The notes beneath the pieces were generated by a model. It had not been told where the DNA came from. It was given only the letters and a program-made list of their open reading frames with translations, and ran no database searches. Shown one piece after another: positions 1-64,000 of a stretch of DNA of 64,000 nucleotides; position 1 is the stretch's first letter, and each line of letters begins with the position of its first letter. The translations under genes were made by a program, and so were the position numbers. This DNA comes from a bacterium (lineage in GTDB: Bacteria > Bacillota > Sulfobacillia > UBA995), in NCBI GenBank assembly GCA_031082145.1, contig JAVHLP010000003.1, positions 1 to 64,000 on the forward strand, given 5' to 3'.

Positions 1-386
1 CTCTTGCGGGCGTGACGGTTTGTCAGTCCCGCCCTGGCCAGTATCCTGCGAACACTCCGCGCTGACATCTTGAGCCCATTCCTCTCGGCCAGGAGCTCGG
101 ATACGTGCTCACAGGTGGCATCCTTCAACTGGCCTCCGACCAAGCTCACCACCTGCTCGTGAACCGCCACCGGTATGGCGTGGGCGGGCTTCCGGCCCCG
201 GTTCCCGTGCGCAAGAGCCGCCATGCCTGATTGTGCCACTCTCCTCTTGAGGCGCTTGACTTGGCGTTCGCTCAGGCCCAGGAGCTCGGCTCCCTGCCGC
301 ACCGTGAGCTGTCCGTTCACCACCCGCTCCATGATGTAGACTCTCCGCAACTCCTTCTGCGACAACCAGATCTCTCTCCTCATCAT
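1..386 (-). mobile_element. ISNCY-like transposase, N-terminal part (runs off window edge)
   Basis: Reading the minus strand from an ATG at 386 gives 128 uninterrupted codons to the window edge. The protein begins MMRREIWLSQKELRR. It continues through a helix-turn-helix with the segment LGLSERQVKRLKRR (about residues 36-49), then the block HGNRGRKP, and a second DNA-binding region ending in SVRRILARAGL. This HTH plus HGNRGRKP layout is typical of ISNCY-family transposases. The catalytic DDE part would lie beyond the left edge. An alternative ATG lies three bases downstream. The element ends near 425-430, just before the pyr promoter. Confidence 0.85.
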
Positions 387-425
387 GGTGACATTATCTC
401 AGGCCGCTTATCAGGGTGACAGTAT
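382..425. repeat. Subterminal direct repeat at the insertion sequence end
   Basis: Two 16-bp copies, ATCATGGTGACATTAT (382-397) and ATCAGGGTGACAGTAT (410-425), differ at two positions and are spaced 28 bp start to start. The inner copy overlaps the transposase start codon. They are probably transposase binding sites inside the terminal repeat. The other end of the element is outside the window. Confidence 0.55.
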
Positions 426-458
426 CACAGTCCGCCCACACACAGGTCGCCCATCCCA

Positions 459-487
459 TTGACATCCCACCCACCATCTGCTATGCT
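459..487 (+). promoter_or_regulatory. Sigma-A promoter of the pyr operon
   Basis: TTGACA at 459-464 and TATGCT at 482-487 are separated by exactly 17 bp. Transcription would start near 494, just upstream of the first PyrR attenuator. Confidence 0.75.
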
Positions 488-507
488 CAGAAAAACGGCC
501 GAATCGC

Positions 508-1164
<657 letters not shown>

Positions 1165-1190
1165 CGGGTGGTCTGAGCGATGCTGGCCCC

Positions 1191-1274
1191 TTTAACCCGG
1201 CCCGGTGAGGCCGGCAAGGGAAAGACTCCGGAGCGCGGACGCGGCCTCCCCTTTGACGGGGGGGCCGCTTTTTT
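1191..1274 (+). promoter_or_regulatory. Second PyrR attenuator, between pyrR and pyrB
   Basis: A second PyrR-type loop (TTTAACCCGG at 1191, then GGTGAGGCCGGCAAGGG) is followed by a strong intrinsic terminator. Its GC-rich stem, GCGGCCTCCCC paired with GGGGGGGCCGC, is followed by six T (1241-1274). The stem and T-run are stronger than at the first attenuator, so this site probably does most of the switching for pyrB onward. Confidence 0.85.
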
Positions 1275-1301
1275 CGCGCCCACAAGGCAGGGGGCAGAGG
1301 T

Positions 1302-2234
1302 ATGGGACGACTGAACAGCAAGGACGTGCTGGCCCTCAGGGAGATGAGCGCCGAGGAGATGACCTTGATCCTGGACACGGCCGAGTCCATGAAGGACATC
1401 ATCGGCCGGGAGATCAAGAAGGTGCCCACCCTCCGCGGGCGGACCGTGGTGACCCTCTTCTACGAGCCCAGCACCCGCACCCGGACTTCGTTTGAGCTGG
1501 CGGGGAAGTACATGAGCGCCGATACCGTCAACCTGGCCACCACCACCTCGGCGGTGGTCAAGGGCGAGACCTTGCGGGACACCGCCAAGACCCTGGAGAT
1601 GATGGGGTCGGACATGATCATCATGCGGCACCCGGTGTCCGGGTCCTGCCACCTGTTGTCACGGGTGCTCAAGTGCTCGGTCATTAACGCCGGGGACGGC
1701 ATGCACGAACACCCCACCCAGGGACTGCTGGACATCTTCACCATGCGGCAGAAGAAGGGACGGGTGGAGGGACTCAAGGTGGCCGTGGTGGGCGACATCT
1801 ACCACAGCCGGGTGGCGAGGTCGAACATCTGGGGCCTGACCCGGCTGGGGGCCGAGGTCACCGTGACCGGGCCCAGCACCCTGCTGCCGCCGATGGTGGA
1901 GGAGATGGGGGTCAAGGTGACCTCCCGGGTGGAGGAAGCCCTGGAGGGGGCCGATGTCGTCAACGTGCTGCGGCTGCAGCTGGAGCGGCAAAAAGGCGGT
2001 CTCTTCCCCACCATCCGGGAGTACTCCCGGATGTTCGGGGTCAACCGGGAGCGGCTGGCCCGGGCCAAGCCCGACGTACTGCTGATGCACCCGGGACCCA
2101 TGAACCGGGGTGTGGAGATCAGTTCGGAGGTGGCCGACGCGGTGTACTCCAGCATCAACGAGCAGGTGACCAACGGCGTGGCCATAAGGATGGCGGTCCT
2201 GTTCCTCCTGTTGGGCGGGGGTGAGGCGGCGTGA
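1302..2234 (+). CDS. pyrB: Aspartate carbamoyltransferase catalytic subunit
   Basis: The 310-residue protein condenses carbamoyl phosphate with aspartate, the second step of UMP synthesis. The carbamoyl-phosphate loop [13 protein letters not shown] (about residues 53-65), [14 protein letters not shown] and the late [11 protein letters not shown] are all present, and length is typical for a catalytic subunit. The ATG follows AGGGGGCAGAGGT. No regulatory chain (pyrI) is seen nearby, consistent with an unregulated Gram-positive trimer. The end overlaps pyrC by a GTGA junction. Confidence 0.95.
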
Positions 2235-3502
2235 GGATCCTCATCAAGGGTGGAAGGGTCATCGACCCCGCCCGGGGCATCGACCGGCAGGGCGACATCC
2301 TGGTGGACGGGGACCGCATCGGTGAGGGTGGGGGAGCGGACCGGATCATCGAGGCCGGTGGCCTGTGGGTCGTGCCCGGCCTCATCGACCTGCATGTGCA
2401 CCTGCGGGAGCCCGGCTTCGAGTACAAGGAGGACCTGGCCAGCGGCACCCGGGCGGCCGCCCGGGGTGGGTTCACCACCGTGGCCGCCATGGCCAACACC
2501 AGCCCGGTGACGGATAGCCGGGCCGCCGTGGAGTGGATGGTCCGGGCGGCGGCCGAGCGGGGCGTGGTGAACGTGCTGCCGGTGGGAGCGGTCTCGAAAG
2601 GGCAGAAGGGCGAGGAACTGGCCGAACTGGGGGACATGGCCGAGGGTGGGGCGGTGGCCTTCTCCGACGACGGCCACCCGGTGGCGAACGGGGAACTCAT
2701 GCGGTGCGCCTTGCAGTACGCCGCCATGTGGGGCCGGCCCGTGATATCCCACTGCGAGGAACCCAAGCTGGCCGGCGAGGGCGTCATGAACCTGGGCTAC
2801 TGGTCTACCGTGCTGGGCCTCCGGGGCATGCCGGCGGCGGCCGAGGCGGCCATGGTGGCCCGCGACATCATGCTGGCCGAGCTGACCGGGGGCCACTTGC
2901 ACCTGGCCCACCTGTCCACCGCCGCGAGCGTGGCCCTGGTGCGGGACGCCAAGGCCCGGGGGCTCGGGGTAACCGCCGAGGTAACGCCGCACCACCTGGT
3001 GCTCACCGACGAGGCGGTCAACGAGTACCGGTACGACACCGACACCAAGGTCAACCCGCCCTTGCGGACCGCCGGGGATATCGAAGCCTTGGTGGGAGCG
3101 CTGGCGGACGGCGTCATCGACGCCATCGCCACCGACCACGCTCCCCATCACCGGGATGACAAGGACGTCGAGTACAACTACGCCGCCTTCGGCATCAGCG
3201 GGCTGGAGACCGCCCTGGGCCTGGTGCTGACCCGGCTGGTGAAGACGGGCCGGCTGGACGTCATGGGGGCTATCCGGGCCCTCACCGCCGGGCCGGCGGG
3301 AGTGCTGGGCCTGGACCGGGGAACCCTGGCCGTCGGGTCTCCGGCCGACGTCACCGTCATCGACCCCGAGCGGAAGTGGACCGTCGACCCGGGGACCTTC
3401 GCCTCCAAGGGCAAGAACACACCCTTCAAGGGTTGGGAACTACAGGGGCGGGCGGTTCTGACGGTGGTAGCAGGAAGAATAGTACACGAAGAGCTTGCAT
3501 AA
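2231..3502 (+). CDS. pyrC: Dihydroorotase (class I)
   Basis: The 423-residue protein cyclises carbamoyl aspartate to dihydroorotate. The metal-binding [10 protein letters not shown] lies near residue 55 and the late metal and catalytic block [15 protein letters not shown] near residue 300, giving an amidohydrolase of normal class I length. The GTG start overlaps the pyrB stop by four bases, implying translational coupling. The last codons overlap the -35 box of the carA promoter. Confidence 0.95.
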
Positions 3503-3541
3503 AGATGCGGGCCGTGGTATAATTTCTCCTCAGATGAGGAG
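3495..3541 (+). promoter_or_regulatory. Internal promoter and Shine-Dalgarno hairpin ahead of carA
   Basis: TTGCAT (3495-3500) and TATAAT (3518-3523) are separated by 17 bp, a near-consensus sigma-A promoter. Immediately downstream, CTCCTC (3526-3531) can pair with GAGGAG (3536-3541) around a four-base loop. GAGGAG is the core of the carA ribosome-binding site, so the leader may mask initiation. The promoter would let carA onward escape the two upstream PyrR attenuators. Confidence 0.65.
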
Positions 3542-3549
3542 GGAGTTCG

Positions 3550-4596
3550 GTGGCGACAGGGTGGCTGGTACTGGAAGACGGGACCCGGTTCGAGGGACGT
3601 CTCTTCGGGGCGACGGGGGGAGCCAGGGGCGAGGTGGTCTGCAACACCGGAGTCACCGGCTACCAGGAGGTGCTGACAGATCCCGTCTTCTGCGGCCAGA
3701 TCGTGGTCTTGAGCTATCCCGTCATCGGCAACCTGGGGGCCAGCCCGGAGAACTGCGAGTCGGCCCGCCCCCACCTGAGGGGGCTGGTCGTGCGGCAGCT
3801 GTCCGAGCCGAGGGATAACGGTGGCGGCTCGCTGGAGCGCTTCCTGAGCGGTCACGGTGTGGTGGGGCTGGAGGAAGTGGACACCCGGGCCCTGGTCCGG
3901 CACATCCGGGAGACCGGCTGCCTGAGGGGCAGCATTACCTGGTCGCCTGAGGGGGCGGCGGAAGCCGCCGAGGAGAGCGCCGACTGGGTGGACCAGGTGA
4001 CCACCCGCCGGCCGTATCGGATCTACGGCGACGGACCGCGGGTCGTGGTGCTGGACTGTGGCTTGCGGAACGGGATGCTCAAGACCCTCACCGACCGTTA
4101 CGACTGCGACCTGACGGTCGTCCCCGCCCAGACCGCGGCCGCCGACATCATGGACTTCCGGCCCGACGGCGTGCTGTTGTCGAGCGGTCCCGGTGACGCC
4201 GGGCGGTTGGGCCACCTGGTGGGAACCGTCCAGGACCTGCTCGGGCGGGTGCCCGTCTTCGGCATCGGCCTGGGCCATCACCTGTTGGGCCTGGCCCTGG
4301 GAGCCGGCACCGGCCGGCTCAAGTTCGGGCACCGGGGGCTTAACCACCCGGTGCGGGAAGTCGCCAGCGGCCGCGTCTTCATCACCGCCCAGAACCACGG
4401 CTACGTCCTGGAAGAGAACAGCCTGGGCAAGGCGGGCCTGGAGATTACCTTCCGGAGCCTGAGCGACGGCACGGTGGAGGGCACCCGGCACCGGGATCTC
4501 CCCGTCTCCGGGGTGGACTTCCACCCCCAGGCCCGGCCGGGACCGGAGGACGCCGTCAAGGCTTTCGAGCCGTTCTGGAACCTTATCCACCGTTAG
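3550..4596 (+). CDS. carA: Carbamoyl-phosphate synthase small subunit with a degenerate glutaminase site
   Basis: The 348-residue protein aligns along its full length with CarA: N-terminal small-subunit domain, then a class I glutamine amidotransferase domain with LLSSGPGD and ITAQNHGY. The nucleophile motif normally read GICLGHQ is here GIGLGHH. Gly240 replaces the catalytic Cys and His244 replaces the glutamine-binding Gln. The catalytic His is kept (His325), but the triad Glu is Gln327 (HPQARPGP instead of HPEASPGP). Glutamine hydrolysis is therefore unlikely, and the partner CarB may use free ammonia, as vertebrate CPS I does after losing the same Cys. The frame is intact and composition is normal, so it is not a decayed gene. 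GTG start with a strong Shine-Dalgarno. Confidence 0.92.
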   Translation: MATGWLVLEDGTRFEGRLFGATGGARGEVVCNTGVTGYQEVLTDPVFCGQIVVLSYPVIGNLGASPENCESARPHLRGLVVRQLSEPRDNGGGSLERFLSGHGVVGLEEVDTRALVRHIRETGCLRGSITWSPEGAAEAAEESADWVDQVTTRRPYRIYGDGPRVVVLDCGLRNGMLKTLTDRYDCDLTVVPAQTAAADIMDFRPDGVLLSSGPGDAGRLGHLVGTVQDLLGRVPVFGIGLGHHLLGLALGAGTGRLKFGHRGLNHPVREVASGRVFITAQNHGYVLEENSLGKAGLEITFRSLSDGTVEGTRHRDLPVSGVDFHPQARPGPEDAVKAFEPFWNLIHR

Positions 4597-4621
4597 AGGA
4601 GGTATCCGACTGCGTTCTGAC

Positions 4622-7600
4622 TTGCGCACGGTCATGGTCCTCGGTTCCGGCCCCATCGTGATCGGTCAAGCGGCGGAGTTCGACTACGCAGGAAGCCAGG
4701 CTTGCCGGACCCTCAAGGAAGAAGGCCTCCGAGTCGTCCTCTTGAACTCGAACCCCGCCACCATCATGACCGACAGCGAGTTCGCCGATCGGGTGTACCT
4801 GGAACCCCTGAACGCCGAGGTGGCATCGGCCATCCTGCGGGAGGAGCGCCCCCAGGGAGTGCTGCCTACCCTGGGGGGGCAGGTAGGCCTGAACCTGGCA
4901 GTCCAGCTGGCCGAGGCGGGGATCCTGGACGAACTGGGGGTGGCCCTGCTGGGCACCGCCGTCCAGACCATCCGCCGGGCCGAGGACCGGGAGGAGTTCC
5001 GCGCCTTACTGGGTGAGCTGGGCGAGCCCTGCCCGCTGAGCACCGCCGTGCGGTCGGTTGCCGGGGCCCTGGCCTTCGCCGGCGAGGCCGGCTTCCCGCT
5101 GGTCGTCCGGCCCGCCTACACCCTGGGCGGTACCGGCAGCGGCGTTGCCCGGAACCTGGACGAACTCGGCGCCGTGGTGGCCCAGGGCTTGGTCCAGAGC
5201 CCGGTGGGACAGTGCCTGGTCGAGCAGTACCTGGAGGGCTGGCGGGAGATCGAGTTCGAGGTAGTCCGGGACCGGCGTGACAACTGCGTGGCCGTCTGCG
5301 GCATGGAGAACCTGGATCCCATGGGCATCCACACCGGCGACAGCGTGGTGGTGGCGCCTTGCCAAACCCTCGGCGACCGCGAGTACCAGGTGCTCCGGGC
5401 GGCCGCCTTCCGCATCGTCCGGGGTCTGGGGGTGGAGGGCGCCTGCAACGTGCAGTTCGCGCTGGAGCCGAGGGGATCCCGCTACCAGGTGATCGAGGTG
5501 AACCCCCGGGTGAGCCGGTCCAGCGCCCTGGCTTCCAAGGCCACCGGCTATCCCATCGCTGCCGTGGCTACCCGGGTCGCCCTGGGTTATAGCCTGGACG
5601 AGATCGCCGGGCTGGCCGGCACCGCCTGCTCCGAGCCGGTGATCGACTACGTGGTGGCCAAGGTGCCGCGATGGCCCTTCGACAAGTTCGCCCGCGCCGA
5701 CCGGCGCCTGGGCACCCAGATGAAGGCGACCGGGGAGGTCATGGGCATCGACCGCACCGTCGAGGGTGCCTTGCTGAAGGCGGTCCGGTCGCTGGAGATG
5801 GGCGGGCCCGGCCTGTTCCGGCCCGAGCTCACCGGGTGGTCCGAGTCCCGGCTGAGGGAGGTCCTGGCCCGGCCGGACGACCGGCGGCTGTTCCTCCTGG
5901 CCGAGGCCTGCCGGCGGGGCCTGGGCGAGGAGGACCTGGCCGGCCTCACCGGCATCCACCCTTACTTCATCCGGCGCCTGGGCCTGCTGGCCGGCATGGC
6001 CGCCGAGGTGGCCGGGGGCGACCTGCTGGCCGATGCCGGCCTGATGCGCCGGGTCAAGCGGGCCGGCTTCGCCGATCGGGAACTGGCCTGCCTGGCGGGG
6101 AAGACCGAGGACGAGGTGGAAGGGGCCCGGCTGGCCCTGGGCATTAAACCGGTTTACAAGATGGTGGACACCTGCGCGGGGGAGCACGCGACGGGAGCCC
6201 CCTGTTACTACTCCACCTACGAGGAGGAGGACGAGGCCCCCCGGGGGGAGGAGCCGTCGGTCCTGGTCATCGGGTCCGGGCCCATCCGCATCGGCCAGGG
6301 GATCGAGTTCGACTACTGCTCCGTTCACGCCGCCTGGGCCTTGCGGGAGGCGGGCGTCCGCTCCCTGGTCATCAACAACAACCCGGAGACCGTTTCCACC
6401 GACTACACCACTTCCGACCGTCTCTTCTTCGAGCCGGTGACCCGGGAGGAGGTCCTGGACCTGGTCCAGGGCCAGGCCCCCCGGGGCGTCATGGTCCAGT
6501 TCGGGGGCCAGACCGCTATCAACCTCGCTTCCACCCTGGATCGGGCGGGTGTCCGGGTCCTGGGCACCCAGCCCCGCGACATCGACCGGGCGGAAGACCG
6601 GGCGAGCTTCGAGGAACTCCTGGCCGAACTGGGAGTGGCCAGGCCTCCCGGCAAGGCGGTCCGTTCGGCCGGGGAGGCCCTGGCCGCCGCGGGTGAGCTG
6701 GGTTACCCGGTGGTGGTGCGGCCCTCCTACGTGCTTGGCGGCCGGGCCATGGAGGTGGTCCACGACCCCGCCGAGCTGGAGGCCTTGGCGGGGGAGGTCG
6801 ACTGGAGCCACCCGGTCCTGGTGGATCGCTTCATCTGGGGCCGGGAGGTGGAGGCGGACGCCATCGCCGACGGTGAGCAGGTGCTGGTCCTGGGCATCAT
6901 GGAGCATATCGAGGGTACCGGCATCCACTCCGGCGACTCGCTGTCCGTGTACCCGCCGCGGAGCCTGGACCGGGCCACCCGGCGGCGGCTGGTGGACCTG
7001 ACCACCCGGCTCGCCCTGGCCCTGAAAGTCAAGGGACTGGTCAACGTGCAGTACGTGCTGGCCGGGGGTGAGGTCCTGGTGCTGGAGGCCAACCCGCGGG
7101 CCAGCCGGACGGTGCCCTTACTGAGCAAGGTAACCGGGCTGGCCGCGGTCCGGGTGGCCACCCGGATAGCCCTGGGGGAGACCCTGGCCGGGATGGGGCT
7201 GCCGGCCGGACTGTGGCCGGAGCCGGTCTACGTGGCGGTGAAGGCCCCCGTGTTCTCCTGGGCCAAGCTGCCCGGGGTGGACACCGGCCTGGGGCCGGAG
7301 ATGAAGTCCACCGGCGAGGTGCTGGGTCTCGACTACTACTTCGCCGGGGCCATGGCCCGGGCCCTGGAGGCGGCCGGCTGCCGGCTGCCCCGGCCCGGGG
7401 GGACGGTGGCCTTTAGCGTGGCCGACCGCGACAAGGTGGCGGCGACCGCGCTGGCCGGGGAGTTCGCCCGGGGAGGGTTCGAGCTGGCGGCCACCGCCGG
7501 CACCGCCGCCGCTCTGCAAGAGGCGGGACTTCCGGTGAGAGCCTACCGTAAGCTGGCCGAGGGCTCACCCAACCTGGTTGAGGGTATTCGGGCCGGGGAT

Positions 7601-7807
7601 CTTGACCTGGTGGTCAACACCCTGACCAGGGGCAAGGAGCCCTGGCGGGACGGCTACCAGATCCGCCGGGCGGCGGTGGAGCGCGGCATACCCTGCTTCA
7701 CCGCGCTGGAGACGGCCGCGGCGGTCCTGACCGCCATCCGGGAGCGGCGGTCGGGCCGGGCCTTCCCCGTGCGGGCCCTCCAGGATTACCTGCAGGGGAC
7801 CGCTTGA
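4622..7807 (+). CDS. carB: Carbamoyl-phosphate synthase large subunit
   Basis: The roughly 1061-residue protein makes carbamoyl phosphate from bicarbonate, ammonia and two ATP. Two homologous ATP-grasp halves are visible: the first begins at MVLGSGPIVIGQAAEFDY, the second near residue 545 at VLVIGSGPIRIGQGIEFDY. An MGS-like allosteric domain fills the last 130 residues. Length matches the family. The TTG at 4622 lies 19 bases from the Shine-Dalgarno (GGAGG at 4598-4602). An in-frame CTG at 4610 has ideal spacing and restores the family N-terminus (RSDLRTVMVLG), so it may be the real start. Confidence 0.95.
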   Translation: MRTVMVLGSGPIVIGQAAEFDYAGSQACRTLKEEGLRVVLLNSNPATIMTDSEFADRVYLEPLNAEVASAILREERPQGVLPTLGGQVGLNLAVQLAEAGILDELGVALLGTAVQTIRRAEDREEFRALLGELGEPCPLSTAVRSVAGALAFAGEAGFPLVVRPAYTLGGTGSGVARNLDELGAVVAQGLVQSPVGQCLVEQYLEGWREIEFEVVRDRRDNCVAVCGMENLDPMGIHTGDSVVVAPCQTLGDREYQVLRAAAFRIVRGLGVEGACNVQFALEPRGSRYQVIEVNPRVSRSSALASKATGYPIAAVATRVALGYSLDEIAGLAGTACSEPVIDYVVAKVPRWPFDKFARADRRLGTQMKATGEVMGIDRTVEGALLKAVRSLEMGGPGLFRPELTGWSESRLREVLARPDDRRLFLLAEACRRGLGEEDLAGLTGIHPYFIRRLGLLAGMAAEVAGGDLLADAGLMRRVKRAGFADRELACLAGKTEDEVEGARLALGIKPVYKMVDTCAGEHATGAPCYYSTYEEEDEAPRGEEPSVLVIGSGPIRIGQGIEFDYCSVHAAWALREAGVRSLVINNNPETVSTDYTTSDRLFFEPVTREEVLDLVQGQAPRGVMVQFGGQTAINLASTLDRAGVRVLGTQPRDIDRAEDRASFEELLAELGVARPPGKAVRSAGEALAAAGELGYPVVVRPSYVLGGRAMEVVHDPAELEALAGEVDWSHPVLVDRFIWGREVEADAIADGEQVLVLGIMEHIEGTGIHSGDSLSVYPPRSLDRATRRRLVDLTTRLALALKVKGLVNVQYVLAGGEVLVLEANPRASRTVPLLSKVTGLAAVRVATRIALGETLAGMGLPAGLWPEPVYVAVKAPVFSWAKLPGVDTGLGPEMKSTGEVLGLDYYFAGAMARALEAAGCRLPRPGGTVAFSVADRDKVAATALAGEFARGGFELAATAGTAAALQEAGLPVRAYRKLAEGSPNLVEGIRAGDLDLVVNTLTRGKEPWRDGYQIRRAAVERGIPCFTALETAAAVLTAIRERRSGRAFPVRALQDYLQGTA

Positions 7808-7849
7808 GAGGGGGAGAATGCCGGGAGCGAGCCGGGGGGTGAGCGGGCT

Positions 7850-8602
7850 GTGGAGCTGGAGCAGGCGGAGATCCTCGAGCACAGGGAGGTGGCCCCCGGT
7901 TACCGGCGGCTGGTCCTGGCGGCTCCCGCCATAGCCGGCCGGGCCGGGCCGGGACAGTTCGTGCACTTGCGGGTGGGGGAGGGCCCCCACCCGTTGCTGC
8001 GGCGGCCGCTCAGCGTGGCCGGGCGCCGGGGAGAGGCGCTGACCCTGCTCTACCGGGTGGTGGGGGAGGGTACCGCCTTGCTGGCGACCCGCCGGCCGGG
8101 GGAGCGCCTGGACCTCCTGGGCCCGCTGGGGCGGGGCTTCACCTTCATCGACGGACGGGAGCCCTTGCTGGTGGCCGGCGGCGCCGGCGTCGCTCCCCTC
8201 CTCTTCCTGGCCGCCGAGGCCAGGGCAGCCGGCCGGAAGCCCCTGGTGTTGTTGGGGGTGGCGACCGCGGCCGAAGTGGTGGGGGAAGATGAGCTGGCCG
8301 CCCTGGGGATTCCCCTGGAGGTGAGCACCGACGACGGCAGCCGGGGGCGCCGGGGACCGGTCACCGACCTCCTGGCCGGGCGCCTGGAGGGAAAGGCCAT
8401 CTACGCCTGTGGGCCGGCGGCCATGGTGCGGCGGTTGAAGGAACTGGCCCCCGGTGTGCCGGGGCAGGTCTCGCTGGAGGCGGCCATGGCCTGCGGGGTG
8501 GGGGCCTGCCGGGGCTGCGCTTGCCGGACGGCCGGGGGCTATCGTATGGTCTGCGCCGATGGCCCCGTCTTCGACCTCGGCGAGGTGGTCTTCGATGAGT
8601 AG
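7850..8602 (+). CDS. pyrK: Dihydroorotate dehydrogenase B electron-transfer subunit
   Basis: The 250-residue FAD and [2Fe-2S] protein passes electrons from PyrD to NAD. The FAD-binding segment RRPLSVAG and the NAD-side VAGGAGVAPLLFLA are visible. The C-terminal cluster ligands appear as ACGVGACRGCACR followed by MVCADGPVF. The GTG start follows GGGGGGTGAG. It overlaps pyrD by 8 bp, consistent with a PyrK2-PyrD2 complex. Confidence 0.93.
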   Translation: MELEQAEILEHREVAPGYRRLVLAAPAIAGRAGPGQFVHLRVGEGPHPLLRRPLSVAGRRGEALTLLYRVVGEGTALLATRRPGERLDLLGPLGRGFTFIDGREPLLVAGGAGVAPLLFLAAEARAAGRKPLVLLGVATAAEVVGEDELAALGIPLEVSTDDGSRGRRGPVTDLLAGRLEGKAIYACGPAAMVRRLKELAPGVPGQVSLEAAMACGVGACRGCACRTAGGYRMVCADGPVFDLGEVVFDE

Positions 8603-9503
8603 GCTGGCGGTGGAACTGGCCGGCATCCGCCTGCAAAACCCGGTGCTGGCGGCCTCGGGGACTTTCGGTTACGGCCGGGAGTACGCCGGGCTGGTGCCGC
8701 CGGCCCGGCTGGGCGCCGTCATCACCAAGGGGACCTCGCTGGAGCCCTGGCCGGGCAACCCACCCCCGCGGACGGTGGAGACGGCCGCCGGCATGTTGAA
8801 CTCCATTGGGCTGGAGAATCCGGGTTTGAACCACCTGGTGGAAGAGGACCTGCCCTGGCTGGCCGGGCAGGGGGCGACCGTCATCGTCAACGTGGTGGGC
8901 CGGACGATCGAGGAGTACGTCGCCGTGGCCGAGGTGTTGGACCGGCACCGGGGGGTTTCCGGGCTGGAGCTTAACATCTCCTGCCCCAACGTGGACAAAG
9001 GGGGCCTGGCCTTCGGGGCCGCCCCGGAGACCGCCTACGCCCTGGTCCGGGCCGTCCGCAAGCGCACCCGGCTGCCCCTGCTGGTCAAGCTGTCGCCCAA
9101 CGTGACCGACCTCGTCCGCATCGCCCAGCGGGTTCGGGAAGCGGGGGCGGACGGCCTCTCGGCGGTGAACACCCTCGTCGGCATGGCCATCGATCTCGAG
9201 CGGCGGCGGCCGGTGCTCGGGAACGTGACCGGGGGCCTCTCCGGCCCCGCCATCAAGCCGGTGGCTTTGGCCGCCGTCTGGCGGCTCTACCAGGTGGGCT
9301 TGCCCATCCTGGGCCTGGGCGGCATCGCTACCTGGTCTGACGCGGCGGAGTTCCTGCTGGCGGGGGCGACCGCGATCGCCGTGGGCACCGCCACTTTCGC
9401 CCGGCCCCGGGCCATGCTGGAGATCGTCGAGGGACTGGAGGGATATCTCGCGTGCCAGGGGATTGCCAACGTGTCCGAGCTGGTGGGCAGGGCCCACGGC
9501 TGA
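8595..9503 (+). CDS. pyrD: Dihydroorotate dehydrogenase B catalytic subunit
   Basis: The 302-residue class 1B FMN enzyme oxidises dihydroorotate to orotate. Markers are NPVLAASGTFGYG at the N-terminus, the catalytic cysteine in LNISCPNV and the FMN phosphate-binding GLGGIATWSDAAEFL. The ATG at 8595 is chosen because family homology starts there (SRLAVELAGIRLQNP). It lies inside the end of pyrK, so the two subunits are translated in a coupled way. Confidence 0.94.
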   Translation: MSRLAVELAGIRLQNPVLAASGTFGYGREYAGLVPPARLGAVITKGTSLEPWPGNPPPRTVETAAGMLNSIGLENPGLNHLVEEDLPWLAGQGATVIVNVVGRTIEEYVAVAEVLDRHRGVSGLELNISCPNVDKGGLAFGAAPETAYALVRAVRKRTRLPLLVKLSPNVTDLVRIAQRVREAGADGLSAVNTLVGMAIDLERRRPVLGNVTGGLSGPAIKPVALAAVWRLYQVGLPILGLGGIATWSDAAEFLLAGATAIAVGTATFARPRAMLEIVEGLEGYLACQGIANVSELVGRAHG

Positions 9504-10189
9504 TCGTCGCCCTGGACGTGCCCGGCCTGGACCGGGCGGCGGAGTTGGTGCGGCAGCTGGCGCCGGTGGTGGACTGGTTCAAGATAGGCTTGGAGTTGTG
9601 GGCGGCCGCCGGCCGGGAAGCCTTGGAGCTGGTGGCCGGGGCGGGGAAGCAGGTCTTCCTGGACGTCAAGTTTCACGACATCCCGGCCACGGTGGCTGGC
9701 GCCGGCCGGGTGGTGGCCGCCCTCCCCGGGGTGGGCATGTGGAACGTGCACGCCGCCGGGGGCGAGGCCATGTTGAGGGAGGCGGTCGCCGCCAACCGGG
9801 AGGCCGGCGGGGCCCGGCTGCTGGGGGTGACCGTGCTGACCAGCCTGGACGAGGCGGATCTGGAGGCTACCGGGATCCGGGCTTTCTCGGTCACCGACCA
9901 GGTGCTGGTCTTGGCCCGGCTCTGCCTGAAGGCCGGCCTCGACGGGGTGGTGGCCTCGCCGCGGGAGGTGGCGGCGGTGCGCAAGGCCTGCGGGCCGGAC
10001 TTCCTGCTGGTGACCCCGGGAGTGCGGCCGGCCGGGGCCGACGCCCACGATCAGCGGCGGGTGATGACCCCCGCCGCGGCGGCGCGGGCGGGAGCGGACT
10101 TCGTGGTGGTGGGCCGGCCGATCACCGCCGCCCCCGATCCGCTGGCAGCCGCCTGCCGGGTAATGGCGGAACTGGAGGGGCCGGCATGA
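9452..10189 (+). CDS. pyrF: Orotidine 5'-phosphate decarboxylase
   Basis: The 245-residue TIM-barrel enzyme decarboxylates OMP to UMP. It shows the substrate-binding LIVALDVPGLDRA, the catalytic DVKFHDIPATV and the phosphate-binding VTPGVRPAG. Length is normal for the group 1 form. The GTG start overlaps pyrD by 52 bp. Alignment with relatives really begins around residue 16, so the first residues are uncertain. Confidence 0.93.
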   Translation: MPGDCQRVRAGGQGPRLIVALDVPGLDRAAELVRQLAPVVDWFKIGLELWAAAGREALELVAGAGKQVFLDVKFHDIPATVAGAGRVVAALPGVGMWNVHAAGGEAMLREAVAANREAGGARLLGVTVLTSLDEADLEATGIRAFSVTDQVLVLARLCLKAGLDGVVASPREVAAVRKACGPDFLLVTPGVRPAGADAHDQRRVMTPAAAARAGADFVVVGRPITAAPDPLAAACRVMAELEGPA

Positions 10190-10752
10190 AGCCGGAGGCG
10201 ATCCGGGAGATACTGGCCGGGGCGGGGGCTCTGCTGGAAGGCCACTTCCTGCTAACCTCCGGCCGGCACAGTCCTTTCTTCGTCCAGTGCTCGCAGGTGC
10301 TGCAGCACCCGGAGCGGGTGGCCCGGCTGGCGGGAGAACTGGTCGTTCGGCTGGCCCTGGCTCCACCCCCCGATGCCGTGGCCGGTCCGGCCATGGGCGG
10401 CATCATCCTGGCCTACGAGACGGCCCGGATCCTCGGCGCCCGCGCCGTCTACGCCGAGAAGGGGCCGGAGGGCATGGTCTTCCGCCGGGGCTTCCGGCTG
10501 CGGCCGGGAGAGCGGGTGCTGGTGGTGGAGGACGTGGTGACCACCGGTGGTTCCGTCCAGGCGGTCATCGACGCCGTGGACCGGGCCGGAGCCCGGGTGC
10601 TGGCAGTGGGAGCGCTGGTCGACCGCAGCGGGGGCCGGGTCCGCTTCCCGGCGCCCTTCGCGGCAGCGCTGAGCCTGCCAGCAGAGGACTACTCCCCCGA
10701 CGACTGCCCTTTGTGCCGGGAGGGGGTACCCCTGACCCGGCCGAAGCACTGA
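10186..10752 (+). CDS. pyrE: Orotate phosphoribosyltransferase
   Basis: The 188-residue enzyme joins orotate and PRPP to give OMP. The PRPP loop is VLVVEDVVTTGGSVQAVI (about residues 107-124), and FLLTSGRHSPFFVQC opens the fold. The tail CPLCREGVPL, with two cysteines, is common in clostridial and thermophilic PyrE proteins. The start overlaps the pyrF stop as ATGA. This is the last recognisable gene of the pyr operon; the next gene follows after 21 bp and may share the transcript. Confidence 0.93.
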   Translation: MKPEAIREILAGAGALLEGHFLLTSGRHSPFFVQCSQVLQHPERVARLAGELVVRLALAPPPDAVAGPAMGGIILAYETARILGARAVYAEKGPEGMVFRRGFRLRPGERVLVVEDVVTTGGSVQAVIDAVDRAGARVLAVGALVDRSGGRVRFPAPFAAALSLPAEDYSPDDCPLCREGVPLTRPKH

Positions 10753-10773
10753 GCCAGAGGAGGTCTCATCGCC

Positions 10774-11613
10774 GTGCCCGCTGCCGACAGGCCGGTTGAA
10801 CTCGAGCCGATCATGGGGATGCTGGCGGGCCGGATCCCCTCCGGGCGAGACAGCCTGATGACGGGGGAGGGAGAGGCCCTGGTGCAGCGCCTGGCCGGCA
10901 TCCTGGCCGGCCAGGAGGCGATCGGTCCCGAGGACCGGCGCCGCTTGTGGCGGTACCTGGCCGGTCCCGGGTTTGACGCCATACCCGGGCTGGCCACCGG
11001 GATCGTGCTGGCCCTGGCCGAGGACCCGGGCTGGGAGACCCGGGAGACCGCTGCCGCCCTGGCGGGCGACATCCTGACCGAACACTTCGAGGCGTTCTAC
11101 CCCACTGTGCTGGCCTTCACCGGGTCACCGTCGGCCAACACCCGGCGGGCGGCGGCGCTGGCCGTCATGTACGCCAGCAAGAAACGCAACCCGGCCTGGG
11201 TCTCCCGCATCCTCGATCTCCTGGAACGGCTGCTGTCCGACCGGGCGGAGTACGTTCGCAAGAACCTCGGCCCTTTCGCCATAGGCAGCGCCCTTCTGCT
11301 CCGGCATCCGGTCGAAACCCTGGAGTGCCTGCGCCGGTGGGCCCAAAGCGATGACCAGCAGGTGCTATGGAACGTGGCCATGGCTTTCTCCGCCGCCCCG
11401 GCCAAGGCCCACGTCGGCGCGGCCCTGGACGTTCTGGGACCCCTCTGCGGTCATCCCGACCGCTTCGTCTGGCGAGCCGCCGCGTCGGCCTTACGCTCGC
11501 TGGGCCGCCGGGATCCCGGCCGGGTGCTCCCGGCCCTGGAAGCCTGGCGGCGGCTGCCGGAGCGGGCGGCGGCCGCCGAGACGGCCCTCAAGTACCTGCA
11601 AGCGGCCGGTTAG
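10774..11613 (+). CDS. HEAT-repeat protein, possibly of the DNA alkylation repair type
   Basis: The 279-residue protein is almost entirely alpha-helical, with repeated units of the form AxxLAxxxLxxxF (for example near residues 95-125 and 200-250), and resembles an AlkD-like HEAT solenoid. No catalytic motif can be identified by eye. The GTG start has a good Shine-Dalgarno (AGAGGAGGT). It lies 21 bp after pyrE and has the same high-GC composition. Role unknown: protein scaffold or DNA glycosylase-like are both possible. Confidence 0.6.
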   Translation: MPAADRPVELEPIMGMLAGRIPSGRDSLMTGEGEALVQRLAGILAGQEAIGPEDRRRLWRYLAGPGFDAIPGLATGIVLALAEDPGWETRETAAALAGDILTEHFEAFYPTVLAFTGSPSANTRRAAALAVMYASKKRNPAWVSRILDLLERLLSDRAEYVRKNLGPFAIGSALLLRHPVETLECLRRWAQSDDQQVLWNVAMAFSAAPAKAHVGAALDVLGPLCGHPDRFVWRAAASALRSLGRRDPGRVLPALEAWRRLPERAAAAETALKYLQAAG

Positions 11614-11712
11614 ACCTCACCTCGCTTCCCGGGGCGGCCGTCCCGGGGGAAGTCACCCCCCCCTGACCGGGTCAATAGGATGGACCGAACCCAGGACGGA
11701 GGGGGAACACCC

Positions 11713-12846
11713 TTGGCCGACGGCTTCCGGCAAGTTTTCTCGGGCGCGAACAGCGGGCGCGGCTTCTACTCCCTGCACAGCCAATCCCTCGGGAGCAGGG
11801 TGCTCCGGCTCTTCATCCTGAAGGGCGGCCCCGGGGTGGGGAAGTCCACCCTGATGCGGAAGATGGCCGGGGACTTGGTGGAGCGGGGCTACGAGGTCGA
11901 ACTCCACTGCTGCTCCTCCGACAACGACTCGCTGGACGGCATCCTGGTGCCCCAGGCGGGAGCGGCCATCCTGGACGGGACGGCGCCCCACGTGGTCGAT
12001 CCCCGCCTCCCAGGCATCGTCGACTGCATTGTGAACCTCGGCGACTACTGGGATGTGGACCTGCTCCGGGCCTTTCGCCACGAGATCGAAACCCTCATCC
12101 GGGAGATCTCCCGCCTGTTCGGTTGCGCCTACCGGTGCCTGGCCGCCACCCTCACCCTGATGGAGCAATGGGAGGCCATCCACCTGGAGACCGGGGGCCT
12201 CGACATCGCCTACCTGAACCAGATGACGCGGAACCTCCTGGACGAGGCTATCGGCGAGGCCCCCTACCGCCAGCGGGCGCCCCTGCAGCGGCATCTCTTC
12301 GCCTCGGGCATCACCCCCGGGGGTTGTGTGAACCACCTGGACGGCATAGCGGCGGGGGTGGAGCGCTGTTTCGTCCTGAAAGGCCTGCCGGGGACCGGCC
12401 GGAGCACCATTGTCCGCCGGGTGGCGGCGGAGGCGGCCGCCCGGGGCTATGACGCCGAGATCTTCCACTGCTCGCTGGACCCCCTGAAGTACGACCACGT
12501 CGTCCTGCCGGCGCTGGGGGTGGCGGTCATCAACGGCTCCGACCCCCACGAGTTCCTGGCCCGGCCCACCGATCGCATCGTCAGCACCACCTCCGCCCTG
12601 CGGCCGGACGTGGTCGAGCAGTACGTGGGGGAGATCAGCCGGGTGCGGCAGACGTACACCGAACTCCTGGAACAGGCGATCTGGTACATCCGGATGGCCA
12701 AGACGCACCACGACGAGCTGGAGAACCACTACATCCCGGCCATGGACTTCGACGCCATTGAAGTCCGCCGGCGGCGCCTGCGGGACGAGATACTGGAGCT
12801 GGCGGCGGGGGCGGCACTGGAGCCGGAACGGGTGGTTCAGGGGTAG
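11713..12846 (+). CDS. Duplicated P-loop ATPase of the PRK06851 type
   Basis: The roughly 377-residue protein contains two homologous halves. Each has a Walker A loop: GGPGVGKST near residue 36 and GLPGTGRST near residue 223. Each loop is followed by a CCSSDNDSLDG or HCSLDPLKYD block. This duplicated nucleotidase-like architecture is known in Clostridia as an uncharacterised ATPase family. The TTG at 11713 is preferred because GGAGGGGG lies 8 bases upstream and family alignment begins at ADGFRQVFSGANS; an ATG at 11680 would add 11 residues. No specific substrate can be assigned. Confidence 0.7.
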   Translation: MADGFRQVFSGANSGRGFYSLHSQSLGSRVLRLFILKGGPGVGKSTLMRKMAGDLVERGYEVELHCCSSDNDSLDGILVPQAGAAILDGTAPHVVDPRLPGIVDCIVNLGDYWDVDLLRAFRHEIETLIREISRLFGCAYRCLAATLTLMEQWEAIHLETGGLDIAYLNQMTRNLLDEAIGEAPYRQRAPLQRHLFASGITPGGCVNHLDGIAAGVERCFVLKGLPGTGRSTIVRRVAAEAAARGYDAEIFHCSLDPLKYDHVVLPALGVAVINGSDPHEFLARPTDRIVSTTSALRPDVVEQYVGEISRVRQTYTELLEQAIWYIRMAKTHHDELENHYIPAMDFDAIEVRRRRLRDEILELAAGAALEPERVVQG

Positions 12847-13040
12847 GAGCCGCCAGGACAATGCCGTCAGGACCGCGGCTCTCCCCGGGGAGTCCCCGAG
12901 GCAGTCGGTCCGATACCCCGGGAGGGAGGGCCGGTCTGCGCTATGGGGCACCTCCTGGATCTGGCGGTCATTCTGGGCACATCTGCAGGGAGCGGGGGGT
13001 CTGTTGGGACCGGGGAGGTTGCCCTGACCACGCGGGCGGC

Positions 13041-13703
13041 CTACTCTCTCTTCATCTCTCTGGCGCCGGGGCACCTCAGAAGTCCCCACCCGGGCTGAGC
13101 CCCCCCAAGGTGGCAGGTATCGTTGGCGGTCCGTACCCTGAGATCGGCCGGCGAGGAACCCGCGATGACGCTCACGCCGGCCGGGTTGACAACGACTCTC
13201 CAGAAGCCGGCCGGGCCCACTCCGAAGGCGTGGGCCAGGAGGAGCTTCACCACCACCCGGTGAGTGACGAGGACCGCCGCCTCTCCCGGCCGGCGGAGGA
13301 CACGGTCCACCGCCCCGAGGGAGCGGGCGAGCACCGTCTCCAGGCTCTCGCCGCCGGGGAATGTGACCCGCTCGGGCCGCTCCAGCCACAGCCGGTAGAG
13401 ATCGGGGTGGCGCCGGCGGACCTCCTCCTGCCCCAATCCTTGCCACTCCCCAAAGCAGAGATCACCCAGGCCCGGGTCGAGTTCGACCGGGAGCCGGTGA
13501 GGATGGGCGATGGCCTCCGCGGTCGCCCGGGCCCGGGTGAGCGGGCTGGAGAAGATGGCGGCGACCGGAACGGCGCGGAGCCGCCGGCCCACCGCCCGGG
13601 CCTGGGCAAGACCTTGCCGGTTGAGGGGGACGTCCGCCGTGCCCCGGAATACCGACTCCCGGTTCCACTCCGTCTCGCCGTGCCGAACAAGGTACAGGTC
13701 CAT
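13041..13703 (-). CDS. Histidine phosphatase family protein (phosphoglycerate mutase-like)
   Basis: The 220-residue protein opens with LYLVRHGETEWN, the phosphohistidine motif, and has the second catalytic histidine in VLVTHRVVVKLLL. FGEWQGL and FPGGESLETVLAR are typical of the broad-specificity CobC/GpmB group. It is transcribed opposite to its neighbours and has no cobalamin genes beside it. General phosphatase or alpha-ribazole phosphatase cannot be separated from sequence alone. Confidence 0.85.
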   Translation of the reverse strand: MDLYLVRHGETEWNRESVFRGTADVPLNRQGLAQARAVGRRLRAVPVAAIFSSPLTRARATAEAIAHPHRLPVELDPGLGDLCFGEWQGLGQEEVRRRHPDLYRLWLERPERVTFPGGESLETVLARSLGAVDRVLRRPGEAAVLVTHRVVVKLLLAHAFGVGPAGFWRVVVNPAGVSVIAGSSPADLRVRTANDTCHLGGAQPGWGLLRCPGAREMKRE

Positions 13704-13936
13704 CGCCGTCCCTCCGCTTCCCGTCTAGCTTGTGCCGGAATGCCAGGACCGTCCAGTGCCAGGTGCCAGGGCGGCGGCACCGGCCATCACCACGGGTGTT
13801 CACCGCCGCCAACACCCTCCCGGGCCGAGAGGTTCGAGACCACGGCTTTCTGTCCTGCAATGGGGGCGCCCCGCAAGGATAGGAGTTGGGTGGCGGCGAA
13901 TCCCCCTGCGACAGAGGGAGACCGAGGGGGATAATC

Positions 13937-14488
13937 ATGCTGGGGGCTTTCGTCCGCGTGATCCTGTGGCTGGTGGCCGGCCTGGTCGTGCTGATGGGTG
14001 CCGTGATGCTGGTCTTCTTGGTGCCCCACAGCCTCTACTGGCGGAGCCGGGAGGAAACCCTGGCGGGGGCGGATCCAACCCGCCGGGCCCTCGTCGTCTA
14101 CCAACCGGGGCTGGGCCCGCGGACCCGGGAGGCCGCCTTGAGCCTGGCCCAGGGCTTGAGCGACGCGGGGTACACGGTCATCCTGAACCGTCCCGGCCGG
14201 CACCTCCCCACCGATCTCTCGGCTTACCGGTTGGTCGCCTTCGGGTCGCCCGTATACGCCGGCCGGACCTCGCCGGCCCTGCGACGCTACCTGCGATCCG
14301 TCACCGGCTACGGCCAGGCGGCGATCATCCTGTTCACCTCGGGGGGCGATCCCGACAACGACAACACCGGGCAACTGGCCGCCCTTGTCCCGCCGGAGCG
14401 CATCTTGCATCGGGTGAAGTTCCTGGCCACCCAGGACAACCGGGCGGCTGCCCGCTCACTTGGCAGGGACCTGGGATCGAGGGATTGA
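13937..14488 (+). CDS. Membrane-anchored flavodoxin-like protein
   Basis: The 183-residue protein starts with one hydrophobic helix (about residues 5-30, VILWLVAGLVVLMGAVMLVF). A flavodoxin-like alpha/beta domain follows, with ALVVYQPGLGPRTREAA, FGSPVYAGRTSPALRRYL and AAIILFTSGGDPDN. The FMN phosphate loop is not canonical. The ATG at 13937 follows GAGGGGG. It overlaps the next gene by four bases, suggesting a shared membrane role with the phosphotransferase. Confidence 0.6.
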   Translation: MLGAFVRVILWLVAGLVVLMGAVMLVFLVPHSLYWRSREETLAGADPTRRALVVYQPGLGPRTREAALSLAQGLSDAGYTVILNRPGRHLPTDLSAYRLVAFGSPVYAGRTSPALRRYLRSVTGYGQAAIILFTSGGDPDNDNTGQLAALVPPERILHRVKFLATQDNRAAARSLGRDLGSRD

Positions 14489-15039
14489 CGGCCAAAACGG
14501 CAGCTCTCTTGCCCAACCTCCTGACCGGGCTCCGGGTGATCCTGACCCTGGTGCTGGTGGTGGTCCTGGCCGGGCGGGTGCCTGGGCTCGCCGTCGCCTT
14601 CTGGCTCTGCCTCGCCATCCTCTTGACCGACTACCTGGATGGTCGCGTGGCCAGGAGGCTGGGTGCCTGCTCGGCGGGGGGCGCCCTGGCGGATGTCGTC
14701 GCCGACGGGTCTTACGCGCTGGCCGCCGCGGTTTCGCTGGGTCGGCTGGGGCTGGTCCCCGCCTGGTACGTGGCCCTGGTGGCGGGGAAGCTCGCCGAGT
14801 TCGCCATTACCTCCTGGCTGCAGTCTCCCCCCGGCCGGCCGCAACTCGTGTTCGATCCCCTGGGCCGGTTGGCCTCGGCCCTGTTCATGGCGATTCCCCC
14901 GGTGGCCCTGGGCTGGCACCATCTCACCGGGCGCCCGGCAGCGCTCTTGCCGGTCCTGGCGGCCGCGACGGCGCTGCTCTCCGCCGTGGTCCGGGTGGCC
15001 GCCTTGCTCAAGCGAGCTAAGCCGGGGCCGAGTTGGTGA
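14485..15039 (+). CDS. CDP-alcohol phosphatidyltransferase family protein
   Basis: The 184-residue, strongly hydrophobic protein carries the complete active-site signature. It reads DYLDGRVAR, eight residues, then GALADVVAD, matching DxxDGxxARx8GxxxDxxxD. It should transfer a phosphoalcohol from CDP-alcohol in the membrane; the acceptor is unknown. The TTG start at 14485 overlaps the upstream TGA. A longer in-frame reading from 13732 crosses the flavodoxin gene in another frame and is not real. Confidence 0.82.
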   Translation: MTAKTAALLPNLLTGLRVILTLVLVVVLAGRVPGLAVAFWLCLAILLTDYLDGRVARRLGACSAGGALADVVADGSYALAAAVSLGRLGLVPAWYVALVAGKLAEFAITSWLQSPPGRPQLVFDPLGRLASALFMAIPPVALGWHHLTGRPAALLPVLAAATALLSAVVRVAALLKRAKPGPSW

Positions 15040-16131
15040 CCTAGCTCCAGGTCGCGTGCTTCCGCCCCTACCGGGCGGCCATCCCGGCACCGCTACCGTC
15101 CACCGTGCCGCTTCGGGCAGATACTGACGTGGCGTAGCCGCCCGTGGGCCAGCGAGTGGACCGATCCAGAGGCAGCATCGCTGTAGATGACGCAGCACGG
15201 AGGCAGGGAGCAGGTACAGCCTGCCGGGGAGCCTTCTTTCGTTGCCCCACAACGCGGTCTGGCGAGCCGAGGTCGCGACGGTCCTCGCCCGCAACAACAA
15301 CGGGCCGGTGGCCGTCCGATGGTGGGCGGTCACCGCCTTGCCTGCCGGGCATCTCCGTACTGCCGAGTAGAGCGACTTGGCGAAGACTGGAGGTTCAGGG
15401 CGCGGAGAACTGCCGGCAAGAATGGCGGCCGTCCCGGGAGTGATGGCCTTGCCACCTATGAACCCGCGGTCTCGGACAACCGTCTAGCTCTTGTGCTATC
15501 TGAGACCGCTCTTCGGGAGAGCAAGAGCACATGCTCCAGACGCTACTGAGGGCCTCCTGCGGTGATCGCGGATGCGACTCCCCGGAACTCCAAGGACTAC
15601 GTGTACCAGGCCATGACGTACGGGATGCGGACCGGGAGAGCCAACCTCCCACGCGATGATGTACCGGTCGCGTTCAAGACTTCCGAGCCGCCGTTGACCC
15701 AGCCGGGCGCACCTGAGCGCCACTCACGGCTCGCGGCTGACCTGGCGGCGGCTCGATATCCGGGGGGCCTGTCTCAAGCCCCTCACGGCGCTCGATGCTT
15801 GAGTTGGCTGGCCGGCGGCGAGAGCCGGTGCCAGTTGAGATAACTGCCGGCGATGTCGGCGAGGAGGAGATGGTCCGCGTGACGCCTGCCGAACTGCTAC
15901 CCTTGTGGGTTGCTGCTGGCCTTGTTCTCAGGAGTCATCAATCAGGTCCGGCTCCTAGACTGAACCGGGAGGGGCTGCGGCAGCCGTCCACGTCCGCCCA
16001 GGGGGACAGCCGTGCCCGTGGTGAAACATTCTCAGCCTGTCAGACAATTCCATGGTCGCGAACGAACTCTACATCTCGTGGACCGTGATCCCGTGAGCCC
16101 GAAGCGACAGACAATACAGACAAAATGTCCA
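15040..16131. other. Non-coding or degenerate stretch at the left edge of the accessory island
   Basis: No convincing gene is seen. Several short open frames on both strands (e.g. 15187-15549 and 15562-15843) lack recognisable domains and plausible starts. Nested inverted repeats occur near 15486-15529, where GCTCTTG pairs with CAAGAGC around an inner hairpin. The stretch separates ordinary high-GC genes from the radical SAM cluster and looks like eroded sequence at an insertion boundary. Confidence 0.4.
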
Positions 16132-16160
16132 TTGGCCGTCAGTCCCATTCATGGTAATAT
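16132..16160 (+). promoter_or_regulatory. Candidate promoter of the radical SAM peptide cluster
   Basis: TTGGCC (16132-16137) and TAATAT (16155-16160) are 17 bp apart; each box matches sigma-A consensus at four of six positions. If used, transcription starts near 16167, and the first PqqD-like gene would need a start codon downstream of 16159. Confidence 0.4.
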
Positions 16161-16548
16161 GCATGAGGAGAGACCAGTAATTGGGGGTTGTCGCATTATC
16201 ACCGCGCTGGAGAATGGGCCCCTTAACGGACTGGTCGTGAGAGTGGCCCCCCGGGTCGTCTTTCGGCGGGAGGTATTTGGTGCTATCGTTGCACGACCGT
16301 TTGAGCTCCAGATTGGCGTCCTCAACCCGGTTGGCGCCACTATCATGGCGATGTGCAGGGGCGGGGCTCCGGTGTCGAGAGTGCTTCGCTTGTTGTGCGG
16401 AGCATTCCCCGACGAGCCAGGCGTTGTGGACGATGTCGGCGAGTTTGTCCGAGAGATGATTGGGGCGGGCTGGTTACAGGTCGAAAACCAGGCTCACACG
16501 ATCATGAAGGATGGGGGGGTTCCTAATGGCCGTGCGTCGAGCGCTTGA
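16159..16548 (+). CDS. PqqD-like peptide-recognition protein (first copy)
   Basis: About 129 residues. The PqqD-like domain runs from VRVAPRVVFRREVFG through LNPVGATIMAMCRGG to VDDVGEFVREMIGAGWLQV. PqqD/RRE domains bind the leader of a precursor peptide and present it to a partner radical SAM enzyme. Start uncertain: ATG 16159 has no clear ribosome site and overlaps the candidate -10 box; GTG 16237 or 16243 would still retain the domain. Its 3' end overlaps the first small peptide gene by 23 bp, which ties the two together translationally. Confidence 0.7.
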   Translation: MHEERPVIGGCRIITALENGPLNGLVVRVAPRVVFRREVFGAIVARPFELQIGVLNPVGATIMAMCRGGAPVSRVLRLLCGAFPDEPGVVDDVGEFVREMIGAGWLQVENQAHTIMKDGGVPNGRASSA

Positions 16549-16690
16549 TGCGCAGGCGCGAAGACCTTATCAAAGGCCCCGCATGCTACTAGTCACTGGG
16601 ACAACCACCCAGATGGGGGCGGCCATTGCGCTTCTCATTCTGTGGTTGTGGTTGTTTCCTGGGGGATCCCCACCGCCTAGGAACAACTAG
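16526..16690 (+). CDS. Small hydrophobic candidate precursor peptide A
   Basis: 54 residues, ATG to TAG. The basic N-terminus (MAVRRALDAQARR) is followed by YQRPRMLL (residues 15-22), a Thr-rich turn, a single hydrophobic helix AAIALLILWLWLF (about 32-44) and a proline-rich tail PGGSPPPRNN. It resembles peptide B at 19986-20171: YQRPRMLL is identical and the core LLILWxWxxP is shared. It lies between a PqqD-like gene (overlap 23 bp) and a radical SAM/SPASM gene (28 bp gap), the standard position of a RiPP precursor. Interpretation as substrate is inference; a small membrane toxin or partner protein is the alternative. Confidence 0.7.
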   Translation: MAVRRALDAQARRPYQRPRMLLVTGTTTQMGAAIALLILWLWLFPGGSPPPRNN

Positions 16691-16718
16691 CCTTGGTCGA
16701 TCTTGGGGGAGTGGTGCC

Positions 16719-17810
16719 GTGAACGGGCAAGCCGTCCCTGCGTGGGAAGGGCTCCTCGGGGAGAATGGGCTCTTGGGCATGGAGGGCAATGCTCTGTCGG
16801 CTCCGCTGCTTGTGCTGCTGGAGGTCACTAGGGCATGCAACTTGAGGTGCAGGCATTGTGCTGCTCTTGGAGGAGAAGCACTGGCCAACGAGTTGGATGC
16901 CCTGGAGATCGTCCGGCTGATTGACGAGTGTGGCAGCCTGGGAGTACTCTTCATCTTCTGGTCCGGGGGAGAGCCTCTGCTTCGCCCAGATCTGTTTGAC
17001 CTGATGGAGCACGCAACGTCCCTGGGCATTGCCTCGTGCCTGATCACGTCGGGCACACTCGTGTCCCGAGTTGTTGCCCATCAGCTTAAGTCAGCCGGTG
17101 TCGTCAAGGTGGAAGTCAACCTGGATAGCCACCGTCCTGAGGTCTTCGACTACTTCCGGGGGAGTCCCGGTGCCCTCGAAGCCACCATCAGGGGCACCCG
17201 GGTTCTCATGGAAGAAGGGATTCCTGTACGGGCGAATGCATGCATCACATCTCTGAATGCCCATGAGGTCCCCGCTCTGGCGCGATTTGCGATGAACCTT
17301 GGCTTGAAGGAACTCGCCCTGATACCCTTCCACCCCTCAGGCAGGGGGCGACAGAATGCTACGGAACTTGAGCTTGCTAGTCATCTGCTGGAAGGGTATC
17401 GGGCGACTTGGATGGAGTTGAAGAGGGAGCTTATGGGCGCGCTCTACTTGCTGTTTGAGGGCGGGGGGACCCACATGCCAGAGGAACTCGTGCAGATCTC
17501 CCACGTACTCCCTTCTTGTGGTGCAGGGCGCCTACATTGCAGCATCACACCGGTTGGCGATGTGAAGATATGCCCCTACTTCCCTGACGACCCTGCCTTC
17601 GTTGCTGGGAGCATTCGAGAAGGCAGCCTCCGCCGTATCTGGACTGAGTCAGATCTTCTGGCGCTGCTCCGCAGGCGCCGGTTCGAAGGCTGCGAGGAAT
17701 GTGATGTGACCCATTGTGCGGGCGGGTGCCGGTTAAGGGCTTTCCGTGACACGGGCACACTGACCGGAGGGCCAGACCCGGCCTGCCCGTACTTGAGGGG
17801 TAGTGGTTGA
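16719..17810 (+). CDS. Radical SAM/SPASM peptide-modifying enzyme
   Basis: About 363 residues. The SAM-cluster motif TRACNLRCRHC places Cys at residues 40, 44 and 47; a GGEPLL motif follows. The C-terminal third carries a SPASM set of cysteines: SCGAGRLHC, KICPYF, GCEECDVTHCAGGC and a final ACPYL. This should hold auxiliary Fe-S clusters. Such enzymes modify ribosomal peptides in mycofactocin, PQQ and sactipeptide pathways. The GTG at 16719 is chosen because GGGGGAG lies about 8 bases upstream; an ATG at 16626 would overlap peptide A. Composition is clearly lower in GC than flanking housekeeping genes. Confidence 0.85.
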   Translation: MNGQAVPAWEGLLGENGLLGMEGNALSAPLLVLLEVTRACNLRCRHCAALGGEALANELDALEIVRLIDECGSLGVLFIFWSGGEPLLRPDLFDLMEHATSLGIASCLITSGTLVSRVVAHQLKSAGVVKVEVNLDSHRPEVFDYFRGSPGALEATIRGTRVLMEEGIPVRANACITSLNAHEVPALARFAMNLGLKELALIPFHPSGRGRQNATELELASHLLEGYRATWMELKRELMGALYLLFEGGGTHMPEELVQISHVLPSCGAGRLHCSITPVGDVKICPYFPDDPAFVAGSIREGSLRRIWTESDLLALLRRRRFEGCEECDVTHCAGGCRLRAFRDTGTLTGGPDPACPYLRGSG

Positions 17811-17823
17811 GGGGGTATTCCAA

Positions 17824-18864
17824 GTGCCGAACCTGAGTCTCAACCCCACGCAAGACACGATGTTCTTTGCGGATCAGCACTGGGAAGACCTTGTCGAAAA
17901 CGCCCCACTCTATGAGCAATGCGATGTCTTACCCGAGTACTTCGCGGCGCCGATCTTCGTGCTATGGGAGTTGACAGGCAAGTGCCCTCTGAAATGCATG
18001 TACTGCTACGTGTCATGCCCGAAGAAGACAGAGGACCTCCCAGAGGAGGAGATCTGGAGGGTTGCCAACGAACTAGTAAGGACGAAGGTGTTCATGGTCT
18101 GCCTATCGGGTGGCGAGCCCACTATCCATCCGCTGTATCTGGAACTGCTCTCCTATCTCTCCCACAGCGGCGTTACCATTGGCACCGTCACAAGTGGCTG
18201 GTCCATGACGCCGAGACTGGCCCAGGCCATCAGGGCGCACACCAACAGCGTGCAGGTCAGCATTGATGGTCCCAATGCTTCCATTCACGACACGGTCAGA
18301 GGGAGAGCGGGTTCGTTCAGCCGAGCTGTCGCTGCAGTGAAGATGCTGCAGGACGCGGGCGTGGAGAGAATCCATGTTGCGTTTGCCCCCACTCGGTACA
18401 GCGCTGACCTTCTGCCCGAGATGATTGACCTCTGCGCGGAGTTGGGAGTGGCAACTCTCAGAACCCAGCACCTTGCGGCAGTTGGCTCGGTGGCTCTGTA
18501 CCCCGAATGTGAGCCTACAGCGGACCAATACGAGCGCCTGCTGAGAGCAATCACAGCGCACGCCAAGAGTGGCTCCAAGCAGCCGGTGATCCAATGGGGT
18601 GATCCGTCGTTGCACATGCACGTGGGGCTAGCTCTGGGGCGCACCTTTGGAGCAAGGATCACATCCGAGGGTGACGCAGGTTTCACGCCCTACCTGGATT
18701 GGTCATTCGGCTCGGTGCGGAGGCAGTCTCTTAGCCTGATATGGGAGCGCGGGCTGCGCTCTGCTTGGCGGCACCCTCTCGTCAGGGAACGGGTTTCGCG
18801 CATCAAGGGTCCGTTAGACCTGCGGGCGGTGCCGAACTACCCCTTACGGGTGGAGATAGCATGA
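17824..18864 (+). CDS. Second radical SAM protein, SPASM-like tail without cysteines
   Basis: About 346 residues. The motif TGKCPLKCMYCY supplies the three Cys (54, 58, 61), and CLSGGEPTIHP and VQVSIDGPNASIHD complete a radical SAM core. The tail (GARITSEGDAGFTPYLDW then LSLIWERG) follows the layout of a SPASM domain, but no cysteine remains in it, so auxiliary clusters are unlikely. GTG 17824 has GAGGGGG about 9 bases upstream overlapping the previous stop; a GTG at 17803 adds seven residues. It ends overlapping the next gene as ATGA. Confidence 0.8.
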   Translation: MPNLSLNPTQDTMFFADQHWEDLVENAPLYEQCDVLPEYFAAPIFVLWELTGKCPLKCMYCYVSCPKKTEDLPEEEIWRVANELVRTKVFMVCLSGGEPTIHPLYLELLSYLSHSGVTIGTVTSGWSMTPRLAQAIRAHTNSVQVSIDGPNASIHDTVRGRAGSFSRAVAAVKMLQDAGVERIHVAFAPTRYSADLLPEMIDLCAELGVATLRTQHLAAVGSVALYPECEPTADQYERLLRAITAHAKSGSKQPVIQWGDPSLHMHVGLALGRTFGARITSEGDAGFTPYLDWSFGSVRRQSLSLIWERGLRSAWRHPLVRERVSRIKGPLDLRAVPNYPLRVEIA

Positions 18865-19208
18865 GCGGCGACTCCTTATGGCGTACGCCACGGATCGGTC
18901 CTGTGTACTGGAGACGGGATGGGCCGCATGGCCAGCATATCGTGGTGGCGGTTCCAATGTTTGGGGGAGTGTTCTGTCTTAACCCCGAAGCCGCCTTGGT
19001 GTTTATGGCCTGCAATGGGAAGAACAGCGTGGAGGCTATTAGTAGCAAGCTCGCAGGAACCTACGACGTCTCGATCGAGGCAGCCGTCCAAGACGTGAAT
19101 GACCTGTTGGGGATCTGGGATCAGCTGGGCATGCTGCAGCGTGATGACGGAGACCCGCCCGCGAAGAACGCCGTTCCGCCCAGTGCGAGTGGGATAATCG
19201 TGAGGTAG
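18861..19208 (+). CDS. PqqD-like peptide-recognition protein (second copy)
   Basis: 115 residues. The core IGPVYWRRDGPHGQHIVV, then FCLNPEAALVFMACNG, and a helical end (VEAISSKLAGTYDVSIEAAVQDVNDLL) fits the PqqD-like fold. The ATG at 18861 overlaps the preceding stop, so it is made with radical SAM protein 2. The cluster thus holds two enzyme-plus-PqqD pairs and two peptides. The tail after residue 95 is polar and probably disordered. Confidence 0.7.
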   Translation: MSGDSLWRTPRIGPVYWRRDGPHGQHIVVAVPMFGGVFCLNPEAALVFMACNGKNSVEAISSKLAGTYDVSIEAAVQDVNDLLGIWDQLGMLQRDDGDPPAKNAVPPSASGIIVR

Positions 19209-19278
19209 CTCTTCCTGAACTCGCGCGCGGGCAGCCGCGCCCAGCCGAGGGGGTGCTCCGTGTCGGGCAGGGGGTGAG

Positions 19279-19989
19279 TTGGCGCTGAGAGACGACGGGG
19301 CAGTGCTGAAGGTCTTCTTGTTGGATCCCGTTGAGGTCGTGAGAATCGGCCTGACGAGACTGCTGGAAGAGGAAGACGGGATCGTGATAGCTGGTCAGGC
19401 TGGTTGCGTTGAGGAGGCACTAGAGGGACTTCGGAGGTTATCGCCTGATGTCCTGCTCATGGATGGGTTCGGCCTTGAAGCAGCGGCTTCTGTTGTCACG
19501 CAGTTTGAGGGCTTGACTGTCATCGTTTTCTCAATGCTCTTGAGTCGTCAGACTGTAGAGAAACTTGTCCGCCATGGAGTGCAGGGGCTGATCTCAAAGC
19601 TCGTGCCAGCCGGAGACATCGGTAGGCTGGTCAGGCTGATCCATGATGGGGCTCGATTGGCAGTGCTCCCGCGCCAGCAGCAACCGGCGGGCTTACCCGG
19701 TTTGCCGCCGCTCACACCGCGGGAAGAGGATGTAATCAGGCTCCTGCTAGCCGGCATGAACACCTCGGAAGCCGCTCGTAGTCTCTCTCTGAGTGAGCGC
19801 ACGGTCAGAACGTACGTTTCGAGCATCCACTCTAAGTTCGGAACCCGCAGGAGGGATGATCTGATGGCGGTTGCCACAGCCATCGCCAGCTCGCTGTTTG
19901 GGGACTTACGCCGCCCTCCGAATCTGGAAGTGGCGTCGCTTCCGAGGTCGCGAAGTTCGTTCAGCACTGTGGAGGTGGGGTCCGGATGA
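19279..19989 (+). CDS. NarL/FixJ-type response regulator
   Basis: 236 residues. A receiver domain (VFLLDPVEVVRIGLTRLLEEE, phosphoacceptor Asp in DVLLMDGFG, switch Lys in LISKLVP) is followed by a LuxR HTH, LTPREEDVIRLLLAG to SERTVRTYVSSIHSKF. The acidic pocket is reduced to one Asp (LLDP). No histidine kinase is present in the window. TTG start with GGGGGTGA upstream. It overlaps peptide B as ATGA, so regulator and peptide are co-translated, and it is the likely regulator of the cluster or its transporters. Confidence 0.85.
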   Translation: MALRDDGAVLKVFLLDPVEVVRIGLTRLLEEEDGIVIAGQAGCVEEALEGLRRLSPDVLLMDGFGLEAAASVVTQFEGLTVIVFSMLLSRQTVEKLVRHGVQGLISKLVPAGDIGRLVRLIHDGARLAVLPRQQQPAGLPGLPPLTPREEDVIRLLLAGMNTSEAARSLSLSERTVRTYVSSIHSKFGTRRRDDLMAVATAIASSLFGDLRRPPNLEVASLPRSRSSFSTVEVGSG

Positions 19990-20171
19990 CCGCCATACCG
20001 GGAGGGTCGGCCCTCAGTGGGAGGGCTTACCAGCGACCGAGGATGCTCTTGCTGGTCGGTGCATCCTACCAGATCAACCTGGCCATTGTCCTCCTCATCC
20101 TCTGGGTCTGGGTGCTCCCTGTTGCTGACCCGGGGCCTCCGTTGCCCAAGCCGCCTCCCCCTGACATGTAG
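19986..20171 (+). CDS. Small hydrophobic candidate precursor peptide B
   Basis: 61 residues. After an N-terminal MTAIPGGSALSGRA come YQRPRMLLLVGASYQ, the hydrophobic helix NLAIVLLILWVWVLP and a proline-rich tail ending PKPPPPDM. Peptide A shares YQRPRMLL, a G-x3-Q step, LLILW, the second Trp two residues later and a Pro after it. The ATG overlaps the stop of the response regulator. The paired peptides, each with a conserved WxW in an otherwise aliphatic core, suggest two substrates of the same machinery; this is inferred from context only. Confidence 0.7.
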   Translation: MTAIPGGSALSGRAYQRPRMLLLVGASYQINLAIVLLILWVWVLPVADPGPPLPKPPPPDM

Positions 20172-20373
20172 CAGGTGCGACGTACGAATGGCACGCACCG
20201 GCGTGAAGACAGGAGTTGATGTCTGCCGCCGGGTGCGGGGGTTTCTGGTGCAGCTAGACTGCGGACTTCGGAGTTGACCGGAAGTACTCACGCCGACTGC
20301 AGGCCGGTCGCGAGGGCGGTAGGGAGCGCCCCCGGGGTGTCCCAACCTTGCATCTCTTCTGCGGGGTGAGCAC

Positions 20374-21033
20374 TTGGGCAGCCAGGTGATAGTGGCCCGC
20401 GGCTTGGGCAAGCGTTACCTGAGCGGCGGGCAGCAGTTCTGGGTTTTCCGGGGCCTTTGTCTTGAGGTTGAGGCGGGCGAAATGGTCTGCGTGTGGGGCC
20501 CCTCGGGTTCGGGGAAGACCACTCTTCTGTCGTTGCTGGCCGGATTGGAGCGGCCGACGGAAGGTACGGTGCACCTCAGCGGTGTCCGAGTCAGCCACTT
20601 GAGCGAGGCCCGGTCCGCGGACCTGCGGCGGAGGCACCTGGGCTTCGTCTTCCAGTTCTTCTACCTCCTGCCCAACCTCACGGCGGTGGAGAACATCGCC
20701 CTGCCCCTGGTATTGGCGGGGCAGTCCGCGGTGGCCCTGCCCCGGGCCCGTGCGCTTGCTCGGCGCCTGGGGCTGGGCGACCGCTGTGCGAGCTACCCAG
20801 CCCAGTTGTCAGGGGGTGAGCAGCAGCGGGTGGCCATTGGCCGCGCGCTGATCAACGAACCCACCGTCCTCATGGCCGACGAACCGGCCGGCAACCTCGA
20901 CGCCGCGTCCGCCACGGTCGTGCTGGACATCCTGCGCGGGCAGACGGCAGAAGGCCGGGCGGTGCTGGTGGCTAGCCATAATACCCGGATTGCCGACTTG
21001 GCCGACCGGGTGGTCGACCTGGGAGTGAGCTGA
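20374..21033 (+). CDS. ABC transporter ATPase (LolD/MacB type)
   Basis: 219 residues. Walker A GPSGSGKTT, Q-loop LGFVFQFFYLLPNLTAVEN, signature LSGGEQQR and Walker B VLMADEPAGNLD are all intact. The FQFFYLLP segment and compact size are typical of ATPases paired with FtsX-like permeases. The TTG start follows GGGGTGAGC. The permease begins 2 bp after its stop. It could export the peptide products or give self-protection. Confidence 0.9.
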   Translation: MGSQVIVARGLGKRYLSGGQQFWVFRGLCLEVEAGEMVCVWGPSGSGKTTLLSLLAGLERPTEGTVHLSGVRVSHLSEARSADLRRRHLGFVFQFFYLLPNLTAVENIALPLVLAGQSAVALPRARALARRLGLGDRCASYPAQLSGGEQQRVAIGRALINEPTVLMADEPAGNLDAASATVVLDILRGQTAEGRAVLVASHNTRIADLADRVVDLGVS

Positions 21034-21035
21034 CG

Positions 21036-23504
21036 GTGGCGAGATGGTTGTGGCGGCTGGCCACGTCCGGTCTGGCAGCCGAGACGCGCTGGCTGGCTCC
21101 TGTGGTTCTCTGCACGAGCCTTGCCCTGGGGTCGTTGCTGCCGGTGCAGTGGGCAGTGGATGCGGGCAGGATGGGCAGCCTGGCTTACCTGCGGCAGGCC
21201 CTGGGCGCCGACCTGCGGATCGACCTCTCGGAGGCGCGGGCGGCGGCCCCCCCGGCAGAGATCCAGGCGGTGCTGGCCAACCTGCCCCGGGGGTCGGAGA
21301 TGACGTGGGGCCGCGAGCTGTCGGCGCGGATCGAGGGACCGGCGGAGGCTAGGGTTCGAGTCTTGGCGGTGTGCGGGAACTACCCACTCTACGGCGGGGA
21401 AACCTGGAGCCGGCCGCCCGGAGAGGCGCTGACTCGGGGGGTGGCGATATCGGCCGGACTGCTTGCACTGGCCGAAGGCGACCGCATCTCGCTCCTCGGG
21501 CTTGATCTTCCGGTGGAAGCCGTCTTCCCGGAGAGCCCCCTCGTGCCCGGCTCACTGCAGGTTGACGGGACCGTGGTGATCGCGGCCACCCTGCTGGAAG
21601 AGGTGCCGGGCAGGGATTTCGTCCTGGTGAAGCTGCCGGAGGGTGCGTCTCCCACCATCCTGGCGGACGATCTGGTCCGGAGGCTGGGGCGTTCCGCGGT
21701 GGTCGGCCTGGCCGACCTTGCGCCCGTGCTGGAACTGGGCCTGGAGCGGCTGGGCACGGTCTGCTTCTGGAGTTCGGTTACCATCATCTTCATGGCCGCC
21801 TTCGGCATCGCTTTCGGGGTGGAGGACTACGTGCGCAGCCGCAGCCCCGAACATGCCGTGTTGCGGACGCTGGGCGCCCCGGCGGGGTTGCCTTTCGCCC
21901 TGACGGCCTTTCGGCTGGCGCTGGCGGGTGCGCTGGCGGGCTTGCTCAGCACGCTATGGGGATGGCTGCTGCGGACACTCACGCTGGAGCTGGCCGGTGC
22001 CCAGGCCCGGCCGTTAGTCCTGCTCAGCACCCCCTCCCACCCTGCCTGGTCCTTTCTCCTGTTGGGGCCGCTCCTGGCCTTGGTCTACGGCGCTTGGCCG
22101 CTGGCTCTAACCCTCCGGATCCGACCCTCGCTTGCCCTGCGGGCCAAACTGGCCGGCTTCCTGGTGCCCGACGAGCGGCGGGGCGATGGGCTACTCTCGC
22201 TGGCCGGCGTGGCCGTCGTAACGCTGATCATGGTACCTGTTCTGGGCCGGCTCTTCATCGGGGGCGCGTTCTTCACCCTGCCCGTGGCCTGGCTAATCGT
22301 CGTCTTCGGCGGGCTCCTGGGAGCAGCGGTAGCACTCGTGGTCGCGGTCCTCGCGGGACTGGGACAGGCGGCGCCCGTGGCCTTGCGCTGGCCCTTGATC
22401 TACTTCCGGTTAGGGCGCGACCGGGCGGTAATCACCATGACGGCATTGGCCCTGGCCCTCGCCGTGGGAACGGGCGCGGCCCTTGTAGGGCGAGCACTGA
22501 CCTGGGATCTGCAGGTGGCCCTCAGCCGGCAGGTCCCAATGTCGCTCATCGCTTTCTCCACTTCGGGCCCGACCGCTGGGGAGGACCTGCGCCGGGCGCA
22601 AGACTTGCTTGAAGCGCGCGATGACGTGGAGGCCGTCACTATCGGTGGGGTCAACTCGCTGAGGGCCGTTTACGTCAATGGCAGACCGCTGCCCAGGCCT
22701 CTGGCCATGGCGATCAAGCTGGTCGATCCAAACCACGCTGGCCTGTACAACTCGACCCTGACGCCAGGATTGGTGGCCATGGCGGCCCCGGGCAGTTTCC
22801 CATGCACGGTCTGGGCCGAGTGGGCAGACCGGGCCGGCCTGACCTTGGGCGACCTGGTGGATGTGGTCGGTCCGTCGGGCGAACTGGTGCGACTGCAGAT
22901 CGTCGGTCTTGAGCCTCACCAGGGAATCCGGGTTGGGATCGTTGCCCCGGTGAGTGTCCCCCGCGGCGCGTGGGCTTCGGAATTCGACTTCATCGTCGCG
23001 CGGTTGGACCCGGCCCGCAGCGGGCTGCTGGCTCGGGAGTTGGCCGGGCTGATCCCGGGGCTCAAGGTACTGGACCTGGGGGGACTGCTGACCGTGCTCC
23101 GGGCGGCGGTGGCCGATCTGTTGTTCCTTTGGTGGGTGGCAGCCGCCTTCAGCTTGCTGGTCAGTGTAAGCCTCTGTCTCACGATGTCGTCCATCATCCG
23201 GATCCGGCGGTCGGCCGAACTGGCCCTTTTCCGCGTCCTAGGGGCGTCCCGGTGGCAGTTGCGGGCCGGACCTTTGGCCGAGGCCCTCATCGAGGGCCTG
23301 GTGGCCGGGGGCATCGGCGGCGGAGTCGCCCAGGCCGCGCTCCTCAAGCTAATGAGCTACCTCTCGGGTGTGGGAGTGGCCTTTGATCGGACAATCCTCG
23401 CGATGGCGACCGGCGTAGCTCTCGTGCTGGCCCTGGGAAGGCAGCTCGTCTCTTTCCGCCGGAGTCTGGCCCGGCCCGCCATGGAAGTGCTGCGACGCGA
23501 GTGA
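21036..23504 (+). CDS. FtsX-like ABC transporter permease (double module)
   Basis: 822 residues with two FtsX-type units. Each unit has a large extracytoplasmic loop and a final three-helix bundle: about residues 245-370 (IIFMAAFGIAFGVEDYVRSRSPEHAVLRTLGAP) and 690-815 (SSIIRIRRSAELALFRVLGAS). This layout is seen in MacB- or BceB-like systems handling lipoproteins or antimicrobial peptides. It forms an operon with the ATPase upstream, and its composition returns to that of the host chromosome. Confidence 0.85.
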   Translation: MARWLWRLATSGLAAETRWLAPVVLCTSLALGSLLPVQWAVDAGRMGSLAYLRQALGADLRIDLSEARAAAPPAEIQAVLANLPRGSEMTWGRELSARIEGPAEARVRVLAVCGNYPLYGGETWSRPPGEALTRGVAISAGLLALAEGDRISLLGLDLPVEAVFPESPLVPGSLQVDGTVVIAATLLEEVPGRDFVLVKLPEGASPTILADDLVRRLGRSAVVGLADLAPVLELGLERLGTVCFWSSVTIIFMAAFGIAFGVEDYVRSRSPEHAVLRTLGAPAGLPFALTAFRLALAGALAGLLSTLWGWLLRTLTLELAGAQARPLVLLSTPSHPAWSFLLLGPLLALVYGAWPLALTLRIRPSLALRAKLAGFLVPDERRGDGLLSLAGVAVVTLIMVPVLGRLFIGGAFFTLPVAWLIVVFGGLLGAAVALVVAVLAGLGQAAPVALRWPLIYFRLGRDRAVITMTALALALAVGTGAALVGRALTWDLQVALSRQVPMSLIAFSTSGPTAGEDLRRAQDLLEARDDVEAVTIGGVNSLRAVYVNGRPLPRPLAMAIKLVDPNHAGLYNSTLTPGLVAMAAPGSFPCTVWAEWADRAGLTLGDLVDVVGPSGELVRLQIVGLEPHQGIRVGIVAPVSVPRGAWASEFDFIVARLDPARSGLLARELAGLIPGLKVLDLGGLLTVLRAAVADLLFLWWVAAAFSLLVSVSLCLTMSSIIRIRRSAELALFRVLGASRWQLRAGPLAEALIEGLVAGGIGGGVAQAALLKLMSYLSGVGVAFDRTILAMATGVALVLALGRQLVSFRRSLARPAMEVLRRE

Positions 23505-23528
23505 TCCGGCTTCTCCGGAGGTGGGATC

Positions 23529-24449
23529 TTGATCAGGGTCCGGTCGCTGACCAAGAGGTTCGCCACCGTCACGGCGGTGGACGGGCTCGACCTCGATGTC
23601 CAGGCGGGAGAGGTGTTCGGCCTCCTCGGCCCCAACGGCGCCGGCAAGACGACCACCGTCCGCATGCTGGGAGGGCTGCTCCTGCCCTCGCAGGGCGATG
23701 CCTTCGTCGGCGGATGCCAGGTGACCCGGGAGGCGCCGGCCTTGCGCCGGTTGGTCGGCGTCGTCAACGAGGGAGCCGGCCTGTACGCACGGTTGACCGT
23801 CGAGGAGAACCTGCTCTTCTTCGGAACTCTGTACGGAGTGTCCGGAACCGCCGCCCGCAAGCGGATGGGGGAGCTCTGCGACCTCTTGGACCTCGGGCCG
23901 GTGGCGAAGAGGCGGTTCGGCGAGCTCAGCACCGGCTGGAGCAAACGGGCTTGCCTGGCCAGGGCGCTACTGCACCGGCCGCCGGTGCTTCTCCTCGACG
24001 AGCCCTGGACGGGGCTTGACCCGGCTGCGGCCAGGACCGTTCGGCTGCACGTCTCCGCACTGGCCCGGGATCACGGGAACACGGTCCTCCTGTGCACGCA
24101 CGGCCTCTCCGAGGCGGCCGAGATCTGCTCCCGGGTGGCGGTGATGGTCAGGGGGAAGATCGCCGTTCTCGGTCGGCCCGGAGCCCTCCCGCCCCTGGCG
24201 GGCCCGCTTCGGTACCTGGTCCGCTCTTCCGGGAGACTGCCGGCCGGAGACTGGTGGCAACGACAGGAGGGAGTGCTCGAGGCCCGGTCCGTCGCAGAGG
24301 GATATGAACTCGAGGTGACGGGCGAGGCGGTGGTGGAGGCTCTTCTCCCTGCCCTCCTCGAGACCGGAGCGGCCGTCCGCGAGATCCGGCGGACCGGACC
24401 CACCCTGGAAGATGCCTACCTGAAGGTGGTGGCCGACGGTGGACCTTGA
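23529..24449 (+). CDS. ABC-2 type transporter ATPase
   Basis: 306 residues. Walker A GPNGAGKTT, a signature modified to LSTGWSKRACLARAL (as in NatA-like ATPases) and Walker B VLLLDEPWTGLD are present. An extra C-terminal domain of about 90 residues is usual in this subgroup. The TTG start has GGAGGTGGG upstream. It overlaps the permease by 11 bp. The position after the MacB-like pair suggests a second exporter or an immunity pump. Confidence 0.9.
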   Translation: MIRVRSLTKRFATVTAVDGLDLDVQAGEVFGLLGPNGAGKTTTVRMLGGLLLPSQGDAFVGGCQVTREAPALRRLVGVVNEGAGLYARLTVEENLLFFGTLYGVSGTAARKRMGELCDLLDLGPVAKRRFGELSTGWSKRACLARALLHRPPVLLLDEPWTGLDPAAARTVRLHVSALARDHGNTVLLCTHGLSEAAEICSRVAVMVRGKIAVLGRPGALPPLAGPLRYLVRSSGRLPAGDWWQRQEGVLEARSVAEGYELEVTGEAVVEALLPALLETGAAVREIRRTGPTLEDAYLKVVADGGP

Positions 24450-25260
24450 ACGGTGCCTGGCGCTGGTCGGAAAGGACCTGAGAGTGCTCACCCGCAGCCG
24501 GAGTGTGCTGGGGAGCGTGGTTGCCCCGGCGCTGGTTGTGTCGGTGCTTTTGCCCCTGTTGGTCCTGAGCCATACTCCTCTCGCAACGGCCCCCGGAACC
24601 CCCGGGGGATGGATAGCCGGCTTCATCGACCGTATGCCGGAGGCTCTCCGCCGGGGCCTGGCCGGGCTGAGCGACGACCAGGCCTTTGTCTATGCCGTAA
24701 CCGTCTACTACTTCCTTCCCTTCTTCCTGATCAGCGTGGCTTCCTCCGCAGTTGCCACGGCGGCCGAAGGCTTCATCCAGGAGAAGACCTGGGGAACCCT
24801 GGATTCGTTATTGTACTCACCGGTCACCGACCTCGAACTGCTCGTGGCCAAGATCCTCACCTGCACCGTGCCACCGGTCCTCGCGACCTGGTTCTCGTTC
24901 GCCGTCTACGCGATTGTCATAAACGCCCGGGCCTGGCCCATCATGGGAGGGTTCTTCTTTCCCCCGCCTTTCTGGCTGGTGGCCATGGGCGTCCTTGTAC
25001 CCCTGCTGGGCCTAACGGTCACCCTGCTCACGCTGATCGTAGCCCTGCGGCTCCGGAGCTCCCAGGATGCGGCGCAAGTCGGCAACCTGGTAGTTATTCC
25101 CCTCGTGGCCCTGTTCTTCGGACAGGCCATGGGCTACTGGTACGCGGGGCCGGCACTGGTTGCGCGCCTGGTCCTGGCCGTGGCAGCGGCGGACCTGGCC
25201 CTGCTGCTCGTAGCCAGGTGGACGTTCGTTCGCCACCGGCTGGCCGAGAGGCTGTACTGA
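24439..25260 (+). CDS. ABC-2 type transporter permease
   Basis: 273 residues with six predicted hydrophobic segments (for example VVAPALVVSVLLPLLVL near 25-42 and LVPLLGLTVTLLTLIVAL near 190-207). The cytoplasmic loop EGFIQEKTWGTLDSLLYSPV is the typical ABC-2 signature of NatB-like permeases. GTG start inside the ATPase gene. It is the last gene of the plus-strand run. A GC-rich inverted repeat at 25376-25400 lies before the opposing genes but has no T-run. Confidence 0.85.
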   Translation: MDLERCLALVGKDLRVLTRSRSVLGSVVAPALVVSVLLPLLVLSHTPLATAPGTPGGWIAGFIDRMPEALRRGLAGLSDDQAFVYAVTVYYFLPFFLISVASSAVATAAEGFIQEKTWGTLDSLLYSPVTDLELLVAKILTCTVPPVLATWFSFAVYAIVINARAWPIMGGFFFPPPFWLVAMGVLVPLLGLTVTLLTLIVALRLRSSQDAAQVGNLVVIPLVALFFGQAMGYWYAGPALVARLVLAVAAADLALLLVARWTFVRHRLAERLY

Positions 25261-25417
25261 GCCCGGGTGCCGGCGAGAATGGCCGTGAACCTGCCGCCAG
25301 AGCGGCGTCTCACGCAGGCCCCCGGTGAGGCGTTCTCCTGGGATGCGGAGTCGCTGGAACGGGCCGGTGCCCGCTCCCCCGGCGACCGGCTGGCCGGGGG
25401 CGCCTGACGGACCTGCA

Positions 25418-26392
25418 TTACCGCCTTCCCACCGGCTCCCGCTTCAGGAAGGTGGTCATGCAGTGCATGGCCCCCCAACCCTTCTGCAACTCGCTCACGT
25501 CCGCCTCGATGACCTCAATGCCGGCCTGCCGGTACATCCGCGCCGTCTCCGGGGCCCCCGCGGGCATCACGATCAGCCCCGGGGCCAGGGCCACGAAGTT
25601 TGAGGGCATGACCGACTGGTACTCATGAACGTTAGCGATCTCAAGGAGGCGGAAGCCCCGGTCCCGGAGGGCGGCGACCACCACGAAAGGCGTCTTCCAG
25701 GGGAAGCAGACCGCGGTGCGGGAGTCCACGATGTTCATGAAGCCGTCCAGGTGAACGGAACCATAGCCGATCTGGACCTGGATCACGTGCTCGCAACCCA
25801 TGGCCCGTAGCTCCCGCTCGACCTGGGCGACGCCGTCGGCGTTGCTGCGGTTGCCCAGGCCGAGGAAGGCGGTGGAGCGGTCCAGCCACATCAGGTCGGC
25901 TCCCTCGAAGGTGCCGCGGCCGTTGACGGTCCGGATGATGGGGACGCCGAGCTGGCCGAGGGTGCGGGCCAGGTACCGCTCCTCGCCCCGGCGGACGGCG
26001 AGGGCGGGACGGGCCAGGATGGCTCCCTCCGGCGTCATGACACAGAGATCGCGGCAGAACAGGCCGTTGGGCTTGTCCGGGGCCATCTCTTCCACGTAGT
26101 GGACCTTGACACCATGCTGGGCATAGACGGCCATGAGCTGGTCGTGCTGGTCGCGGGCCTTTGCAGGGTCCGGCAGATCGCGGAAGCGGATGGCAACCGG
26201 GTCGGTGAGCCCCTCCCACTCCCGCCCCGGCCGGCGGACCAGGACGGCCTTCAACCCGCCGTACTCCGAGTCCACCCCCCAGTCTCCCCAGTAGCGGGGG
26301 AGGTCCTCCTCAAAGGGGGTGGCATCGGCGAACCACCGCTCGCCCACGCTTCTCGGCGTGTCGCGGGGATCTTCCGGGGTCATGCCCGTCAT
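25418..26392 (-). CDS. Amidinotransferase-fold enzyme (dimethylargininase / arginine deiminase superfamily)
   Basis: 324 residues. The guanidine-modifying fold is marked by GTFEGADLMWL, the histidine block YGSVHLDGFMNIVD and a C-terminal nucleophile in GAMHCMTTFLKR. These three elements fit dimethylarginine dimethylaminohydrolase or a related hydrolase acting on a guanidino group; the substrate cannot be decided. It follows the MBL hydrolase by 13 bp, so the two are probably cotranscribed. An ATG nine bases further in (26383) is equally plausible as start. Confidence 0.8.
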   Translation of the reverse strand: MTGMTPEDPRDTPRSVGERWFADATPFEEDLPRYWGDWGVDSEYGGLKAVLVRRPGREWEGLTDPVAIRFRDLPDPAKARDQHDQLMAVYAQHGVKVHYVEEMAPDKPNGLFCRDLCVMTPEGAILARPALAVRRGEERYLARTLGQLGVPIIRTVNGRGTFEGADLMWLDRSTAFLGLGNRSNADGVAQVERELRAMGCEHVIQVQIGYGSVHLDGFMNIVDSRTAVCFPWKTPFVVVAALRDRGFRLLEIANVHEYQSVMPSNFVALAPGLIVMPAGAPETARMYRQAGIEVIEADVSELQKGWGAMHCMTTFLKREPVGRR

Positions 26393-26405
26393 CTCCCATC
26401 CACTC

Positions 26406-27203
26406 TCAACCCGTGAACCCGAATCTCTCCGTCAAAGCTTGCCGCATGTACTGGAGGAGCGGCTCGCTGTAGCCGCCGGCGGCCAGGCCGAACTCCTCGT
26501 CGAGTGCCTTTATGGCGGTATCGGCGGCAGTCCCGCCGGCCTGCAACTCTTCCAGGCGGGTGGCGAACGCCTCCAGCCAGGAGCGTTGCTCCGCCAGCAC
26601 CTCCTTGCCGGCGATGGGGCCGTGGCCGGGGACCACCGTCTGGATGTCCCACTCCTCCAGCGTGCGCAGGGATTCGGCCCACTTCCGGGGGGAGCCGGTG
26701 CCCACCCAGGGCAGGCGGCCCAGGAAGATGAGGTCGCCGGCGAAGAGCACGCGTTCGGAGGGGATATACACGACGCTGGAGCCGGTGGCGTGGCCGCCCA
26801 ACTCGACTACCCGGACCTCGGGGTCGCCCAGGAATCGCAGGCTCGAGTCGAAGACCAGGGTCGCCATGAGGGGGTTGAGGCCGGCTTCGGCCAGTTGTGT
26901 GCGGTAGCGGCCCACGAAGTCCCTTATACCGCGATCGGTGCCCTCGCTGGCGGCGACCTCCAGGGCCGGGTAACCGGTGCTGCCGCCATGGTGATCAACG
27001 TGCTCGTGGGTGTAGATCAAGGCCCGCAAGCGGCCGGACCCGGCCTGCGCCGCCTGGAGCAACGTCGCTCCCTCGGCGGGTGAGCGCAAGGCGTCGATGA
27101 TGATAGTGCCTTCTGTCGTCCGTACGAAGCCGGCGTTGGGGTTGCCGGACTCTTCCTCCCGGACGGCCGTGATGGGACCCCGGAGTTCGGTGAACACGTG
27201 CAC
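26406..27203 (-). CDS. MBL-fold metallohydrolase
   Basis: 265 residues. The metal site YTHEHVDHHGG, further ligands in VELGGHATGSSVV, FAGDLIF and VPGHGPIAG complete a beta-lactamase-like hydrolase. The GTG at 27203 is preferred because GGGAGGAGGAACG lies just upstream; a longer frame to 27392 has no such site. The gene is divergent from the gamma-glutamyltransferase-like gene with about 155 bp between starts. The specific substrate is unknown. Confidence 0.8.
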   Translation of the reverse strand: MHVFTELRGPITAVREEESGNPNAGFVRTTEGTIIIDALRSPAEGATLLQAAQAGSGRLRALIYTHEHVDHHGGSTGYPALEVAASEGTDRGIRDFVGRYRTQLAEAGLNPLMATLVFDSSLRFLGDPEVRVVELGGHATGSSVVYIPSERVLFAGDLIFLGRLPWVGTGSPRKWAESLRTLEEWDIQTVVPGHGPIAGKEVLAEQRSWLEAFATRLEELQAGGTAADTAIKALDEEFGLAAGGYSEPLLQYMRQALTERFGFTG

Positions 27204-27358
27204 TCGCCGTTCCTCCTCCCTGGTGTCGGAAGCTGGGTCGCCGATCTGATTCGATGGCGGGACGGCCATACCCTGGCAGGTCCAGTCCCGCACGAGGTAC
27301 AGGGGGCTGCCAGGATAGTGGGGGCCGGCGTGGAAGACAGACCCGAGGAGGCGGAGCC

Positions 27359-28966
27359 ATGAACTACGACCCCTTGCACAACCCCTACCCATCCCGCCGG
27401 ATGACCCACTACGGCCGGAGAGGAATGGTTGCCACGTCGCAGCCCCTGGCGGCGGGAGCGGGAATGGATATGCTCAAGCAGGGCGGCAACGCGGTGGACG
27501 CGGCCATCGCCACGGCGGCCTGCCTGACCGTGGTGGAGCCCACCTCCAACGGCATCGGCAGCGATGCCTTCGCCCTGGTCTGGGCGGAAGGTGGGCTCCA
27601 CGGCCTGAATGCCAGCGGCCCCGCTCCGGGCTCCATCAGCATCGACGGGGTCAGGAGACGGGGCCATGCCGAGATGCCCCGGCTGGGGCTGGTGCCTGTC
27701 ACCGTGCCCGGGGCCCCGGCGGCCTGGGCCGCGCTGTCCGAGCGGTTCGGGCGGCTACCCCTCACCACCGTCCTGGCGCCCGCCATCGACTACGCTGAGC
27801 GGGGTTACCCCCTGTCCCCGGTGCTGGCCGAGGCCTGGAAGCGGGGGGTCCAGTACTACGCCCAGGCGGCTACCGGGGAGGAGTTCCGGTCCTGGTCGGA
27901 CACTTTCGCACCCGGTGGCCGGGCCCCGCGGGCGGGCGAGATGTGGTCCTCACCGGGGCACGCCGGCACCCTCCGGGCCATGGCCGAGACCGGAGCCGAG
28001 GCTTTCTACCGGGGGAACCTGGCCGAGCGGGTGGATGAGTTCTCCCGCCGCCACGGGGGCTTCCTGCGGGCCGGTGACCTGGCCGCCTTCCGACCGGAAT
28101 GGGTGACCCCCATCGCGGTCGACTACCGCGGCTACAGGGTCTGGGAGATCCCGCCCAACGGCCAGGGGCTGGTCGTGCTGATGGCCCTTAACATCCTCAA
28201 GCGCTTGGATGTCGGGGACAGGGAGGACGAGCGGGCTTACCACTTGCCGATCGAGGCCATGAAGCTGGCCTTCGCCGACGGCCTGGCGTATATCACGGAG
28301 GAGAAAGCGATGCCGGTGGCGGTGGAGGATTTGCTCAGCGAAGACTACGCCGCCGAGCGGGCGGCCCGGATCGGCGAGACGGCCCTGGAGCCGGCGCCCG
28401 GCCGGCCGGGGGGCGGTGGCACGGTCTACGTGGCGACGGCCGACGGTGAGGGGAACCTGGTGTCCTTCATCCAGAGCAACTACATGGGATTCGGCTCCGG
28501 TATCGTGATCCCCGGCACGGGGATAAGCCTTCAGAACCGCGGCCACACCTTCTCGCTCGACCCCGGGCACGCCAACCGGCTGGAGCCCGGCAAGCGGACC
28601 TACCACACCATCATCCCCGGTTTCTTGACCCGAGACGGGATGCCGGTGGGCCCTTTCGGCGTCATGGGTGGTTTCATGCAGCCGCAGGGCCACCTGCAGG
28701 TGCTCATGAACAGCATTGACTTGGCCCTCAACCCCCAGGCGGCCCTGGATGCCCCCCGCTGGCAGTGGGAGCGGGGCAAGACGGTCCACCTGGAGCGGGG
28801 CATCCCCGAAGCCGTCGCCCGGGGCCTGGCCGGCCGGGGCCACGACATACGATGGGCGGCCGGATCGGGGGCCTTTGGGCGGGGGCAGATCATCTGGCGG
28901 GATGAGAACGGGGTGCTGGCCGGCGGCACCGAGCCGCGCTGCGACGGGACGGTCCTGGCCTGGTGA
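27359..28966 (+). CDS. Gamma-glutamyltransferase family protein without signal peptide
   Basis: 535 residues. The N-terminal nucleophile hydrolase layout is clear: GGNAVDAAIATAACLTVVEP near residue 40, then the autoprocessing Thr in GGGTVYVATADGEGNLVSF (near 355), and PGKRTYHTIIPG later. No signal sequence is present, as in the cytoplasmic YwrD-like branch rather than secreted Ggt. The ATG has GAGGAGGCGGAG upstream. It may hydrolyse gamma-glutamyl amides or act as an acylase. The threonine ammonia-lyase gene follows on the same strand. Confidence 0.85.
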   Translation: MNYDPLHNPYPSRRMTHYGRRGMVATSQPLAAGAGMDMLKQGGNAVDAAIATAACLTVVEPTSNGIGSDAFALVWAEGGLHGLNASGPAPGSISIDGVRRRGHAEMPRLGLVPVTVPGAPAAWAALSERFGRLPLTTVLAPAIDYAERGYPLSPVLAEAWKRGVQYYAQAATGEEFRSWSDTFAPGGRAPRAGEMWSSPGHAGTLRAMAETGAEAFYRGNLAERVDEFSRRHGGFLRAGDLAAFRPEWVTPIAVDYRGYRVWEIPPNGQGLVVLMALNILKRLDVGDREDERAYHLPIEAMKLAFADGLAYITEEKAMPVAVEDLLSEDYAAERAARIGETALEPAPGRPGGGGTVYVATADGEGNLVSFIQSNYMGFGSGIVIPGTGISLQNRGHTFSLDPGHANRLEPGKRTYHTIIPGFLTRDGMPVGPFGVMGGFMQPQGHLQVLMNSIDLALNPQAALDAPRWQWERGKTVHLERGIPEAVARGLAGRGHDIRWAAGSGAFGRGQIIWRDENGVLAGGTEPRCDGTVLAW

Positions 28967-29086
28967 ATGAGAGGCCGGCAGGCGGCCGACCGCCGGAGTC
29001 TTCAGTAAGCGCCCGATCAGGTGGTGACCGTTCAGCAGGCAGGATTCCCGGCCCGCCGGCGTCAAAGGAGGTGTCCGGGAGGAGGG

Positions 29087-30055
29087 ATGCCGGTGGTCGG
29101 GCTCAATGCCATTCGGGAAGCGAGGTCCCGCCTGGCGGGTCACATCACCCGCACGCGGCTGGAGGCCTCGGCCGGCTTCAGCCGGATGAGCGGCCACTCG
29201 GTCTATCTCAAGCCGGAGAACCTGCAGAAGACGGGGGCCTTCAAGATCCGGGGGGCCACCAACCACATCCTGCAGATTGACCCGGCCCTGGGCAGGAGGG
29301 GAGTGATCGCCGCCTCGTCCGGCAACCATGGCCAGGCGGTGGCCCATGCCGCCGCGCGGGCCGGCTACCCCGCGGTGGTGGTGGTGCCGGAAGGGGCATC
29401 GGCGGTGAAGGTGGCGGCGGCCCGGGGTTACGGGGCGGAGGTCATCTACCACGGCACCACTTCCGCCGAGCGGGCCGCCCTGGCCGGGGAACTGGCCCGC
29501 GAGCGGGGGCTGACGTTCATCCACCCTTTCGACGACCCGTGGGTGATCGCCGGGCAGGGAACGGTGGGCCTGGAGATCCTCGAGGATCTGCCGGAAGTGG
29601 ACTTGGTGCTGGCGCCGGTGGGCGGGGGCGGCCTCATCGCCGGCATCGCGGTGGCGATCAAGGAGAGCCGGCCGGGGACCCTGGTCTACGGGGTGGAACC
29701 GGTGGGCGGGAACAGCATGCAGCGGTCGCTCCAGGCGGGGGCGATCGCCACCATCGAGCAGCCCCGGAGCGTCGCCGACGGCCTGTTGCCTACCCGGCCC
29801 GGCGAGATTACCTTTGAACTCGCCCGGAAGTACGTGGACGGCGTCCTGACAGTGACCGATGCGGAGATCGTAGCGGCGGTAGTGACCCTCCTGGAGAGGG
29901 CCCGGCTGGTGGTCGAGCCCTCGGGGGCGGCGACGGTGGCCGCCCTGCTCTCCGGCAAGGTACCCGGATCCGGGCGGCGGCTGGTGGCCGTGCTCAGCGG
30001 CGGCAACGTTGACCTGGGACTCCTGGCCGATATCATCCGGGGGAGGGATGCATGA
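29087..30055 (+). CDS. Threonine ammonia-lyase, catalytic domain only
   Basis: 322 residues of fold-type II PLP enzyme. The Schiff-base Lys is in KTGAFKIRGATN (about residue 54), SSGNHGQAVAHAA binds substrate, and VGGGGLIAGIA binds the PLP phosphate. No C-terminal ACT domain follows, so this is a short catabolic TdcB- or serine/threonine-dehydratase-like form. The ATG has GGAGGAGGG upstream. Isoleucine pathway genes are absent nearby, arguing for amino acid breakdown. Confidence 0.88.
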   Translation: MPVVGLNAIREARSRLAGHITRTRLEASAGFSRMSGHSVYLKPENLQKTGAFKIRGATNHILQIDPALGRRGVIAASSGNHGQAVAHAAARAGYPAVVVVPEGASAVKVAAARGYGAEVIYHGTTSAERAALAGELARERGLTFIHPFDDPWVIAGQGTVGLEILEDLPEVDLVLAPVGGGGLIAGIAVAIKESRPGTLVYGVEPVGGNSMQRSLQAGAIATIEQPRSVADGLLPTRPGEITFELARKYVDGVLTVTDAEIVAAVVTLLERARLVVEPSGAATVAALLSGKVPGSGRRLVAVLSGGNVDLGLLADIIRGRDA

Positions 30056-30219
30056 GGCGATGGAACGACCGGCCGGTGGGCTGGAGGGCCAAGGCTGCAG
30101 CCAGTTGGCGATCAGCGCCCCCGAGCGGCCGGGCCAGATCGTGCTGGTCTGGAGGTTCTAGCCGCAGCCCGAACTTTTCCCCATCGCCTTCGTCAGAACG
30201 CCCAAGGCAGGTGAGTCGC

Positions 30220-30951
30220 ATGCCGCCACGCCGGGGATGGGTATGCGCGGTCCTGGCAACGACCATCATGGTGGCTGCCGGGTGTGGGGGAACCCGGGGA
30301 GCGCCAGGCCACGACGATTTCACCGTCATCGACGCCGTGGCCGTCACCGACCCTCTGGTCGCGGCCTGGGTGCGCCAGAACTCCCGGGTACGGGGGGTGC
30401 ATGTGGCCGGGTTCGATGCCGTCACCTACGTGCTGGCCACCGGGGGGCCGCAGGCGGCGGGGGTAGAGTTCCTGGGAGCCCGGAGCGGGACCGGAGGCAT
30501 CCACCTGATCTTCGGGACCGGCCGCCCCGGCCCCGCCACCCTGCTCCTCGCCACCACCCACAGCGCCCGTCTGATAACCGGGGTGGAGTACAGGGGAGGG
30601 CAACCCCTGACCGAGGAGTTCCCCCTGCTGTCCGCCTCCAATGCGGCCATCATCGTGACCTGGCCGCTGGCCGGGAGCGAGGTCAGCTCCCCGGTCACCG
30701 TCAAGGGGTTCGCCCGGGTCTTTGAGGCGACTTTCCGCCTCAGGATGGAAGACGGTCACGACGTGCTGGCCGACGCTTGCGCCATGGCATCAGAGGGGGC
30801 GCCGGGGTGGGGCGAGTTCGAGGTGGCGATCGAGTTCAACACCCCTAGCAGCCCCGGCCTGCAGTTGTTCCTCTTTGAGGAGAGCGCCAAGGATGGGTCA
30901 CCCGTCAACGTCATCGTGGTGCCCCTGCTGTGGGCCGGCGACACCCGCTAG
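30220..30951 (+). CDS. Lipoprotein with a Gmad2 immunoglobulin-like domain
   Basis: 243 residues. A lipobox (ATTIMVAAGCGG, Cys near residue 22) predicts membrane anchoring. The C-terminal half, from IIVTWPLAGSEVSSPVTVKG to the end, matches the Gmad2 domain that accompanies GerM-like spore germination proteins. Residues 35-140 are an unassigned beta-rich region. The ATG at 30220 is chosen because it gives a proper signal sequence; a longer frame from 30052 would add an unlikely basic extension. Confidence 0.7.
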   Translation: MPPRRGWVCAVLATTIMVAAGCGGTRGAPGHDDFTVIDAVAVTDPLVAAWVRQNSRVRGVHVAGFDAVTYVLATGGPQAAGVEFLGARSGTGGIHLIFGTGRPGPATLLLATTHSARLITGVEYRGGQPLTEEFPLLSASNAAIIVTWPLAGSEVSSPVTVKGFARVFEATFRLRMEDGHDVLADACAMASEGAPGWGEFEVAIEFNTPSSPGLQLFLFEESAKDGSPVNVIVVPLLWAGDTR

Positions 30952-31206
30952 CCGGAGTCGGGGGTCTCTTCTCGGGAGCTCTCGCCGGCGGGGCGGCCCG
31001 GCCCCTTGGGCCGCTTGCTTCCCGGCCACTCCGGCGACCGCCTCCCCCGGGGAGGTAGCTCCCTGCGCTCGGGGCGGGGGACGAACCAGCTCGGTCGCTG
31101 CCGGGGGCCGTCCCGCCTGCCCCTGCCGGCCAATGCCATCGCCCCCGTTCCCGTCTCCCTGCCATCCTACGCTGACTGTGGCCGGGGGTTGACGGCCGGG
31201 CCGCGT

Positions 31207-31575
31207 CTAGCGAACCACGAACGAGACCACCTCGGTCTTGATGGCCTCCTGTTCCCAGTTGCGCCGGTAATTGAAGGCCACATCGACCCGGCCGGGGGCG
31301 ACCCCCCGGAAGGTGAAGGATTCCACTCCTGGAGCTCCCGGCAGGTTGGACCGGGACTCGTACTCCTGCCGGATGAGCTCGACAACCGTCCCGTCACATT
31401 CCACCGACCAGGCGTACCCCGTTGAGGGGTTGGCCTCCAGGGTCAGGGTGATGGTCTGCCCGGGGACCAGATTCACCAAGCCGTCTGCGGGCAGTGGCCT
31501 GCCCCTCGCCACGCAGGCCCCCAGGCCTACGGCCAGGCCGACGATAACCAGCAGCAGGGCCGCGATCGAACGCAT
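31207..31575 (-). CDS. Chagasin-family (I42) peptidase inhibitor lipoprotein
   Basis: 122 residues. A signal sequence with lipobox (VGLGACVA, Cys near 21) precedes a small beta domain with the inhibitor loop LEANPSTGYAWSV and a second loop around GVESFTFRGVAPG. The third chagasin loop (RPW) is altered to RRNWE. I42 proteins inhibit papain-like cysteine peptidases. GGGAGGG precedes the ATG. The target is unknown; no cysteine peptidase gene is adjacent. Confidence 0.75.
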   Translation of the reverse strand: MRSIAALLLVIVGLAVGLGACVARGRPLPADGLVNLVPGQTITLTLEANPSTGYAWSVECDGTVVELIRQEYESRSNLPGAPGVESFTFRGVAPGRVDVAFNYRRNWEQEAIKTEVVSFVVR

Positions 31576-31746
31576 GGCCGATCCCTCCCGTCCAGGCGGT
31601 TGGACGCCGGGCGGCCTGGCGAGTTCCCCCCGGCAGGATGGGTCGGCCCCGGGGAATCCATCAGCGCGCGCGGTGTACCTCCACCGATTCCCGCATGCTA
31701 TAATACCTTGGGTAGCGAACGCGGATGCGGGGTGTTGCCGTTGCCA

Positions 31747-32646
31747 ATGCGGCGGGCTGTCGTCGGGGCCGGTATCCTGTTCCTCTGCCTGCTGGCCAGC
31801 GTCGCCGCCGGGGCCGCACCGTTTCCGGCCCCCGGCGGGGCCGTCAACGACTACGTGGGTGTCCTGACCGGCGCCGAGACGGCACAGCTGGAGGCCATCA
31901 GCCTCGAACTGGAGGCCAAGACGGGAGCCGCCCTGGTCGTCGCCATCGTGAACACCCATGAACCGGAGAGCCTGGAGAACTACGTGACCCGGCTCTTTGA
32001 GTACTGGGGCATCGGCCGCCGGGGCGAGGACAACGGTGTCCTGATCTTGCTGGCCATGGACGACCGGGCGCTGGCCATCGAGGTTGGTTACGGTCTGGAA
32101 GGCGCGCTGACCGACGCCCGATCGGGACAGATCCGGGATCTGATGTTACCTCTATTCACGGAGGGCCGGTTCGCCGAAGGGCTGCGGATCGGCATGCAAG
32201 CGGTGGCCGCCGTGGTGGGCGATGAGTACGGGGTTAGCCTGGAGGGAGCCGGCGGGTTCGCGGTGAGCGACCTCGACCGGCGGCCCACCCTGGAGTGGCC
32301 GGGCGTCGCCGCCCTGTGCCTGCTCGGGGTCTTGCTGGCAGGGGTCCTGGTATGGCTTTGCCGCCCCCGGTGCCCCCGGTGCAAGCGTTTTCTCCTGGTG
32401 ACGGACCGCGTGGTCAAGGCGGCAACGATGGCCGCCGGCGGCCTGGCGGTCAAGGTGTACACCTGTCCCCGCTGTGGCTACTCGCGGGAACGGCAGTACC
32501 GGACTAGCCCGCTGTACCGCCACGGGGGATGCGCCGGACCCTGGAGCGGAGGGGGTGGCTGGGGCCGCTCCTCGGGCGGGGGTCGTTCGTTCGGGGGCTT
32601 TGGGGGCGGCCGGAGCGGGGGCGGCGGCGCCCGCGGCAAGTGGTAG
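31747..32646 (+). CDS. TPM-domain membrane protein (YgcG-like)
   Basis: 299 residues: signal sequence, TPM domain (VNDYVGVLTGAETAQLEAI, WGIGRRGEDNGVLILLAMDDR, EVGYGLEGALTD), a transmembrane helix near 205-225, a zinc-ribbon-like segment (CPRCKRF and CPRCGYS) and a glycine-serine-rich end. The pair TPM plus LemA is a recurrent bacterial operon of uncertain role in membrane quality control. ATG 31747 is used; TTG 31741 has better Shine-Dalgarno spacing. A TATAAT lies at 31698-31703. Confidence 0.82.
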   Translation: MRRAVVGAGILFLCLLASVAAGAAPFPAPGGAVNDYVGVLTGAETAQLEAISLELEAKTGAALVVAIVNTHEPESLENYVTRLFEYWGIGRRGEDNGVLILLAMDDRALAIEVGYGLEGALTDARSGQIRDLMLPLFTEGRFAEGLRIGMQAVAAVVGDEYGVSLEGAGGFAVSDLDRRPTLEWPGVAALCLLGVLLAGVLVWLCRPRCPRCKRFLLVTDRVVKAATMAAGGLAVKVYTCPRCGYSRERQYRTSPLYRHGGCAGPWSGGGGWGRSSGGGRSFGGFGGGRSGGGGARGKW

Positions 32647-32665
32647 AGTCGGGAGGGGTGCGGCT

Positions 32666-33232
32666 TTGAGGAAAGGCCTGAGCGGGCTCTTGATTGTCGC
32701 CGGGGTGGTCGCCATCGCTGGCCTGATGCTGGGGGGAACCTACAATCGCTTGGTCACCCTCGGCGAGGCCGTTGACGCCCAGTGGGCGCAGGTGGAGAAC
32801 CAGTTGCAGCGCAGGTTCGACCTGATTCCCAACCTGGTGGAGACGGTCCGGGGCTACGCTGCCCACGAGCGGGCGGCCATCGACTCCGTGACCACCGCTC
32901 GCGCCAAGCTGGCGGGCGGTGGCCTGTCGGCCGAGGACCGGATGGCGGCCGAGAACGAGCTGAGTGGCGCTCTGTCCCGGTTGCTGGTGGTCGTGGAGAA
33001 CTACCCTAACCTGAAGGCCGACGCGAATTTCCGTATGCTGATGGATCAGCTCGAGGGTACCGAGAACCGGCTGGCCCAGGAACGGCGTCGCTTCAACGAG
33101 CATGTCCAGAGCTACAACGTGACCATCAAGCGGTTTCCGACCGTGTTCCTGGCCCGGATGTTCGGATTCCTCGAGCGGGCCTACTTCCAGGTGCCGGAGG
33201 ATGTCCAGGGCGTCCCGCAGGTCCAGTTCTAG
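32666..33232 (+). CDS. LemA family protein
   Basis: 188 residues. An N-terminal hydrophobic anchor is followed by the LemA core: YNRLVTLGEAVDAQWAQVE, QRRFDLIPNLVETV and ENYPNLKADANFRMLMDQL, then QSYNVTIKRFPTVFLA. The helical domain is thought to face the outside of the membrane. The TTG at 32666 follows GGGAGGGGTG. It lies 19 bp after the TPM gene, and the two are expected to act together. Confidence 0.9.
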   Translation: MRKGLSGLLIVAGVVAIAGLMLGGTYNRLVTLGEAVDAQWAQVENQLQRRFDLIPNLVETVRGYAAHERAAIDSVTTARAKLAGGGLSAEDRMAAENELSGALSRLLVVVENYPNLKADANFRMLMDQLEGTENRLAQERRRFNEHVQSYNVTIKRFPTVFLARMFGFLERAYFQVPEDVQGVPQVQF

Positions 33233-33302
33233 CCCTGGGCGGAGCGAGCCGGGGGCGGGTGGCCGGCGACAGCCGGACCCTCCGCCCCTCGATCCGGGTT
33301 CT

Positions 33303-33800
33303 TCACGACTGGAACCACTTGTGTTTCCGCACGTATCTAACCTCGGTGACTTGACCGTCGACCTCAAACCACCAGAGGCGGGCCGCGACCGCACCGCACT
33401 GCGGGCAGTTCTCTCCGGCCGCGAACGGCCAGCCATTGCCGCACCGGCCACAGACAGCGTGCCGGTAGCAGGGGAGGGTGGGCTCTGATCCTCGAACGGC
33501 TTCTGCCTGGGCCGTCGCCCGCCGCAGTTCCTCCACCAGCGTCCTGCCGGCATCTGCCCCCAACCCCTCGATCCATTCCCTCGCCGCGTCAACATCACCC
33601 AAGGTCTTGCCCAAGGCCATCAACGCGCGACGGTACATCCTGGGGGTGATCTCCCACCCGTTACTTGCCCAACGCCCGGTGCTGTATAGTACGCGACGAT
33701 CGATGGGTGAACAGGTCCCGTGCACCTTGGCCACTCGGGCGGCCCTGAACCACCACTCGGCCCGACCCGGCACGGGAATCCTGGTCTTCCCTGCTGCCAC
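33303..33800 (-). CDS. Hypothetical protein with a C-terminal zinc ribbon
   Basis: 165 residues, not recognised as a named family. A tryptophan-rich N-terminus (EWWFRAARVAKVHGTCSP) and a helical middle precede a four-Cys zinc ribbon, CGRCGNGWPF and CPQCGA, then WFEVDGQVTEVRYVRKHKW. The GTG start has AAGGAGGG upstream, a strong ribosome site. Nucleic-acid or protein binding through the ribbon is possible but unproven. Confidence 0.6.
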   Translation of the reverse strand: MAAGKTRIPVPGRAEWWFRAARVAKVHGTCSPIDRRVLYSTGRWASNGWEITPRMYRRALMALGKTLGDVDAAREWIEGLGADAGRTLVEELRRATAQAEAVRGSEPTLPCYRHAVCGRCGNGWPFAAGENCPQCGAVAARLWWFEVDGQVTEVRYVRKHKWFQS

Positions 33801-34034
33801 GTCGATCCCTCCTTTCTGAGCTGTCGGGTCGCGACCCCGGGAGGATCATACCGTAGCGATCAACGGGACCGCCAACGCCGCCACGCCCCAGGATTGGCCG
33901 GATTTGGCCGTTTCCGCTTGGTCCGGATCGATCCCCAACTAACAGGCAGGGTCTATTATGTCAACTGGAATCGCAGGCGATCGTGAGTTTGCCGTGGCAG
34001 GCTTGGTCTGACGCGCTCCTGCAAGAAACCCGAG

Positions 34035-34694
34035 CTACGTGGAACGGGTGAGGCCAAGCCGCTGGCCGCCGACGTCATAGCCTAACATGAAGAGAGCCGA
34101 CTGCAACGCGTGCAGGTCTTCGCCAGTTCCCAGGCAGGTGAAGAGGGACCGCCTGCCTCTCACTACTGCCCGGAGCAGCCAGCTGGCCCTGGCGAGGCTG
34201 TCAAGATAGGCTTCACTCCTCACCACGGTCGGAAAGCTGTAGCTGCCTTCGCTGGGATCGCGTTGGGCCTGGGAGCGGTGGGGTAGGAGACCGAAGCGAA
34301 GCGCGCGGGGCACCGAGTGTATCCCCGCTTCCCGGCAGAAGAGCCGGGTCAACAGACAGAGGGCAGCGGCCACCCGGCTATCGTACATGACCAGATCATC
34401 GACCAGCAGGGAGTATATCTTGACCATACCCGATGACATCCGGATCGGCGGTAGGGCGCTGGTGTCGAGGGACTCTAGCCTGAGCTTCCGCTTCACTGCC
34501 AGCAGCTGCGGCCCCAGCCGCGAACCCATGGTCTGCAGGTAATGGTCGTTCCACCGGCGCACTCCACCCCACTCGAGGACCGACAGGCAGGCCTGAAGGC
34601 ATCGCTGGGCGTCGCCCTCAGCCAGGCTGCGCGCCAACAGTGCGCCCAGATCCTGGAGGGCCTTTCTTGTCTCGCCGAACGAGGTTCCCCTCAC
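34035..34694 (-). CDS. Hypothetical protein downstream of the decayed peptide cluster
   Basis: 219 residues from a GTG at 34694, mainly helical, no motif recognised. The open frame continues upstream without a stop to about 34912, and the extra 70 residues look like protein (e.g. YTVSKPRAGWSC, SYNWSFAFAHPDGG), yet contain no ATG, GTG or TTG. Either the start is unusual or the gene has lost its 5' end. It lies downstream of the broken radical SAM gene on the same strand. Confidence 0.5.
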   Translation of the reverse strand: MRGTSFGETRKALQDLGALLARSLAEGDAQRCLQACLSVLEWGGVRRWNDHYLQTMGSRLGPQLLAVKRKLRLESLDTSALPPIRMSSGMVKIYSLLVDDLVMYDSRVAAALCLLTRLFCREAGIHSVPRALRFGLLPHRSQAQRDPSEGSYSFPTVVRSEAYLDSLARASWLLRAVVRGRRSLFTCLGTGEDLHALQSALFMLGYDVGGQRLGLTRST

Positions 34695-34914
34695 GACCCC
34701 GCCGTCAGGGTGAGCAAACGCAAAGCTCCAGTTGTAGGACTCAAAGGCACTGTAGAGGGAGTTGCACGACCAGCCGGCCCGTGGCTTCGATACCGTGTAG
34801 CTGTGTCTGAATGAGCCGGGCGCGTCCAGGCGGTCCTGTACCCAACCGTCATTGCCTTGACTTGTGGATCGGACAGGAACTGGCTCTCGTTCATACTCTC
34901 GCCCCTAGTGCGAG

Positions 34915-35289
34915 TTCTCAGGGCTCAGCCCCTCCGGCCCTCGAATCTGACCTTCTGGAGTTGGGGTTCCATCACCCAGATCCCTGCCGCATCCGCCTGA
35001 AGGCCCCCCAATGGTGGCGCCTTGAGTGTTCTGCCAATACGCGCAGAGCCCTCCAGTACGACCCATGCCAGGTGTCCCCGCCGGCCGCCAGCGATGGAGC
35101 CACGGGGTCAGGATCGGACCCGGGGTACCCTCTTGGGCGGTAGAACAGATACACTACGGCTGTTGAGCGGAGGAGAAGCGGCAGTGGCCGTGCAAGGTTC
35201 GCAGCGCCGGCCATGGCTTTCTCTGGCTCTGACCTCCATGGAGGTGGGCTGGCGCCTGGCTCCGGGAGAAACGTAGGTCGGGGCTTCTA
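34915..35289. other. Stretch without a recognisable gene
   Basis: Short open frames in several registers are present, but none has both a plausible start and a recognisable domain. It lies between the radical SAM remnant and the hypothetical gene at 34035 and probably holds decayed coding sequence of one or both. Confidence 0.4.
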
Positions 35290-35789
35290 CTCACCACTGC
35301 AAAGCCAGATGACCGTGTGCTTGGCTCGGGCTTCAGCCGACCGAACTGTCGACGTATCAGTTATCCAGCTAGAGGACCGGATTGTTCCCACGCCCATCTC
35401 GCGCCTGGCAGTGCTGCTCGTCTGGCTCGCCGCGCTGCACACCGGGTTGACACGGGACGAACTGCGTCAGCCGAATCCAAGCTGATGGTGATCTGGTCGC
35501 AGGTCAACGCAAGCCGCAGTGCCAAGGATGGGTCGATAGCACTCCGTTGGTCAGCAGATTCACACTGTGCCCAAGTTCCTTTGCCTCTGCCAGGACTGCA
35601 ATGCCTGGGGGTGAGGAAAAGGCTCTCCGCCGATGACGATCACATTCTGCACACCGAGGCCCTGGGCTCTGCGGAGGACCTCGTCGGCGACGCAAGAGGC
35701 AGGTCACGTTGTTCGCGTTCCTTGTGCGGTCCAGGGGAAGCGTAGCAGTACGAACATCGGAGATTGCACCTTGATGTTAGGTGCAGATA
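35290..35789 (-). pseudogene. Frameshifted radical SAM gene remnant
   Basis: Reading the minus strand, the SAM-cluster motif SRCNLRCSYCYASPGPHKE appears at about 35773-35717. The protein then continues only after a frame change as ADEVLRRAQGLGVQNVIVIG, then GGEP, and after a second change as LAEAKELGHSVNLLTNGV. A further segment reads CDQITISLDSADA. These are successive blocks of one radical SAM core spread over three frames with stops between them. No in-frame start precedes the motif. The gene is most likely inactivated, unless assembly errors are involved. Confidence 0.75.
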
Positions 35790-35932
35790 CAGGAATGTGT
35801 GCTCAGACTACATTGGCTCACCGCTCCCCCCCCAGCTCCGCCCCCGCCAGAGCAACCGCAAGCACACCCGCAGCTCAGAGGCTGGGGTCCAAGAACCGGG
35901 CTCGCCGCGTGCACGATCTCGAACTTCTCCAT
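35777..35932 (-). CDS. Cys-rich small peptide, candidate RiPP precursor
   Basis: 51 residues, ATG at 35932 to TAA at 35777, with an excellent ribosome site AAGGAGGTGA eight bases upstream. A leader-like MEKFEIVHAASPVLGPQPLS is followed by C-x-C-x-C-x-C (Cys 21, 23, 25, 27), a glycine run, then Cys 41, 48 and 50 near the end. The position, just upstream of a radical SAM remnant and downstream of an exporter, fits a thioether-type RiPP precursor. Function inferred from context only. Confidence 0.7.
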   Translation of the reverse strand: MEKFEIVHAASPVLGPQPLSCGCACGCSGGGGAGGGAVSQCSLSTHSCICT

Positions 35933-35937
35933 TGTTC

Positions 35938-36141
35938 TCACCTCCTTCTAGCACGCCTTTTCCATGGAGACTGCTTGTGCAATAGGCGGAGGCAGCGGGT
36001 ATCGCCCCACGGTCTGGATCGTCTTGATCTGCGCTGGGTTGTCCCCTCGCCAGCCTCATCTCCTGCGCCAGCCTCACAGCCACAGGGACACAGGCTGAAG
36101 GCGTCGAGCTGGCCTACCTGCAGCACAATCTTGAAGCTCAT
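35938..36141 (-). CDS. Second small peptide with an N-terminal CxCxC motif
   Basis: 67 residues. MSFKIVLQVGQLDAFSL precedes CPCGC (Cys 18, 20, 22) and a Gly/Ala/Glu stretch, then an arginine-rich tail with one more Cys (50). The first half resembles the neighbouring peptide (F-x-I-V near the start, clustered Cys, then Gly-rich), while the basic tail looks like out-of-frame sequence, so the gene may carry a frameshift. The ATG overlaps the stop of the ABC exporter, and its own stop lies in the ribosome site of the next peptide. Confidence 0.6.
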   Translation of the reverse strand: MSFKIVLQVGQLDAFSLCPCGCEAGAGDEAGEGTTQRRSRRSRPWGDTRCLRLLHKQSPWKRRARRR

Positions 36142-37868
36142 TGTCTCACCTTCGGTCCCACGAGCTGTCCCGAGAAGACCTCCCGGTACTGCCCGGGCGT
36201 GACGATCAGTTCATCATGTCGGCCTTCTTGCTCCAGACATCCGTCCTTCAGGACCACGATCCGGTCGGCGGCTCGCACCGTGGACAGCCGATGTGCAGCC
36301 AAGACCACAGTGGTCGCGGGCAGTAGCGAGCGCAGGGCCTCAAGCACCCTGCCTTCGGTCTCGGAATCCAGGGCCGAGGTAGCCTCGTCCAGAAGTAGCA
36401 CCTTCGGCCGCTGCAGCACCGCCCGCGCAAGGGCGATCATCTGCCGTTGCCCACCGGACAGCTTCGCCCCTCGCTCGCCCACCAGCGTCTGGTATCCCTC
36501 CGGAAGCTCGCCGATGAACATGCTCACTCCCAACGCCTGGGCCACCACCAGAGTCTCGTCATCTGTGACCCGAGGGTTCCCAAGCTGAATGTTCTCGGAC
36601 ACGGTTCCGGAGAACAGAAACACATCCTGAGTGACCAGCAGGACCTCCCGCCGGAGAGAGGCCAGAGAGACCTCGATCACGTCTTGGCCGTCAACCGAGA
36701 CCGTCCCGTCTGGAATCGGAAACAGTCGCACAATGAGGGAGAGCAGGGTGGACTTCCCGGAGCCGGTAGAGCCCACCAGGGCCACCCACTCTCCGGGCTC
36801 GACTCGCAAGGAGACATCCCGGAGGGCTACCTTCCCGCTCGGATAGGTAAAGGAGACCCTTCTCAGTTCCACCTGGCCTGCGGACACGGTAAGAGCGGGA
36901 CCTTCGTCGGGCTCGGACGCTTCGTCCAGCAACTCGAATATACGCTCGGCAGCGACCTTAGCGCGCTGGAGGCTCAGTCGCGTGGTGACGATGCTCTGGG
37001 TTGGTCCGTAGAGGTAGGCGAGGAGCGACATGAAGGCGATCACCGTCCCAAGCGTGAGCTGGCCGCGGATCACCTGATAGGCACCGAAGATCAGTAGGAG
37101 CATCGGGCCGACTCCGGTGAGGAACGTCAGCACCCCTCCCACCATCGCCCCGAAAGCGTTCGTGCGCACGTTGGCCCGCTGGAGAAAGATCATGGATGCG
37201 GACACCCGCTGTACAATCCATGCTCTCAGGCCCAGAAGGCGCGAAACCATGGCCGCAGCTAGCCCTTCTCCAAGCTCCCGGGACACTTGGGCGTCTCCTT
37301 CCTGGATGTCTTGGCAGAGGATGCCCATCCGCGCGTTCAGCCGTTTCGAGGCCAGCGCCAATGCCGGCAAGACCGAAAGCGCCAGGAGGGCCAGCCGCCA
37401 GTCGAGGTAGAGGAGAAGGCCTGCGCCGACAAGGAGAAAAAGGAGGTCGTTGATCAGACTCAAGGTGCCAAGGAAGAAGTCTTTGGCCACCGCAGGGTCG
37501 CTGCGGATCCGTGCCATCAGGTAGCCAGCCTGCCGCTCCTGGAAGAAGACCTGGGGCAAGGTCAGCACGTGATCTAGTAACGTCGTCTGGACATCGACCA
37601 GCAATCTCTCTTGGGCCACTACTGCTAGGTACCGCGTGCCGTAAGCAAGGCTCCCCCGGAGGGCGACGAGGAAGACCAGCCCCCCTCCCACCCACCAGAG
37701 CTCATCCACTTGACCCCGGGGGATGGCCCCGTCGACGATCTGCCTGACCAAGAGCGGGATGGGAAAGGTGACCGCAGTGAAAGCGATCATCGAGCCGAGG
37801 AGGCCCAGACCAGCTCCCCAGCGAGGGAAGACGAACCGTGCGAGGAATCGCCTTATCGGGTTTCTCAT
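36138..37868 (-). CDS. ABC exporter with fused permease and ATPase
   Basis: 576 residues. The N-terminal part has six membrane helices of exporter type. The ATPase follows with Walker A GSTGSGKST (about 370), Q-loop VTQDVFLFSGTVSENI, signature LSGGQRQM, Walker B VLLLDEATSALD and H-loop AAHRLSTV. No C39 peptidase domain is present, so any leader would need another protease. It overlaps both the regulator upstream and the small peptide downstream by four bases (ATGA), placing it in one tightly coupled operon, with peptide export the natural inference. Confidence 0.9.
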   Translation of the reverse strand: MRNPIRRFLARFVFPRWGAGLGLLGSMIAFTAVTFPIPLLVRQIVDGAIPRGQVDELWWVGGGLVFLVALRGSLAYGTRYLAVVAQERLLVDVQTTLLDHVLTLPQVFFQERQAGYLMARIRSDPAVAKDFFLGTLSLINDLLFLLVGAGLLLYLDWRLALLALSVLPALALASKRLNARMGILCQDIQEGDAQVSRELGEGLAAAMVSRLLGLRAWIVQRVSASMIFLQRANVRTNAFGAMVGGVLTFLTGVGPMLLLIFGAYQVIRGQLTLGTVIAFMSLLAYLYGPTQSIVTTRLSLQRAKVAAERIFELLDEASEPDEGPALTVSAGQVELRRVSFTYPSGKVALRDVSLRVEPGEWVALVGSTGSGKSTLLSLIVRLFPIPDGTVSVDGQDVIEVSLASLRREVLLVTQDVFLFSGTVSENIQLGNPRVTDDETLVVAQALGVSMFIGELPEGYQTLVGERGAKLSGGQRQMIALARAVLQRPKVLLLDEATSALDSETEGRVLEALRSLLPATTVVLAAHRLSTVRAADRIVVLKDGCLEQEGRHDELIVTPGQYREVFSGQLVGPKVRQ

Positions 37869-38458
37869 TCGGCGTCCTCCCCGGCCACCGGGGTCTTGCC
37901 GGCAATGTAGTCGGCAGCGGCAAGAAGAGTGAACAGGGTGGAAGTCCCGTGGACGGTTGGTTCATGTTGATCTCGGGCGACCTTGCGGACCATGCCCGCG
38001 GCCTCAAGGGACCGCAGGTGGTGGTAGAACTGGCCCTGGGAAAGACCGCTGCGGTCCATTGCCTCAGCGGAACCGCAGGCGCCGGAGACGAGCGCTGAGA
38101 GGAGGCGCAGCCTCTCGCCATTCGCCACCAGCACCAGAGAGCGGGCCAATCCCGGACTCCCCAGTGCCTTCGGGATGTCTTCATCGGAAAATGCCTCGTA
38201 CCAGGTGGTGGTGTGCCCTCCCGGGCCGCGGTGGACACCCGTGATCAGTACGCGGACACCTTCCCCCTCTCCCAGTCGTCCCTCCAACGCCCTCAAGACT
38301 TGGCCGACCACGTTGCGGGCCCGAGGAGGGCCGATTGTGGAAAGAAGGGCGGAGGTCTCCTCAGCCTCCAGGCCACGCGAGTCTTCCTGAAACTCGGCAA
38401 GCGTGTCGGCTAGATGTCGAAGCTGAGCCTCCACCCGAGCGAGATCATACTGTGGCAT
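37865..38458 (-). CDS. ArsR-like winged-helix regulator
   Basis: 197 residues. The C-terminal half is a winged helix (LRLLSALVSGACGSAEAMD, then LSQGQFYHHLRSLEAAGMV) of the ArsR/HTH_20 type. The N-terminal half is helical (VEAQLRHLADTLAEFQEDSR) with an extra domain around residues 60-110. The ATG at 38458 is chosen because GGAGGAT sits 7 bases upstream. It is the first gene of the minus-strand peptide operon and probably controls the consensus promoter just ahead of it. Confidence 0.78.
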   Translation of the reverse strand: MPQYDLARVEAQLRHLADTLAEFQEDSRGLEAEETSALLSTIGPPRARNVVGQVLRALEGRLGEGEGVRVLITGVHRGPGGHTTTWYEAFSDEDIPKALGSPGLARSLVLVANGERLRLLSALVSGACGSAEAMDRSGLSQGQFYHHLRSLEAAGMVRKVARDQHEPTVHGTSTLFTLLAAADYIAGKTPVAGEDAE

Positions 38459-38492
38459 CTTCTGATCCTCCGTAGTTACATACCTACCGTGT

Positions 38493-38521
38493 ATCATAGT
38501 TGCCGTCGAGGGCCGTGTCAA
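38493..38521 (-). promoter_or_regulatory. Strong sigma-A promoter of the minus-strand peptide operon
   Basis: On the minus strand, TTGACA (38521-38516) and TATGAT (38498-38493) are separated by exactly 17 bp. It drives the regulator, exporter and peptides. Confidence 0.75.
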
Positions 38522-38522
38522 G

Positions 38523-38550
38523 ACGTATCTCATCGGACGTATCTCATCGG
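38523..38550. repeat. Tandem 14-bp repeat next to the -35 box
   Basis: ACGTATCTCATCGG occurs twice head-to-tail (38523-38536 and 38537-38550), one base from the -35 box of the minus-strand operon promoter. Location suggests a regulator or RNA polymerase contact site, or a recent duplication. Confidence 0.6.
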
Positions 38551-38575
38551 TTGTGCGCCAAGTGGCGGTAGGTAG

Positions 38576-38860
38576 CCGGAGCGGGTCACCCCCGCCGGCG
38601 GGTGCCACTTCGCCAGCGTCCTGCCTGGCCGGAGGGCGCTCGCCTTTATCGGTGTCTCCGACCTGAGCCGGGACTTCGCGGGGGCGCAGGCGGTGGCCCG
38701 GGCTTTCGGCCACAGCGTGAACGCGGCCCTGGTGGACTCCCTCGTGGCGCCCGGGGCGGACGCCGGACGGGGAACGGAGGCCGAAGCTGAGGCGTTCGAC
38801 CTCGGCCGGCGGCTGGCCCGCGCGGCCCGCAAGCTGGAACCTGCCCCCGAGGCATACTAG
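38576..38860 (+). pseudogene. Probable gene fragment without its 5' end
   Basis: A 94-codon open frame follows a TAG with no start at its beginning. It reads RVTPAGGCHFASVLPGRRAL near the start and AFDLGRRLARAARKLEPAP near the end and has host-like composition. It resembles the C-terminal part of an alpha/beta protein that I cannot name. Internal GTG codons could serve as starts for a shorter product. It ends 32 bp before the DUF1540 gene. Confidence 0.35.
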
Positions 38861-38892
38861 CAGGGATCGATTTCGCCAAGGGGGGCAGATCC

Positions 38893-39138
38893 ATGACCCA
38901 GGTGCGCTGCACCGTAAACAACTGCCACTACTGGGGCAAGAACAACACCTGCGTGGCCTCCGCCATCCTCGTCACCAGCGACTCCTTTGGGGCCGACCAG
39001 CCCCACCAGTTCGACGCCCCGCTGGCCGACACCCTGGAGCACACGCCAACCGAAACCTGCATGGAGACGTGCTGCAAGACTTTCCACCCGTCGGGGGCCG
39101 GCCAGAAGCGGGCCGACGACGTGAGCCTCGAGGGCTAG
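38893..39138 (+). CDS. DUF1540 protein
   Basis: 81 residues with paired Cys motifs: VRCTVNNCHYWGKNNTCVAS near the start and TCMETCCKTF near residue 60. Small Cys-rich DUF1540 proteins are common in spore-forming Clostridia and are thought to bind metal; no biochemical role is assigned. AGGGGGGC precedes the ATG. It meets the convergent rqcH gene with a 4-bp tail overlap. Confidence 0.85.
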   Translation: MTQVRCTVNNCHYWGKNNTCVASAILVTSDSFGADQPHQFDAPLADTLEHTPTETCMETCCKTFHPSGAGQKRADDVSLEG

Positions 39139-40865
39139 GGCTCCCGCAGGGCGGTCACGGCCTCCTCCGAGGGGGTCACGTAGATGGTCTTGTGAGCGTG
39201 GTAGATCACCTTCCCCGGCGGGGCGCCGGGGGGCTTACGCACGTTGCGCCGCTCCGTGTAGTCGACCGCCACCTGGCTGGAACGCCTGCCCCGGCTGTGC
39301 CAGGCCGCGATCTCAGCCGCCTGGCGTAGGCTGGCGGCCGGCGGGGCTCCGGCGGCGGTCTTCAGGATGACGTGGGATCCGGGCATTTCCCGGGCGTGCA
39401 GCCAGACGTCGGCCGGGCCGGCGTGGCGCAGGGTCAACTCCTCGTTCTCCCGGTTGTTCCGCCCCACCAGCACAAGGAGACCGGCGGTAGTGCGGTAGCG
39501 GGCAAAGGGCGGGCGGGCGGCCGGGGGGCGCGAGGTGCTGCCCTTGACCCCCGTCCGGTAGCCCCTGGCTGCCAGTTCGTCCAGCAGCGGTTCCCCGTCG
39601 CCGGCGGACTCCAGCTGGGCCAGTTTCGCGGCCAGGTAGACCTGCTCCTCATCGACTTCGCCTCGCCGGTGAACCAGGGCCTTGGCCGCCCGGCGGGCCC
39701 GGGCCGCCCGCCTGAACAGGGCCTGGGCGTTCTCGGCGGGGGAGAGCCGGGGGTCAAGGGTCACCTGTACCGGCCCCGCAGCTGGGTCCAGGTGGTCGGG
39801 GAGTACCGCTTCCGAGAGACCTTCCTTGAGCCGGTACAAGTTGGCGATCAGGATCTCTCCCCGCCGGTGGAGTTCTTCCGCGTCGGCCGCCTCGGCCAGG
39901 GCGCGGTCGACCTCGGCCCGGAGTCCTTGCAGGCGGTCCAGTTCGCGGCGGAGGAGAGACTCAGCCTGCTGGACGGCCACCCGGGTCGCCCGCCGCCGTT
40001 CGAGACATGCATACACATGGTCGAGCATGTCGGCGACGGAGGCGAAGTCGCGGCGGGCGCCCGGCCCGAGGAGGGGGAGGACCCAGAATTCAAGGGGTTC
40101 TCCGGCCGGCCCCTCGAGCACGTTGGGGGAGAAACGGCCCTCCAGGACATCCTGGGCCAGGGCCCCGACCGCCTGTACCAAGGGCCCGGAGCCGTCACCG
40201 AGGCGGGCGGCCGGCAAGTCGGGGTCCAGCCCGGAGCGGAGGCAGGCTTGTCGGGCCAGGGTAGGTCCCGCTCCTCGCACCAGGTGGACCAGGGCCCGCC
40301 AGAGGGGGAGATCGGGGGCGACCCCGGCGAGGTCTTCCCGGCTGAGCAGCCGGGCTTCCCGGCCCGGGGCGGGCGGCGGGGGAGCATAGACGGCTCCCGG
40401 GACGACCTGGCGGTACCGGCTCTTCCCTGGCCCGATGCGCTTGACGGCATCGGCGACCCGGCCATCGGGGTGGAGCAGGATGACATTGCTGTGGCGGCCC
40501 ATGATCTCGACCACCAGGTGCTTCTCGACCGGCTCGCCAAGGTCGTCGCTGGCACCCACGACGACCCGCAGGACGCGCTCACCGGGGTCCTGGGCGAGCC
40601 GCAGCAAGCGCTGTCCTTCCAGGTGGCGGCGGAGCAGCATGCAGAAAGCGGGAGCGGTGGCCGGCCGCTCCGGCAGCCGGCCGGTCAGGTGCGCCCGGGC
40701 CGCTTCAGGGGAGGCTGAACACAGCCACCAGCCCTTCTCGCCCCGGTGATAGAGGGCCAGGACGATCTCGTGACGGGCGGTCTGGTAGACACGCTCAACG
40801 CGACCCCCCGCGAAGCGCTCGGCTTCACGGACCGCGGCCGCCATGGTGGCAGTGTCGTAAGCCAC
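39135..40865 (-). CDS. rqcH: NFACT family ribosome quality-control factor (RqcH)
   Basis: 576 residues. The NFACT-N domain (MAYDTATMAAAVREAERF, then HLVVEIMGRHSNVILL) is followed by helix-hairpin-helix and coiled-coil regions. The C-terminal NFACT-R domain shows VLVGRNNRENEELTLR and ADVWLHAREMPGSHVILK. RqcH binds obstructed 50S subunits and adds C-terminal Ala tails to stalled chains. The length and the conserved DVWLHA block fit. The similarly named fibronectin-binding protein label in databases refers to the same family. Confidence 0.92.
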   Translation of the reverse strand: MAYDTATMAAAVREAERFAGGRVERVYQTARHEIVLALYHRGEKGWWLCSASPEAARAHLTGRLPERPATAPAFCMLLRRHLEGQRLLRLAQDPGERVLRVVVGASDDLGEPVEKHLVVEIMGRHSNVILLHPDGRVADAVKRIGPGKSRYRQVVPGAVYAPPPPAPGREARLLSREDLAGVAPDLPLWRALVHLVRGAGPTLARQACLRSGLDPDLPAARLGDGSGPLVQAVGALAQDVLEGRFSPNVLEGPAGEPLEFWVLPLLGPGARRDFASVADMLDHVYACLERRRATRVAVQQAESLLRRELDRLQGLRAEVDRALAEAADAEELHRRGEILIANLYRLKEGLSEAVLPDHLDPAAGPVQVTLDPRLSPAENAQALFRRAARARRAAKALVHRRGEVDEEQVYLAAKLAQLESAGDGEPLLDELAARGYRTGVKGSTSRPPAARPPFARYRTTAGLLVLVGRNNRENEELTLRHAGPADVWLHAREMPGSHVILKTAAGAPPAASLRQAAEIAAWHSRGRRSSQVAVDYTERRNVRKPPGAPPGKVIYHAHKTIYVTPSEEAVTALREP

Positions 40866-40930
40866 GCTTCGGGCCTCCTCCCGGCTGCCCCCGCACTATT
40901 CTGCTCGATGGCGGGCGGTTCCTGGCGGGC

Positions 40931-40959
40931 TTCAGATCGGGTCCCGCGGCTGGTATAAT
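40931..40959 (+). promoter_or_regulatory. Promoter ahead of the DUF1405 gene
   Basis: TTCAGA (40931-40936) and TATAAT (40954-40959) have a 17-bp spacer. The -10 box overlaps the ATG at 40958, so this promoter would produce an mRNA needing the GTG at 40970, nearly leaderless. Confidence 0.5.
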
Positions 40960-41641
40960 GAAGGGTGCCGTGAACCTGCTGAAGCTCAGAGACCGCCTGG
41001 GCCAAGACCGCCGGCTGCTGGTGCTCCTGCTGGGAGTCAACCTGATCGGTGCCGGCTATGGCTTCGACTGGTACGCCGACCAGCTCAGGACCACTCCCTT
41101 CTGGCTGTGGCCGCTGACTGCCGACAGTCCCGTGAGCTTGCTGTTCTTCTCCCTGGCCCTGGCCATGTGGCTGGCCGGCCGCCGGCTAGCGGTTCTCGAG
41201 ACCCTGGGTTACGTGGGGCTCGTCAAGTACGGGTTTTGGACCATGTTCGTGGTCGGCCTGCACTGGGCCCGAGGAGGCGACTTCCTGGGGATTGATCTCT
41301 TCTTGTTCCTGTCCCACGGTCTCATGGCTCTGCAGGCCCTGCTCCTGGCGGGATGGCTGCCGCTCCCGGCGGCCGCCTTCGGCCCCGCGCTGGCCTGGCA
41401 CCTGGCAAATGATTACTTCGACTACCTGCACCCCGGCACACCGACCATGGGGCTGCTGATCGATGCGGGCGTGACGCAGGTCGTCAGCTTGCTCTCAACC
41501 CCGGTCGCGACGCTGGTGCTCTTGACCCTGAGGGGCCGAGGCCAGCAAGGGCATGATTTGACCGATCCCCCAGTTGTCGGATATAATGACAGAAACCGAA
41601 TAGATCCATCGGTCACTCCTGACCGGTCCCCTGAACGCTGA
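40958..41641 (+). CDS. DUF1405 membrane protein (YpjA-like)
   Basis: 227 residues with six hydrophobic segments. WYADQLRTTPFWLWPLTADSP and FLSHGLMALQALLL are typical of DUF1405, found in Bacillota without assigned function. The last 35 residues (after VLLTLRGRG) are polar and overlap the next promoter and the start of the riboswitch. The ATG at 40958 or the GTG at 40970 may be the true start; the candidate promoter favours the latter. Confidence 0.8.
   Translation: MKGAVNLLKLRDRLGQDRRLLVLLLGVNLIGAGYGFDWYADQLRTTPFWLWPLTADSPVSLLFFSLALAMWLAGRRLAVLETLGYVGLVKYGFWTMFVVGLHWARGGDFLGIDLFLFLSHGLMALQALLLAGWLPLPAAAFGPALAWHLANDYFDYLHPGTPTMGLLIDAGVTQVVSLLSTPVATLVLLTLRGRGQQGHDLTDPPVVGYNDRNRIDPSVTPDRSPER
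41558..41587 (+). promoter_or_regulatory. Promoter of the riboswitch-controlled operon
   Basis: TTGACC (41558-41563) and TATAAT (41582-41587) are separated by 18 bp, inside the 3' end of the DUF1405 gene. Transcription would start near 41594, about 40 bases before the riboswitch. Confidence 0.7.
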
Positions 41642-41751
41642 GTCTCTTGTAGAGCGGGGGAACCAGTAGTGGGGCGAGTCCCGGACCAAGTCCGGGTAGG
41701 GTCACCTCTCGACCCGAGCCCGTCAGCTAACCTCGTAAGCGTGGAGGAGGG
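41634..41751 (+). ncRNA. Cyclic di-AMP riboswitch (ydaO-yuaA class)
   Basis: The two most conserved blocks of this class are present in order and spacing: AGCGGGGGAACCAGTAG (41652-41668), then a GC hairpin, and CCGTCAGCTAACCTCGTAAG (41720-41739). The start CGCTGAGTCTC fits helix P1. In Bacillus the class senses c-di-AMP and turns off downstream genes for wall hydrolases and potassium or osmolyte transport. Here the downstream genes are an opine-dehydrogenase-like enzyme and a B12-binding protein, an unusual target. Confidence 0.9.
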
Positions 41752-41804
41752 GCGGATCGGAGCAGGAAGAACGACTTGAGCTAGACATGACGAGTCTTTC
41801 TTCA

Positions 41805-41833
41805 GGCCCGGGACCCCCCGGGCCAATTCTTTT
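41805..41833 (+). terminator. Intrinsic terminator of the riboswitch expression platform
   Basis: GGCCCGGG (41805-41812) pairs with CCCGGGCC (41817-41824) around four bases, followed by AATTCTTTT. It lies between the aptamer and the next ribosome site, as expected for control by termination. Confidence 0.85.
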
Positions 41834-41851
41834 CGGAGGGGAGGCGATCTC

Positions 41852-43027
41852 ATGACCGTCTTGGAGATGTCTGAGTACCTGGCCAAATTCCGTCGCGACC
41901 TGCGGTTCGCGGTGCTGGGAGCGGGCAACGGGGGGCAGGCCCTCGCCGGCTACCTGGCCTGGCGCGGATTCCCGGTGCGGCTGTACAACCGGTCGGCGGA
42001 CAAGCTAGAGGGGATCCGCGATCGGGGCGGCGTTGAACTCGAGGGGCGATTTGGGGGATTCGGCCGGCTCGAGGCGGTCACCTCCGACTTGGGGGAAGCG
42101 CTCCAGGGGGCGAGGGTCATCCTGGTGGTCATCCCCGCCTCGGGGCATCGCGACCTGGCCCGGGCTCTGGCACCTCACCTGGCTCCGGGGCAGGTGGTCG
42201 TCTTGAATCCCGGCCGGACCGGGGGGGCATTCGAGTTCTACCGGGTCTTTCGGGAGCGCGGGGTCCATCCTGCGGTCACCGTTGCCGAGGCGCAGACTTT
42301 CATCTTCGCCAGCCGGGTGGTGGGACCGGGGAGAGCCCGCATTTTTGAGAAGAAGCGGCGAGTTCCCGTGGCCGCCCTGCCGGCCGGGCGTACCCGGACG
42401 GTCGTGCGGCTCATGCGGCGCGCCCTTTCCGAGTTTGTGCCTGCCGCCCATGTACTGGAGACCAGCCTGGCTAACATCGGGGCGATCTTCCACCCCGCGC
42501 CCGCCCTCATGAACGCGGCCCGGATCGAAAACGGGTCCAGCTTCGACCACTACCACGACGGGATCTCTCCGGCCGTGGCCCGGGTGCTGGAGGCCATGGA
42601 CGAGGAGCGCCTGGCGGTGGCGAGGGCCCTGGGCCTGCGGCTCATCTCGGCCCGGGAGTGGCTTCGGGTGGCCTATGGCGCCGTGGGTCCCGATCTGTAT
42701 ACCGCCATCGCCTCGTGCTCAGCCTATGCCGGGATCGGTGCTCCCCGCGAGGTGAACAGCAGGTATCTACATGAGGATGTCCCCGCCGGGCTGGTTCCGC
42801 TGGCAGCGTTAGGCCAGTTGACGGGAGTGACCACCCCGGCCATCAGCGCCATCGTGGATCTGGCCTCGGTGGCGGTGGGGGCCGATTTCCGGGCCGCCGG
42901 CCGTACCCTGGAGCGCATGGGCCTGGATGGGATGACCGTGAACGGGCTGTGGGATTACGTCTTGAGGGGGGAGAGGGCCCCTGCCGCAAGAAGCGAGGAA
43001 GCTCATTCTGGCGGCGGCGCTTGGTGA
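41852..43027 (+). CDS. NAD/opine dehydrogenase family protein
   Basis: 391 residues. A Rossmann start FAVLGAGNGGQALAGYLAWRG and the C-terminal octopine/nopaline dehydrogenase domain (ETSLANIGAIFHPAPALMN, ENGSSFDHYHDGISPAVARV with the active-site His) are clear. The family reduces an imine formed from an amino acid and a keto acid, or the reverse. The ATG has GGAGGGGAGG upstream. It is the first gene behind the c-di-AMP riboswitch and overlaps the B12-binding gene, suggesting linked amino-acid chemistry. Confidence 0.85.
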   Translation: MTVLEMSEYLAKFRRDLRFAVLGAGNGGQALAGYLAWRGFPVRLYNRSADKLEGIRDRGGVELEGRFGGFGRLEAVTSDLGEALQGARVILVVIPASGHRDLARALAPHLAPGQVVVLNPGRTGGAFEFYRVFRERGVHPAVTVAEAQTFIFASRVVGPGRARIFEKKRRVPVAALPAGRTRTVVRLMRRALSEFVPAAHVLETSLANIGAIFHPAPALMNAARIENGSSFDHYHDGISPAVARVLEAMDEERLAVARALGLRLISAREWLRVAYGAVGPDLYTAIASCSAYAGIGAPREVNSRYLHEDVPAGLVPLAALGQLTGVTTPAISAIVDLASVAVGADFRAAGRTLERMGLDGMTVNGLWDYVLRGERAPAARSEEAHSGGGAW

Positions 43028-44612
43028 CTGCGTCCATGTAGCCGGCCTGCTGGGTTTTCTCCGGCTGGCCGAGAGCGAGGGGTGGCGGACTCGCTTCCTG
43101 GGACCGGCCGTCGCCGTGCGGGACCTGGCCGGCGCCATCGCCACCGAGGCGCCCGAGTTGGTGGCCGTGAGCTATCGGCTAACCGACTCCTCCGCCGCCC
43201 GGTTGTTCACCGAGCTGAGAGCGGCCCTGGGAGACGAACGGCCGCGGATGGTCTTCGGCGGGACCCTGCCGGTGTGCCGCCAGGCCGAGGCCAGCGGCCT
43301 TTTCGAGGCCTGCTTCGGGCCTGATACCGGTGCCGCTGCGGTGCTGGCCTACCTGCGGGGACGGGGGTTGGAGGATCGCGACGAGGGCCACCCCGGTACC
43401 TTGCTGGAGCGGATGGAGGCGGCACGGCCCTTCCCGCTCATCCGGCACCACTTTGGGCAGCCCACCCTGGCGGCCACGGCGGCCGGGATTGAGCGGCTGG
43501 CCGAGGCCCGGGCCCTGGACATCATCTCGCTGGGACCCGACCAGAACGCCCAGGAGCATTTCTTCCGGCCCCAGGAGATGGACCCCGCCCAGGACGGTGC
43601 GGGCGGGGTGCCGGTTCGCCGTCCCGAGGACTTCGCCCTGCTCTACCAGGCTTCCCGGCGCGGCAACCACCCGCTCATGCGCTGCTACAGCGGAACCCGG
43701 GACATCCTGCGGCTGGCCGAGGTCCTGGCCAGGGAGATCAACAACGCCTGGGCGGCGGTACCTCTCTGCTGGTACAACGAACTGGACGGCCGGAGCGACC
43801 GCCCGCTGGGCCGGGCCATCGCCGAGAACCTGGAAGTCGTCCGGTGGCACGCCGCCCGGGGAATCCCCGTGGAGATCAACGAGTCCCATCACTGGAGCCT
43901 GCGCGACTCCCACGACACCATCGCCGTGGTCATGGCCTACCTCGCGGCCTACAATGCCCGGGCGGCCGGTGTCCGCCACTATGTGGCCCAGTACATGTTC
44001 AACACTCCCGCCGGCACCTCGTTCACCATGGACCTGGGCAAGATGCTGGCCAAGGTCCACCTGATCGAGGGGCTGCACGACGGGACCTTCCAGACCTACC
44101 GCCAGGTGCGAACCGGCCTGGCCAGCATGCCGGCCGACTACGGCCGGGCCAAGGGCCAGCTTGCCGCCTCCACCATGCTGCAGATGGCCCTGGCTCCCGA
44201 CATCGTGCACGTGGTGGGGTTCTCCGAGGCGGACCACGCGGCGACTCCCGACGACATCGGGGAGAGCTGCAACCTGGTCCGCCAGGTGATCGGCAACTGC
44301 CTGGGCGGGACGCCTGATCTCACCGCCGACCCGGCGGTTGCCGCCCGCCGGGACGAACTCCTGGCCGAAGCGCAAACGCTGCTGGAGGCGATACGGGAGG
44401 CGGCCCCGGGGGGGACCGGCGACCCCCTGACCGACCCCGCCAGCCTGGAACTGGCGATCCGGCGCGGGCTGCTGGACGCGCCCCATCTCAGGGGCCGGCC
44501 GGTGGCCCGGGGCGAGCTGGTGACCCGCGTGGTGGACGGCGCTTGCCGGGCGGTCGACCCGGCCAGCGGGAAGCCTCTCGCCGAGGCCGAGCGGGTCCGC
44601 CGCCTGGGCTGA
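42981..44612 (+). CDS. Cobalamin-binding protein resembling B12 mutase subunits
   Basis: About 543 residues if started at the CTG at 42981. The first 25 residues hold the B12-type motif GDCVHVAG (D16, H19, G22, spaced DxxHxxG), followed by a Rossmann-like B12 domain (ELVAVSYRLTDSSAARLF). The remaining 400 residues resemble a TIM-barrel mutase or methyltransferase subunit, with EINESHHWSLRDSHDTIAVV and QYMFNTPAG. The first common start codon, GTG 43116, would remove the motif; the CTG has a GGGGGGAG site just upstream. It overlaps the previous gene by 47 bp. The exact reaction is unknown; glutamate-mutase-like carbon shuffling is one option. Confidence 0.65.
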   Translation: MPQEARKLILAAALGDCVHVAGLLGFLRLAESEGWRTRFLGPAVAVRDLAGAIATEAPELVAVSYRLTDSSAARLFTELRAALGDERPRMVFGGTLPVCRQAEASGLFEACFGPDTGAAAVLAYLRGRGLEDRDEGHPGTLLERMEAARPFPLIRHHFGQPTLAATAAGIERLAEARALDIISLGPDQNAQEHFFRPQEMDPAQDGAGGVPVRRPEDFALLYQASRRGNHPLMRCYSGTRDILRLAEVLAREINNAWAAVPLCWYNELDGRSDRPLGRAIAENLEVVRWHAARGIPVEINESHHWSLRDSHDTIAVVMAYLAAYNARAAGVRHYVAQYMFNTPAGTSFTMDLGKMLAKVHLIEGLHDGTFQTYRQVRTGLASMPADYGRAKGQLAASTMLQMALAPDIVHVVGFSEADHAATPDDIGESCNLVRQVIGNCLGGTPDLTADPAVAARRDELLAEAQTLLEAIREAAPGGTGDPLTDPASLELAIRRGLLDAPHLRGRPVARGELVTRVVDGACRAVDPASGKPLAEAERVRRLG

Positions 44613-44620
44613 AGGAATCG

Positions 44621-44670
44621 GGGCAGCTGGGGTCAAAGACTTGGACCTGATCCAGCAGCCCTTTTTTTTT
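44621..44670 (+). terminator. Intrinsic terminator after the B12 protein gene
   Basis: GGGCAGCTGG (44621-44630) pairs with CCAGCAGCCC (44652-44661) with one mismatch, followed by nine T (44662-44670). It ends the riboswitch operon just before the MATE gene. Confidence 0.75.
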
Positions 44671-44682
44671 GTGGGAGGCCAT

Positions 44683-46035
44683 ATGGCGGTTCCCGTTCCA
44701 GCTCTCGGCCTCGACCCCACCGGCCGGCGGCGCCGGGTAGTTACCCTGGCCGCGCCGGCCATTGGCGAGATGGTCCTGCATATGTTCATCTGGATCGTCG
44801 ACACCGCCATGGTGGGGCGCCTGGGCGCGGTTGCGCTCAGCGCGGTCGGACTCGGGGGTCACGTCTACTTCACGGCTGCTTTTATCCTGGGCGCCCTGGG
44901 AACGGGAGTAACCGCCATGGTAGCCCGCTCGGTCGGGGCGGGCGACACCGCCGCGGCGGGCCGGATCGCCCGCCAAGGGCTTGTCTTGGCGGCGGGCCTG
45001 GGCATCACCCTGGGAGCCGGCATATACTGCCTGGCGGGACCCTTGTACTCCTTCACCGGTCTGGGGCCGGAGGCCACGGTCCTGGGTACCGGCTACACCC
45101 GTATCCTGGCCACGGCCGCCCCCGTGCTGCTGCTCGGGGTGGTGGCCAACGCCGCCCTGCGGGCGACCGGCAACACCCGGTTGCCCCTCTTGGCCGCCTT
45201 GCTCGGCAACCTCGTCAACGGAGTTGGTGACTACCTGCTCATCTTCGGCGTGCTCGGCTTTCCCCGGCTGGAGGTGACCGGGGCGGCTATCGCCGCCGTG
45301 CTGGGGCAGGTTGTGGCCGCCGCCGTCTCCCTGGCCTACCTGCTAAGTGCTCGATCCGGGCTAACCCTGGCCGGCCGTGGCCTGGACCTGGACCTGGTGC
45401 GCCGGCTGGGGCGGCTTAGCCTGCCCACCTCGGCCGAGACAACTCTCCTGGACGGGGGGCGGGTAGTGTGCCAGCTCATCGTGACCTCGCTGGGGGCCAC
45501 CGCCTTTGCCGCCCACCAGGTCGCGGTGGCGGCGGAGTCGCTCTCCTTCATGCCCGGCTACGGCTTCGCCATTGCCGCCAGCATCCTGGCCGGGCAGAGC
45601 CTGGGGGCGGGACTGCCGGGCGAGGTCCGGGCCTACACCCGGGAGGCCGTCCGCCTGGCGGGGGCGATCATGAGTGGCATGGGCGTCATTTTCCTTCTGG
45701 CGGCCACCGGGTTGATCCGCCTCTTCACCCTCGATCCGGCGGTGGTCGCCCTGGGATCGGTGTGCCTGCGGATCTCCGCCTTCGCCCAGCCGGCCATCGC
45801 CTTCACCGAGACTCATAACGGCGCCCTGCGGGGGGCGGGAGACACCCGGAGTCCCATGTGGGCTAGCGCGATCGGGATCTGGGGCTTCCGCGTGCCTGCC
45901 ACCTACCTGGCCATCCGCCACCTGGGAATGGATCTTCGGGCGGTATGGGCTATAATGGTAGTCGAATGGATGCTCCGGGCGGTCCTGGTGGGTACCGCTT
46001 TCGCCCGTGGCCGCTGGGAGCGGGTCCGAGTCTAG
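44683..46035 (+). CDS. MATE family efflux transporter
   Basis: 450 residues with about twelve hydrophobic helices in two similar halves. VDTAMVGRLGAVALSAVGLG near the start and LLDGGRVVCQLIVTSLGATAFAAHQVA at the start of the second half are MATE hallmarks. Transport of cations or drugs driven by Na+ or H+ is expected; substrate unknown. ATG 44683 has GGGAGG upstream, whereas a TTG at 44641 would lie inside the terminator hairpin. Confidence 0.88.
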   Translation: MAVPVPALGLDPTGRRRRVVTLAAPAIGEMVLHMFIWIVDTAMVGRLGAVALSAVGLGGHVYFTAAFILGALGTGVTAMVARSVGAGDTAAAGRIARQGLVLAAGLGITLGAGIYCLAGPLYSFTGLGPEATVLGTGYTRILATAAPVLLLGVVANAALRATGNTRLPLLAALLGNLVNGVGDYLLIFGVLGFPRLEVTGAAIAAVLGQVVAAAVSLAYLLSARSGLTLAGRGLDLDLVRRLGRLSLPTSAETTLLDGGRVVCQLIVTSLGATAFAAHQVAVAAESLSFMPGYGFAIAASILAGQSLGAGLPGEVRAYTREAVRLAGAIMSGMGVIFLLAATGLIRLFTLDPAVVALGSVCLRISAFAQPAIAFTETHNGALRGAGDTRSPMWASAIGIWGFRVPATYLAIRHLGMDLRAVWAIMVVEWMLRAVLVGTAFARGRWERVRV

Positions 46036-46048
46036 AGGAGGCGGGCCG

Positions 46049-46924
46049 GTGGCCATACCGTTCACCAAGATGCACGGGGCGGGCAATGACTACCTCTTCA
46101 TTGACCTGGTGGGCCGGGAGTTGAGCTTGCCCGATCTCCCCGGCCTGGCCCGGGCCATGAGCCACCGGCGCCGGGGCGTGGGGTCGGACGGCATCATCCT
46201 GGTCCTCGACTCGCAGGTCGCCGACTTCCGAATGCGCATGTTCAACGCCGACGGCAGCGAGGGCGAGATGTGCGGCAACGGCCTGCGCTGCCTGGCCCGC
46301 CTGGTCCATGATCGGGGGCATACCCGGGCGACCGGTTTCACCGTGGAGACGGCGGCCGGCTTGATGCGGCCGGAACTGGTGCTGGAGGAGGGGCGGGTGG
46401 TCGCCGTCCGCGTCGACCTGGGGCCGCCCCGCTTGGCCCGTCGGGACATCCCGATGTCTCCCCATCCACCTGGCGACAGCGAGCCGGTCGTCCGCCAGCA
46501 GCTAACGTCCGAGGGCCGGACCTGGTTCTTCACGGCGGTCTCGATGGGCAATCCCCACTGCGTCATCGCCGTCGATGACCTGGAGGCGGTGGACCTGGAG
46601 CGGGTGGGCCCCCCGCTGGAGCGTCACCCCCTGTTCCCCGAGCGGGTCAACGTGGAGTTCGTCCAGGTACTGGCTCCCGACCGGCTGCGCATGCGCGTCT
46701 GGGAGCGCGGGTCGGGGGTGACCGCCGCTTGCGGCACAGGGGCGGCGGCCGCGACCGTTGCCTGCGCCCTGGAGGGGCGGGCCGGGCGGCGGGCCCGGGT
46801 GATCATGGACGGGGGGGAGGTCGAGGTGGACTGGGCCGAAGAGGGGCGGGTCTACCAGGTCGGCCCGGCGGTGGAGGTTTTCCGGGGGGAGTTTCCGGGC
46901 ATTGGAGGAGGAGATGGCCTATGA
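46049..46924 (+). CDS. dapF: Diaminopimelate epimerase
   Basis: 291 residues. The two catalytic Cys lie in GEMCGNGLRCLA (near 75) and in the second-half ACGTGAAAA (near 232). KMHGAGNDYLFID opens the protein and MGNPHCVIAVDD marks the second half. It turns LL-DAP to meso-DAP for lysine and peptidoglycan. The GTG start follows AGAGGAGGCGGG. The stop overlaps the dapL start (ATGA), coupling consecutive pathway steps. Confidence 0.94.
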   Translation: MAIPFTKMHGAGNDYLFIDLVGRELSLPDLPGLARAMSHRRRGVGSDGIILVLDSQVADFRMRMFNADGSEGEMCGNGLRCLARLVHDRGHTRATGFTVETAAGLMRPELVLEEGRVVAVRVDLGPPRLARRDIPMSPHPPGDSEPVVRQQLTSEGRTWFFTAVSMGNPHCVIAVDDLEAVDLERVGPPLERHPLFPERVNVEFVQVLAPDRLRMRVWERGSGVTAACGTGAAAATVACALEGRAGRRARVIMDGGEVEVDWAEEGRVYQVGPAVEVFRGEFPGIGGGDGL

Positions 46925-48093
46925 AGACGGCCGACCGCATGCGGCTCTTGCCGCCCTACCTGTTCGCGGAGCTTGACCGGCTTAAGACGGAGGCCCGGGC
47001 CCGGGGCGTGGATGTGGTTGACCTGGGGGTGGGTGATCCGGAGCAGCCTACCCCGGCCGCCGTGGTGGACCGGCTCTGCCGGGAGGCCGGCGACCCGGCC
47101 AACCACCGCTACCCCGCCTACGAGGGGTCGGCGCTCTTCCGGCGGACGGTTGCCGGCTACTACCAGCGTCGTTTTGGTGTCCGGCTGGACCATGACCGGG
47201 AGGTGCTGGCGGTCATCGGGTCCAAGGAAGGCATCTCCCACCTGATCTGGGCCTTCGTCGACCCGGGAGATGTGGTCCTGGTCCCCGACCCCGCCTACCC
47301 CGTCTACCGCTCCCAGACCCTGCTGGCGGGTGGGCGGCCGGTCCTCATGCCGCTTGAGGCCGGTCGGGGCTTCTTCCCCGACTTCGGGGCCTTGCGCCGG
47401 GAGGACCTCGAGCGGGCGCGGATCATGTTCCTGAACTATCCCAATAACCCTACCGCCGCCGTGGCAACCCGCGAGCAGCTGGCGGAGGCGGTTGCCTTCG
47501 CCCGGAGGCACGACATCCTCCTCTGTCACGATGCCGCCTACGTGGAGATGACCTATGATGGGGTGGTCGCCCCCAGTGTGCTCGAGGTGCCCGGGGCGGC
47601 CGAGGTGGCCTTGGAGTTCTACTCCCTGTCCAAGCCCTTCAACATGACCGGCTGGCGGATCGGGGCCGCCGTGGGCAACACCGTGGCGGTGGAGGCCCTG
47701 GGCCGGATCAAGAACAACACCGACTCCGGCCAGTTCACGGCGGTGCAGCACGCCGCCGTGGAGGCTCTCGGCGGGGACTGGGCGGAGTCCTTCATCCGGG
47801 AGATGAACGCGATTTACCGGCGCCGGCGCGACCTGGTGGTCTCTCACCTGTCCGAGCTGGGTTGGGAGTTCCAGGTTCCCCGGGGTACCTTCTACGTGTG
47901 GGCCAAGCCGCCCGGCGATCGGGGGAGCGCCGAGTTCGCCTCCGAGCTCCTGGAACGGACGGGTGTGCTGGTACCGCCGGGTACCGCCTACGGTCCCGCC
48001 GGCGAGGGATATGTGCGCATAGCCCTGTGCATTGACGATCGGCGGCTGGAGGAGGGCCTTGGCCGCCTGAAAGAAGGGCAGCAGGGGTTTTGA
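46921..48093 (+). CDS. dapL: LL-diaminopimelate aminotransferase
   Basis: 390-residue class I PLP aminotransferase. PLP-binding NYPNNPTAAVAT (near 176), CHDAAYVEMTYDG and the Schiff-base Lys in SLSKPFNMTGWRIG are clear. The VVDLGVGDPEQPTP start and the gene partner dapF point to the DapL shortcut from tetrahydrodipicolinate to LL-DAP rather than a general aminotransferase. The ATG overlaps the dapF stop and has GGAGGAG upstream. Confidence 0.88.
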   Translation: MKTADRMRLLPPYLFAELDRLKTEARARGVDVVDLGVGDPEQPTPAAVVDRLCREAGDPANHRYPAYEGSALFRRTVAGYYQRRFGVRLDHDREVLAVIGSKEGISHLIWAFVDPGDVVLVPDPAYPVYRSQTLLAGGRPVLMPLEAGRGFFPDFGALRREDLERARIMFLNYPNNPTAAVATREQLAEAVAFARRHDILLCHDAAYVEMTYDGVVAPSVLEVPGAAEVALEFYSLSKPFNMTGWRIGAAVGNTVAVEALGRIKNNTDSGQFTAVQHAAVEALGGDWAESFIREMNAIYRRRRDLVVSHLSELGWEFQVPRGTFYVWAKPPGDRGSAEFASELLERTGVLVPPGTAYGPAGEGYVRIALCIDDRRLEEGLGRLKEGQQGF

Positions 48094-48142
48094 TGGGGGA
48101 AAAGAGGAATCCACTGCTGGGGGGTCGAAGCGTCCTGGCAAT

Positions 48143-48161
48143 ACTGGTACGACGTACCAGT
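48143..48161. repeat. Perfect palindrome upstream of yicC
   Basis: ACTGGTAC and GTACCAGT flank GAC, an 8-bp-arm inverted repeat ending 12 bases before the yicC start. It could be an operator or an RNA hairpin near the ribosome site; there is no T-run for termination. Confidence 0.5.
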
Positions 48162-48173
48162 CGGGGCTGAGCG

Positions 48174-49052
48174 ATGCCGCTGAGTATGACCGGCTACGGC
48201 CGGAGTGAGGCGACGGTGGCTGGCCACCGGGCGGTGGTGGAGATCAGATCCGTCAACCACCGTTTCGCGGACTTCAGCCTCCGGCTGCCCCGGAGGTACG
48301 GCCAGCTGGAAGAGCCGGTGCGAGCTCTCCTGCTGGAGCGGGTGGCCAGGGGTCGGGTTGACCTCCACCTGGTGGTGGAGCCGGTGGGTGGGGGGAGCCG
48401 TGAGGTCCGGGTGGACCTCGAACTGGCGGCGGCCCACGCCCGGGCCCTGACCGATCTGGGCCGGAGGCTCAGGTTGAGGGGGCGCCCCCGGTTGGAGACG
48501 ATAGCGGCCCTCCCCGACGTGGTGGTGGCGGCCGAGCCGGTGCTGGATCCCCAGGCGGCTTGGCCCGCGGTGCGGCAAGCGGTGGTGGAGGCCCGGGAGC
48601 AGCTGGTCGAGATGCGCCGGCGCGAGGGCGACCGGCTCTACCAGGACATCACACATAGGCTGGGTCGTCTGGGGCAACTTATCGAGGAAGTAAAAGCCAG
48701 GGCCCCCCTTGCGGCCGAGGAGCAGAGGGAGCGGCTGGCCCAGCGGGTAGCCGAGTTGGGCCGGGGAGTGGAGTTGGACCAGGCGCGCCTGGCCAGCGAG
48801 ATCGCCCTGGTGGTCGAAAAGGCCGGTATTACGGAGGAACTGGTACGGGTGGGGAGCCATCTCCAGGAGGCCGCCCGTGCCCTCGGCGAGCGGGTTCCGG
48901 TGGGTCGCCGGCTCGAGTTCATAGCGCAGGAAATAGGACGGGAGCTGAACACCGCGGCCGCCAAGACCGGCGACCTGCAGGTGGGGAAGCTCCTGGTTGA
49001 CGCCAGAGAAGAGCTTGAGAAGGTCAGAGAGCAGGTCCAGAACATCGAGTGA
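48174..49052 (+). CDS. YicC family endoribonuclease-like protein
   Basis: 292 residues of standard family length. SMTGYGRSEATVAGHRAVVEIRSVNHRF opens it and GRRLEFIAQEIGRELNTAAAK, followed by the end KVREQVQNIE, closes it. YicC-type proteins in E. coli and Bacillus (YloC) cleave or help turn over small RNAs. It heads the conserved block yicC-(mIHF)-remA-gmk-rpoZ. Spacing to the next gene is 16 bp. Confidence 0.92.
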   Translation: MPLSMTGYGRSEATVAGHRAVVEIRSVNHRFADFSLRLPRRYGQLEEPVRALLLERVARGRVDLHLVVEPVGGGSREVRVDLELAAAHARALTDLGRRLRLRGRPRLETIAALPDVVVAAEPVLDPQAAWPAVRQAVVEAREQLVEMRRREGDRLYQDITHRLGRLGQLIEEVKARAPLAAEEQRERLAQRVAELGRGVELDQARLASEIALVVEKAGITEELVRVGSHLQEAARALGERVPVGRRLEFIAQEIGRELNTAAAKTGDLQVGKLLVDAREELEKVREQVQNIE

Positions 49053-49068
49053 GAGGAGGTGACTAACG

Positions 49069-49386
49069 ATGGCGTTGCCAGTTCTCACCCTCCAGCAGCG
49101 CCGCAAAGCCCTGGAGAAAGCCCAGGCCATGCGGTCGAAGCGCAAGGAAATGCGGCTCCGGCTCAAGAAGGGCAAGCTGAGCCTGAGGGACGTCCTGGGC
49201 AGCAAGGACGACGAGGTCATGGCCAAGATGAGGGTTGCCTATCTCCTGGCCTCCCTTCCGCGGGTGGGTAAGACGACGGCCCGCAAGATCATGGAGGAGA
49301 TTGGCATCGACGACTCGCGCCGGGTTCAGGGATTGGGTAAGCGGCAGCGGGAAGCTCTCCTACAGCGGCTGGGAGCCAGGCGTTAA
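49069..49386 (+). CDS. mihF: mIHF-like integration host factor
   Basis: 105 residues, basic and helical. [22 protein letters not shown] and [28 protein letters not shown] show the helix-two-turn-helix and lysine-rich arm of the actinobacterial integration host factor, a nucleoid protein essential in mycobacteria and located beside gmk there. The same gmk linkage is seen here. A strong GAGAGGAGGTGA site precedes the ATG. It is unrelated to the HU/IHF family despite the name. Confidence 0.85.
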
Positions 49387-49408
49387 GGCGACCGGGGAGG
49401 TACCGGGG

Positions 49409-49678
49409 ATGGAGCTCAAGCTCATCAATATCGGATTTGGAAACATAGTTGCAGCCCACCGCATTATAGCCATCGTCAGCCCGGAATCAGCGCCCATCAA
49501 GCGGGTGATCCAGGAAGCCCGGGACCAGGGGATGCTCATCGACGCCACCTACGGTCGCAGGACCAGGGCGGTCATCGTAACCGACTCGGAGCACGTGATC
49601 TTGTCGGCAGTTCAGCCCGAGACGGTGGCCGGGCGGCTCGCAGCCAGGGAATCAGCCCAGGGAGATGCGGGCACCTGA
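49409..49678 (+). CDS. remA: RemA-like DNA-binding regulator (DUF370)
   Basis: 89 residues. [21 protein letters not shown] and [17 protein letters not shown] are diagnostic of RemA/YlzA, a filamentous DNA-binding activator of matrix and osmoprotection genes in Bacillus. It sits just before gmk, as in most Bacillota. GGGGAGG lies upstream of the ATG. Confidence 0.9.
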
Positions 49679-49716
49679 GACCCGGGAGGACGGGGGCCTC
49701 GGCCTGGAAGCCCTTC

Positions 49717-50478
49717 ATGGTGGTGATCTCGGGGCCTTCCGGGGCCGGGAAGACAACCCTCATTCGTGCCCTGATGGAGCGCTTGCCGGCGCTGGCCTTC
49801 TCGGTGTCGGCCACCACCAGGCCTCCCCGGCCTGGCGAGCTCGACGGCACGGACTACTACTTCTTGACGCCGGACGAGTTCCAAGAGAGAATAAAAGCGG
49901 GTGAGTTCCTGGAGTTCGCCGAGGTGTACGGGCATGCTTACGGTACCTTGCGGGGCCAGGTGGAGAGGTTTCTGGCCGGGGGCAGGGACGTAGTTCTGGA
50001 TATCGATACGCAGGGTGCGGCGCAACTGCGATCGGCCGGACTCGATGCCATCCATGTGTTTGTCATGCCACCTAGTTTGGACCACGCCCGGGACCGCATG
50101 AACACCCGGGGCACGGAGGACGCCTTATCCTGCGAGCAACGCCTGCGCCGGGCGCCCGCGGAGATCGCCGCCCGGACCGGGTACGACTACGTGGTATGCA
50201 ACGACCGGATGGAGGAGGCGGTTACCGCGCTGGCAGCCGTCATCCTTGCCGAGCGGTGCCGTGCTGCGAGGTTGCTGCCGCCGCATGAGGGATCCTGTCC
50301 TGAGGCTGCCGGGTCGGAGGGCGGCGGACCCGAGAACGGAGGGGATCGCTGTCCCCATGATGAAGCCATCGCTGGACGAGCTGATGCAAAGCGTGGACAC
50401 CAAGTATACGCTGGTGGTGGCCGCAGCCAAGCGGGCGCGACAGATCATGATGGGCTATGCCAGGCTCGTGGAATGTGA
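49717..50478 (+). CDS. gmk: Guanylate kinase with an unusual 3' extension
   Basis: Residues 1-190 are a clear GMP kinase: P-loop GPSGAGKTT, SVSATTRPPRPGELDGTDYYF, EVYGHAYGTLRGQVE and the lid with RMNTRGTEDAL. The family normally ends near residue 205. Here the frame stays open to 253 and the last 40 codons overlap rpoZ in another frame, giving a low-complexity, non-homologous tail (EGGGPENGGDRCPHDEA). Either the enzyme truly has this tail or a base is missing near 50270-50340. The start lacks a strong Shine-Dalgarno. Confidence 0.85.
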   Translation: MVVISGPSGAGKTTLIRALMERLPALAFSVSATTRPPRPGELDGTDYYFLTPDEFQERIKAGEFLEFAEVYGHAYGTLRGQVERFLAGGRDVVLDIDTQGAAQLRSAGLDAIHVFVMPPSLDHARDRMNTRGTEDALSCEQRLRRAPAEIAARTGYDYVVCNDRMEEAVTALAAVILAERCRAARLLPPHEGSCPEAAGSEGGGPENGGDRCPHDEAIAGRADAKRGHQVYAGGGRSQAGATDHDGLCQARGM

Positions 50479-50566
50479 TTCCGACAAACCGGTGACTGTG
50501 GCCCTGGAGGAGCTTCGTTCGGGGAAGATCCGGTTGGAAGGGAGCAGACCCGGGCCGCAGGCGTGA
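50357..50566 (+). CDS. rpoZ: RNA polymerase omega subunit
   Basis: 69 residues. MKPSLDELMQSVDTKYTLVVAAAKRARQI matches the omega N-terminal helices that clamp the beta-prime C-terminus, and KPVTVALEELRSGKI follows. The ATG at 50357 is used, with a second ATG directly after; GGAGGGG lies about 13 bases upstream. It overlaps the 3' extension of gmk by 122 bp in a different frame. Confidence 0.9.
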   Translation: MMKPSLDELMQSVDTKYTLVVAAAKRARQIMMGYARLVECDSDKPVTVALEELRSGKIRLEGSRPGPQA

Positions 50567-50629
50567 GCGGTTGAGGCAGGGGTCGCCGCCGGGACGGCCC
50601 CTGCTTTCTTGTTCGGGAGGGCGGAGGAA

Positions 50630-52696
50630 GTGGCCGACCGCGAGTTCGCGGAGGTGGCGGTGGACGCGCTGGCCGGGCCGGGCAGCGGCGCCCTGCACTA
50701 CCGCCTGCCCGAGAGCCTGCGGGACCGGGTCGTGCCCGGCGCCCGGGTGCGGGTCCCCTTCCGGCGGGGACAAAGTGACGGCTATCTCCTGGGCTTTGTA
50801 GACCAGCCGGCGGTGGGCGAGTTGAAGGACGTCACCGCCATCCTCGAGGAGTTCCCTCCCATCCCCGCCGACCTCCTGGAAATCGGGCAATGGCTGGCCG
50901 GCCGTTGTGTCTGCGCTCCGGCCGAGGCCCTGAAGGTACTGGCCCCCGCCGTCCGGGCGAAGCCGACAACCCGGGTGATCCTGGCCGTCGACGCAGAGAA
51001 GCTGCCCGCCCGCCGTCCGGGCGGTCCGGCGCGAGTCCTGGCCTTGCTGGCGGAGAAAGGCCGGGCCGACTTCGGGCGCCTGGTCGAGGTGACCGGGTCA
51101 CGCTCCCGGGCCCTGGAGATAACCCGCCAGTTGGAGCGAGAAGGTTTGGTCCGGCTCGAGCGCGGTTCTCGCCGCCATCAACCCGCTCCTGGCGCCTGCC
51201 CGGGGAGGAGGGTGGTCCCCCGGCCAGACGCCAGCCCACCGGCCTTGATCCACGGTGACGGCCGGTTGGAGTTGTACCTGGAGGCGATCGCCGCTTGCCT
51301 GGGGGCGGGCCGCCAGGTGCTGGTCCTGGTGCCCGAGATCGCCCTGGCCCCTCCCATGGCGCGGGTCCTCGAGGAGCGGTCGGGTGCCCGGGTCGTCCTC
51401 TGGCAGGGTGGGATGGCGGGCGCCCGGCGGGTGGCCCAATGGCGCGAGGTAGCCTCCGGTGGGGCGCCGTTGGTGGTGGGGACGCGCTCCGCCGTCTTTG
51501 CCCCGGTGCCGGAGCTAGGCTTGCTCATAGTCGATGACGAACATGATGAGGCCTACAAGCAGCCGGAGACCCCCTACTACCATGCCCGGGACGTGGCCCT
51601 GGAGCGGGCCCGCCGGGCCGGAGCCGGGGTGCTCCTGGGTAGTTCCACACCGTCGCTGGAAGCCTACGGTCACTGCCCGGGAGCGGTCCGGCGACTACCC
51701 CGCGAGCCCCGCCCTCCCGTCACCCTCGTGGACCTGCGGGAGGAGTTGAAGGCCGGCAACCGCACCCTGTTCAGCCGCGAACTCCGGGAGCGGGTGGAGG
51801 AGACCCTGAGCCGGGGCCAGCGGGTGGTTCTCTTCCTTAACCGGCGAGGTTACGCGGCCTCGGTGCTCTGCCGGGACTGTGGGTGGGTAGCCCGGTGCCC
51901 GGCTTGCGAATTGCCCCTGACCCTCCACCTGGGGCGGGCCGAGTTGCGCTGTCACTGGTGTGGGGGGAAGGCAGGGGTGCCCACCACCTGCGGCGGCTGC
52001 GGGTCGGCGGCGGTTCGCCACTTCGGCGCTGGCACCGAGCGGGTGCAAGCCGAGGCCCGGGAGGCCTTTCCCGGGGCCCGGGTTGATCGCCTGGACTCCG
52101 ACATCGCCCCCGGCCGGAGCGAGCAGCAGGCGATCCGCGACCGCTTCGCCGCCGGCGGCGCCGACATCCTGGTGGGCACCCAGCTCGCGGCCCGGACCCT
52201 CGCCGGTGCCGCCCTGCTGGGGGTGGTGGCCGCAGACACCATCCTGCATCTCCCTGACTTTCGCGCCGCCGAGCGGACCTATCAGCTGCTGGATGGGCTG
52301 TGCCGGCGGTTGGGGGAACGGGGACGGGTCCTGGTGCAGACTTATAATCCGGGGCATTACAGCCTGGACTGCCTGGCCCGAGGCGATGCCGACGGCTTTT
52401 ACGGGGAAGAACTGGCCGTCCGCCGGAGCCTGGGGTACCCGCCTTTCTCCGGGCTGGCCCGGATCCTGGTGGCCGGCCCCGCGGGCGCGGCCGGTGAGCT
52501 GGCGAGCGCCCTTCGGGCCGCCGGGGTCCCGGTGCTGGGTCCGGTTCCCGCCCCGGGGGGGCGCGAACGCTGGCGACTACTCGTCCGGGGAGCGACGGCG
52601 GCCGCCGTGGCCGTCGACGTGCGGGCGGTCCTGGCCCGGCCGCCGGCCCGGGCCCGGTCCATCGTCGTAGACGTTGACCCCATTGATGTGGCTTGA
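50630..52696 (+). CDS. priA: Primosomal protein N' (PriA) with degenerate Walker A
   Basis: 688 residues. The 3'-DNA-binding N-terminus, Walker B (LLIVDDEHDEAYKQ), the GSSTPSLEAY motif and the eight-Cys zinc module (CRDCGWVARCPAC, CHWCGG, CGGCG) are kept. The nucleotide-binding loop, normally GVTGSGKTEVYL, is reduced to HGDGRLELYLEAI at residues 208-220, without the essential Gly-Lys-Thr. ATP hydrolysis and unwinding are therefore doubtful. Actinobacterial PriA proteins are likewise annotated as lacking helicase function. GTG 50630 follows GGGAGGGCGGAGGAA. Confidence 0.9.
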   Translation: MADREFAEVAVDALAGPGSGALHYRLPESLRDRVVPGARVRVPFRRGQSDGYLLGFVDQPAVGELKDVTAILEEFPPIPADLLEIGQWLAGRCVCAPAEALKVLAPAVRAKPTTRVILAVDAEKLPARRPGGPARVLALLAEKGRADFGRLVEVTGSRSRALEITRQLEREGLVRLERGSRRHQPAPGACPGRRVVPRPDASPPALIHGDGRLELYLEAIAACLGAGRQVLVLVPEIALAPPMARVLEERSGARVVLWQGGMAGARRVAQWREVASGGAPLVVGTRSAVFAPVPELGLLIVDDEHDEAYKQPETPYYHARDVALERARRAGAGVLLGSSTPSLEAYGHCPGAVRRLPREPRPPVTLVDLREELKAGNRTLFSRELRERVEETLSRGQRVVLFLNRRGYAASVLCRDCGWVARCPACELPLTLHLGRAELRCHWCGGKAGVPTTCGGCGSAAVRHFGAGTERVQAEAREAFPGARVDRLDSDIAPGRSEQQAIRDRFAAGGADILVGTQLAARTLAGAALLGVVAADTILHLPDFRAAERTYQLLDGLCRRLGERGRVLVQTYNPGHYSLDCLARGDADGFYGEELAVRRSLGYPPFSGLARILVAGPAGAAGELASALRAAGVPVLGPVPAPGGRERWRLLVRGATAAAVAVDVRAVLARPPARARSIVVDVDPIDVA

Positions 52697-52707
52697 GGAG
52701 AGGACTC

Positions 52708-54150
52708 ATGGACGAACTGAAGCAGGTGGGGGACCCCGAGCTCAGGGGGCCGGCCGCGAGGGTGAAGCGGATCAACCGGGCCACCCGCGAGGCCTTGGCC
52801 CTGATGGCCGAGGCTATGGGAGCTTCCGGTGGGGTCGGGCTGGCCGCCCCCCAGCTGGGACTGGACCGCCGGCTGGTCGTGGTGGACGTGGGGCAGGGGC
52901 TGGTGCAACTGGTGAACCCGGAGCTGACCCGGCTCGAGGGTACGGTCACCGCCTGGGAAGGGTGTCTCAGCATCCCCGGGCTAACCGGCCTGGTTACCCG
53001 TCACGAGAAGGTCGCCGTGCGGGCCTTGGACGGTCGCGGGCACCGGGTATGGGTTGAGGGCGAGGACTTGCTGGCCCGAGCCTTGCAGCACGAGATCGAT
53101 CACCTGGACGGGGTTCTGTTCCTGGACCGGGCCGAGGCCTTTGAGTATGCGGGCGCGGAGACGGCCGAGGGCGAGGAACGCCCGCCCCGCCGGGGCGGAC
53201 CGCCCGGCCCCACCCCGCCGGTGCCCGTCCGCGACCTCCGCATCGTCTTCATGGGCACGCCGGCCTTCGCCTTGCCCACCCTGACGGCACTGTCGGAAGG
53301 TCCCTACCGGGTAGTGGGGGTGGTGGTCCAGCCCGACCGCCCGGCGGGCCGGGGCGGCCGGATCACGCCGGCGCCGGTGAAGGAGTACGCGCTCAGCCGT
53401 GGCCTACCGGTCCTGCAGCCGGCGCGAGTGGGTGAGAGCCTTGACCAGTTGGCCACCTGGAAGCCGGACCTGATCATAACCGTGGCCTTCGGCCAGCTCC
53501 TCCCCGGAGACCTCCTGGCCTTGCCCACCCGGGGTTGTGTGAACCTGCACGCCAGCCTGTTACCCCGGCACCGGGGGGCGGCCCCGATCCAGCACGCCAT
53601 CCTGCAGGGGGATCCGGTCACCGGGATCACTGCCTTCTACCTGGACGAGGGCATGGACACGGGCGACATCATCCTGAGGCGGCAGATCGCCGTCCGGCCC
53701 GCCGACACGTACGGCAGCCTACATGACCACCTCGCCGTCCTCGGGGCCGGCCTGGTGGAGGAGACGGTGCGGCTGATCGCCCGGGGGATTGTCCCCCGGT
53801 TGGCCCAGGACGAACTCGGGGCCACCCGGGCTCCTCGTCTGACCGCAGCCGACGAGCGTCTTGGCTGGCAGCTGCCGGCGGTGCAGTTGGCGCGGCGGGT
53901 GCGAGCCCTGGCGCCCCGGCCCGGGGCCTATACCGCCCACGACGGGCGCCGGCTGAAGGTGTGGCAGGCCCGGGCGGACACCGGCTCCGGCCGGCCGGGG
54001 GAAGTAGTGGCGGTGGAACCGGACGGAATACGGATTGGTACCGGAGAGGGCAACCTGGTACTGGAGATCGTGCAGCCGGAAGGCGGCCGGTCCATGGCGG
54101 CCGCAGAATATGCCCGCGGGCGCCACTTGAACCCGGGTGCCCTGCTCTGA
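52708..54150 (+). CDS. Fused peptide deformylase - methionyl-tRNA formyltransferase
   Basis: 480 residues in one frame. Residues 1-145 are a full deformylase: GVGLAAPQL (43-50), EGCLSIPG with metal Cys86, and QHEIDHLDG with His128, Glu129 and His132. A 30-residue Pro/Gly/Glu linker follows. Residues 178-480 are a full Met-tRNA formyltransferase: RIVFMGTPAFALPTL, then NLHASLLPRHRGAAPIQ with the catalytic Asn-His, and the C-terminal tRNA-binding domain. The two activities start and finish the N-formyl cycle and are usually separate adjacent genes (def-fmt). No stop or ribosome site separates them. ATG 52708 has GAGGAGAGG upstream. Confidence 0.93.
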   Translation: MDELKQVGDPELRGPAARVKRINRATREALALMAEAMGASGGVGLAAPQLGLDRRLVVVDVGQGLVQLVNPELTRLEGTVTAWEGCLSIPGLTGLVTRHEKVAVRALDGRGHRVWVEGEDLLARALQHEIDHLDGVLFLDRAEAFEYAGAETAEGEERPPRRGGPPGPTPPVPVRDLRIVFMGTPAFALPTLTALSEGPYRVVGVVVQPDRPAGRGGRITPAPVKEYALSRGLPVLQPARVGESLDQLATWKPDLIITVAFGQLLPGDLLALPTRGCVNLHASLLPRHRGAAPIQHAILQGDPVTGITAFYLDEGMDTGDIILRRQIAVRPADTYGSLHDHLAVLGAGLVEETVRLIARGIVPRLAQDELGATRAPRLTAADERLGWQLPAVQLARRVRALAPRPGAYTAHDGRRLKVWQARADTGSGRPGEVVAVEPDGIRIGTGEGNLVLEIVQPEGGRSMAAAEYARGRHLNPGALL

Positions 54151-54168
54151 TGGGCTGGAGGTGACGGC

Positions 54169-54861
54169 ATGTTCCTCTTCGACGAGGGGTTCTTCCTGTT
54201 CGTAGTCCCGGCCATGGTCTTCGCCATGTACGCGCAGGCCAAGGTAAATGGGGCGTACGCCCGGGCCTCGCGGCTCGCCCCCCGCAGCCGGCTGACCGGC
54301 TCCCAGCTGGCCCGGCGGGTGCTGGATGAAACCGGCCTGCCGGAAGTGAAGGTGCAGCGCACTGATCGCCATCTGGGCGACCACTATGACCCCGCCCGGC
54401 GGGTGGTGCGATTGTCGCCGGCCGTGCACGACCAGCCCTCGCTGGCCGCTCTCGGCATCGCCGCCCACGAGGTGGGGCATGCCCTTCAGCACCACGCCGG
54501 CTACGCGCCCTTGGCGGTGCGCAACAGCTTCGTCCCCGTAGCCCGCCTGGGTACGGGGGCGGCCTGGCCCCTCTTCATCATCGGCCTGGTTGTCGGCGCG
54601 GAGCCGGGCATCTTCCTCATGAACCTGGCGATCCTCTTCTTCGGCGGGGCGGTGCTCTTTCACCTGATCACGCTGCCCGTGGAGTACAACGCCAGCTCCC
54701 GCGCCATGGCGTTCCTGCAGACGGGCGGCTACCTGCGGCCGGAAGAGGTCGGCCCCACCCGGCAGGTGCTCGATGCGGCGGCCCTCACCTACCTGGCGGC
54801 CGCGGCCGCGGCCATCGGCAATCTGGCCCGGATGCTGCTCCTCCGGCAGCGCCGCCGGTAG
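54169..54861 (+). CDS. Membrane zinc metallopeptidase (YugP type)
   Basis: 230 residues. An N-terminal helix is followed by the zinc motif IAAHEVGHALQHH near residue 102 and two or three further helices; SRLTGSQLARRVLDETGL and DHYDPARRVVRLSP are characteristic of the YugP family. Its position between fmt and rsmB is conserved in Clostridia. Its substrate is unknown. It overlaps the rsmB start by one base. Confidence 0.88.
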   Translation: MFLFDEGFFLFVVPAMVFAMYAQAKVNGAYARASRLAPRSRLTGSQLARRVLDETGLPEVKVQRTDRHLGDHYDPARRVVRLSPAVHDQPSLAALGIAAHEVGHALQHHAGYAPLAVRNSFVPVARLGTGAAWPLFIIGLVVGAEPGIFLMNLAILFFGGAVLFHLITLPVEYNASSRAMAFLQTGGYLRPEEVGPTRQVLDAAALTYLAAAAAAIGNLARMLLLRQRRR

Positions 54862-56228
54862 TGGCCGGCGGGGCCCGGGACCTGGCCCTGGAACTGCTGG
54901 GTGCGGTCGAGAGTGGCCGGGCCTACCCCGGCCTGGCCCTCGACCGGGCCCTGGAGCGGGGCGGGCTGGCGGGCGCCGACCGGCGCCTGGTCACCGAACT
55001 CGTGTACGGGACCACCCGGACCCGCAACACGCTAGACTGGGCCCTTGGCGTTCACCTGCGCCGGCCCCTGGCCAGCCTGCCGCAGGCCATCCGCAACGCC
55101 CTCCGGCTGGGGGCCTACCAAATCCTCTACCTGGACCGGGTACCGGCCTCGGCCGCCTGCAACGAGTCGGTCGAGTTGGCCCGCCGCTACGGCCACCGTG
55201 GAACGGCGGCGCTGGTCAACGCGGTCCTGCGCCGGCTGGCGGAGGAGGGATTGCCGCCCCTGCCGGAGGACCGCACTGACAGCTTGGCGCTCGCCCATCA
55301 CCACCCTCGCTGGCTGGTTGAACGCTGGCTGGACCGCCTGGGGGCGCCGGGGACGGTGGCCCTGCTGACCGCCAACAACCGGGTGCCCCCCACCGCGGTC
55401 CGCGTCAACCGGCTGCGGTCCAGCCCCGAGGCCGTGCTGGCGGAACTGGGGCGCCTGGGCATCGCCGCCCGGCCGAGCGAGCTGGCGCCGGAGGGGCTGC
55501 TCCTGGACGAGCACCCCCCGCTGCGGGGTCTCGGGCCCTTCCGCCGGGGCGAATTGCAGGTGCAGGATGAGAGTTCCATGCTGGCCGCCCCCGCCCTGGC
55601 CCCCATCCCCGGGGCCGTCGTGGTCGACGCCTGCAGCGCCCCCGGGGGGAAGGCGACCCACCTGGCCGAGCTGATGGGCGACCGGGGGGAAGTCCTGGCG
55701 GTGGATGTCAGCCGGGGACGGCTGCGACTGGTGGAGGAGGCGGCCCGGCGGCTGGGCCTGGCCAGCGTCCGGACCATGGTGGCGGACGCCCGGGAGCTGG
55801 GACGGCTCCTGCCCGGGGCTGCCGACGCGATCCTGGTGGATGCACCTTGCTCGGGTCTGGGCACCTTGCGGCGGCGTCCCGACCTGCGGTGGACCAAGCA
55901 ACCGGCGGACATCGCCTCCCTGGCCCGGCTACAGCGCGCGCTGCTGGACGGAGTCGCGGGTTGCCTCAAGCCGGGAGGAATCCTGCTCTACTCGACCTGC
56001 TCTGCCGAGCCGGAGGAGAACCAGGAGGTGGTCGAGTCTTTCCTGGAAGACGACGGCCGCTTCGGCTGGGAGGATCCGCTCGAGCGGCTGCCGGAAAAGG
56101 CCCGGCAATTGCTGGCCGGCAGGGACCGCCCCGAGGGGTCGCGGGGCCCGGGCTGGCTTCAGCTGTGGCCGCAGCTGGATGGCACCGACGGCTTCTTCCT
56201 GGCCCGGATGCGCAAGGAGCGGGGCTGA
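54861..56228 (+). CDS. rsmB: 16S rRNA m5C967 methyltransferase
   Basis: 455 residues. The NusB-like N-terminal domain (LVTELVYGTTRTRNTLDWAL) precedes the methyltransferase with SAM loop VVDACSAPGGKATHLAE, the two catalytic Cys in DAPCSGLGTLRRRPD and STCSAEPEENQEVV. The GTG start overlaps the previous stop, and the end overlaps rlmN by one base, so the run is densely coupled. Confidence 0.93.
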   Translation: MAGGARDLALELLGAVESGRAYPGLALDRALERGGLAGADRRLVTELVYGTTRTRNTLDWALGVHLRRPLASLPQAIRNALRLGAYQILYLDRVPASAACNESVELARRYGHRGTAALVNAVLRRLAEEGLPPLPEDRTDSLALAHHHPRWLVERWLDRLGAPGTVALLTANNRVPPTAVRVNRLRSSPEAVLAELGRLGIAARPSELAPEGLLLDEHPPLRGLGPFRRGELQVQDESSMLAAPALAPIPGAVVVDACSAPGGKATHLAELMGDRGEVLAVDVSRGRLRLVEEAARRLGLASVRTMVADARELGRLLPGAADAILVDAPCSGLGTLRRRPDLRWTKQPADIASLARLQRALLDGVAGCLKPGGILLYSTCSAEPEENQEVVESFLEDDGRFGWEDPLERLPEKARQLLAGRDRPEGSRGPGWLQLWPQLDGTDGFFLARMRKERG

Positions 56229-57337
56229 TGGATCTCCGGGGCGTGGCCCGCGAGGAGCTCGCCGCGTGGCTGGAGGTGCTGGGAGAACCCGGTTATCGGG
56301 CCCGGCAGATCCTGCACTGGATCTACCGGCGGGGAGTGACCGATCCCCTGGCCATGACCGACTTGCCGGCCTCACTGCGCCAGGAACTGGCGGCCCGGAT
56401 TCGCCCCCCGGAGGCGGTGCTGGCGCACCGGGCCGGTCCCGACGGAACGTTGAAGCTGCTGCTGGGATTCGAGGGCGACGTGGCCGTGGAGTGCGTGCGC
56501 CTGCGTTACGGCTACGGTTACACCGCCTGCGTGTCCTCCCAGGCCGGCTGCGCCATGGGGTGTGCTTTCTGCCGATCCGGCGAGGGGGGGCTGGGCCGTA
56601 ACCTGACGGCGGGGGAGATGGTGGCCCAGGTGCTGGCCTTGAGGGGGCAGGGGGGCCACCGCGGGATCACCCGGGTGGTCGTCATGGGCAGCGGCGAGCC
56701 GCTGGCCAACTACGAGGAGTTGAGCCGTTTCCTGAGGCTGTGCGTGGACCCTGATGGGTTCGGGATCTCGCCCCGGCGGCTCACCGTCTCCACCTGCGGG
56801 TTGGTGCCGGGAATGCGCCGGCTGGCGGATGACGGGCCCGCCGTCACCCTCTCCGTCTCCCTGCACGCGGCTCATGACGAGCTGCGGGACCGTCTGGTGC
56901 CGGTCAACCGGCGATGGCCGCTGGCCGCCCTGCTGGAAGCTTGCCGGTACTACCGGGCCAGGACCGGCCGCCGGGTTACCGCCGAGTACGTCCTCATCGA
57001 AGGTCTCAACGACCGGCCGGAGGATACCGACCGGCTGGCCCGGTTGGTCCGGGGAGCGGTGGGCCACGTCAACCTCATCCCCCTGAACCCCGTCCCCGGC
57101 ACGAGGCACCGGCCGTCGCCGCCGGAAGCGGTGACCGCCTTCGCCCGCCGGCTCCGGGCGGGGGGCCTGCCGGCCACGGTCCGGCGTTCGCTGGGCCGCG
57201 GTGTTGATGGCGCCTGCGGCCAGTTGAGGGCTAGCTTCCCAGCCCGGACGGCAGGGACCGGCGGTCCGGATGACGAACCAGGCCCTGGAGTTCAGACACG
57301 GCTTGGCAGAGAGGGATGTCATGCGGGCGGGGACTAG
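56228..57337 (+). CDS. rlmN: Dual-specificity rRNA/tRNA m2A methyltransferase RlmN
   Basis: 369 residues. The radical SAM motif is CAMGCAFC (residues 112-119 region), preceded by TACVSSQAG; GSGEPLANYEEL and LHAAHDELRDRLVPVN follow. The methyl-carrying Cys lies in GVDGACGQLR, while the tail after it is longer than usual and low in homology (to residue 369), running into the start of the phosphatase gene. It methylates A2503 of 23S rRNA and A37 of some tRNAs. Confidence 0.92.
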   Translation: MDLRGVAREELAAWLEVLGEPGYRARQILHWIYRRGVTDPLAMTDLPASLRQELAARIRPPEAVLAHRAGPDGTLKLLLGFEGDVAVECVRLRYGYGYTACVSSQAGCAMGCAFCRSGEGGLGRNLTAGEMVAQVLALRGQGGHRGITRVVVMGSGEPLANYEELSRFLRLCVDPDGFGISPRRLTVSTCGLVPGMRRLADDGPAVTLSVSLHAAHDELRDRLVPVNRRWPLAALLEACRYYRARTGRRVTAEYVLIEGLNDRPEDTDRLARLVRGAVGHVNLIPLNPVPGTRHRPSPPEAVTAFARRLRAGGLPATVRRSLGRGVDGACGQLRASFPARTAGTGGPDDEPGPGVQTRLGREGCHAGGD

Positions 57338-58070
57338 ATCCAGCCGGGGGAGATCACGCGACATCAACCAGGACAGCCTGATTTATCGCGACTTCCGGCC
57401 GCAGGTGGACTGGGTGCTGGCGGCGGTTGCCGACGGCATGGGCGGCCACCAGGGCGGCGAGGTTGCCAGCCGGCTGGCCGTCGAGACGCTGGTCGCGGTG
57501 GTGGACCGCGAGTTGACGGCCTCGGCCGTCCCCGAGTCGGTCCTGCCCCTGGCCTTCGACGAGGCCAACCGTCGCATCATGGCGGCCGCCGCGGCCAGCC
57601 CGACCCGGGACGGCATGGGCACCACGCTCACCGCCGCCTTGCTCCGGGGACCGGTCGCCCTTCTCGGCCACGTGGGCGACAGCCGGGCCTATCTTGTCCG
57701 GGGCCACGAGGTCAGCCAGCTCACGCAGGATCATACCCTGGTCGGGGCGATGTTGCGGAATGGCGACTTGACCGAGGTTGAAGCCATGGGTCATCCCCAG
57801 CGCCACCTGATCACCCGGGCACTGGGCGGCGATGGGGGGGACGCCGGCGACTTCAGCCGGCACCTCCTGGAGCCCGGAGACATCCTGGTCCTGTGTACCG
57901 ACGGCTTGCACGGACTGGTGGACCGGGGGGAGATCGGGGAGTTGGCAGCCGCCAAAGATCCCCGCCGGGCGGCCGACGACCTGGTACGCCTGGCCTTCCG
58001 CCGGGGCGGCCATGACGACATCAGTCTGATCATCATAGAGCCCTGGGAGAGGGGAGGGCCGGCCGCTTGA
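57321..58070 (+). CDS. PP2C-type protein phosphatase (PrpC/Stp)
   Basis: 249 residues. The metal-binding blocks RDINQDS, VADGMGGHQGGEVAS, GHVGDSRAYL, CTDGLHGLV and GGHDDISLIII are all present. It opposes the kinase encoded next, with which it overlaps by four bases. ATG 57321 is favoured because the family begins with the GxxRxxNQD segment; ATG 57270 would add 17 residues inside rlmN. Confidence 0.93.
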   Translation: MRAGTRSSRGRSRDINQDSLIYRDFRPQVDWVLAAVADGMGGHQGGEVASRLAVETLVAVVDRELTASAVPESVLPLAFDEANRRIMAAAAASPTRDGMGTTLTAALLRGPVALLGHVGDSRAYLVRGHEVSQLTQDHTLVGAMLRNGDLTEVEAMGHPQRHLITRALGGDGGDAGDFSRHLLEPGDILVLCTDGLHGLVDRGEIGELAAAKDPRRAADDLVRLAFRRGGHDDISLIIIEPWERGGPAA

Positions 58071-59968
58071 TCGGGCGCCTGGTGAGCAAGCGTTACCAGC
58101 TGCTGGAGCGCATAGGTGACGGCGGTATGGCCACGGTTTACCGGGGCGAGGATATCCTGCTGGAGCGCAGGATAGCGGTGAAGGTGCTGAAGCCACCGCT
58201 GGTCGCCGACGAGGAGTTCCTGCGCCGCTTCCGCCGCGAAGCCCGGGCGGCGGCCAGCCTCTCCCACCCCAACATCGTGAACGTGTATGACGTGGGCCAG
58301 GAAGGCGACCTCCACTACATAGTGATGGAGCATGTGGAGGGCCGCACCCTCAAGGACCTGATCCGGGAGCACGGGCGGGTGGCACCCGGCGATGCCGTCT
58401 TTCTGGCCGCCCAGATCGCCAGAGCCCTCGAGCACGCTCACGCCAGCGGCCTGGTGCACCGCGATATCAAGCCCCACAACATCCTCATCGCCAACGACGG
58501 GCGGGTCAAGGTCACCGACTTTGGTATCGCCCGCGTCACCACCGGGAGCACCCTGACCTACGGTGACAACGGCATCGTCGGCTCCGTCACCTACTTCTCC
58601 CCCGAGCAGGCCCGGGGGGACCCCACCGAGGCGGCCTCCGACCTGTACTCGCTGGGCGTGGTGCTCTACGAGATGCTGGCCGGCCGGCCTCCGTTCACCG
58701 GTGAAGGCCCCTTTGGCATTGCGCTCAAGCACATTCAGGAGATACCTCGCCCGCTGGCCGAAGCCTGCCCGGGGCTGCCCCCCGAGTTGGTGGCGATTGT
58801 CGAGCGCGTGCTGGAGAAGGATCCGGCGGCTCGCTACGGGACCGCCACCGAGATGCGCCGGGCCCTGGAGGCGGTAGCCCGCAGGCTTCCCCGCGAGAAC
58901 CGTCTGGAACGGGAAGACGACTTCCCGACCGTGATCCCGCCCGCCCTGAGAGAGACGGGTGAGCCGGTGGAGGAGGAAAGGCCCAGGGTGGCAGCCAGGC
59001 GCAAGGGCAAACGGCGGCGGGGTTACCTGGTAGCCGGTCTGGCGGCAGTGGCCGTTCTGGTTACCGCCGGCTACTTCGGCTATCGAGCCTTCCTGAACTG
59101 GTGGGTTGTGCCCGAGGTGATCGTCCCCAACGTGGTGGGAGTCAGTATGGTGCAGGCCGAACGCCGGCTGGCCGAGTTCCGCCTGTCGGGCCGCGTGGTG
59201 GGCGAACAGTTTCACGAGGAGGCCCCGCCGGGCCAGGTGCTCCGGCAGCGGCCGGAAGCGGGCGTACTGGTGCGGGAGGGCCGGGTCATCGAGCTATGGA
59301 TCAGCCGCGGCCGCGAACTGGTGGAGGAGGTCCCCAACGTCGTGGGCCTGCCCATCCGGGAGGCCCGGCTGGCGCTGTTCCAGGAGGGCTTGACGGTGGG
59401 CGGCGAGTTGCCCGTGTACAGCGATGAGATTCCGGCCGAGTTCGTGGTCGCCCAGAGCCCGGCCCCGGGCACCCGCGGCCTCATCAAGGGATCACCGATC
59501 TACCTGGACGTCAGCCTGGGCCCCGAACCGGTGACCTTTGCCCTGCCCAGTTTTGAGGGAGAGGCTCTGGAGGCGGTCAAGCAGCGCCTCCGGGAGATGG
59601 AACTGGTCGAGGGGGCGGTGACCGAAGAGGAGGGCCCGGGGACGCCGGGCACGGTGATGGGACAGAGTCCCGCCCCGGGGACCGTGGTCCAGACCGGCAC
59701 CGTCATCGACCTGGTAGTCGTGAAGGCCCTCGCCCGCCCGACCAAGCAAGTTGTGGTCAGCGTGGACGTGCCGGCGGAGGGACCGAGCAAGCAGGATGTC
59801 AGGGTGGTGGTGGTCGACCGCGACGGCACCCGTACCCGGACCGCCTACCAGCAGGACGGCGTGGCGGCGGGGACCCGCCTGCGGACCTTGATCGACTATG
59901 AGGGCGATAGCGCGACCATCCGTATCCTCATTGACGGGCGGGTGGTGAGAGAGTACGTCGTCTACTGA
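58067..59968 (+). CDS. prkC: PASTA-domain Ser/Thr protein kinase (PrkC)
   Basis: 633 residues. Cytoplasmic kinase domain (1-270) with GDGGMATVY, Lys39 in AVKV, HRDIKPHN (Asp132) and DFG (Asp151); basic juxtamembrane region; one membrane helix near 319-339; then three PASTA repeats (about 350-555) beginning VPNVVGVSMVQAERRL, VPNVVGLPIREARLAL and ALPSFEGEALEAVKQRL. A final 75-residue beta-rich tail is not PASTA. PrkC senses muropeptides and wakes spores in Bacillus. TTG start overlapping the phosphatase stop. Confidence 0.93.
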   Translation: MIGRLVSKRYQLLERIGDGGMATVYRGEDILLERRIAVKVLKPPLVADEEFLRRFRREARAAASLSHPNIVNVYDVGQEGDLHYIVMEHVEGRTLKDLIREHGRVAPGDAVFLAAQIARALEHAHASGLVHRDIKPHNILIANDGRVKVTDFGIARVTTGSTLTYGDNGIVGSVTYFSPEQARGDPTEAASDLYSLGVVLYEMLAGRPPFTGEGPFGIALKHIQEIPRPLAEACPGLPPELVAIVERVLEKDPAARYGTATEMRRALEAVARRLPRENRLEREDDFPTVIPPALRETGEPVEEERPRVAARRKGKRRRGYLVAGLAAVAVLVTAGYFGYRAFLNWWVVPEVIVPNVVGVSMVQAERRLAEFRLSGRVVGEQFHEEAPPGQVLRQRPEAGVLVREGRVIELWISRGRELVEEVPNVVGLPIREARLALFQEGLTVGGELPVYSDEIPAEFVVAQSPAPGTRGLIKGSPIYLDVSLGPEPVTFALPSFEGEALEAVKQRLREMELVEGAVTEEEGPGTPGTVMGQSPAPGTVVQTGTVIDLVVVKALARPTKQVVVSVDVPAEGPSKQDVRVVVVDRDGTRTRTAYQQDGVAAGTRLRTLIDYEGDSATIRILIDGRVVREYVVY

Positions 59969-60011
59969 GGTCTCGGGCCGGGTAATCCGGGCCCACAGCA
60001 ACCTCTTCACC

Positions 60012-60839
60012 GTGGCGGTGGGGGGGGATCGTTTCGAGTGCCGCCCCCGCGGTCGCTTCCGGCGTCTCGGTCAGAAGGTCCTGGTGGGGGATCAGGTCCG
60101 AGTGCTGGTGACCGGCCCCGCCGAAGGCGCCATCGAGGCCGTCCTCCCCCGCCGGAACCGACTCGAACGTCCCGCCGTGGCCAACGTGGACCAGGCGGTG
60201 ATCGTCTGCTCGGCCCGGGAGCCGGTGTCGTCACTGCTCACCGTCGACCGGATGGCCGTGGAGGCCGTCCACGAGAACCTCGCCGTTCTCCTCTGCCTGA
60301 ACAAGATCGACCTGCTGGAGCCGGGCGAGGCCGAGCGGGTGCTGGAACCCTACCGGACGGCAGGCTTCCGGACCTGCTCCACCAGCGCCACCGCCGGTCG
60401 GGGGCTGGACCAGCTGCGGCGCGAACTGGCGGGAGTGGTCTCGGTGTTCGCGGGGGAGAGCGGCGTCGGCAAGTCCTCGCTGCTCAATGCCTTGCGGCCT
60501 GGTCTCTCCCTGCGCACCGGCGAGCTCGGCGCCTGGCGGCGGGGGCGGCATACCACCCGGCACGTGGAACTCCTGGAGGTCGAGGCCGGCGGCCTGGTCG
60601 CCGATACACCCGGTCTCTCCCTGGTGGCCCTCCCGCCACTGGCGCCATCGGCCCTGGCGGGCTACTGGCCCGATCTGGCCGTCCTGGCCCCGGGCTGCCG
60701 CTTCCGGAGTTGCCTGCACCGTGACGAACCGGACTGCCGGGTCAAGGCTGCCGTGGCCGCCGGCGAGCTGGACCGGGGAAGGTACGAGCGATACCTCGGC
60801 TTGCTTGACGAAGCGGAACGAACCTACCGGAGGTACTGA
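60012..60839 (+). CDS. rsgA: Ribosome small-subunit GTPase RsgA
   Basis: 275 residues from GTG 60012. Circularly permuted GTPase: LLCLNKIDLLEP (G4), FAGESGVGKSSLLNAL (G1), ADTPGLS (G3), then the zinc knuckle CRFRSCLHRDEPDCRVKAAV. The conserved N-terminal OB strand (GRVIRAHSNLF) is encoded just upstream of the GTG, in the same open frame from about 59970, but no ATG, GTG or TTG precedes it before the stop at 59946. The real start may be a rare codon near 59955-59970. Confidence 0.9.
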   Translation: MAVGGDRFECRPRGRFRRLGQKVLVGDQVRVLVTGPAEGAIEAVLPRRNRLERPAVANVDQAVIVCSAREPVSSLLTVDRMAVEAVHENLAVLLCLNKIDLLEPGEAERVLEPYRTAGFRTCSTSATAGRGLDQLRRELAGVVSVFAGESGVGKSSLLNALRPGLSLRTGELGAWRRGRHTTRHVELLEVEAGGLVADTPGLSLVALPPLAPSALAGYWPDLAVLAPGCRFRSCLHRDEPDCRVKAAVAAGELDRGRYERYLGLLDEAERTYRRY

Positions 60840-60840
60840 A

Positions 60841-61506
60841 ATGGACGTGACTATCAGCGCCTCGGTGCTGGCCGGCGATCCGGGCGCCCTGACCTGGGAA
60901 GCCCGGCGGGCCAAGGCTGCCGCCGCCGACCTGGTCCACCTGGATGTGATGGACGGGCGCTTTGTGCCGCCGATCAGCTTCGGCCAGGAGACCGCGAGGG
61001 CTCTGGGCGAGGCGGTTGACCTCCCGCTAGACGTCCACCTCATGGTCGAGGAGCCGTGGCACCACATAGCCTCCTTCGCCGCCGCCGGAGCGCACCTCAT
61101 CACGGTGCACGCCGAGGCAACGCCCCACCTGCACCGGCTCCTGGGCGAGATTCACCAGGCCGGCTGCCAGGCCGGCGTCGCTCTGAACCCCGCCACGCCG
61201 GTGGGCGTCGTGGCCCACGTTCTCGACCTCGCCGACCTGGTTCTGGTCATGACCGTCAACCCCGGCTACGCCGGCCAGACCTTCCTGCCGGGGTCGGTGG
61301 AGAAGCTCAATCAACTGCGATCCATGCTCCGCGGCGTCTCCCGTCCTCCCCGGGTCGGGGTGGATGGCGGCATCGACCTCGGGACGGCCCCGTTGGCCCT
61401 GGGGGCGGGGGCCGACTTCCTGGTGGCGGGGACCGCCATCTTCGGCGCCGCCGACCCCCTGGCGGCCGTCGCCGCCCTCCGCCGTGGCCACACCCCCCGC
61501 GCCTGA
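60841..61506 (+). CDS. rpe: Ribulose-phosphate 3-epimerase
   Basis: 221-residue TIM barrel. SASVLAGD at the start, VHLDVMDGRFVPPISFG with catalytic Asp and His, LDVHLMVEEP, VMTVNPGYAGQTFLP and VDGGIDLGTAPLALGAGADF are all family blocks. It interconverts ribulose- and xylulose-5-phosphate in the pentose phosphate pathway. It begins one base after rsgA, the usual order in Bacillota. Confidence 0.94.
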   Translation: MDVTISASVLAGDPGALTWEARRAKAAAADLVHLDVMDGRFVPPISFGQETARALGEAVDLPLDVHLMVEEPWHHIASFAAAGAHLITVHAEATPHLHRLLGEIHQAGCQAGVALNPATPVGVVAHVLDLADLVLVMTVNPGYAGQTFLPGSVEKLNQLRSMLRGVSRPPRVGVDGGIDLGTAPLALGAGADFLVAGTAIFGAADPLAAVAALRRGHTPRA

Positions 61507-61510
61507 CACA

Positions 61511-61555
61511 AAAGCTCTCGTCTCCCCATAAGATGCTGCGGGGGGCGAGAGCTTT
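61511..61555 (+). promoter_or_regulatory. Hairpin covering the start of the 61-residue membrane protein gene
   Basis: AAAGCTCTCG (61511-61520) pairs perfectly with CGAGAGCTTT (61546-61555), with further CCCC/GGGG pairing inside. The 3' arm contains the probable ribosome site (GGGGGGCGAG) and touches the TTG start. No T-run follows on this strand. It may limit translation or terminate partially after rpe. Confidence 0.55.
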
Positions 61556-61739
61556 GGGCGTACCGCGGGAAGCCGATCAACACCGGGTGCGGCGGGTGAT
61601 CGGCGGCATCTTGGGGTTGGTCGGCCTGGTCATCCTGCTCCGAGCGGTTCCGCCCGGCCTCTGGCTGGCGGTGGCCGGCGCCGCCCTGTTGTACCTCGGC
61701 TACGTCCTCGTCTACTCGCCGGGAGGTGCGAAGAAGTGA
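61554..61739 (+). CDS. Small membrane protein upstream of spoVM
   Basis: 61 residues from TTG 61554 (ATG 61533 would give 68). A basic N-terminus (READQHRVRRVIGG) is followed by two hydrophobic stretches, IGGILGLVGLVILL and LWLAVAGAALLYLGYVLVY, and a short basic end. No family recognised. In Bacillus subtilis thiN stands at this position. It overlaps spoVM by four bases, so a sporulation-linked role is possible but unproven. Confidence 0.55.
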   Translation: MGVPREADQHRVRRVIGGILGLVGLVILLRAVPPGLWLAVAGAALLYLGYVLVYSPGGAKK

Positions 61740-61816
61740 AGATCTACGTGGTCCGGCTGCCCCGGCTGATCGGCCGGCTGATCAACGCGATCAGGCGCCT
61801 GGCGGGGGGGAAGTAA
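61736..61816 (+). CDS. spoVM: Stage V sporulation protein M
   Basis: 26 residues, GTG to TAA. MKIYVVRLPRLIGR, then LINAIRRLAGGK, matches the length and pattern of Bacillus SpoVM: MKxY start, Leu-Pro after the first turn, then an amphipathic helix. SpoVM recognises the positively curved forespore membrane and anchors the coat ATPase SpoIVA. The gene order rpe - (small gene) - spoVM - rpmB is the same as in Bacillus. The ribosome site GGGAGGTG is 7 bases upstream, and the GTG overlaps the previous stop. Confidence 0.85.
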   Translation: MKIYVVRLPRLIGRLINAIRRLAGGK

Positions 61817-61824
61817 GGCGACCG

Positions 61825-62016
61825 TCAGAGGGCTCTTTGCACCTTGTCTGATCGCAGGCAACGGGTGCACACGTAGATGCGGCGGGGCGTTCCATCCACC
61901 CGGGCCTTGACCCGGTGGAGGTTGGGGAGCCACCGCCGCTTGGTACGGATGTGGGAGTGGCTGTACCGGAATCCGGTCTGTGCCGACTTGCCGCAGAGTT
62001 CGCAGATGCTGCCCAT
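61825..62016 (-). CDS. rpmB: Large-subunit ribosomal protein L28
   Basis: 63 residues. CELCGKSAQTGFRYSHSHIR and the end CTRCLRSDKVQRAL give the zinc-binding (C+) form with two CxxC pairs. The ATG at 62016 has AAGGAGC upstream. It is transcribed convergently with spoVM with only 8 bp between stops. Confidence 0.93.
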   Translation of the reverse strand: MGSICELCGKSAQTGFRYSHSHIRTKRRWLPNLHRVKARVDGTPRRIYVCTRCLRSDKVQRAL

Positions 62017-62109
62017 GGCTGCCGCTCCTTCCTGAAACCAGAGCCATTCTAGCATGGCCCGACCGGTCCTGGCAAGGCCCGGTGCCCGGCCCCACGAAAC
62101 GCCCGAGCC

Positions 62110-63042
62110 TCAGCCCCGCTTGCGCCCCAACTCCTCGATGGCGGCCAGCCACATCTCGGCGAACTCGTCTCCCCGCACTCCCGTAACCACATCGATGCCG
62201 TGCCCGGCGTCGCCCGGACGGAAACGTAGCTCGCGTCCTTCCAGGACCGGCTCCAGCCGCATCTTCTCAACCGTCGCTCCCGGCCAACCCAGGGCGACGG
62301 CGCAGGTCACGGGATCGTAGTGGAAGTTCAGCAGGTCGTCGGGGAGCCCGGGGTGAGCCCGGCCCAACTCGCTCATCCCGTTTTCCCTGGCGTGCAGTTC
62401 GGACTGCGTGGCCAGGAGCTCGCCCACCGGGCCTGACGCCCGGAGCCGGGGCAGATCGGCCGCCCGCAGGTGGGCGGTCAGCGTGGCCGGCAGTGTGACC
62501 AGCGTCAGCCTGGCCCTGGTACCCAGGATCATGGCGGCCGCCGTGTCGCACTGGGTGTTCCAATCCATCTCCGGGCCCCAGCCGGGGAGGCCGGCTGCCG
62601 GTGGCTCCACCCAGCCGCCCATGAAGAAGACGGGCACGGCGGCCAGGCAGCCGGGCCGGATTACCTCGAGCAGGGCCAGGTTGGTGGCGGCGCCGATGGC
62701 CACGATGCGGGCGCCCTGGTCGATACTCCTGAGCAGCAGATCCAGGGCCGCTCCGGGGGGACCCGGCATCGACTCCGGCGGCGCCGGCCAGTACCGGGGG
62801 TCGTCGGCCGTTGAGAGATAGCATTCCAGCCGGCTAAGGGTTGCCCCCGCCCCCGCGGCGACGGCGATGTCCGGACGGCCGGCCAGCTTCAGGTAGTGAG
62901 CGACACACCCCGCCCGCTCACCTCCCGGGTCGAGGTTGGTGGTGATGCCGGCGATCTCGCAGTCCGGACGGCCCAGAAGAAACGCGAGCGCGCAAGCGTC
63001 ATCCGGGTCGCCGCCGAAGTCCGTGTCAAGGTGAATGCGCAT
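62110..63042 (-). CDS. Nucleoside hydrolase family protein
   Basis: 310 residues. The calcium-binding N-terminus HLDTDFGGDPDDACALAFLL and the later IGAATNLALLE and FMGGWVEPPA fit the inosine-uridine hydrolase fold, which cleaves N-ribosidic bonds. The second Asp ligand is expected near DLLNFHYDPVTCAVAL. The ATG at 63042 is chosen because homology begins there. Substrate unknown; purine or pyrimidine salvage is likely. Confidence 0.83.
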   Translation of the reverse strand: MRIHLDTDFGGDPDDACALAFLLGRPDCEIAGITTNLDPGGERAGCVAHYLKLAGRPDIAVAAGAGATLSRLECYLSTADDPRYWPAPPESMPGPPGAALDLLLRSIDQGARIVAIGAATNLALLEVIRPGCLAAVPVFFMGGWVEPPAAGLPGWGPEMDWNTQCDTAAAMILGTRARLTLVTLPATLTAHLRAADLPRLRASGPVGELLATQSELHARENGMSELGRAHPGLPDDLLNFHYDPVTCAVALGWPGATVEKMRLEPVLEGRELRFRPGDAGHGIDVVTGVRGDEFAEMWLAAIEELGRKRG

Positions 63043-63192
63043 GGAAGCCCTCCGCCCCGCAGCCTGGCGTCGCAGGCCCAAGCATTCGCCCCCGGGCCAT
63101 ACGATCCTGCCGGTGCTCCCCGGACGACCGGGGCGGCCACATCTGAAGCCGCCCCGGAGTCACTACCGAATCCTGACGCCCGCCCGCGCCCC

Positions 63193-63738
63193 CTATTCGT
63201 AGTGGGCGCCCCACCGCCGCCAGAAGAGGCCCGGATTTCGGGTGCAGTAACTGGTCACGGGACCGGCCGGCACGACGACCCAGTCCCCGCCGTCCCACCT
63301 GAACATCACCACCAGGGATTCGGACCACGCCTTGGCTTCCTGGCGGGTCGGCCTCGCCGACAGCCAGCTGAGTTGCATCACCGTATCTTGAGCGGGGTGG
63401 ATCTCGTGAAGGACACCCTGACTGCTGAGGAGACCCAGGCCCCGGAGCTGCACCTGGTCCTTTAGTAGGGGCGCCATCGGGGTGACCAGGAACTGCTGAG
63501 CGCGGGTCACCACTGGGGGGTCCCATAGCGAATCCGGGCGGTAGAGGTAGAACTGGTACCAGTGGCTACCGTCGGACCAGTGGCCCCGCGGGAACTCAAT
63601 GCTGTGATTCCATGTCCAATTCAAGTAGCTGCCGGGGTCGGGGAGGCCCGGCGCGGCAGCCGCCGCGACCGTGACCAACGTGCCGGTCAGGAGGATCAAC
63701 GAGAGCAAAACGCAACCCGTTCTAAGCCAGCCGTTCAT
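63193..63738 (-). CDS. Secreted hypothetical protein
   Basis: 181 residues. A signal peptide (GCVLLSLILLTGTLVTVAAAA, cut near residue 30) precedes a tryptophan- and tyrosine-rich domain (YLNWTWNHSIEFPRG, HWYQFYLYRP, ESLVVMFRWDGGDWVVV). No family recognised. The ATG has GAGAGGAGG upstream. One late Cys (SYCTRNPG) is unpaired. Probably extracellular or cell-wall associated. Confidence 0.6.
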   Translation of the reverse strand: MNGWLRTGCVLLSLILLTGTLVTVAAAAAPGLPDPGSYLNWTWNHSIEFPRGHWSDGSHWYQFYLYRPDSLWDPPVVTRAQQFLVTPMAPLLKDQVQLRGLGLLSSQGVLHEIHPAQDTVMQLSWLSARPTRQEAKAWSESLVVMFRWDGGDWVVVPAGPVTSYCTRNPGLFWRRWGAHYE

Positions 63739-64000
63739 GACACCGACCTCCTCTCTAGGGCTGGGGAAGACCATTCGCCTTCCGCGAACTGGATCCTCCG
63801 CCTGAAATAGGCACTGTTGGGGGAATCTGCTCGCCTCCACCTCTTGGGACTCGGGAGAGCTAGCCTCCGCTTAGTCACCGGTCACATCTGGATCGCGGTT
63901 CCCTCAAAGCCGTCATTCTCCCATCTTGTGATCTCGAAGGGCTGGTTGGAAGAACAGCGGAAATCGTCGCTGGAAGGAGGGGAGACCGGGGTTGTCACCT

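Follow-up and report, generated by a model that had tools for sequence, protein, structure and literature searches.

A c-di-AMP (ydaO/yuaA) riboswitch stands before a two-gene operon encoding an opine dehydrogenase (ODH) and a mutase with a B12-binding domain (MUT) in the window, the whole 64,000-nucleotide stretch of DNA analysed here, and opens a new branch in the c-di-AMP regulon, one that controls an uncharacterised module. We propose that the element acts as a c-di-AMP OFF switch over an opine/B12 pathway whose product is likely a compatible solute, an explanation to which, taken as a whole, we assign a probability of about 0.5. The component claims differ widely in strength, from control of the two genes by the riboswitch, which is highly likely in our judgement even without ligand-binding or expression data, to the identity of the product, which is inferred.

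Architecture of the leader and direction of the switch

The only Rfam match above threshold in the window was to RF00379 (94.3 bits, E 5.9e-21; curated cut-off 38), covering model positions 1–134 of 134, and this is also the single RF00379 copy in the genome. All 26 of the 26 pairs placed by the Rfam alignment are standard, and our own model R1, which includes the aptamer sequence itself, scored 104.8 bits. The element thus resembles known RF00379 leaders in its full-length aptamer, its placed consensus pairs and its downstream terminator. What sets it apart is its targets: known leaders control wall hydrolases or transport, whereas this one precedes genes for an opine dehydrogenase and a B12 mutase. 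In the two relatives L115 and L116, the aptamer is almost wholly kept and the flanks drift. In 5 kb, the promoter scan returned 4 sites where shuffled sequences would give 0.3, and we assume from typical promoter-to-start spacing that transcription begins near 41594. By itself the terminator scan did not exceed chance (2 found, 1.9 expected); the predicted leader terminator consists of a stem at 41805–41824 followed by AATTCTTTTC, and this stem is retained in L116 through a compensatory pair change. The first-pass annotation had read a promoter, a ydaO-class aptamer, a terminator and two genes in this order, and the Rfam score, the promoter match and the conserved stem bear it out; the aptamer bounds that it gave (41634–41751) fall just inside those of Rfam. 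Two matches to the diadenylate cyclase domain PF02457 were found in the genome.

Table 1. Positions of the features predicted in and around the operon
Feature	Position	Strand	Basis
Sigma-70-type promoter, TTGACC-18-TATAAT	41558..41587	+	Scan, 11/12 matches; -35 and -10 boxes mostly preserved in L115 and L116
c-di-AMP (ydaO/yuaA) riboswitch aptamer	41626..41756	+	RF00379, full length; own model R1
Candidate antiterminator segment within the aptamer, complementary to the terminator left arm (1 mismatch)	41713..41720	+	Duplex -13.4 kcal/mol; inferred
Intrinsic leader terminator (expression platform)	41805..41834	+	Terminator scan; stem conserved with compensatory change in L116
Gene 1 (ODH), CENDH-type opine dehydrogenase, 391 aa	41852..43027	+	PF02317, PDB 1bg6, structure model
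Gene 2 (MUT), B12-binding domain and glutamate-mutase-like TIM barrel, 543 aa	42981..44612	+	PF02310, structure model; probable CTG start
Probable terminator downstream of gene 2, with an imperfect stem (44620–44661) and 9 U	44620..44670	+	Fold only

The direction of the switch is inferred, and is probably OFF. Terminator-like stems occur in 29 of 52 distinct leaders of related loci, compared with 6.0 expected from shuffles, while the remaining 23 have no simple terminator, which could point instead to an ON switch, or to translational action, in the window leader. Here, however, the terminator is conserved and separate from the aptamer, a layout reported as OFF in PMC9337991, and we consider the ON or translational alternatives improbable. 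The candidate antiterminator is inferred, and the computed folds speak against it: the left arm of the terminator pairs elsewhere in the unconstrained fold, and the proposed antiterminator was not used when the leader was folded without the right arm of the terminator. Enforcing the aptamer cost the leader fold ~9 kcal/mol of stability relative to the unconstrained fold, although the calculation includes neither ligand nor tertiary contacts.

Recurrence of the riboswitch and the gene pair

ODH adjoins MUT in 68 of 69 loci from the class to which the window belongs and in 75 of 80 named loci, some of them archaeal. A genome survey for the same riboswitch–gene pairing, suggested in the first-pass annotation, located the aptamer upstream on the same strand within 3.2 kb in 42 of the 69 class loci (or of 61, if one counts only loci that show the aptamer or have 3 kb of upstream sequence) and in 18 of the 80 named loci, one of these 18 being cut off at a contig end. 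Six long fusion paralogs (L109–L114) were excluded from the 69 loci and from the mutase tree, L096, with two aptamer–mutase copies, was counted once, and G069 was not in the sample. Since the sampled genomes are related, these counts are not independent; the mutase tree, 17 of whose 129 rows had too little upstream sequence to score, shows at least 9 changes in whether the aptamer is present. Simple arithmetic from copy number and genome size gives a chance expectation of ~0.1% per locus, and we reject a chance pairing of the riboswitch with these genes on the strength of its recurrence. In one further arrangement (L201), the aptamer lies 83 bases before the mutase alone. The idea that the riboswitch controls the opine dehydrogenase and the B12 enzyme is thus supported by recurrence, within the class and in Thermoanaerobacter, in the absence of binding data.

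Thermoanaerobacter wiegelii carries three RF00379 copies, the third of which precedes an ODH–MUT pair. The other two precede cell-wall-hydrolase-like genes, of SH3/NlpC type and LysM type (named by inspection), and are distinct from the pair copy, which therefore represents a separate branch of the regulon, in line with the initial suggestion of a new one. The aptamer was not found upstream of 27 of the 69 class loci or 62 of the 80 named loci, the archaeal and Bacteroidota loci among those without it, and hence the pair must also work without c-di-AMP riboswitch control. The archaeal pairs come from Thorarchaeota, Lokiarchaeota, Theionarchaea, Thermococci and Methanomicrobia metagenome-assembled genomes.

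Enzymes of the pair and their partners

Gene 1 was assigned by a match to Octopine_DH (PF02317; 162.9 bits, cut-off 30), accompanied by N-terminal NAD-binding matches that mark a Rossmann domain in front of it, and by similarity to PDB 1bg6 (E 9.1e-87), to which its structure model (pLDDT 91.9) also aligned with a Foldseek E of 1.3e-37. This structure is CENDH, the N-(1-D-carboxyethyl)-L-norvaline dehydrogenase of Arthrobacter 1C, which gene 1 resembles at 41% identity and rmsd 1.3 over 351 alignment columns; unlike CENDH, gene 1 is paired with a mutase and placed under a riboswitch, and its substrates are unknown. H214 and D309, which we take from octopine dehydrogenase to be the catalytic His and Asp, are invariant in all 30 sequences of a hand-chosen alignment (A4; L186 was dropped for a stop in the stretch given, and L171 likewise, with L154 substituted).

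Opine metallophore dehydrogenases were also among the structural matches, and a MATE transporter gene begins at ~44683, downstream of gene 2; the pair could accordingly make a metabolite for secretion, such as an opine-type metal chelator comparable to staphylopine, with the MATE protein as exporter. We find this hard to sustain, since the nearest structure is CENDH and no metallophore enzyme, a probable terminator separates gene 2 from the MATE gene, which we therefore did not retain as an operon member, and no recurring transporter or nicotianamine-synthase-like partner was seen, most neighbours being unidentified. This terminator, already proposed in the first-pass annotation, is itself likely but weak: the imperfect stem and its run of U are present, but the stability of the stem does not exceed that of shuffled sequences (z -1.0; 33 of 200 did as well) and the terminator scan missed it.

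Gene 2 begins at GTG 43116 in the mechanical list of open reading frames. Homology lengthens the frame to a probable start at CTG 42981, the counterpart of a TTG in the close relative L115, and this start implies a 47-base overlap with gene 1. The protein matches the Pfam B12-binding domain (PF02310, 39.6 bits), and the barrel of its structure model (pLDDT 92.4) aligns best with GlmE (1cb7_B; Z 33.7, rmsd 2.8, 372 residues aligned), followed by lysine 5,6-aminomutase (Z 31.8). It shares with glutamate mutase GlmS/GlmE (PDB 1cb7, 6h9e) the barrel fold, the B12 domain and, in relatives, MutL-type reactivase genes next to, or fused with, such mutases, but it is only 14% identical, carries its B12 domain fused N-terminally and has no match to PF06368 (Met_asp_mut_E), either at E up to 10 or, for gene 2, in a search of its own genome; some MUT relatives narrowly pass the PF06368 cut-off (e.g. 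34.9 vs 26.6 bits). Four MutL genes are present in the window's genome. B12 mutases usually display a DxHxxG cobalamin motif, whereas the window protein and 124 of 129 relatives have CxHxxG, with Asp in only 5 of 129. The original label of a B12-binding enzyme therefore holds for the domain and can be refined, in that the fold is glutamate-mutase-like and the cobalamin motif is altered. At 14% identity, the register is too uncertain to map the glutamate-binding residues of GlmE onto gene 2. A PLP-dependent B12 aminomutase (ornithine 4,5- or lysine 5,6-) was considered and rejected: in ornithine aminomutase the PLP lysine of the B12 domain belongs to an insertion, and a 53-sequence profile (alignment A3, hand-chosen; L186 dropped for a stop in the stretch given) has no such insertion. 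The mapping of GlmE substrate residues was also given up because a GlmE-like protein of the class (L260) itself seems, on our reading, to differ from Clostridium cochlearium GlmE at these positions.

The closeness of the fold to glutamate mutase would also suit a catabolic pair, in which the mutase helps to break down an opine or amino acid, much as glutamate is fermented via methylaspartate. To judge by record titles, many hosts are anaerobes, and the four MutL genes suggest that the window's genome encodes other B12 mutases too. However, riboswitch control by c-di-AMP and ligase partners that spend ATP are more in keeping with synthesis, and no recurring catabolic neighbour gene was identified, although most small neighbour clusters remain unidentified; we regard breakdown as unlikely, and a shared biosynthetic pathway for ODH and MUT as probable.

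These partners are ATP-dependent amide-forming genes added to related operons, AsnB-like in 20 of 129 and ATP-grasp in 22 of 129, with none of the 129 having both. The window operon has neither, and candidate orthologues elsewhere in its genome were set aside as weak matches only (37% over a part; 34% elsewhere), the ATP-grasp gene lying apart from the pair. Beta-lactam synthetase is an AsnB relative that has lost the glutaminase Cys. AsnB-like partners belong with beta-lactam synthetase/CarA and N-acetylglutaminylglutamine amidotransferase among the relatives of AsnB, and they often lack Cys-2 (missing in 14 of 20). L171, the only partner searched, nevertheless scored far higher with asparagine synthetase B (256.9 bits) than with beta-lactam synthetase (70.8 bits). 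The partner genes did not figure in the first-pass annotation.

Such partners could alternatively ligate or amidate a peptidoglycan residue, the pathway then making a cell-wall building block or modification. The wall-hydrolase-type targets of the other T. wiegelii riboswitches would agree with this, and among the models scanned against a single ATP-grasp partner, those for D-Ala-D-Ala ligase gave the highest scores. These scores nevertheless fall far below the cut-offs of the ligase models, the AsnB-like partners often lack the glutaminase Cys, and the same gene pair occurs in archaea, which are not known to have murein. Hence, a role in the cell wall seems doubtful.

Proposed pathway and its place in the c-di-AMP regulon

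In the proposed mechanism, plentiful c-di-AMP would end transcription in the leader, and the operon would be transcribed once c-di-AMP falls, as published models place under osmotic distress. Judged by its family, the dehydrogenase would use NAD(P)H to join an amino-acid amine to a 2-oxo acid, yielding an N-carboxyalkyl amino acid. The second enzyme, a carbon-skeleton mutase of the glutamate-mutase type that would depend on adenosylcobalamin and work without PLP, would rearrange either the opine or its amino-acid precursor. The product, putatively a small compatible solute, may in many relatives be finished by a third enzyme, which is ATP-dependent and forms amides. Binding of c-di-AMP and the condensation reaction are predicted from sequence, and cofactor use and substrates are likewise inferences. 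An osmolyte is the likeliest product because the logic of c-di-AMP and the amide-forming partners fit it, although without metabolite data our confidence stays somewhat short of even. More tentatively still, this may be an unknown B12-dependent pathway to an opine-derived, amidated or lactam-closed compatible solute, common to bacteria and Asgard archaea and put under c-di-AMP riboswitch control several times, with a mutase of a new family, bearing Cys for Asp in its cobalamin motif, that may act on the opine itself.

Lysine-2,3-aminomutase belongs to the radical-SAM class. In Dehalobacter sp. CF, a tandem Na+/c-di-AMP riboswitch precedes a gene for this enzyme, which is under c-di-AMP OFF control and thought to feed an osmolyte, according to PMC9337991. 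The likeness to our system lies in c-di-AMP OFF control of an amino-acid-rearranging enzyme; the window differs in encoding a B12 mutase with an opine dehydrogenase, and no Rfam match to a Na+ riboswitch was found in it. We found no literature joining a c-di-AMP riboswitch or ydaO with opine (octopine) dehydrogenase or glutamate (methylaspartate) mutase, although survey target lists, where the pairing may stand, were unchecked, and none combining glutamate mutase with opine dehydrogenase, or Thermoanaerobacter with compatible solute and opine. The main text of PMC9481103 contains neither "opine" nor "mutase", and the literature found on opine dehydrogenase and osmotic stress concerned mussels and a protist.

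Overall, these results add to the wall-hydrolase and transport targets of the c-di-AMP regulon a module that occurs widely among bacteria and archaea, that has a product yet to be identified and whose mutase family departs from the usual DxHxxG motif. As the riboswitch indicates when the product is wanted, cultured Thermoanaerobacter and Caldanaerobacter offer a setting in which the function of the module can be tested. Should the product prove to be an osmolyte, it would represent a new class, made with vitamin B12.

Leader and encoded enzymes

The first-pass annotation had placed a promoter, a ydaO-class aptamer and a terminator before two genes, and this arrangement was upheld both by the RF00379 score and by conservation in relatives (see table). 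All 26 base pairs that could be placed in the aptamer are standard, and this is the sole RF00379 copy in the 2.34-Mb genome (98% complete). The two nearest relatives, the MAGs L115 ("Clostridiales bacterium UBA8153") and L116 (titled Symbiobacterium thermophilum), retain the promoter hexamers, aptamer and terminator while the intervening bases drift; in L116 both sides of the terminator stem are altered but still pair. Because a terminator scan alone was not above chance (2 found vs 1.9 expected), the leader terminator rests on this conservation. At its 3' end, an upstream DUF1405/LhaT-like ORF extends across the promoter and 16 bases into the aptamer; L116 and L136 likewise have a similar ORF 5' of the aptamer.

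Features of the operon and its flanks
Feature	Position	Strand	Evidence or remark
DUF1405/LhaT-like ORF	40958-41641	+	109.6 bits, below NCBIfam equivalog cut-off of 255
Promoter	41558-41587		TTGACC-18-TATAAT
c-di-AMP aptamer	41626-41756	+	RF00379, 94.3 bits vs cut-off of 38
Leader terminator	41805-41834		stem-loop and U-rich tail
Gene 1, opine dehydrogenase	41852-43027		PF02317, 162.9 bits
MATE transporter gene	44683-46035	+	directly after the operon's probable terminator

Gene 1 matched the Arthrobacter N-(1-D-carboxyethyl)-L-norvaline dehydrogenase at 294.8 bits, and its model (pLDDT 91.9) matched the corresponding structure, 1bg6 (Foldseek E 1.3e-37, 41% identity). Gene 2 most likely starts at a CTG at 42981, because homology begins there, L115 has TTG at the same place, and no in-frame ATG, GTG or TTG lies between the preceding stop and 43116. 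Its N terminus is a B12-binding domain (Pfam, 39.6 bits), beyond which there was no other Pfam match over cut-off and no NCBIfam match. The closest structure to its model (pLDDT 92.4) was glutamate mutase GlmE (Foldseek E 8.7e-17; VIA Z 33.7, 14% identity), followed by lysine 5,6-aminomutase and ornithine 4,5-aminomutase; the insertion that carries the PLP lysine of ornithine aminomutase is absent. While gene 2 is thus alike glutamate mutase in fold, from which its mode of action is inferred, we did not class it as one, because it lacks the DxHxxG motif and a match to that family, and because its B12 domain is fused instead of forming a subunit of its own. Of 129 mutase relatives, 124 have CxHxxG as their cobalamin motif and 5 have DxHxxG.

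Recurrence of the riboswitch before the gene pair

Gene 2, searched against 151 genomes of the class, matched 74 of them, some only through short matches. In genome_contigs, 520 stretches encode relatives, and the best 80 of these were kept as named loci. Going by record titles, these span bacteria (Bacillota, Bacteroidota, Ignavibacteria, Aminicenantes, Armatimonadetes, Planctomycetota) and archaea (Thorarchaeota, Lokiarchaeota, Theionarchaea, Thermococci, Methanomicrobia); most are MAGs and may be mis-binned. Mutase and dehydrogenase are neighbours at 68/69 class loci and 75/80 named loci.

The genome survey proposed to check the riboswitch–gene pairing found it recurring. At 42/69 class mutase loci an aptamer is present on the same strand no more than 3.2 kb upstream, or at 42/61 when only loci with 3 kb upstream or an aptamer in view are counted. 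The same holds for 18 of the best 80 named loci, one a fragment at a contig end. RF00379 matches occur in 131/151 class genomes. By hand counts from the match listings, 20 mutase-bearing class genomes have exactly one, which precedes the pair in 13; contigs end too early to tell in two, and no aptamer was found before the pair in five. Another 16 mutase-bearing genomes have no RF00379 match. Named loci with the aptamer include Thermoanaerobacter wiegelii, Thermoanaerobacter thermocopriae, Caldanaerobacter subterraneus and Thermovorax subterraneus; the other two of three copies in T. wiegelii precede genes that we read from their sequences as SH3/NlpC-like and LysM-type. On a FastTree phylogeny of the 129 mutases (50 with aptamer, 62 without, 17 undetermined), a minimum of nine changes in aptamer presence is required, with gain and loss not distinguishable from the tree. 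Two tandem mutase loci in one genome (L096, G044) each have their own aptamer, and at L201 (G039) an aptamer lies 83 bases upstream of a mutase that has no dehydrogenase next to it.

Six further class loci (L109-L114) encode a diverged mutase of about 1,220-1,355 aa, each behind a diverged opine dehydrogenase, apparently a parallel pathway. The only long version scanned, L112, has a MutL domain at its C-terminal end; an aptamer is in view only in L110, there downstream.

We found no literature joining a c-di-AMP riboswitch with an opine dehydrogenase or glutamate mutase, the likeliest riboswitch-target lists being outside the search. The leader RNA was placed in RF00379 as a new member, and the operon was filed as a new variation within the regulon of that riboswitch.

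Partner genes of the mutase

An AsnB-like gene lies 3' of the mutase at 20/129 loci from many phyla (including L087, L091, L092, L105, L195, L168 and L171), and at 22/129 the pair has a D-Ala-D-Ala-ligase-like ATP-grasp gene nearby. The two never occur together (0/129 against roughly 3.4 expected; P 0.017, assuming independent rows). The AsnB-like glutaminase Cys-2 is lost in 14/20, kept in five (four scored by script, L195 by eye from the alignment) and unresolved in one. This mutual exclusion and frequent Cys-2 loss suggest two interchangeable amide-bond routes, often without glutamine as ammonia donor. The Cys-2 position differs even between close relatives (Cys in L168, Ala in L171). The window's genome has no close AsnB-like orthologue, and the gene-order table did not show the MATE gene recurring beside the pair.

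A GlmL/MutL-type reactivase gene adjoins the mutase at L193 (Pfam, NCBIfam), and L170 and L200 probably have a MutL-family reactivase beside it, judging by cluster and length. Four MutL-family genes elsewhere in the window's genome, on contigs C22 (60862, 115055, 119086) and C28 (146469) of G000, suggest several further B12 mutases there.

Predicted regulation and product

The left arm of the terminator can pair with aptamer bases at about 41713-41720 (-13.4 kcal/mol, one mismatch), and terminator-like stems occur in 29/52 leaders of relatives vs 6.0 in mononucleotide shuffles. With its terminator separate from the aptamer, the leader resembles in layout an OFF switch described in PMC9337991. 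Together these features predict that high c-di-AMP should stop transcription of the operon. The same paper treats high c-di-AMP as a sign of a cell not in osmotic distress and describes a c-di-AMP-responsive switch ahead of an enzyme for an osmolyte precursor. The main rivals hold that the product serves wall chemistry or that the pair is catabolic; by analogy with those osmotic links, our first guess remains that the pathway may make a compatible solute.

Follow-up and report, generated by a model that had tools for sequence, protein, structure and literature searches.

Peptide deformylase (Def) and methionyl-tRNA formyltransferase (Fmt) are in general separate polypeptides. The closest described fusion of the two comes from Exiguobacterium, in which def and fmt are fused in four reference genomes among the 5,042 screened, a situation termed an unusual case (PMC12690207, Mol Biol Evol 2025). 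Growth of an E. coli strain deleted for def-fmt is restored by the fused gene of E. alkaliphilum, which thus complements the deletion; Exiguobacterium is the only case in which deformylase activity of such a fusion has been shown, and all of its genomes harbor a second intact PDF (PMC12690207). The separate def and fmt genes of one operon, as in E. coli, encode the same enzymes in the same adjacent def-fmt order, but with a stop codon between them and two polypeptides as products. In ArnA, a related formyltransferase fold is joined to a second enzyme, with another partner and another substrate.

Here, we analyzed a stretch of 64,000 nucleotides (the window) from a bacterium of the deep-branching class Sulfobacillia of the phylum Bacillota. 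The window contains a def-fmt fusion gene of 480 amino acids on the forward strand (52708..54150), which forms a single open frame from an ATG at 52708 to a TGA at 54150. Just 5′ of this ATG, a strong Shine-Dalgarno-like ribosome-binding sequence, GAGGAGAGG, was read from the sequence at approximately 52695..52703 on the same strand. The neighboring genes, assigned by Pfam, also lie on the forward strand: priA upstream (50609..52696), and a putative neutral zinc metallopeptidase (Zn_peptidase_2; 54169..54861) and the 16S rRNA methyltransferase gene rsmB (54861..56228) downstream. The overall order, yicC, gmk, priA, def-fmt, zinc peptidase, rsmB, rlmN, prpC, prkC, and rsgA, is usual for Bacillota.

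The N-terminal part of the protein is a peptide deformylase domain (52711..53139, forward strand; residues 2–144), which matches Pep_deformylase PF01327 with an E-value of 1.9e-40 and 138 bits against a cut-off of 22.8, and the NCBIfam model TIGR00079 with 130 bits against a cut-off of 104. Its motifs I–III are intact (GVGLAAPQ, EGCLS, and QHEIDHLDG), the latter two agreeing with the definitions EGCXS and QHEXDHLXG (PMC12690207). A Pro/Gly-rich linker of 32 residues (residues 145–176; about 53140..53235, forward strand), with neither an ATG nor a good internal ribosome-binding site, leads to the methionyl-tRNA formyltransferase part (53236..54126, forward strand), which comprises both the catalytic and the C-terminal domain. 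In this part, Formyl_trans_N PF00551 covers residues 178–345 (1.3e-36) and Formyl_trans_C PF02911 residues 378–472 (4e-23; 82 bits against a cut-off of 21.1), whereas the full-length model fmt TIGR00460 scores about 282–283 bits against a cut-off of 201.5; the Fmt motifs NLHASLLP and GMDTGD are also present. Foldseek aligned the Fmt part with 2fmt_A at a target TM-score of 0.94, and the Fmt structures of E. coli (1fmt/2fmt) and B. anthracis (4iqf) matched over the whole part at 0.92–0.94; unlike the window protein, these have no Def domain. The protein scores far below the ArnA cut-off. The catalytic columns of both domains show no variation among 32 fused proteins, including the invariant Asn279, His281, and Asp317 of Fmt, which we take to correspond to the catalytic Asn108, His110, and Asp146 of the E. 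coli enzyme. A first-pass annotation of this DNA had described one frame with all three Def motifs and a complete Fmt including its C-terminal domain, and had placed the junction at 53150–53240; the former is borne out by the frame, the Pfam and NCBIfam matches, and the motifs, and the latter lies close to the linker as mapped here. As a single frame encoding Def and then Fmt, both complete, the gene belongs to the Def-Fmt fusions, and like the Exiguobacterium fusion it joins two full-length enzymes in one polypeptide.

Given that the DNA is 69% GC and the linker is open in most other frames too, an open frame across the linker is in itself weak evidence of a fusion, and the comparison with relatives is decisive. 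All three of the other genomes examined from the same family (G001–G003) encode an in-frame fusion at 63%–64% identity with an identical linker length. It is next to impossible that an assembly or sequencing artefact erased the stop codon between two ordinary neighboring genes. One base error could in principle mimic the fusion, since a single in-frame stop separates the genes in unfused members of the class, and the source genome is a draft of 34 contigs; nevertheless, independent genomes carry the fusion, with the same linker length in the three relatives and with 72 fused genomes in the class, including the complete chromosome of a type strain. We thus rejected the artefact.

The reading of the gene as a genuine fusion held up in several further respects. 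Linker lengths among the fused genes of the class span 24 to 213 nt (as measured here) without ever breaking the reading frame; the substitutions in the linker are biased to the third codon position in most of the groups compared; and the catalytic residues are intact. Moreover, most fused genes have no start codon for Fmt: an ATG occurs near the Fmt start in just 7 of 74 fused genes (72 from the class and two from Exiguobacterium) and a strong ribosome-binding site there in 2, although the comparison with separate genes is rough, as a stand-alone Fmt may start at a more upstream position. These counts also bear on whether one frame might give two products, via internal initiation of Fmt within the linker or via cleavage after synthesis. 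An in-frame GTG lies five codons before the Fmt core in the window gene, a few relatives (G002, G003, G036, G101, and G075) retain an ATG close to where Fmt begins, and some members have long linkers predicted to be disordered. Against this, the GTG of the window gene has no ribosome-binding sequence, 67 of the 74 genes lack the ATG, and the short-linker junction of other members is conserved and confidently predicted, which leaves hardly any space for cleavage or initiation; we therefore regard two products as improbable. Judged from its sequence, the window gene very probably encodes a genuine bifunctional Def-Fmt enzyme.

We predicted the structures of two fusion proteins with AlphaFold2, using about 30 sequences for each model. 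The window protein was modeled as confident Def and Fmt domains connected by a disordered tether (pTM 0.69; pLDDT below 50 for residues 149–169). A relative with a short linker (L136, of family f25, that of Thermaerobacter) gave a pTM of 0.87 with a junction pLDDT above 95, and its two domains are predicted to adopt a fixed orientation. The short flexible linker proposed in the first-pass annotation is thus consistent with the tether of the window protein, but not with its short-linker relatives, which are predicted to be rigid. Linkers of 11 residues that share a conserved Pro-Glu are found in 34 genomes of 13 families. In two Exiguobacterium fusions (L048 and L049), the linker spans 8 residues (24 nt, by the measure used); that of the window protein is far longer and disordered. 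The C-terminal helix of E. coli Def binds the ribosomal protein L22 (PMC8712518), whereas the equivalent position of the fusion runs into the linker and a helix of this L22-binding type is not predicted. The fusion protein of Thermaerobacter marianensis (L256) has a Gly/Ala/Pro-rich insertion of about 40–50 residues in the Fmt C-terminal domain, which shortens its TIGR00460 match; similarly shortened matches were seen in family f25.

Searching public genomes for the same domain order, as had been suggested from the sequence, uncovered the fusion well beyond the window, as well as in Exiguobacterium. We extracted fmt loci from most genomes of the class and classified 139 of them: 72 from 25 families are fused, 45 have adjacent but separate genes, and 22 have no def found beside fmt, the locus lying at a contig end in some of these. 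In the large family f8, probably the Sulfobacillus group, no def was found beside fmt in 17 of the 31 classified genomes; there the def-fmt neighborhood broke up rather than fused. The fused copy in G105, a genome with 7% contamination, clusters with a different family and is possibly a contaminant.

To look beyond the class, we searched 398 genomes sampled across the phylum with a junction profile (A1), and 96 yielded a spanning match. All 87 matches from outside the class contain at least one stop, and eight of the nine from inside it contain none. In a second sample, 399 genomes of the class that includes G476, presumed to be Bacilli, the junction is free of stops in 37 genomes, all of one family (genome sizes of roughly 2.6–3.4 Mb), and interrupted in all 64 others; this stop-free family is almost certainly Exiguobacterium. 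Beyond the class and this Exiguobacterium-like family, the Bacilli and phylum samples yielded no stop-free junction. A scan of named genomes revealed fused genes only in Exiguobacterium among the best 80 loci of the matches listed, from which near relatives may be missing. Comparison with phage records by tblastn gave matches below 60% identity, mostly unannotated.

The unfused members of the class suggest how the fusion arose. In these genomes, the def stop often directly abuts the fmt start in frame, as in GAT TAA ATG in G009 and TAG ATG in family f37, and therefore one substitution suffices to fuse the two genes. The loss of this stop codon between neighboring operon genes would have given one polypeptide. 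On a tree of Def and Fmt, the fused state requires 10 changes against 47 in shuffles, indicating strong clustering, and at least three changes of the fused state are forced by well-supported branches. A single clade of the fused sequences of the class is not rejected (p-AU 0.37), which allows, without proving, one origin within the class. The Exiguobacterium sequences are placed inside Bacilli with starred support, and the fusion therefore has at least two origins, that of Exiguobacterium being independent of that of this class. One origin for both is unsupported by the tree, and we rejected it; common descent forms no part of the published definition of a Def-Fmt fusion. Most simply, def and fmt would have fused once in the ancestor of the class, or of much of it, and split again in some lineages, with Exiguobacterium acquiring its fusion separately.

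Whether the genome holds another def or fmt had been raised in the first-pass annotation, and we found one extra def and no other Fmt (TIGR00460 and PF02911). The former is a stand-alone gene on contig C1 (69174–69620; L002) with DDCFS in place of EGCLS as motif II, and likely encodes an accessory Def; this genome may therefore possess a Def besides the fused one. This stand-alone gene shares a short stretch with a glutamyl-tRNA synthetase-like gene. A candidate second Fmt at C22:199062 was rejected, as its formyltransferase match comes without PF02911 or TIGR00460 and points to another formyltransferase. Across the class, the fused def is the sole PF01327 match in 58 of the 72 fused genomes (48 counted and 10 further read from the PF01327 table), and nearly all fused genomes have a single fmt in a TIGR00460 search, although most genomes are drafts, so that in any one of them a further copy may have been missed. 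These data bear on the notion that the fused Def is a relic and that the stand-alone Def on C1 does the housekeeping, for which the second def of the genome speaks. It is the fused copy that keeps GVGLAAPQ, EGCLS, and QHEIDHLDG, whereas the stand-alone copy departs from the canonical form of motif II, and most fused genomes encode no other Def; a relic is thus highly improbable, and we rejected it. In Thermaerobacter marianensis (G049; a single contig of 2,844,696 bp, chromosome published in PMC3035304), all three Pfam domains are present in the fused gene, which is the sole Def and Fmt. Unlike Exiguobacterium, with its second PDF in all genomes, most fused genomes of this class have no second Def.

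Two further observations concern copy number. A second, divergent stand-alone Fmt occurs besides the fused Def-Fmt in G033 and G051 (family f28) and in G008; most bacteria have one fmt. In G059 (family f39; 92% complete), neither Def (PF01327) nor Fmt (TIGR00460) was matched, which could reflect either an incomplete draft or genuine loss of formylation.

The open-access literature that we searched contained no description of the fusion from this class. The kind of fusion is already known; as far as we found, what is added here is the lineage, the breadth, and the usual lack of a backup Def. To the same extent, it is new that the fusion occurs a second time, independently and far more widely, and that a short-linker form with 11 residues, predicted to be rigid, exists in 13 families.

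Nascent chains would be deformylated by the N-terminal Def domain and Met-tRNAfMet formylated by the C-terminal Fmt domain, each acting by its ordinary mechanism, and the two domains would be produced at 1:1. Direct channelling between them is unlikely, because the product of Fmt would pass through ribosomal initiation before Def acts. The equal amounts of Def and Fmt claimed at first follow if there is a single product; in that case the 1:1 ratio would be fixed, and both activities would be lost together through a nonsense or frameshift mutation within Def. The first-pass annotation also proposed that the fusion may couple initiation to N-terminal processing. Any role beyond this ratio and joint loss, including the placing of Fmt near the ribosome, is speculation. 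A bolder proposal, to which we give a low probability, is that the short-linker members (11 residues, 13 families, including Thermaerobacter) are rigid two-domain enzymes in which joining has a function beyond dosage, such as keeping Fmt close to the ribosome or allowing one domain to control the other, and that a large part of the class depends on them as the only Def and the only Fmt.

The synthesis of nearly all bacterial proteins is framed by formylation and deformylation, and Def is a target of antibiotics. With both steps on one polypeptide and usually no spare copy found, the class offers a natural test of the need for independent control, and bears on why a seemingly opposed pair of enzymes fused at least twice. 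Thermaerobacter marianensis, being cultured and fully sequenced, makes the fusion testable.
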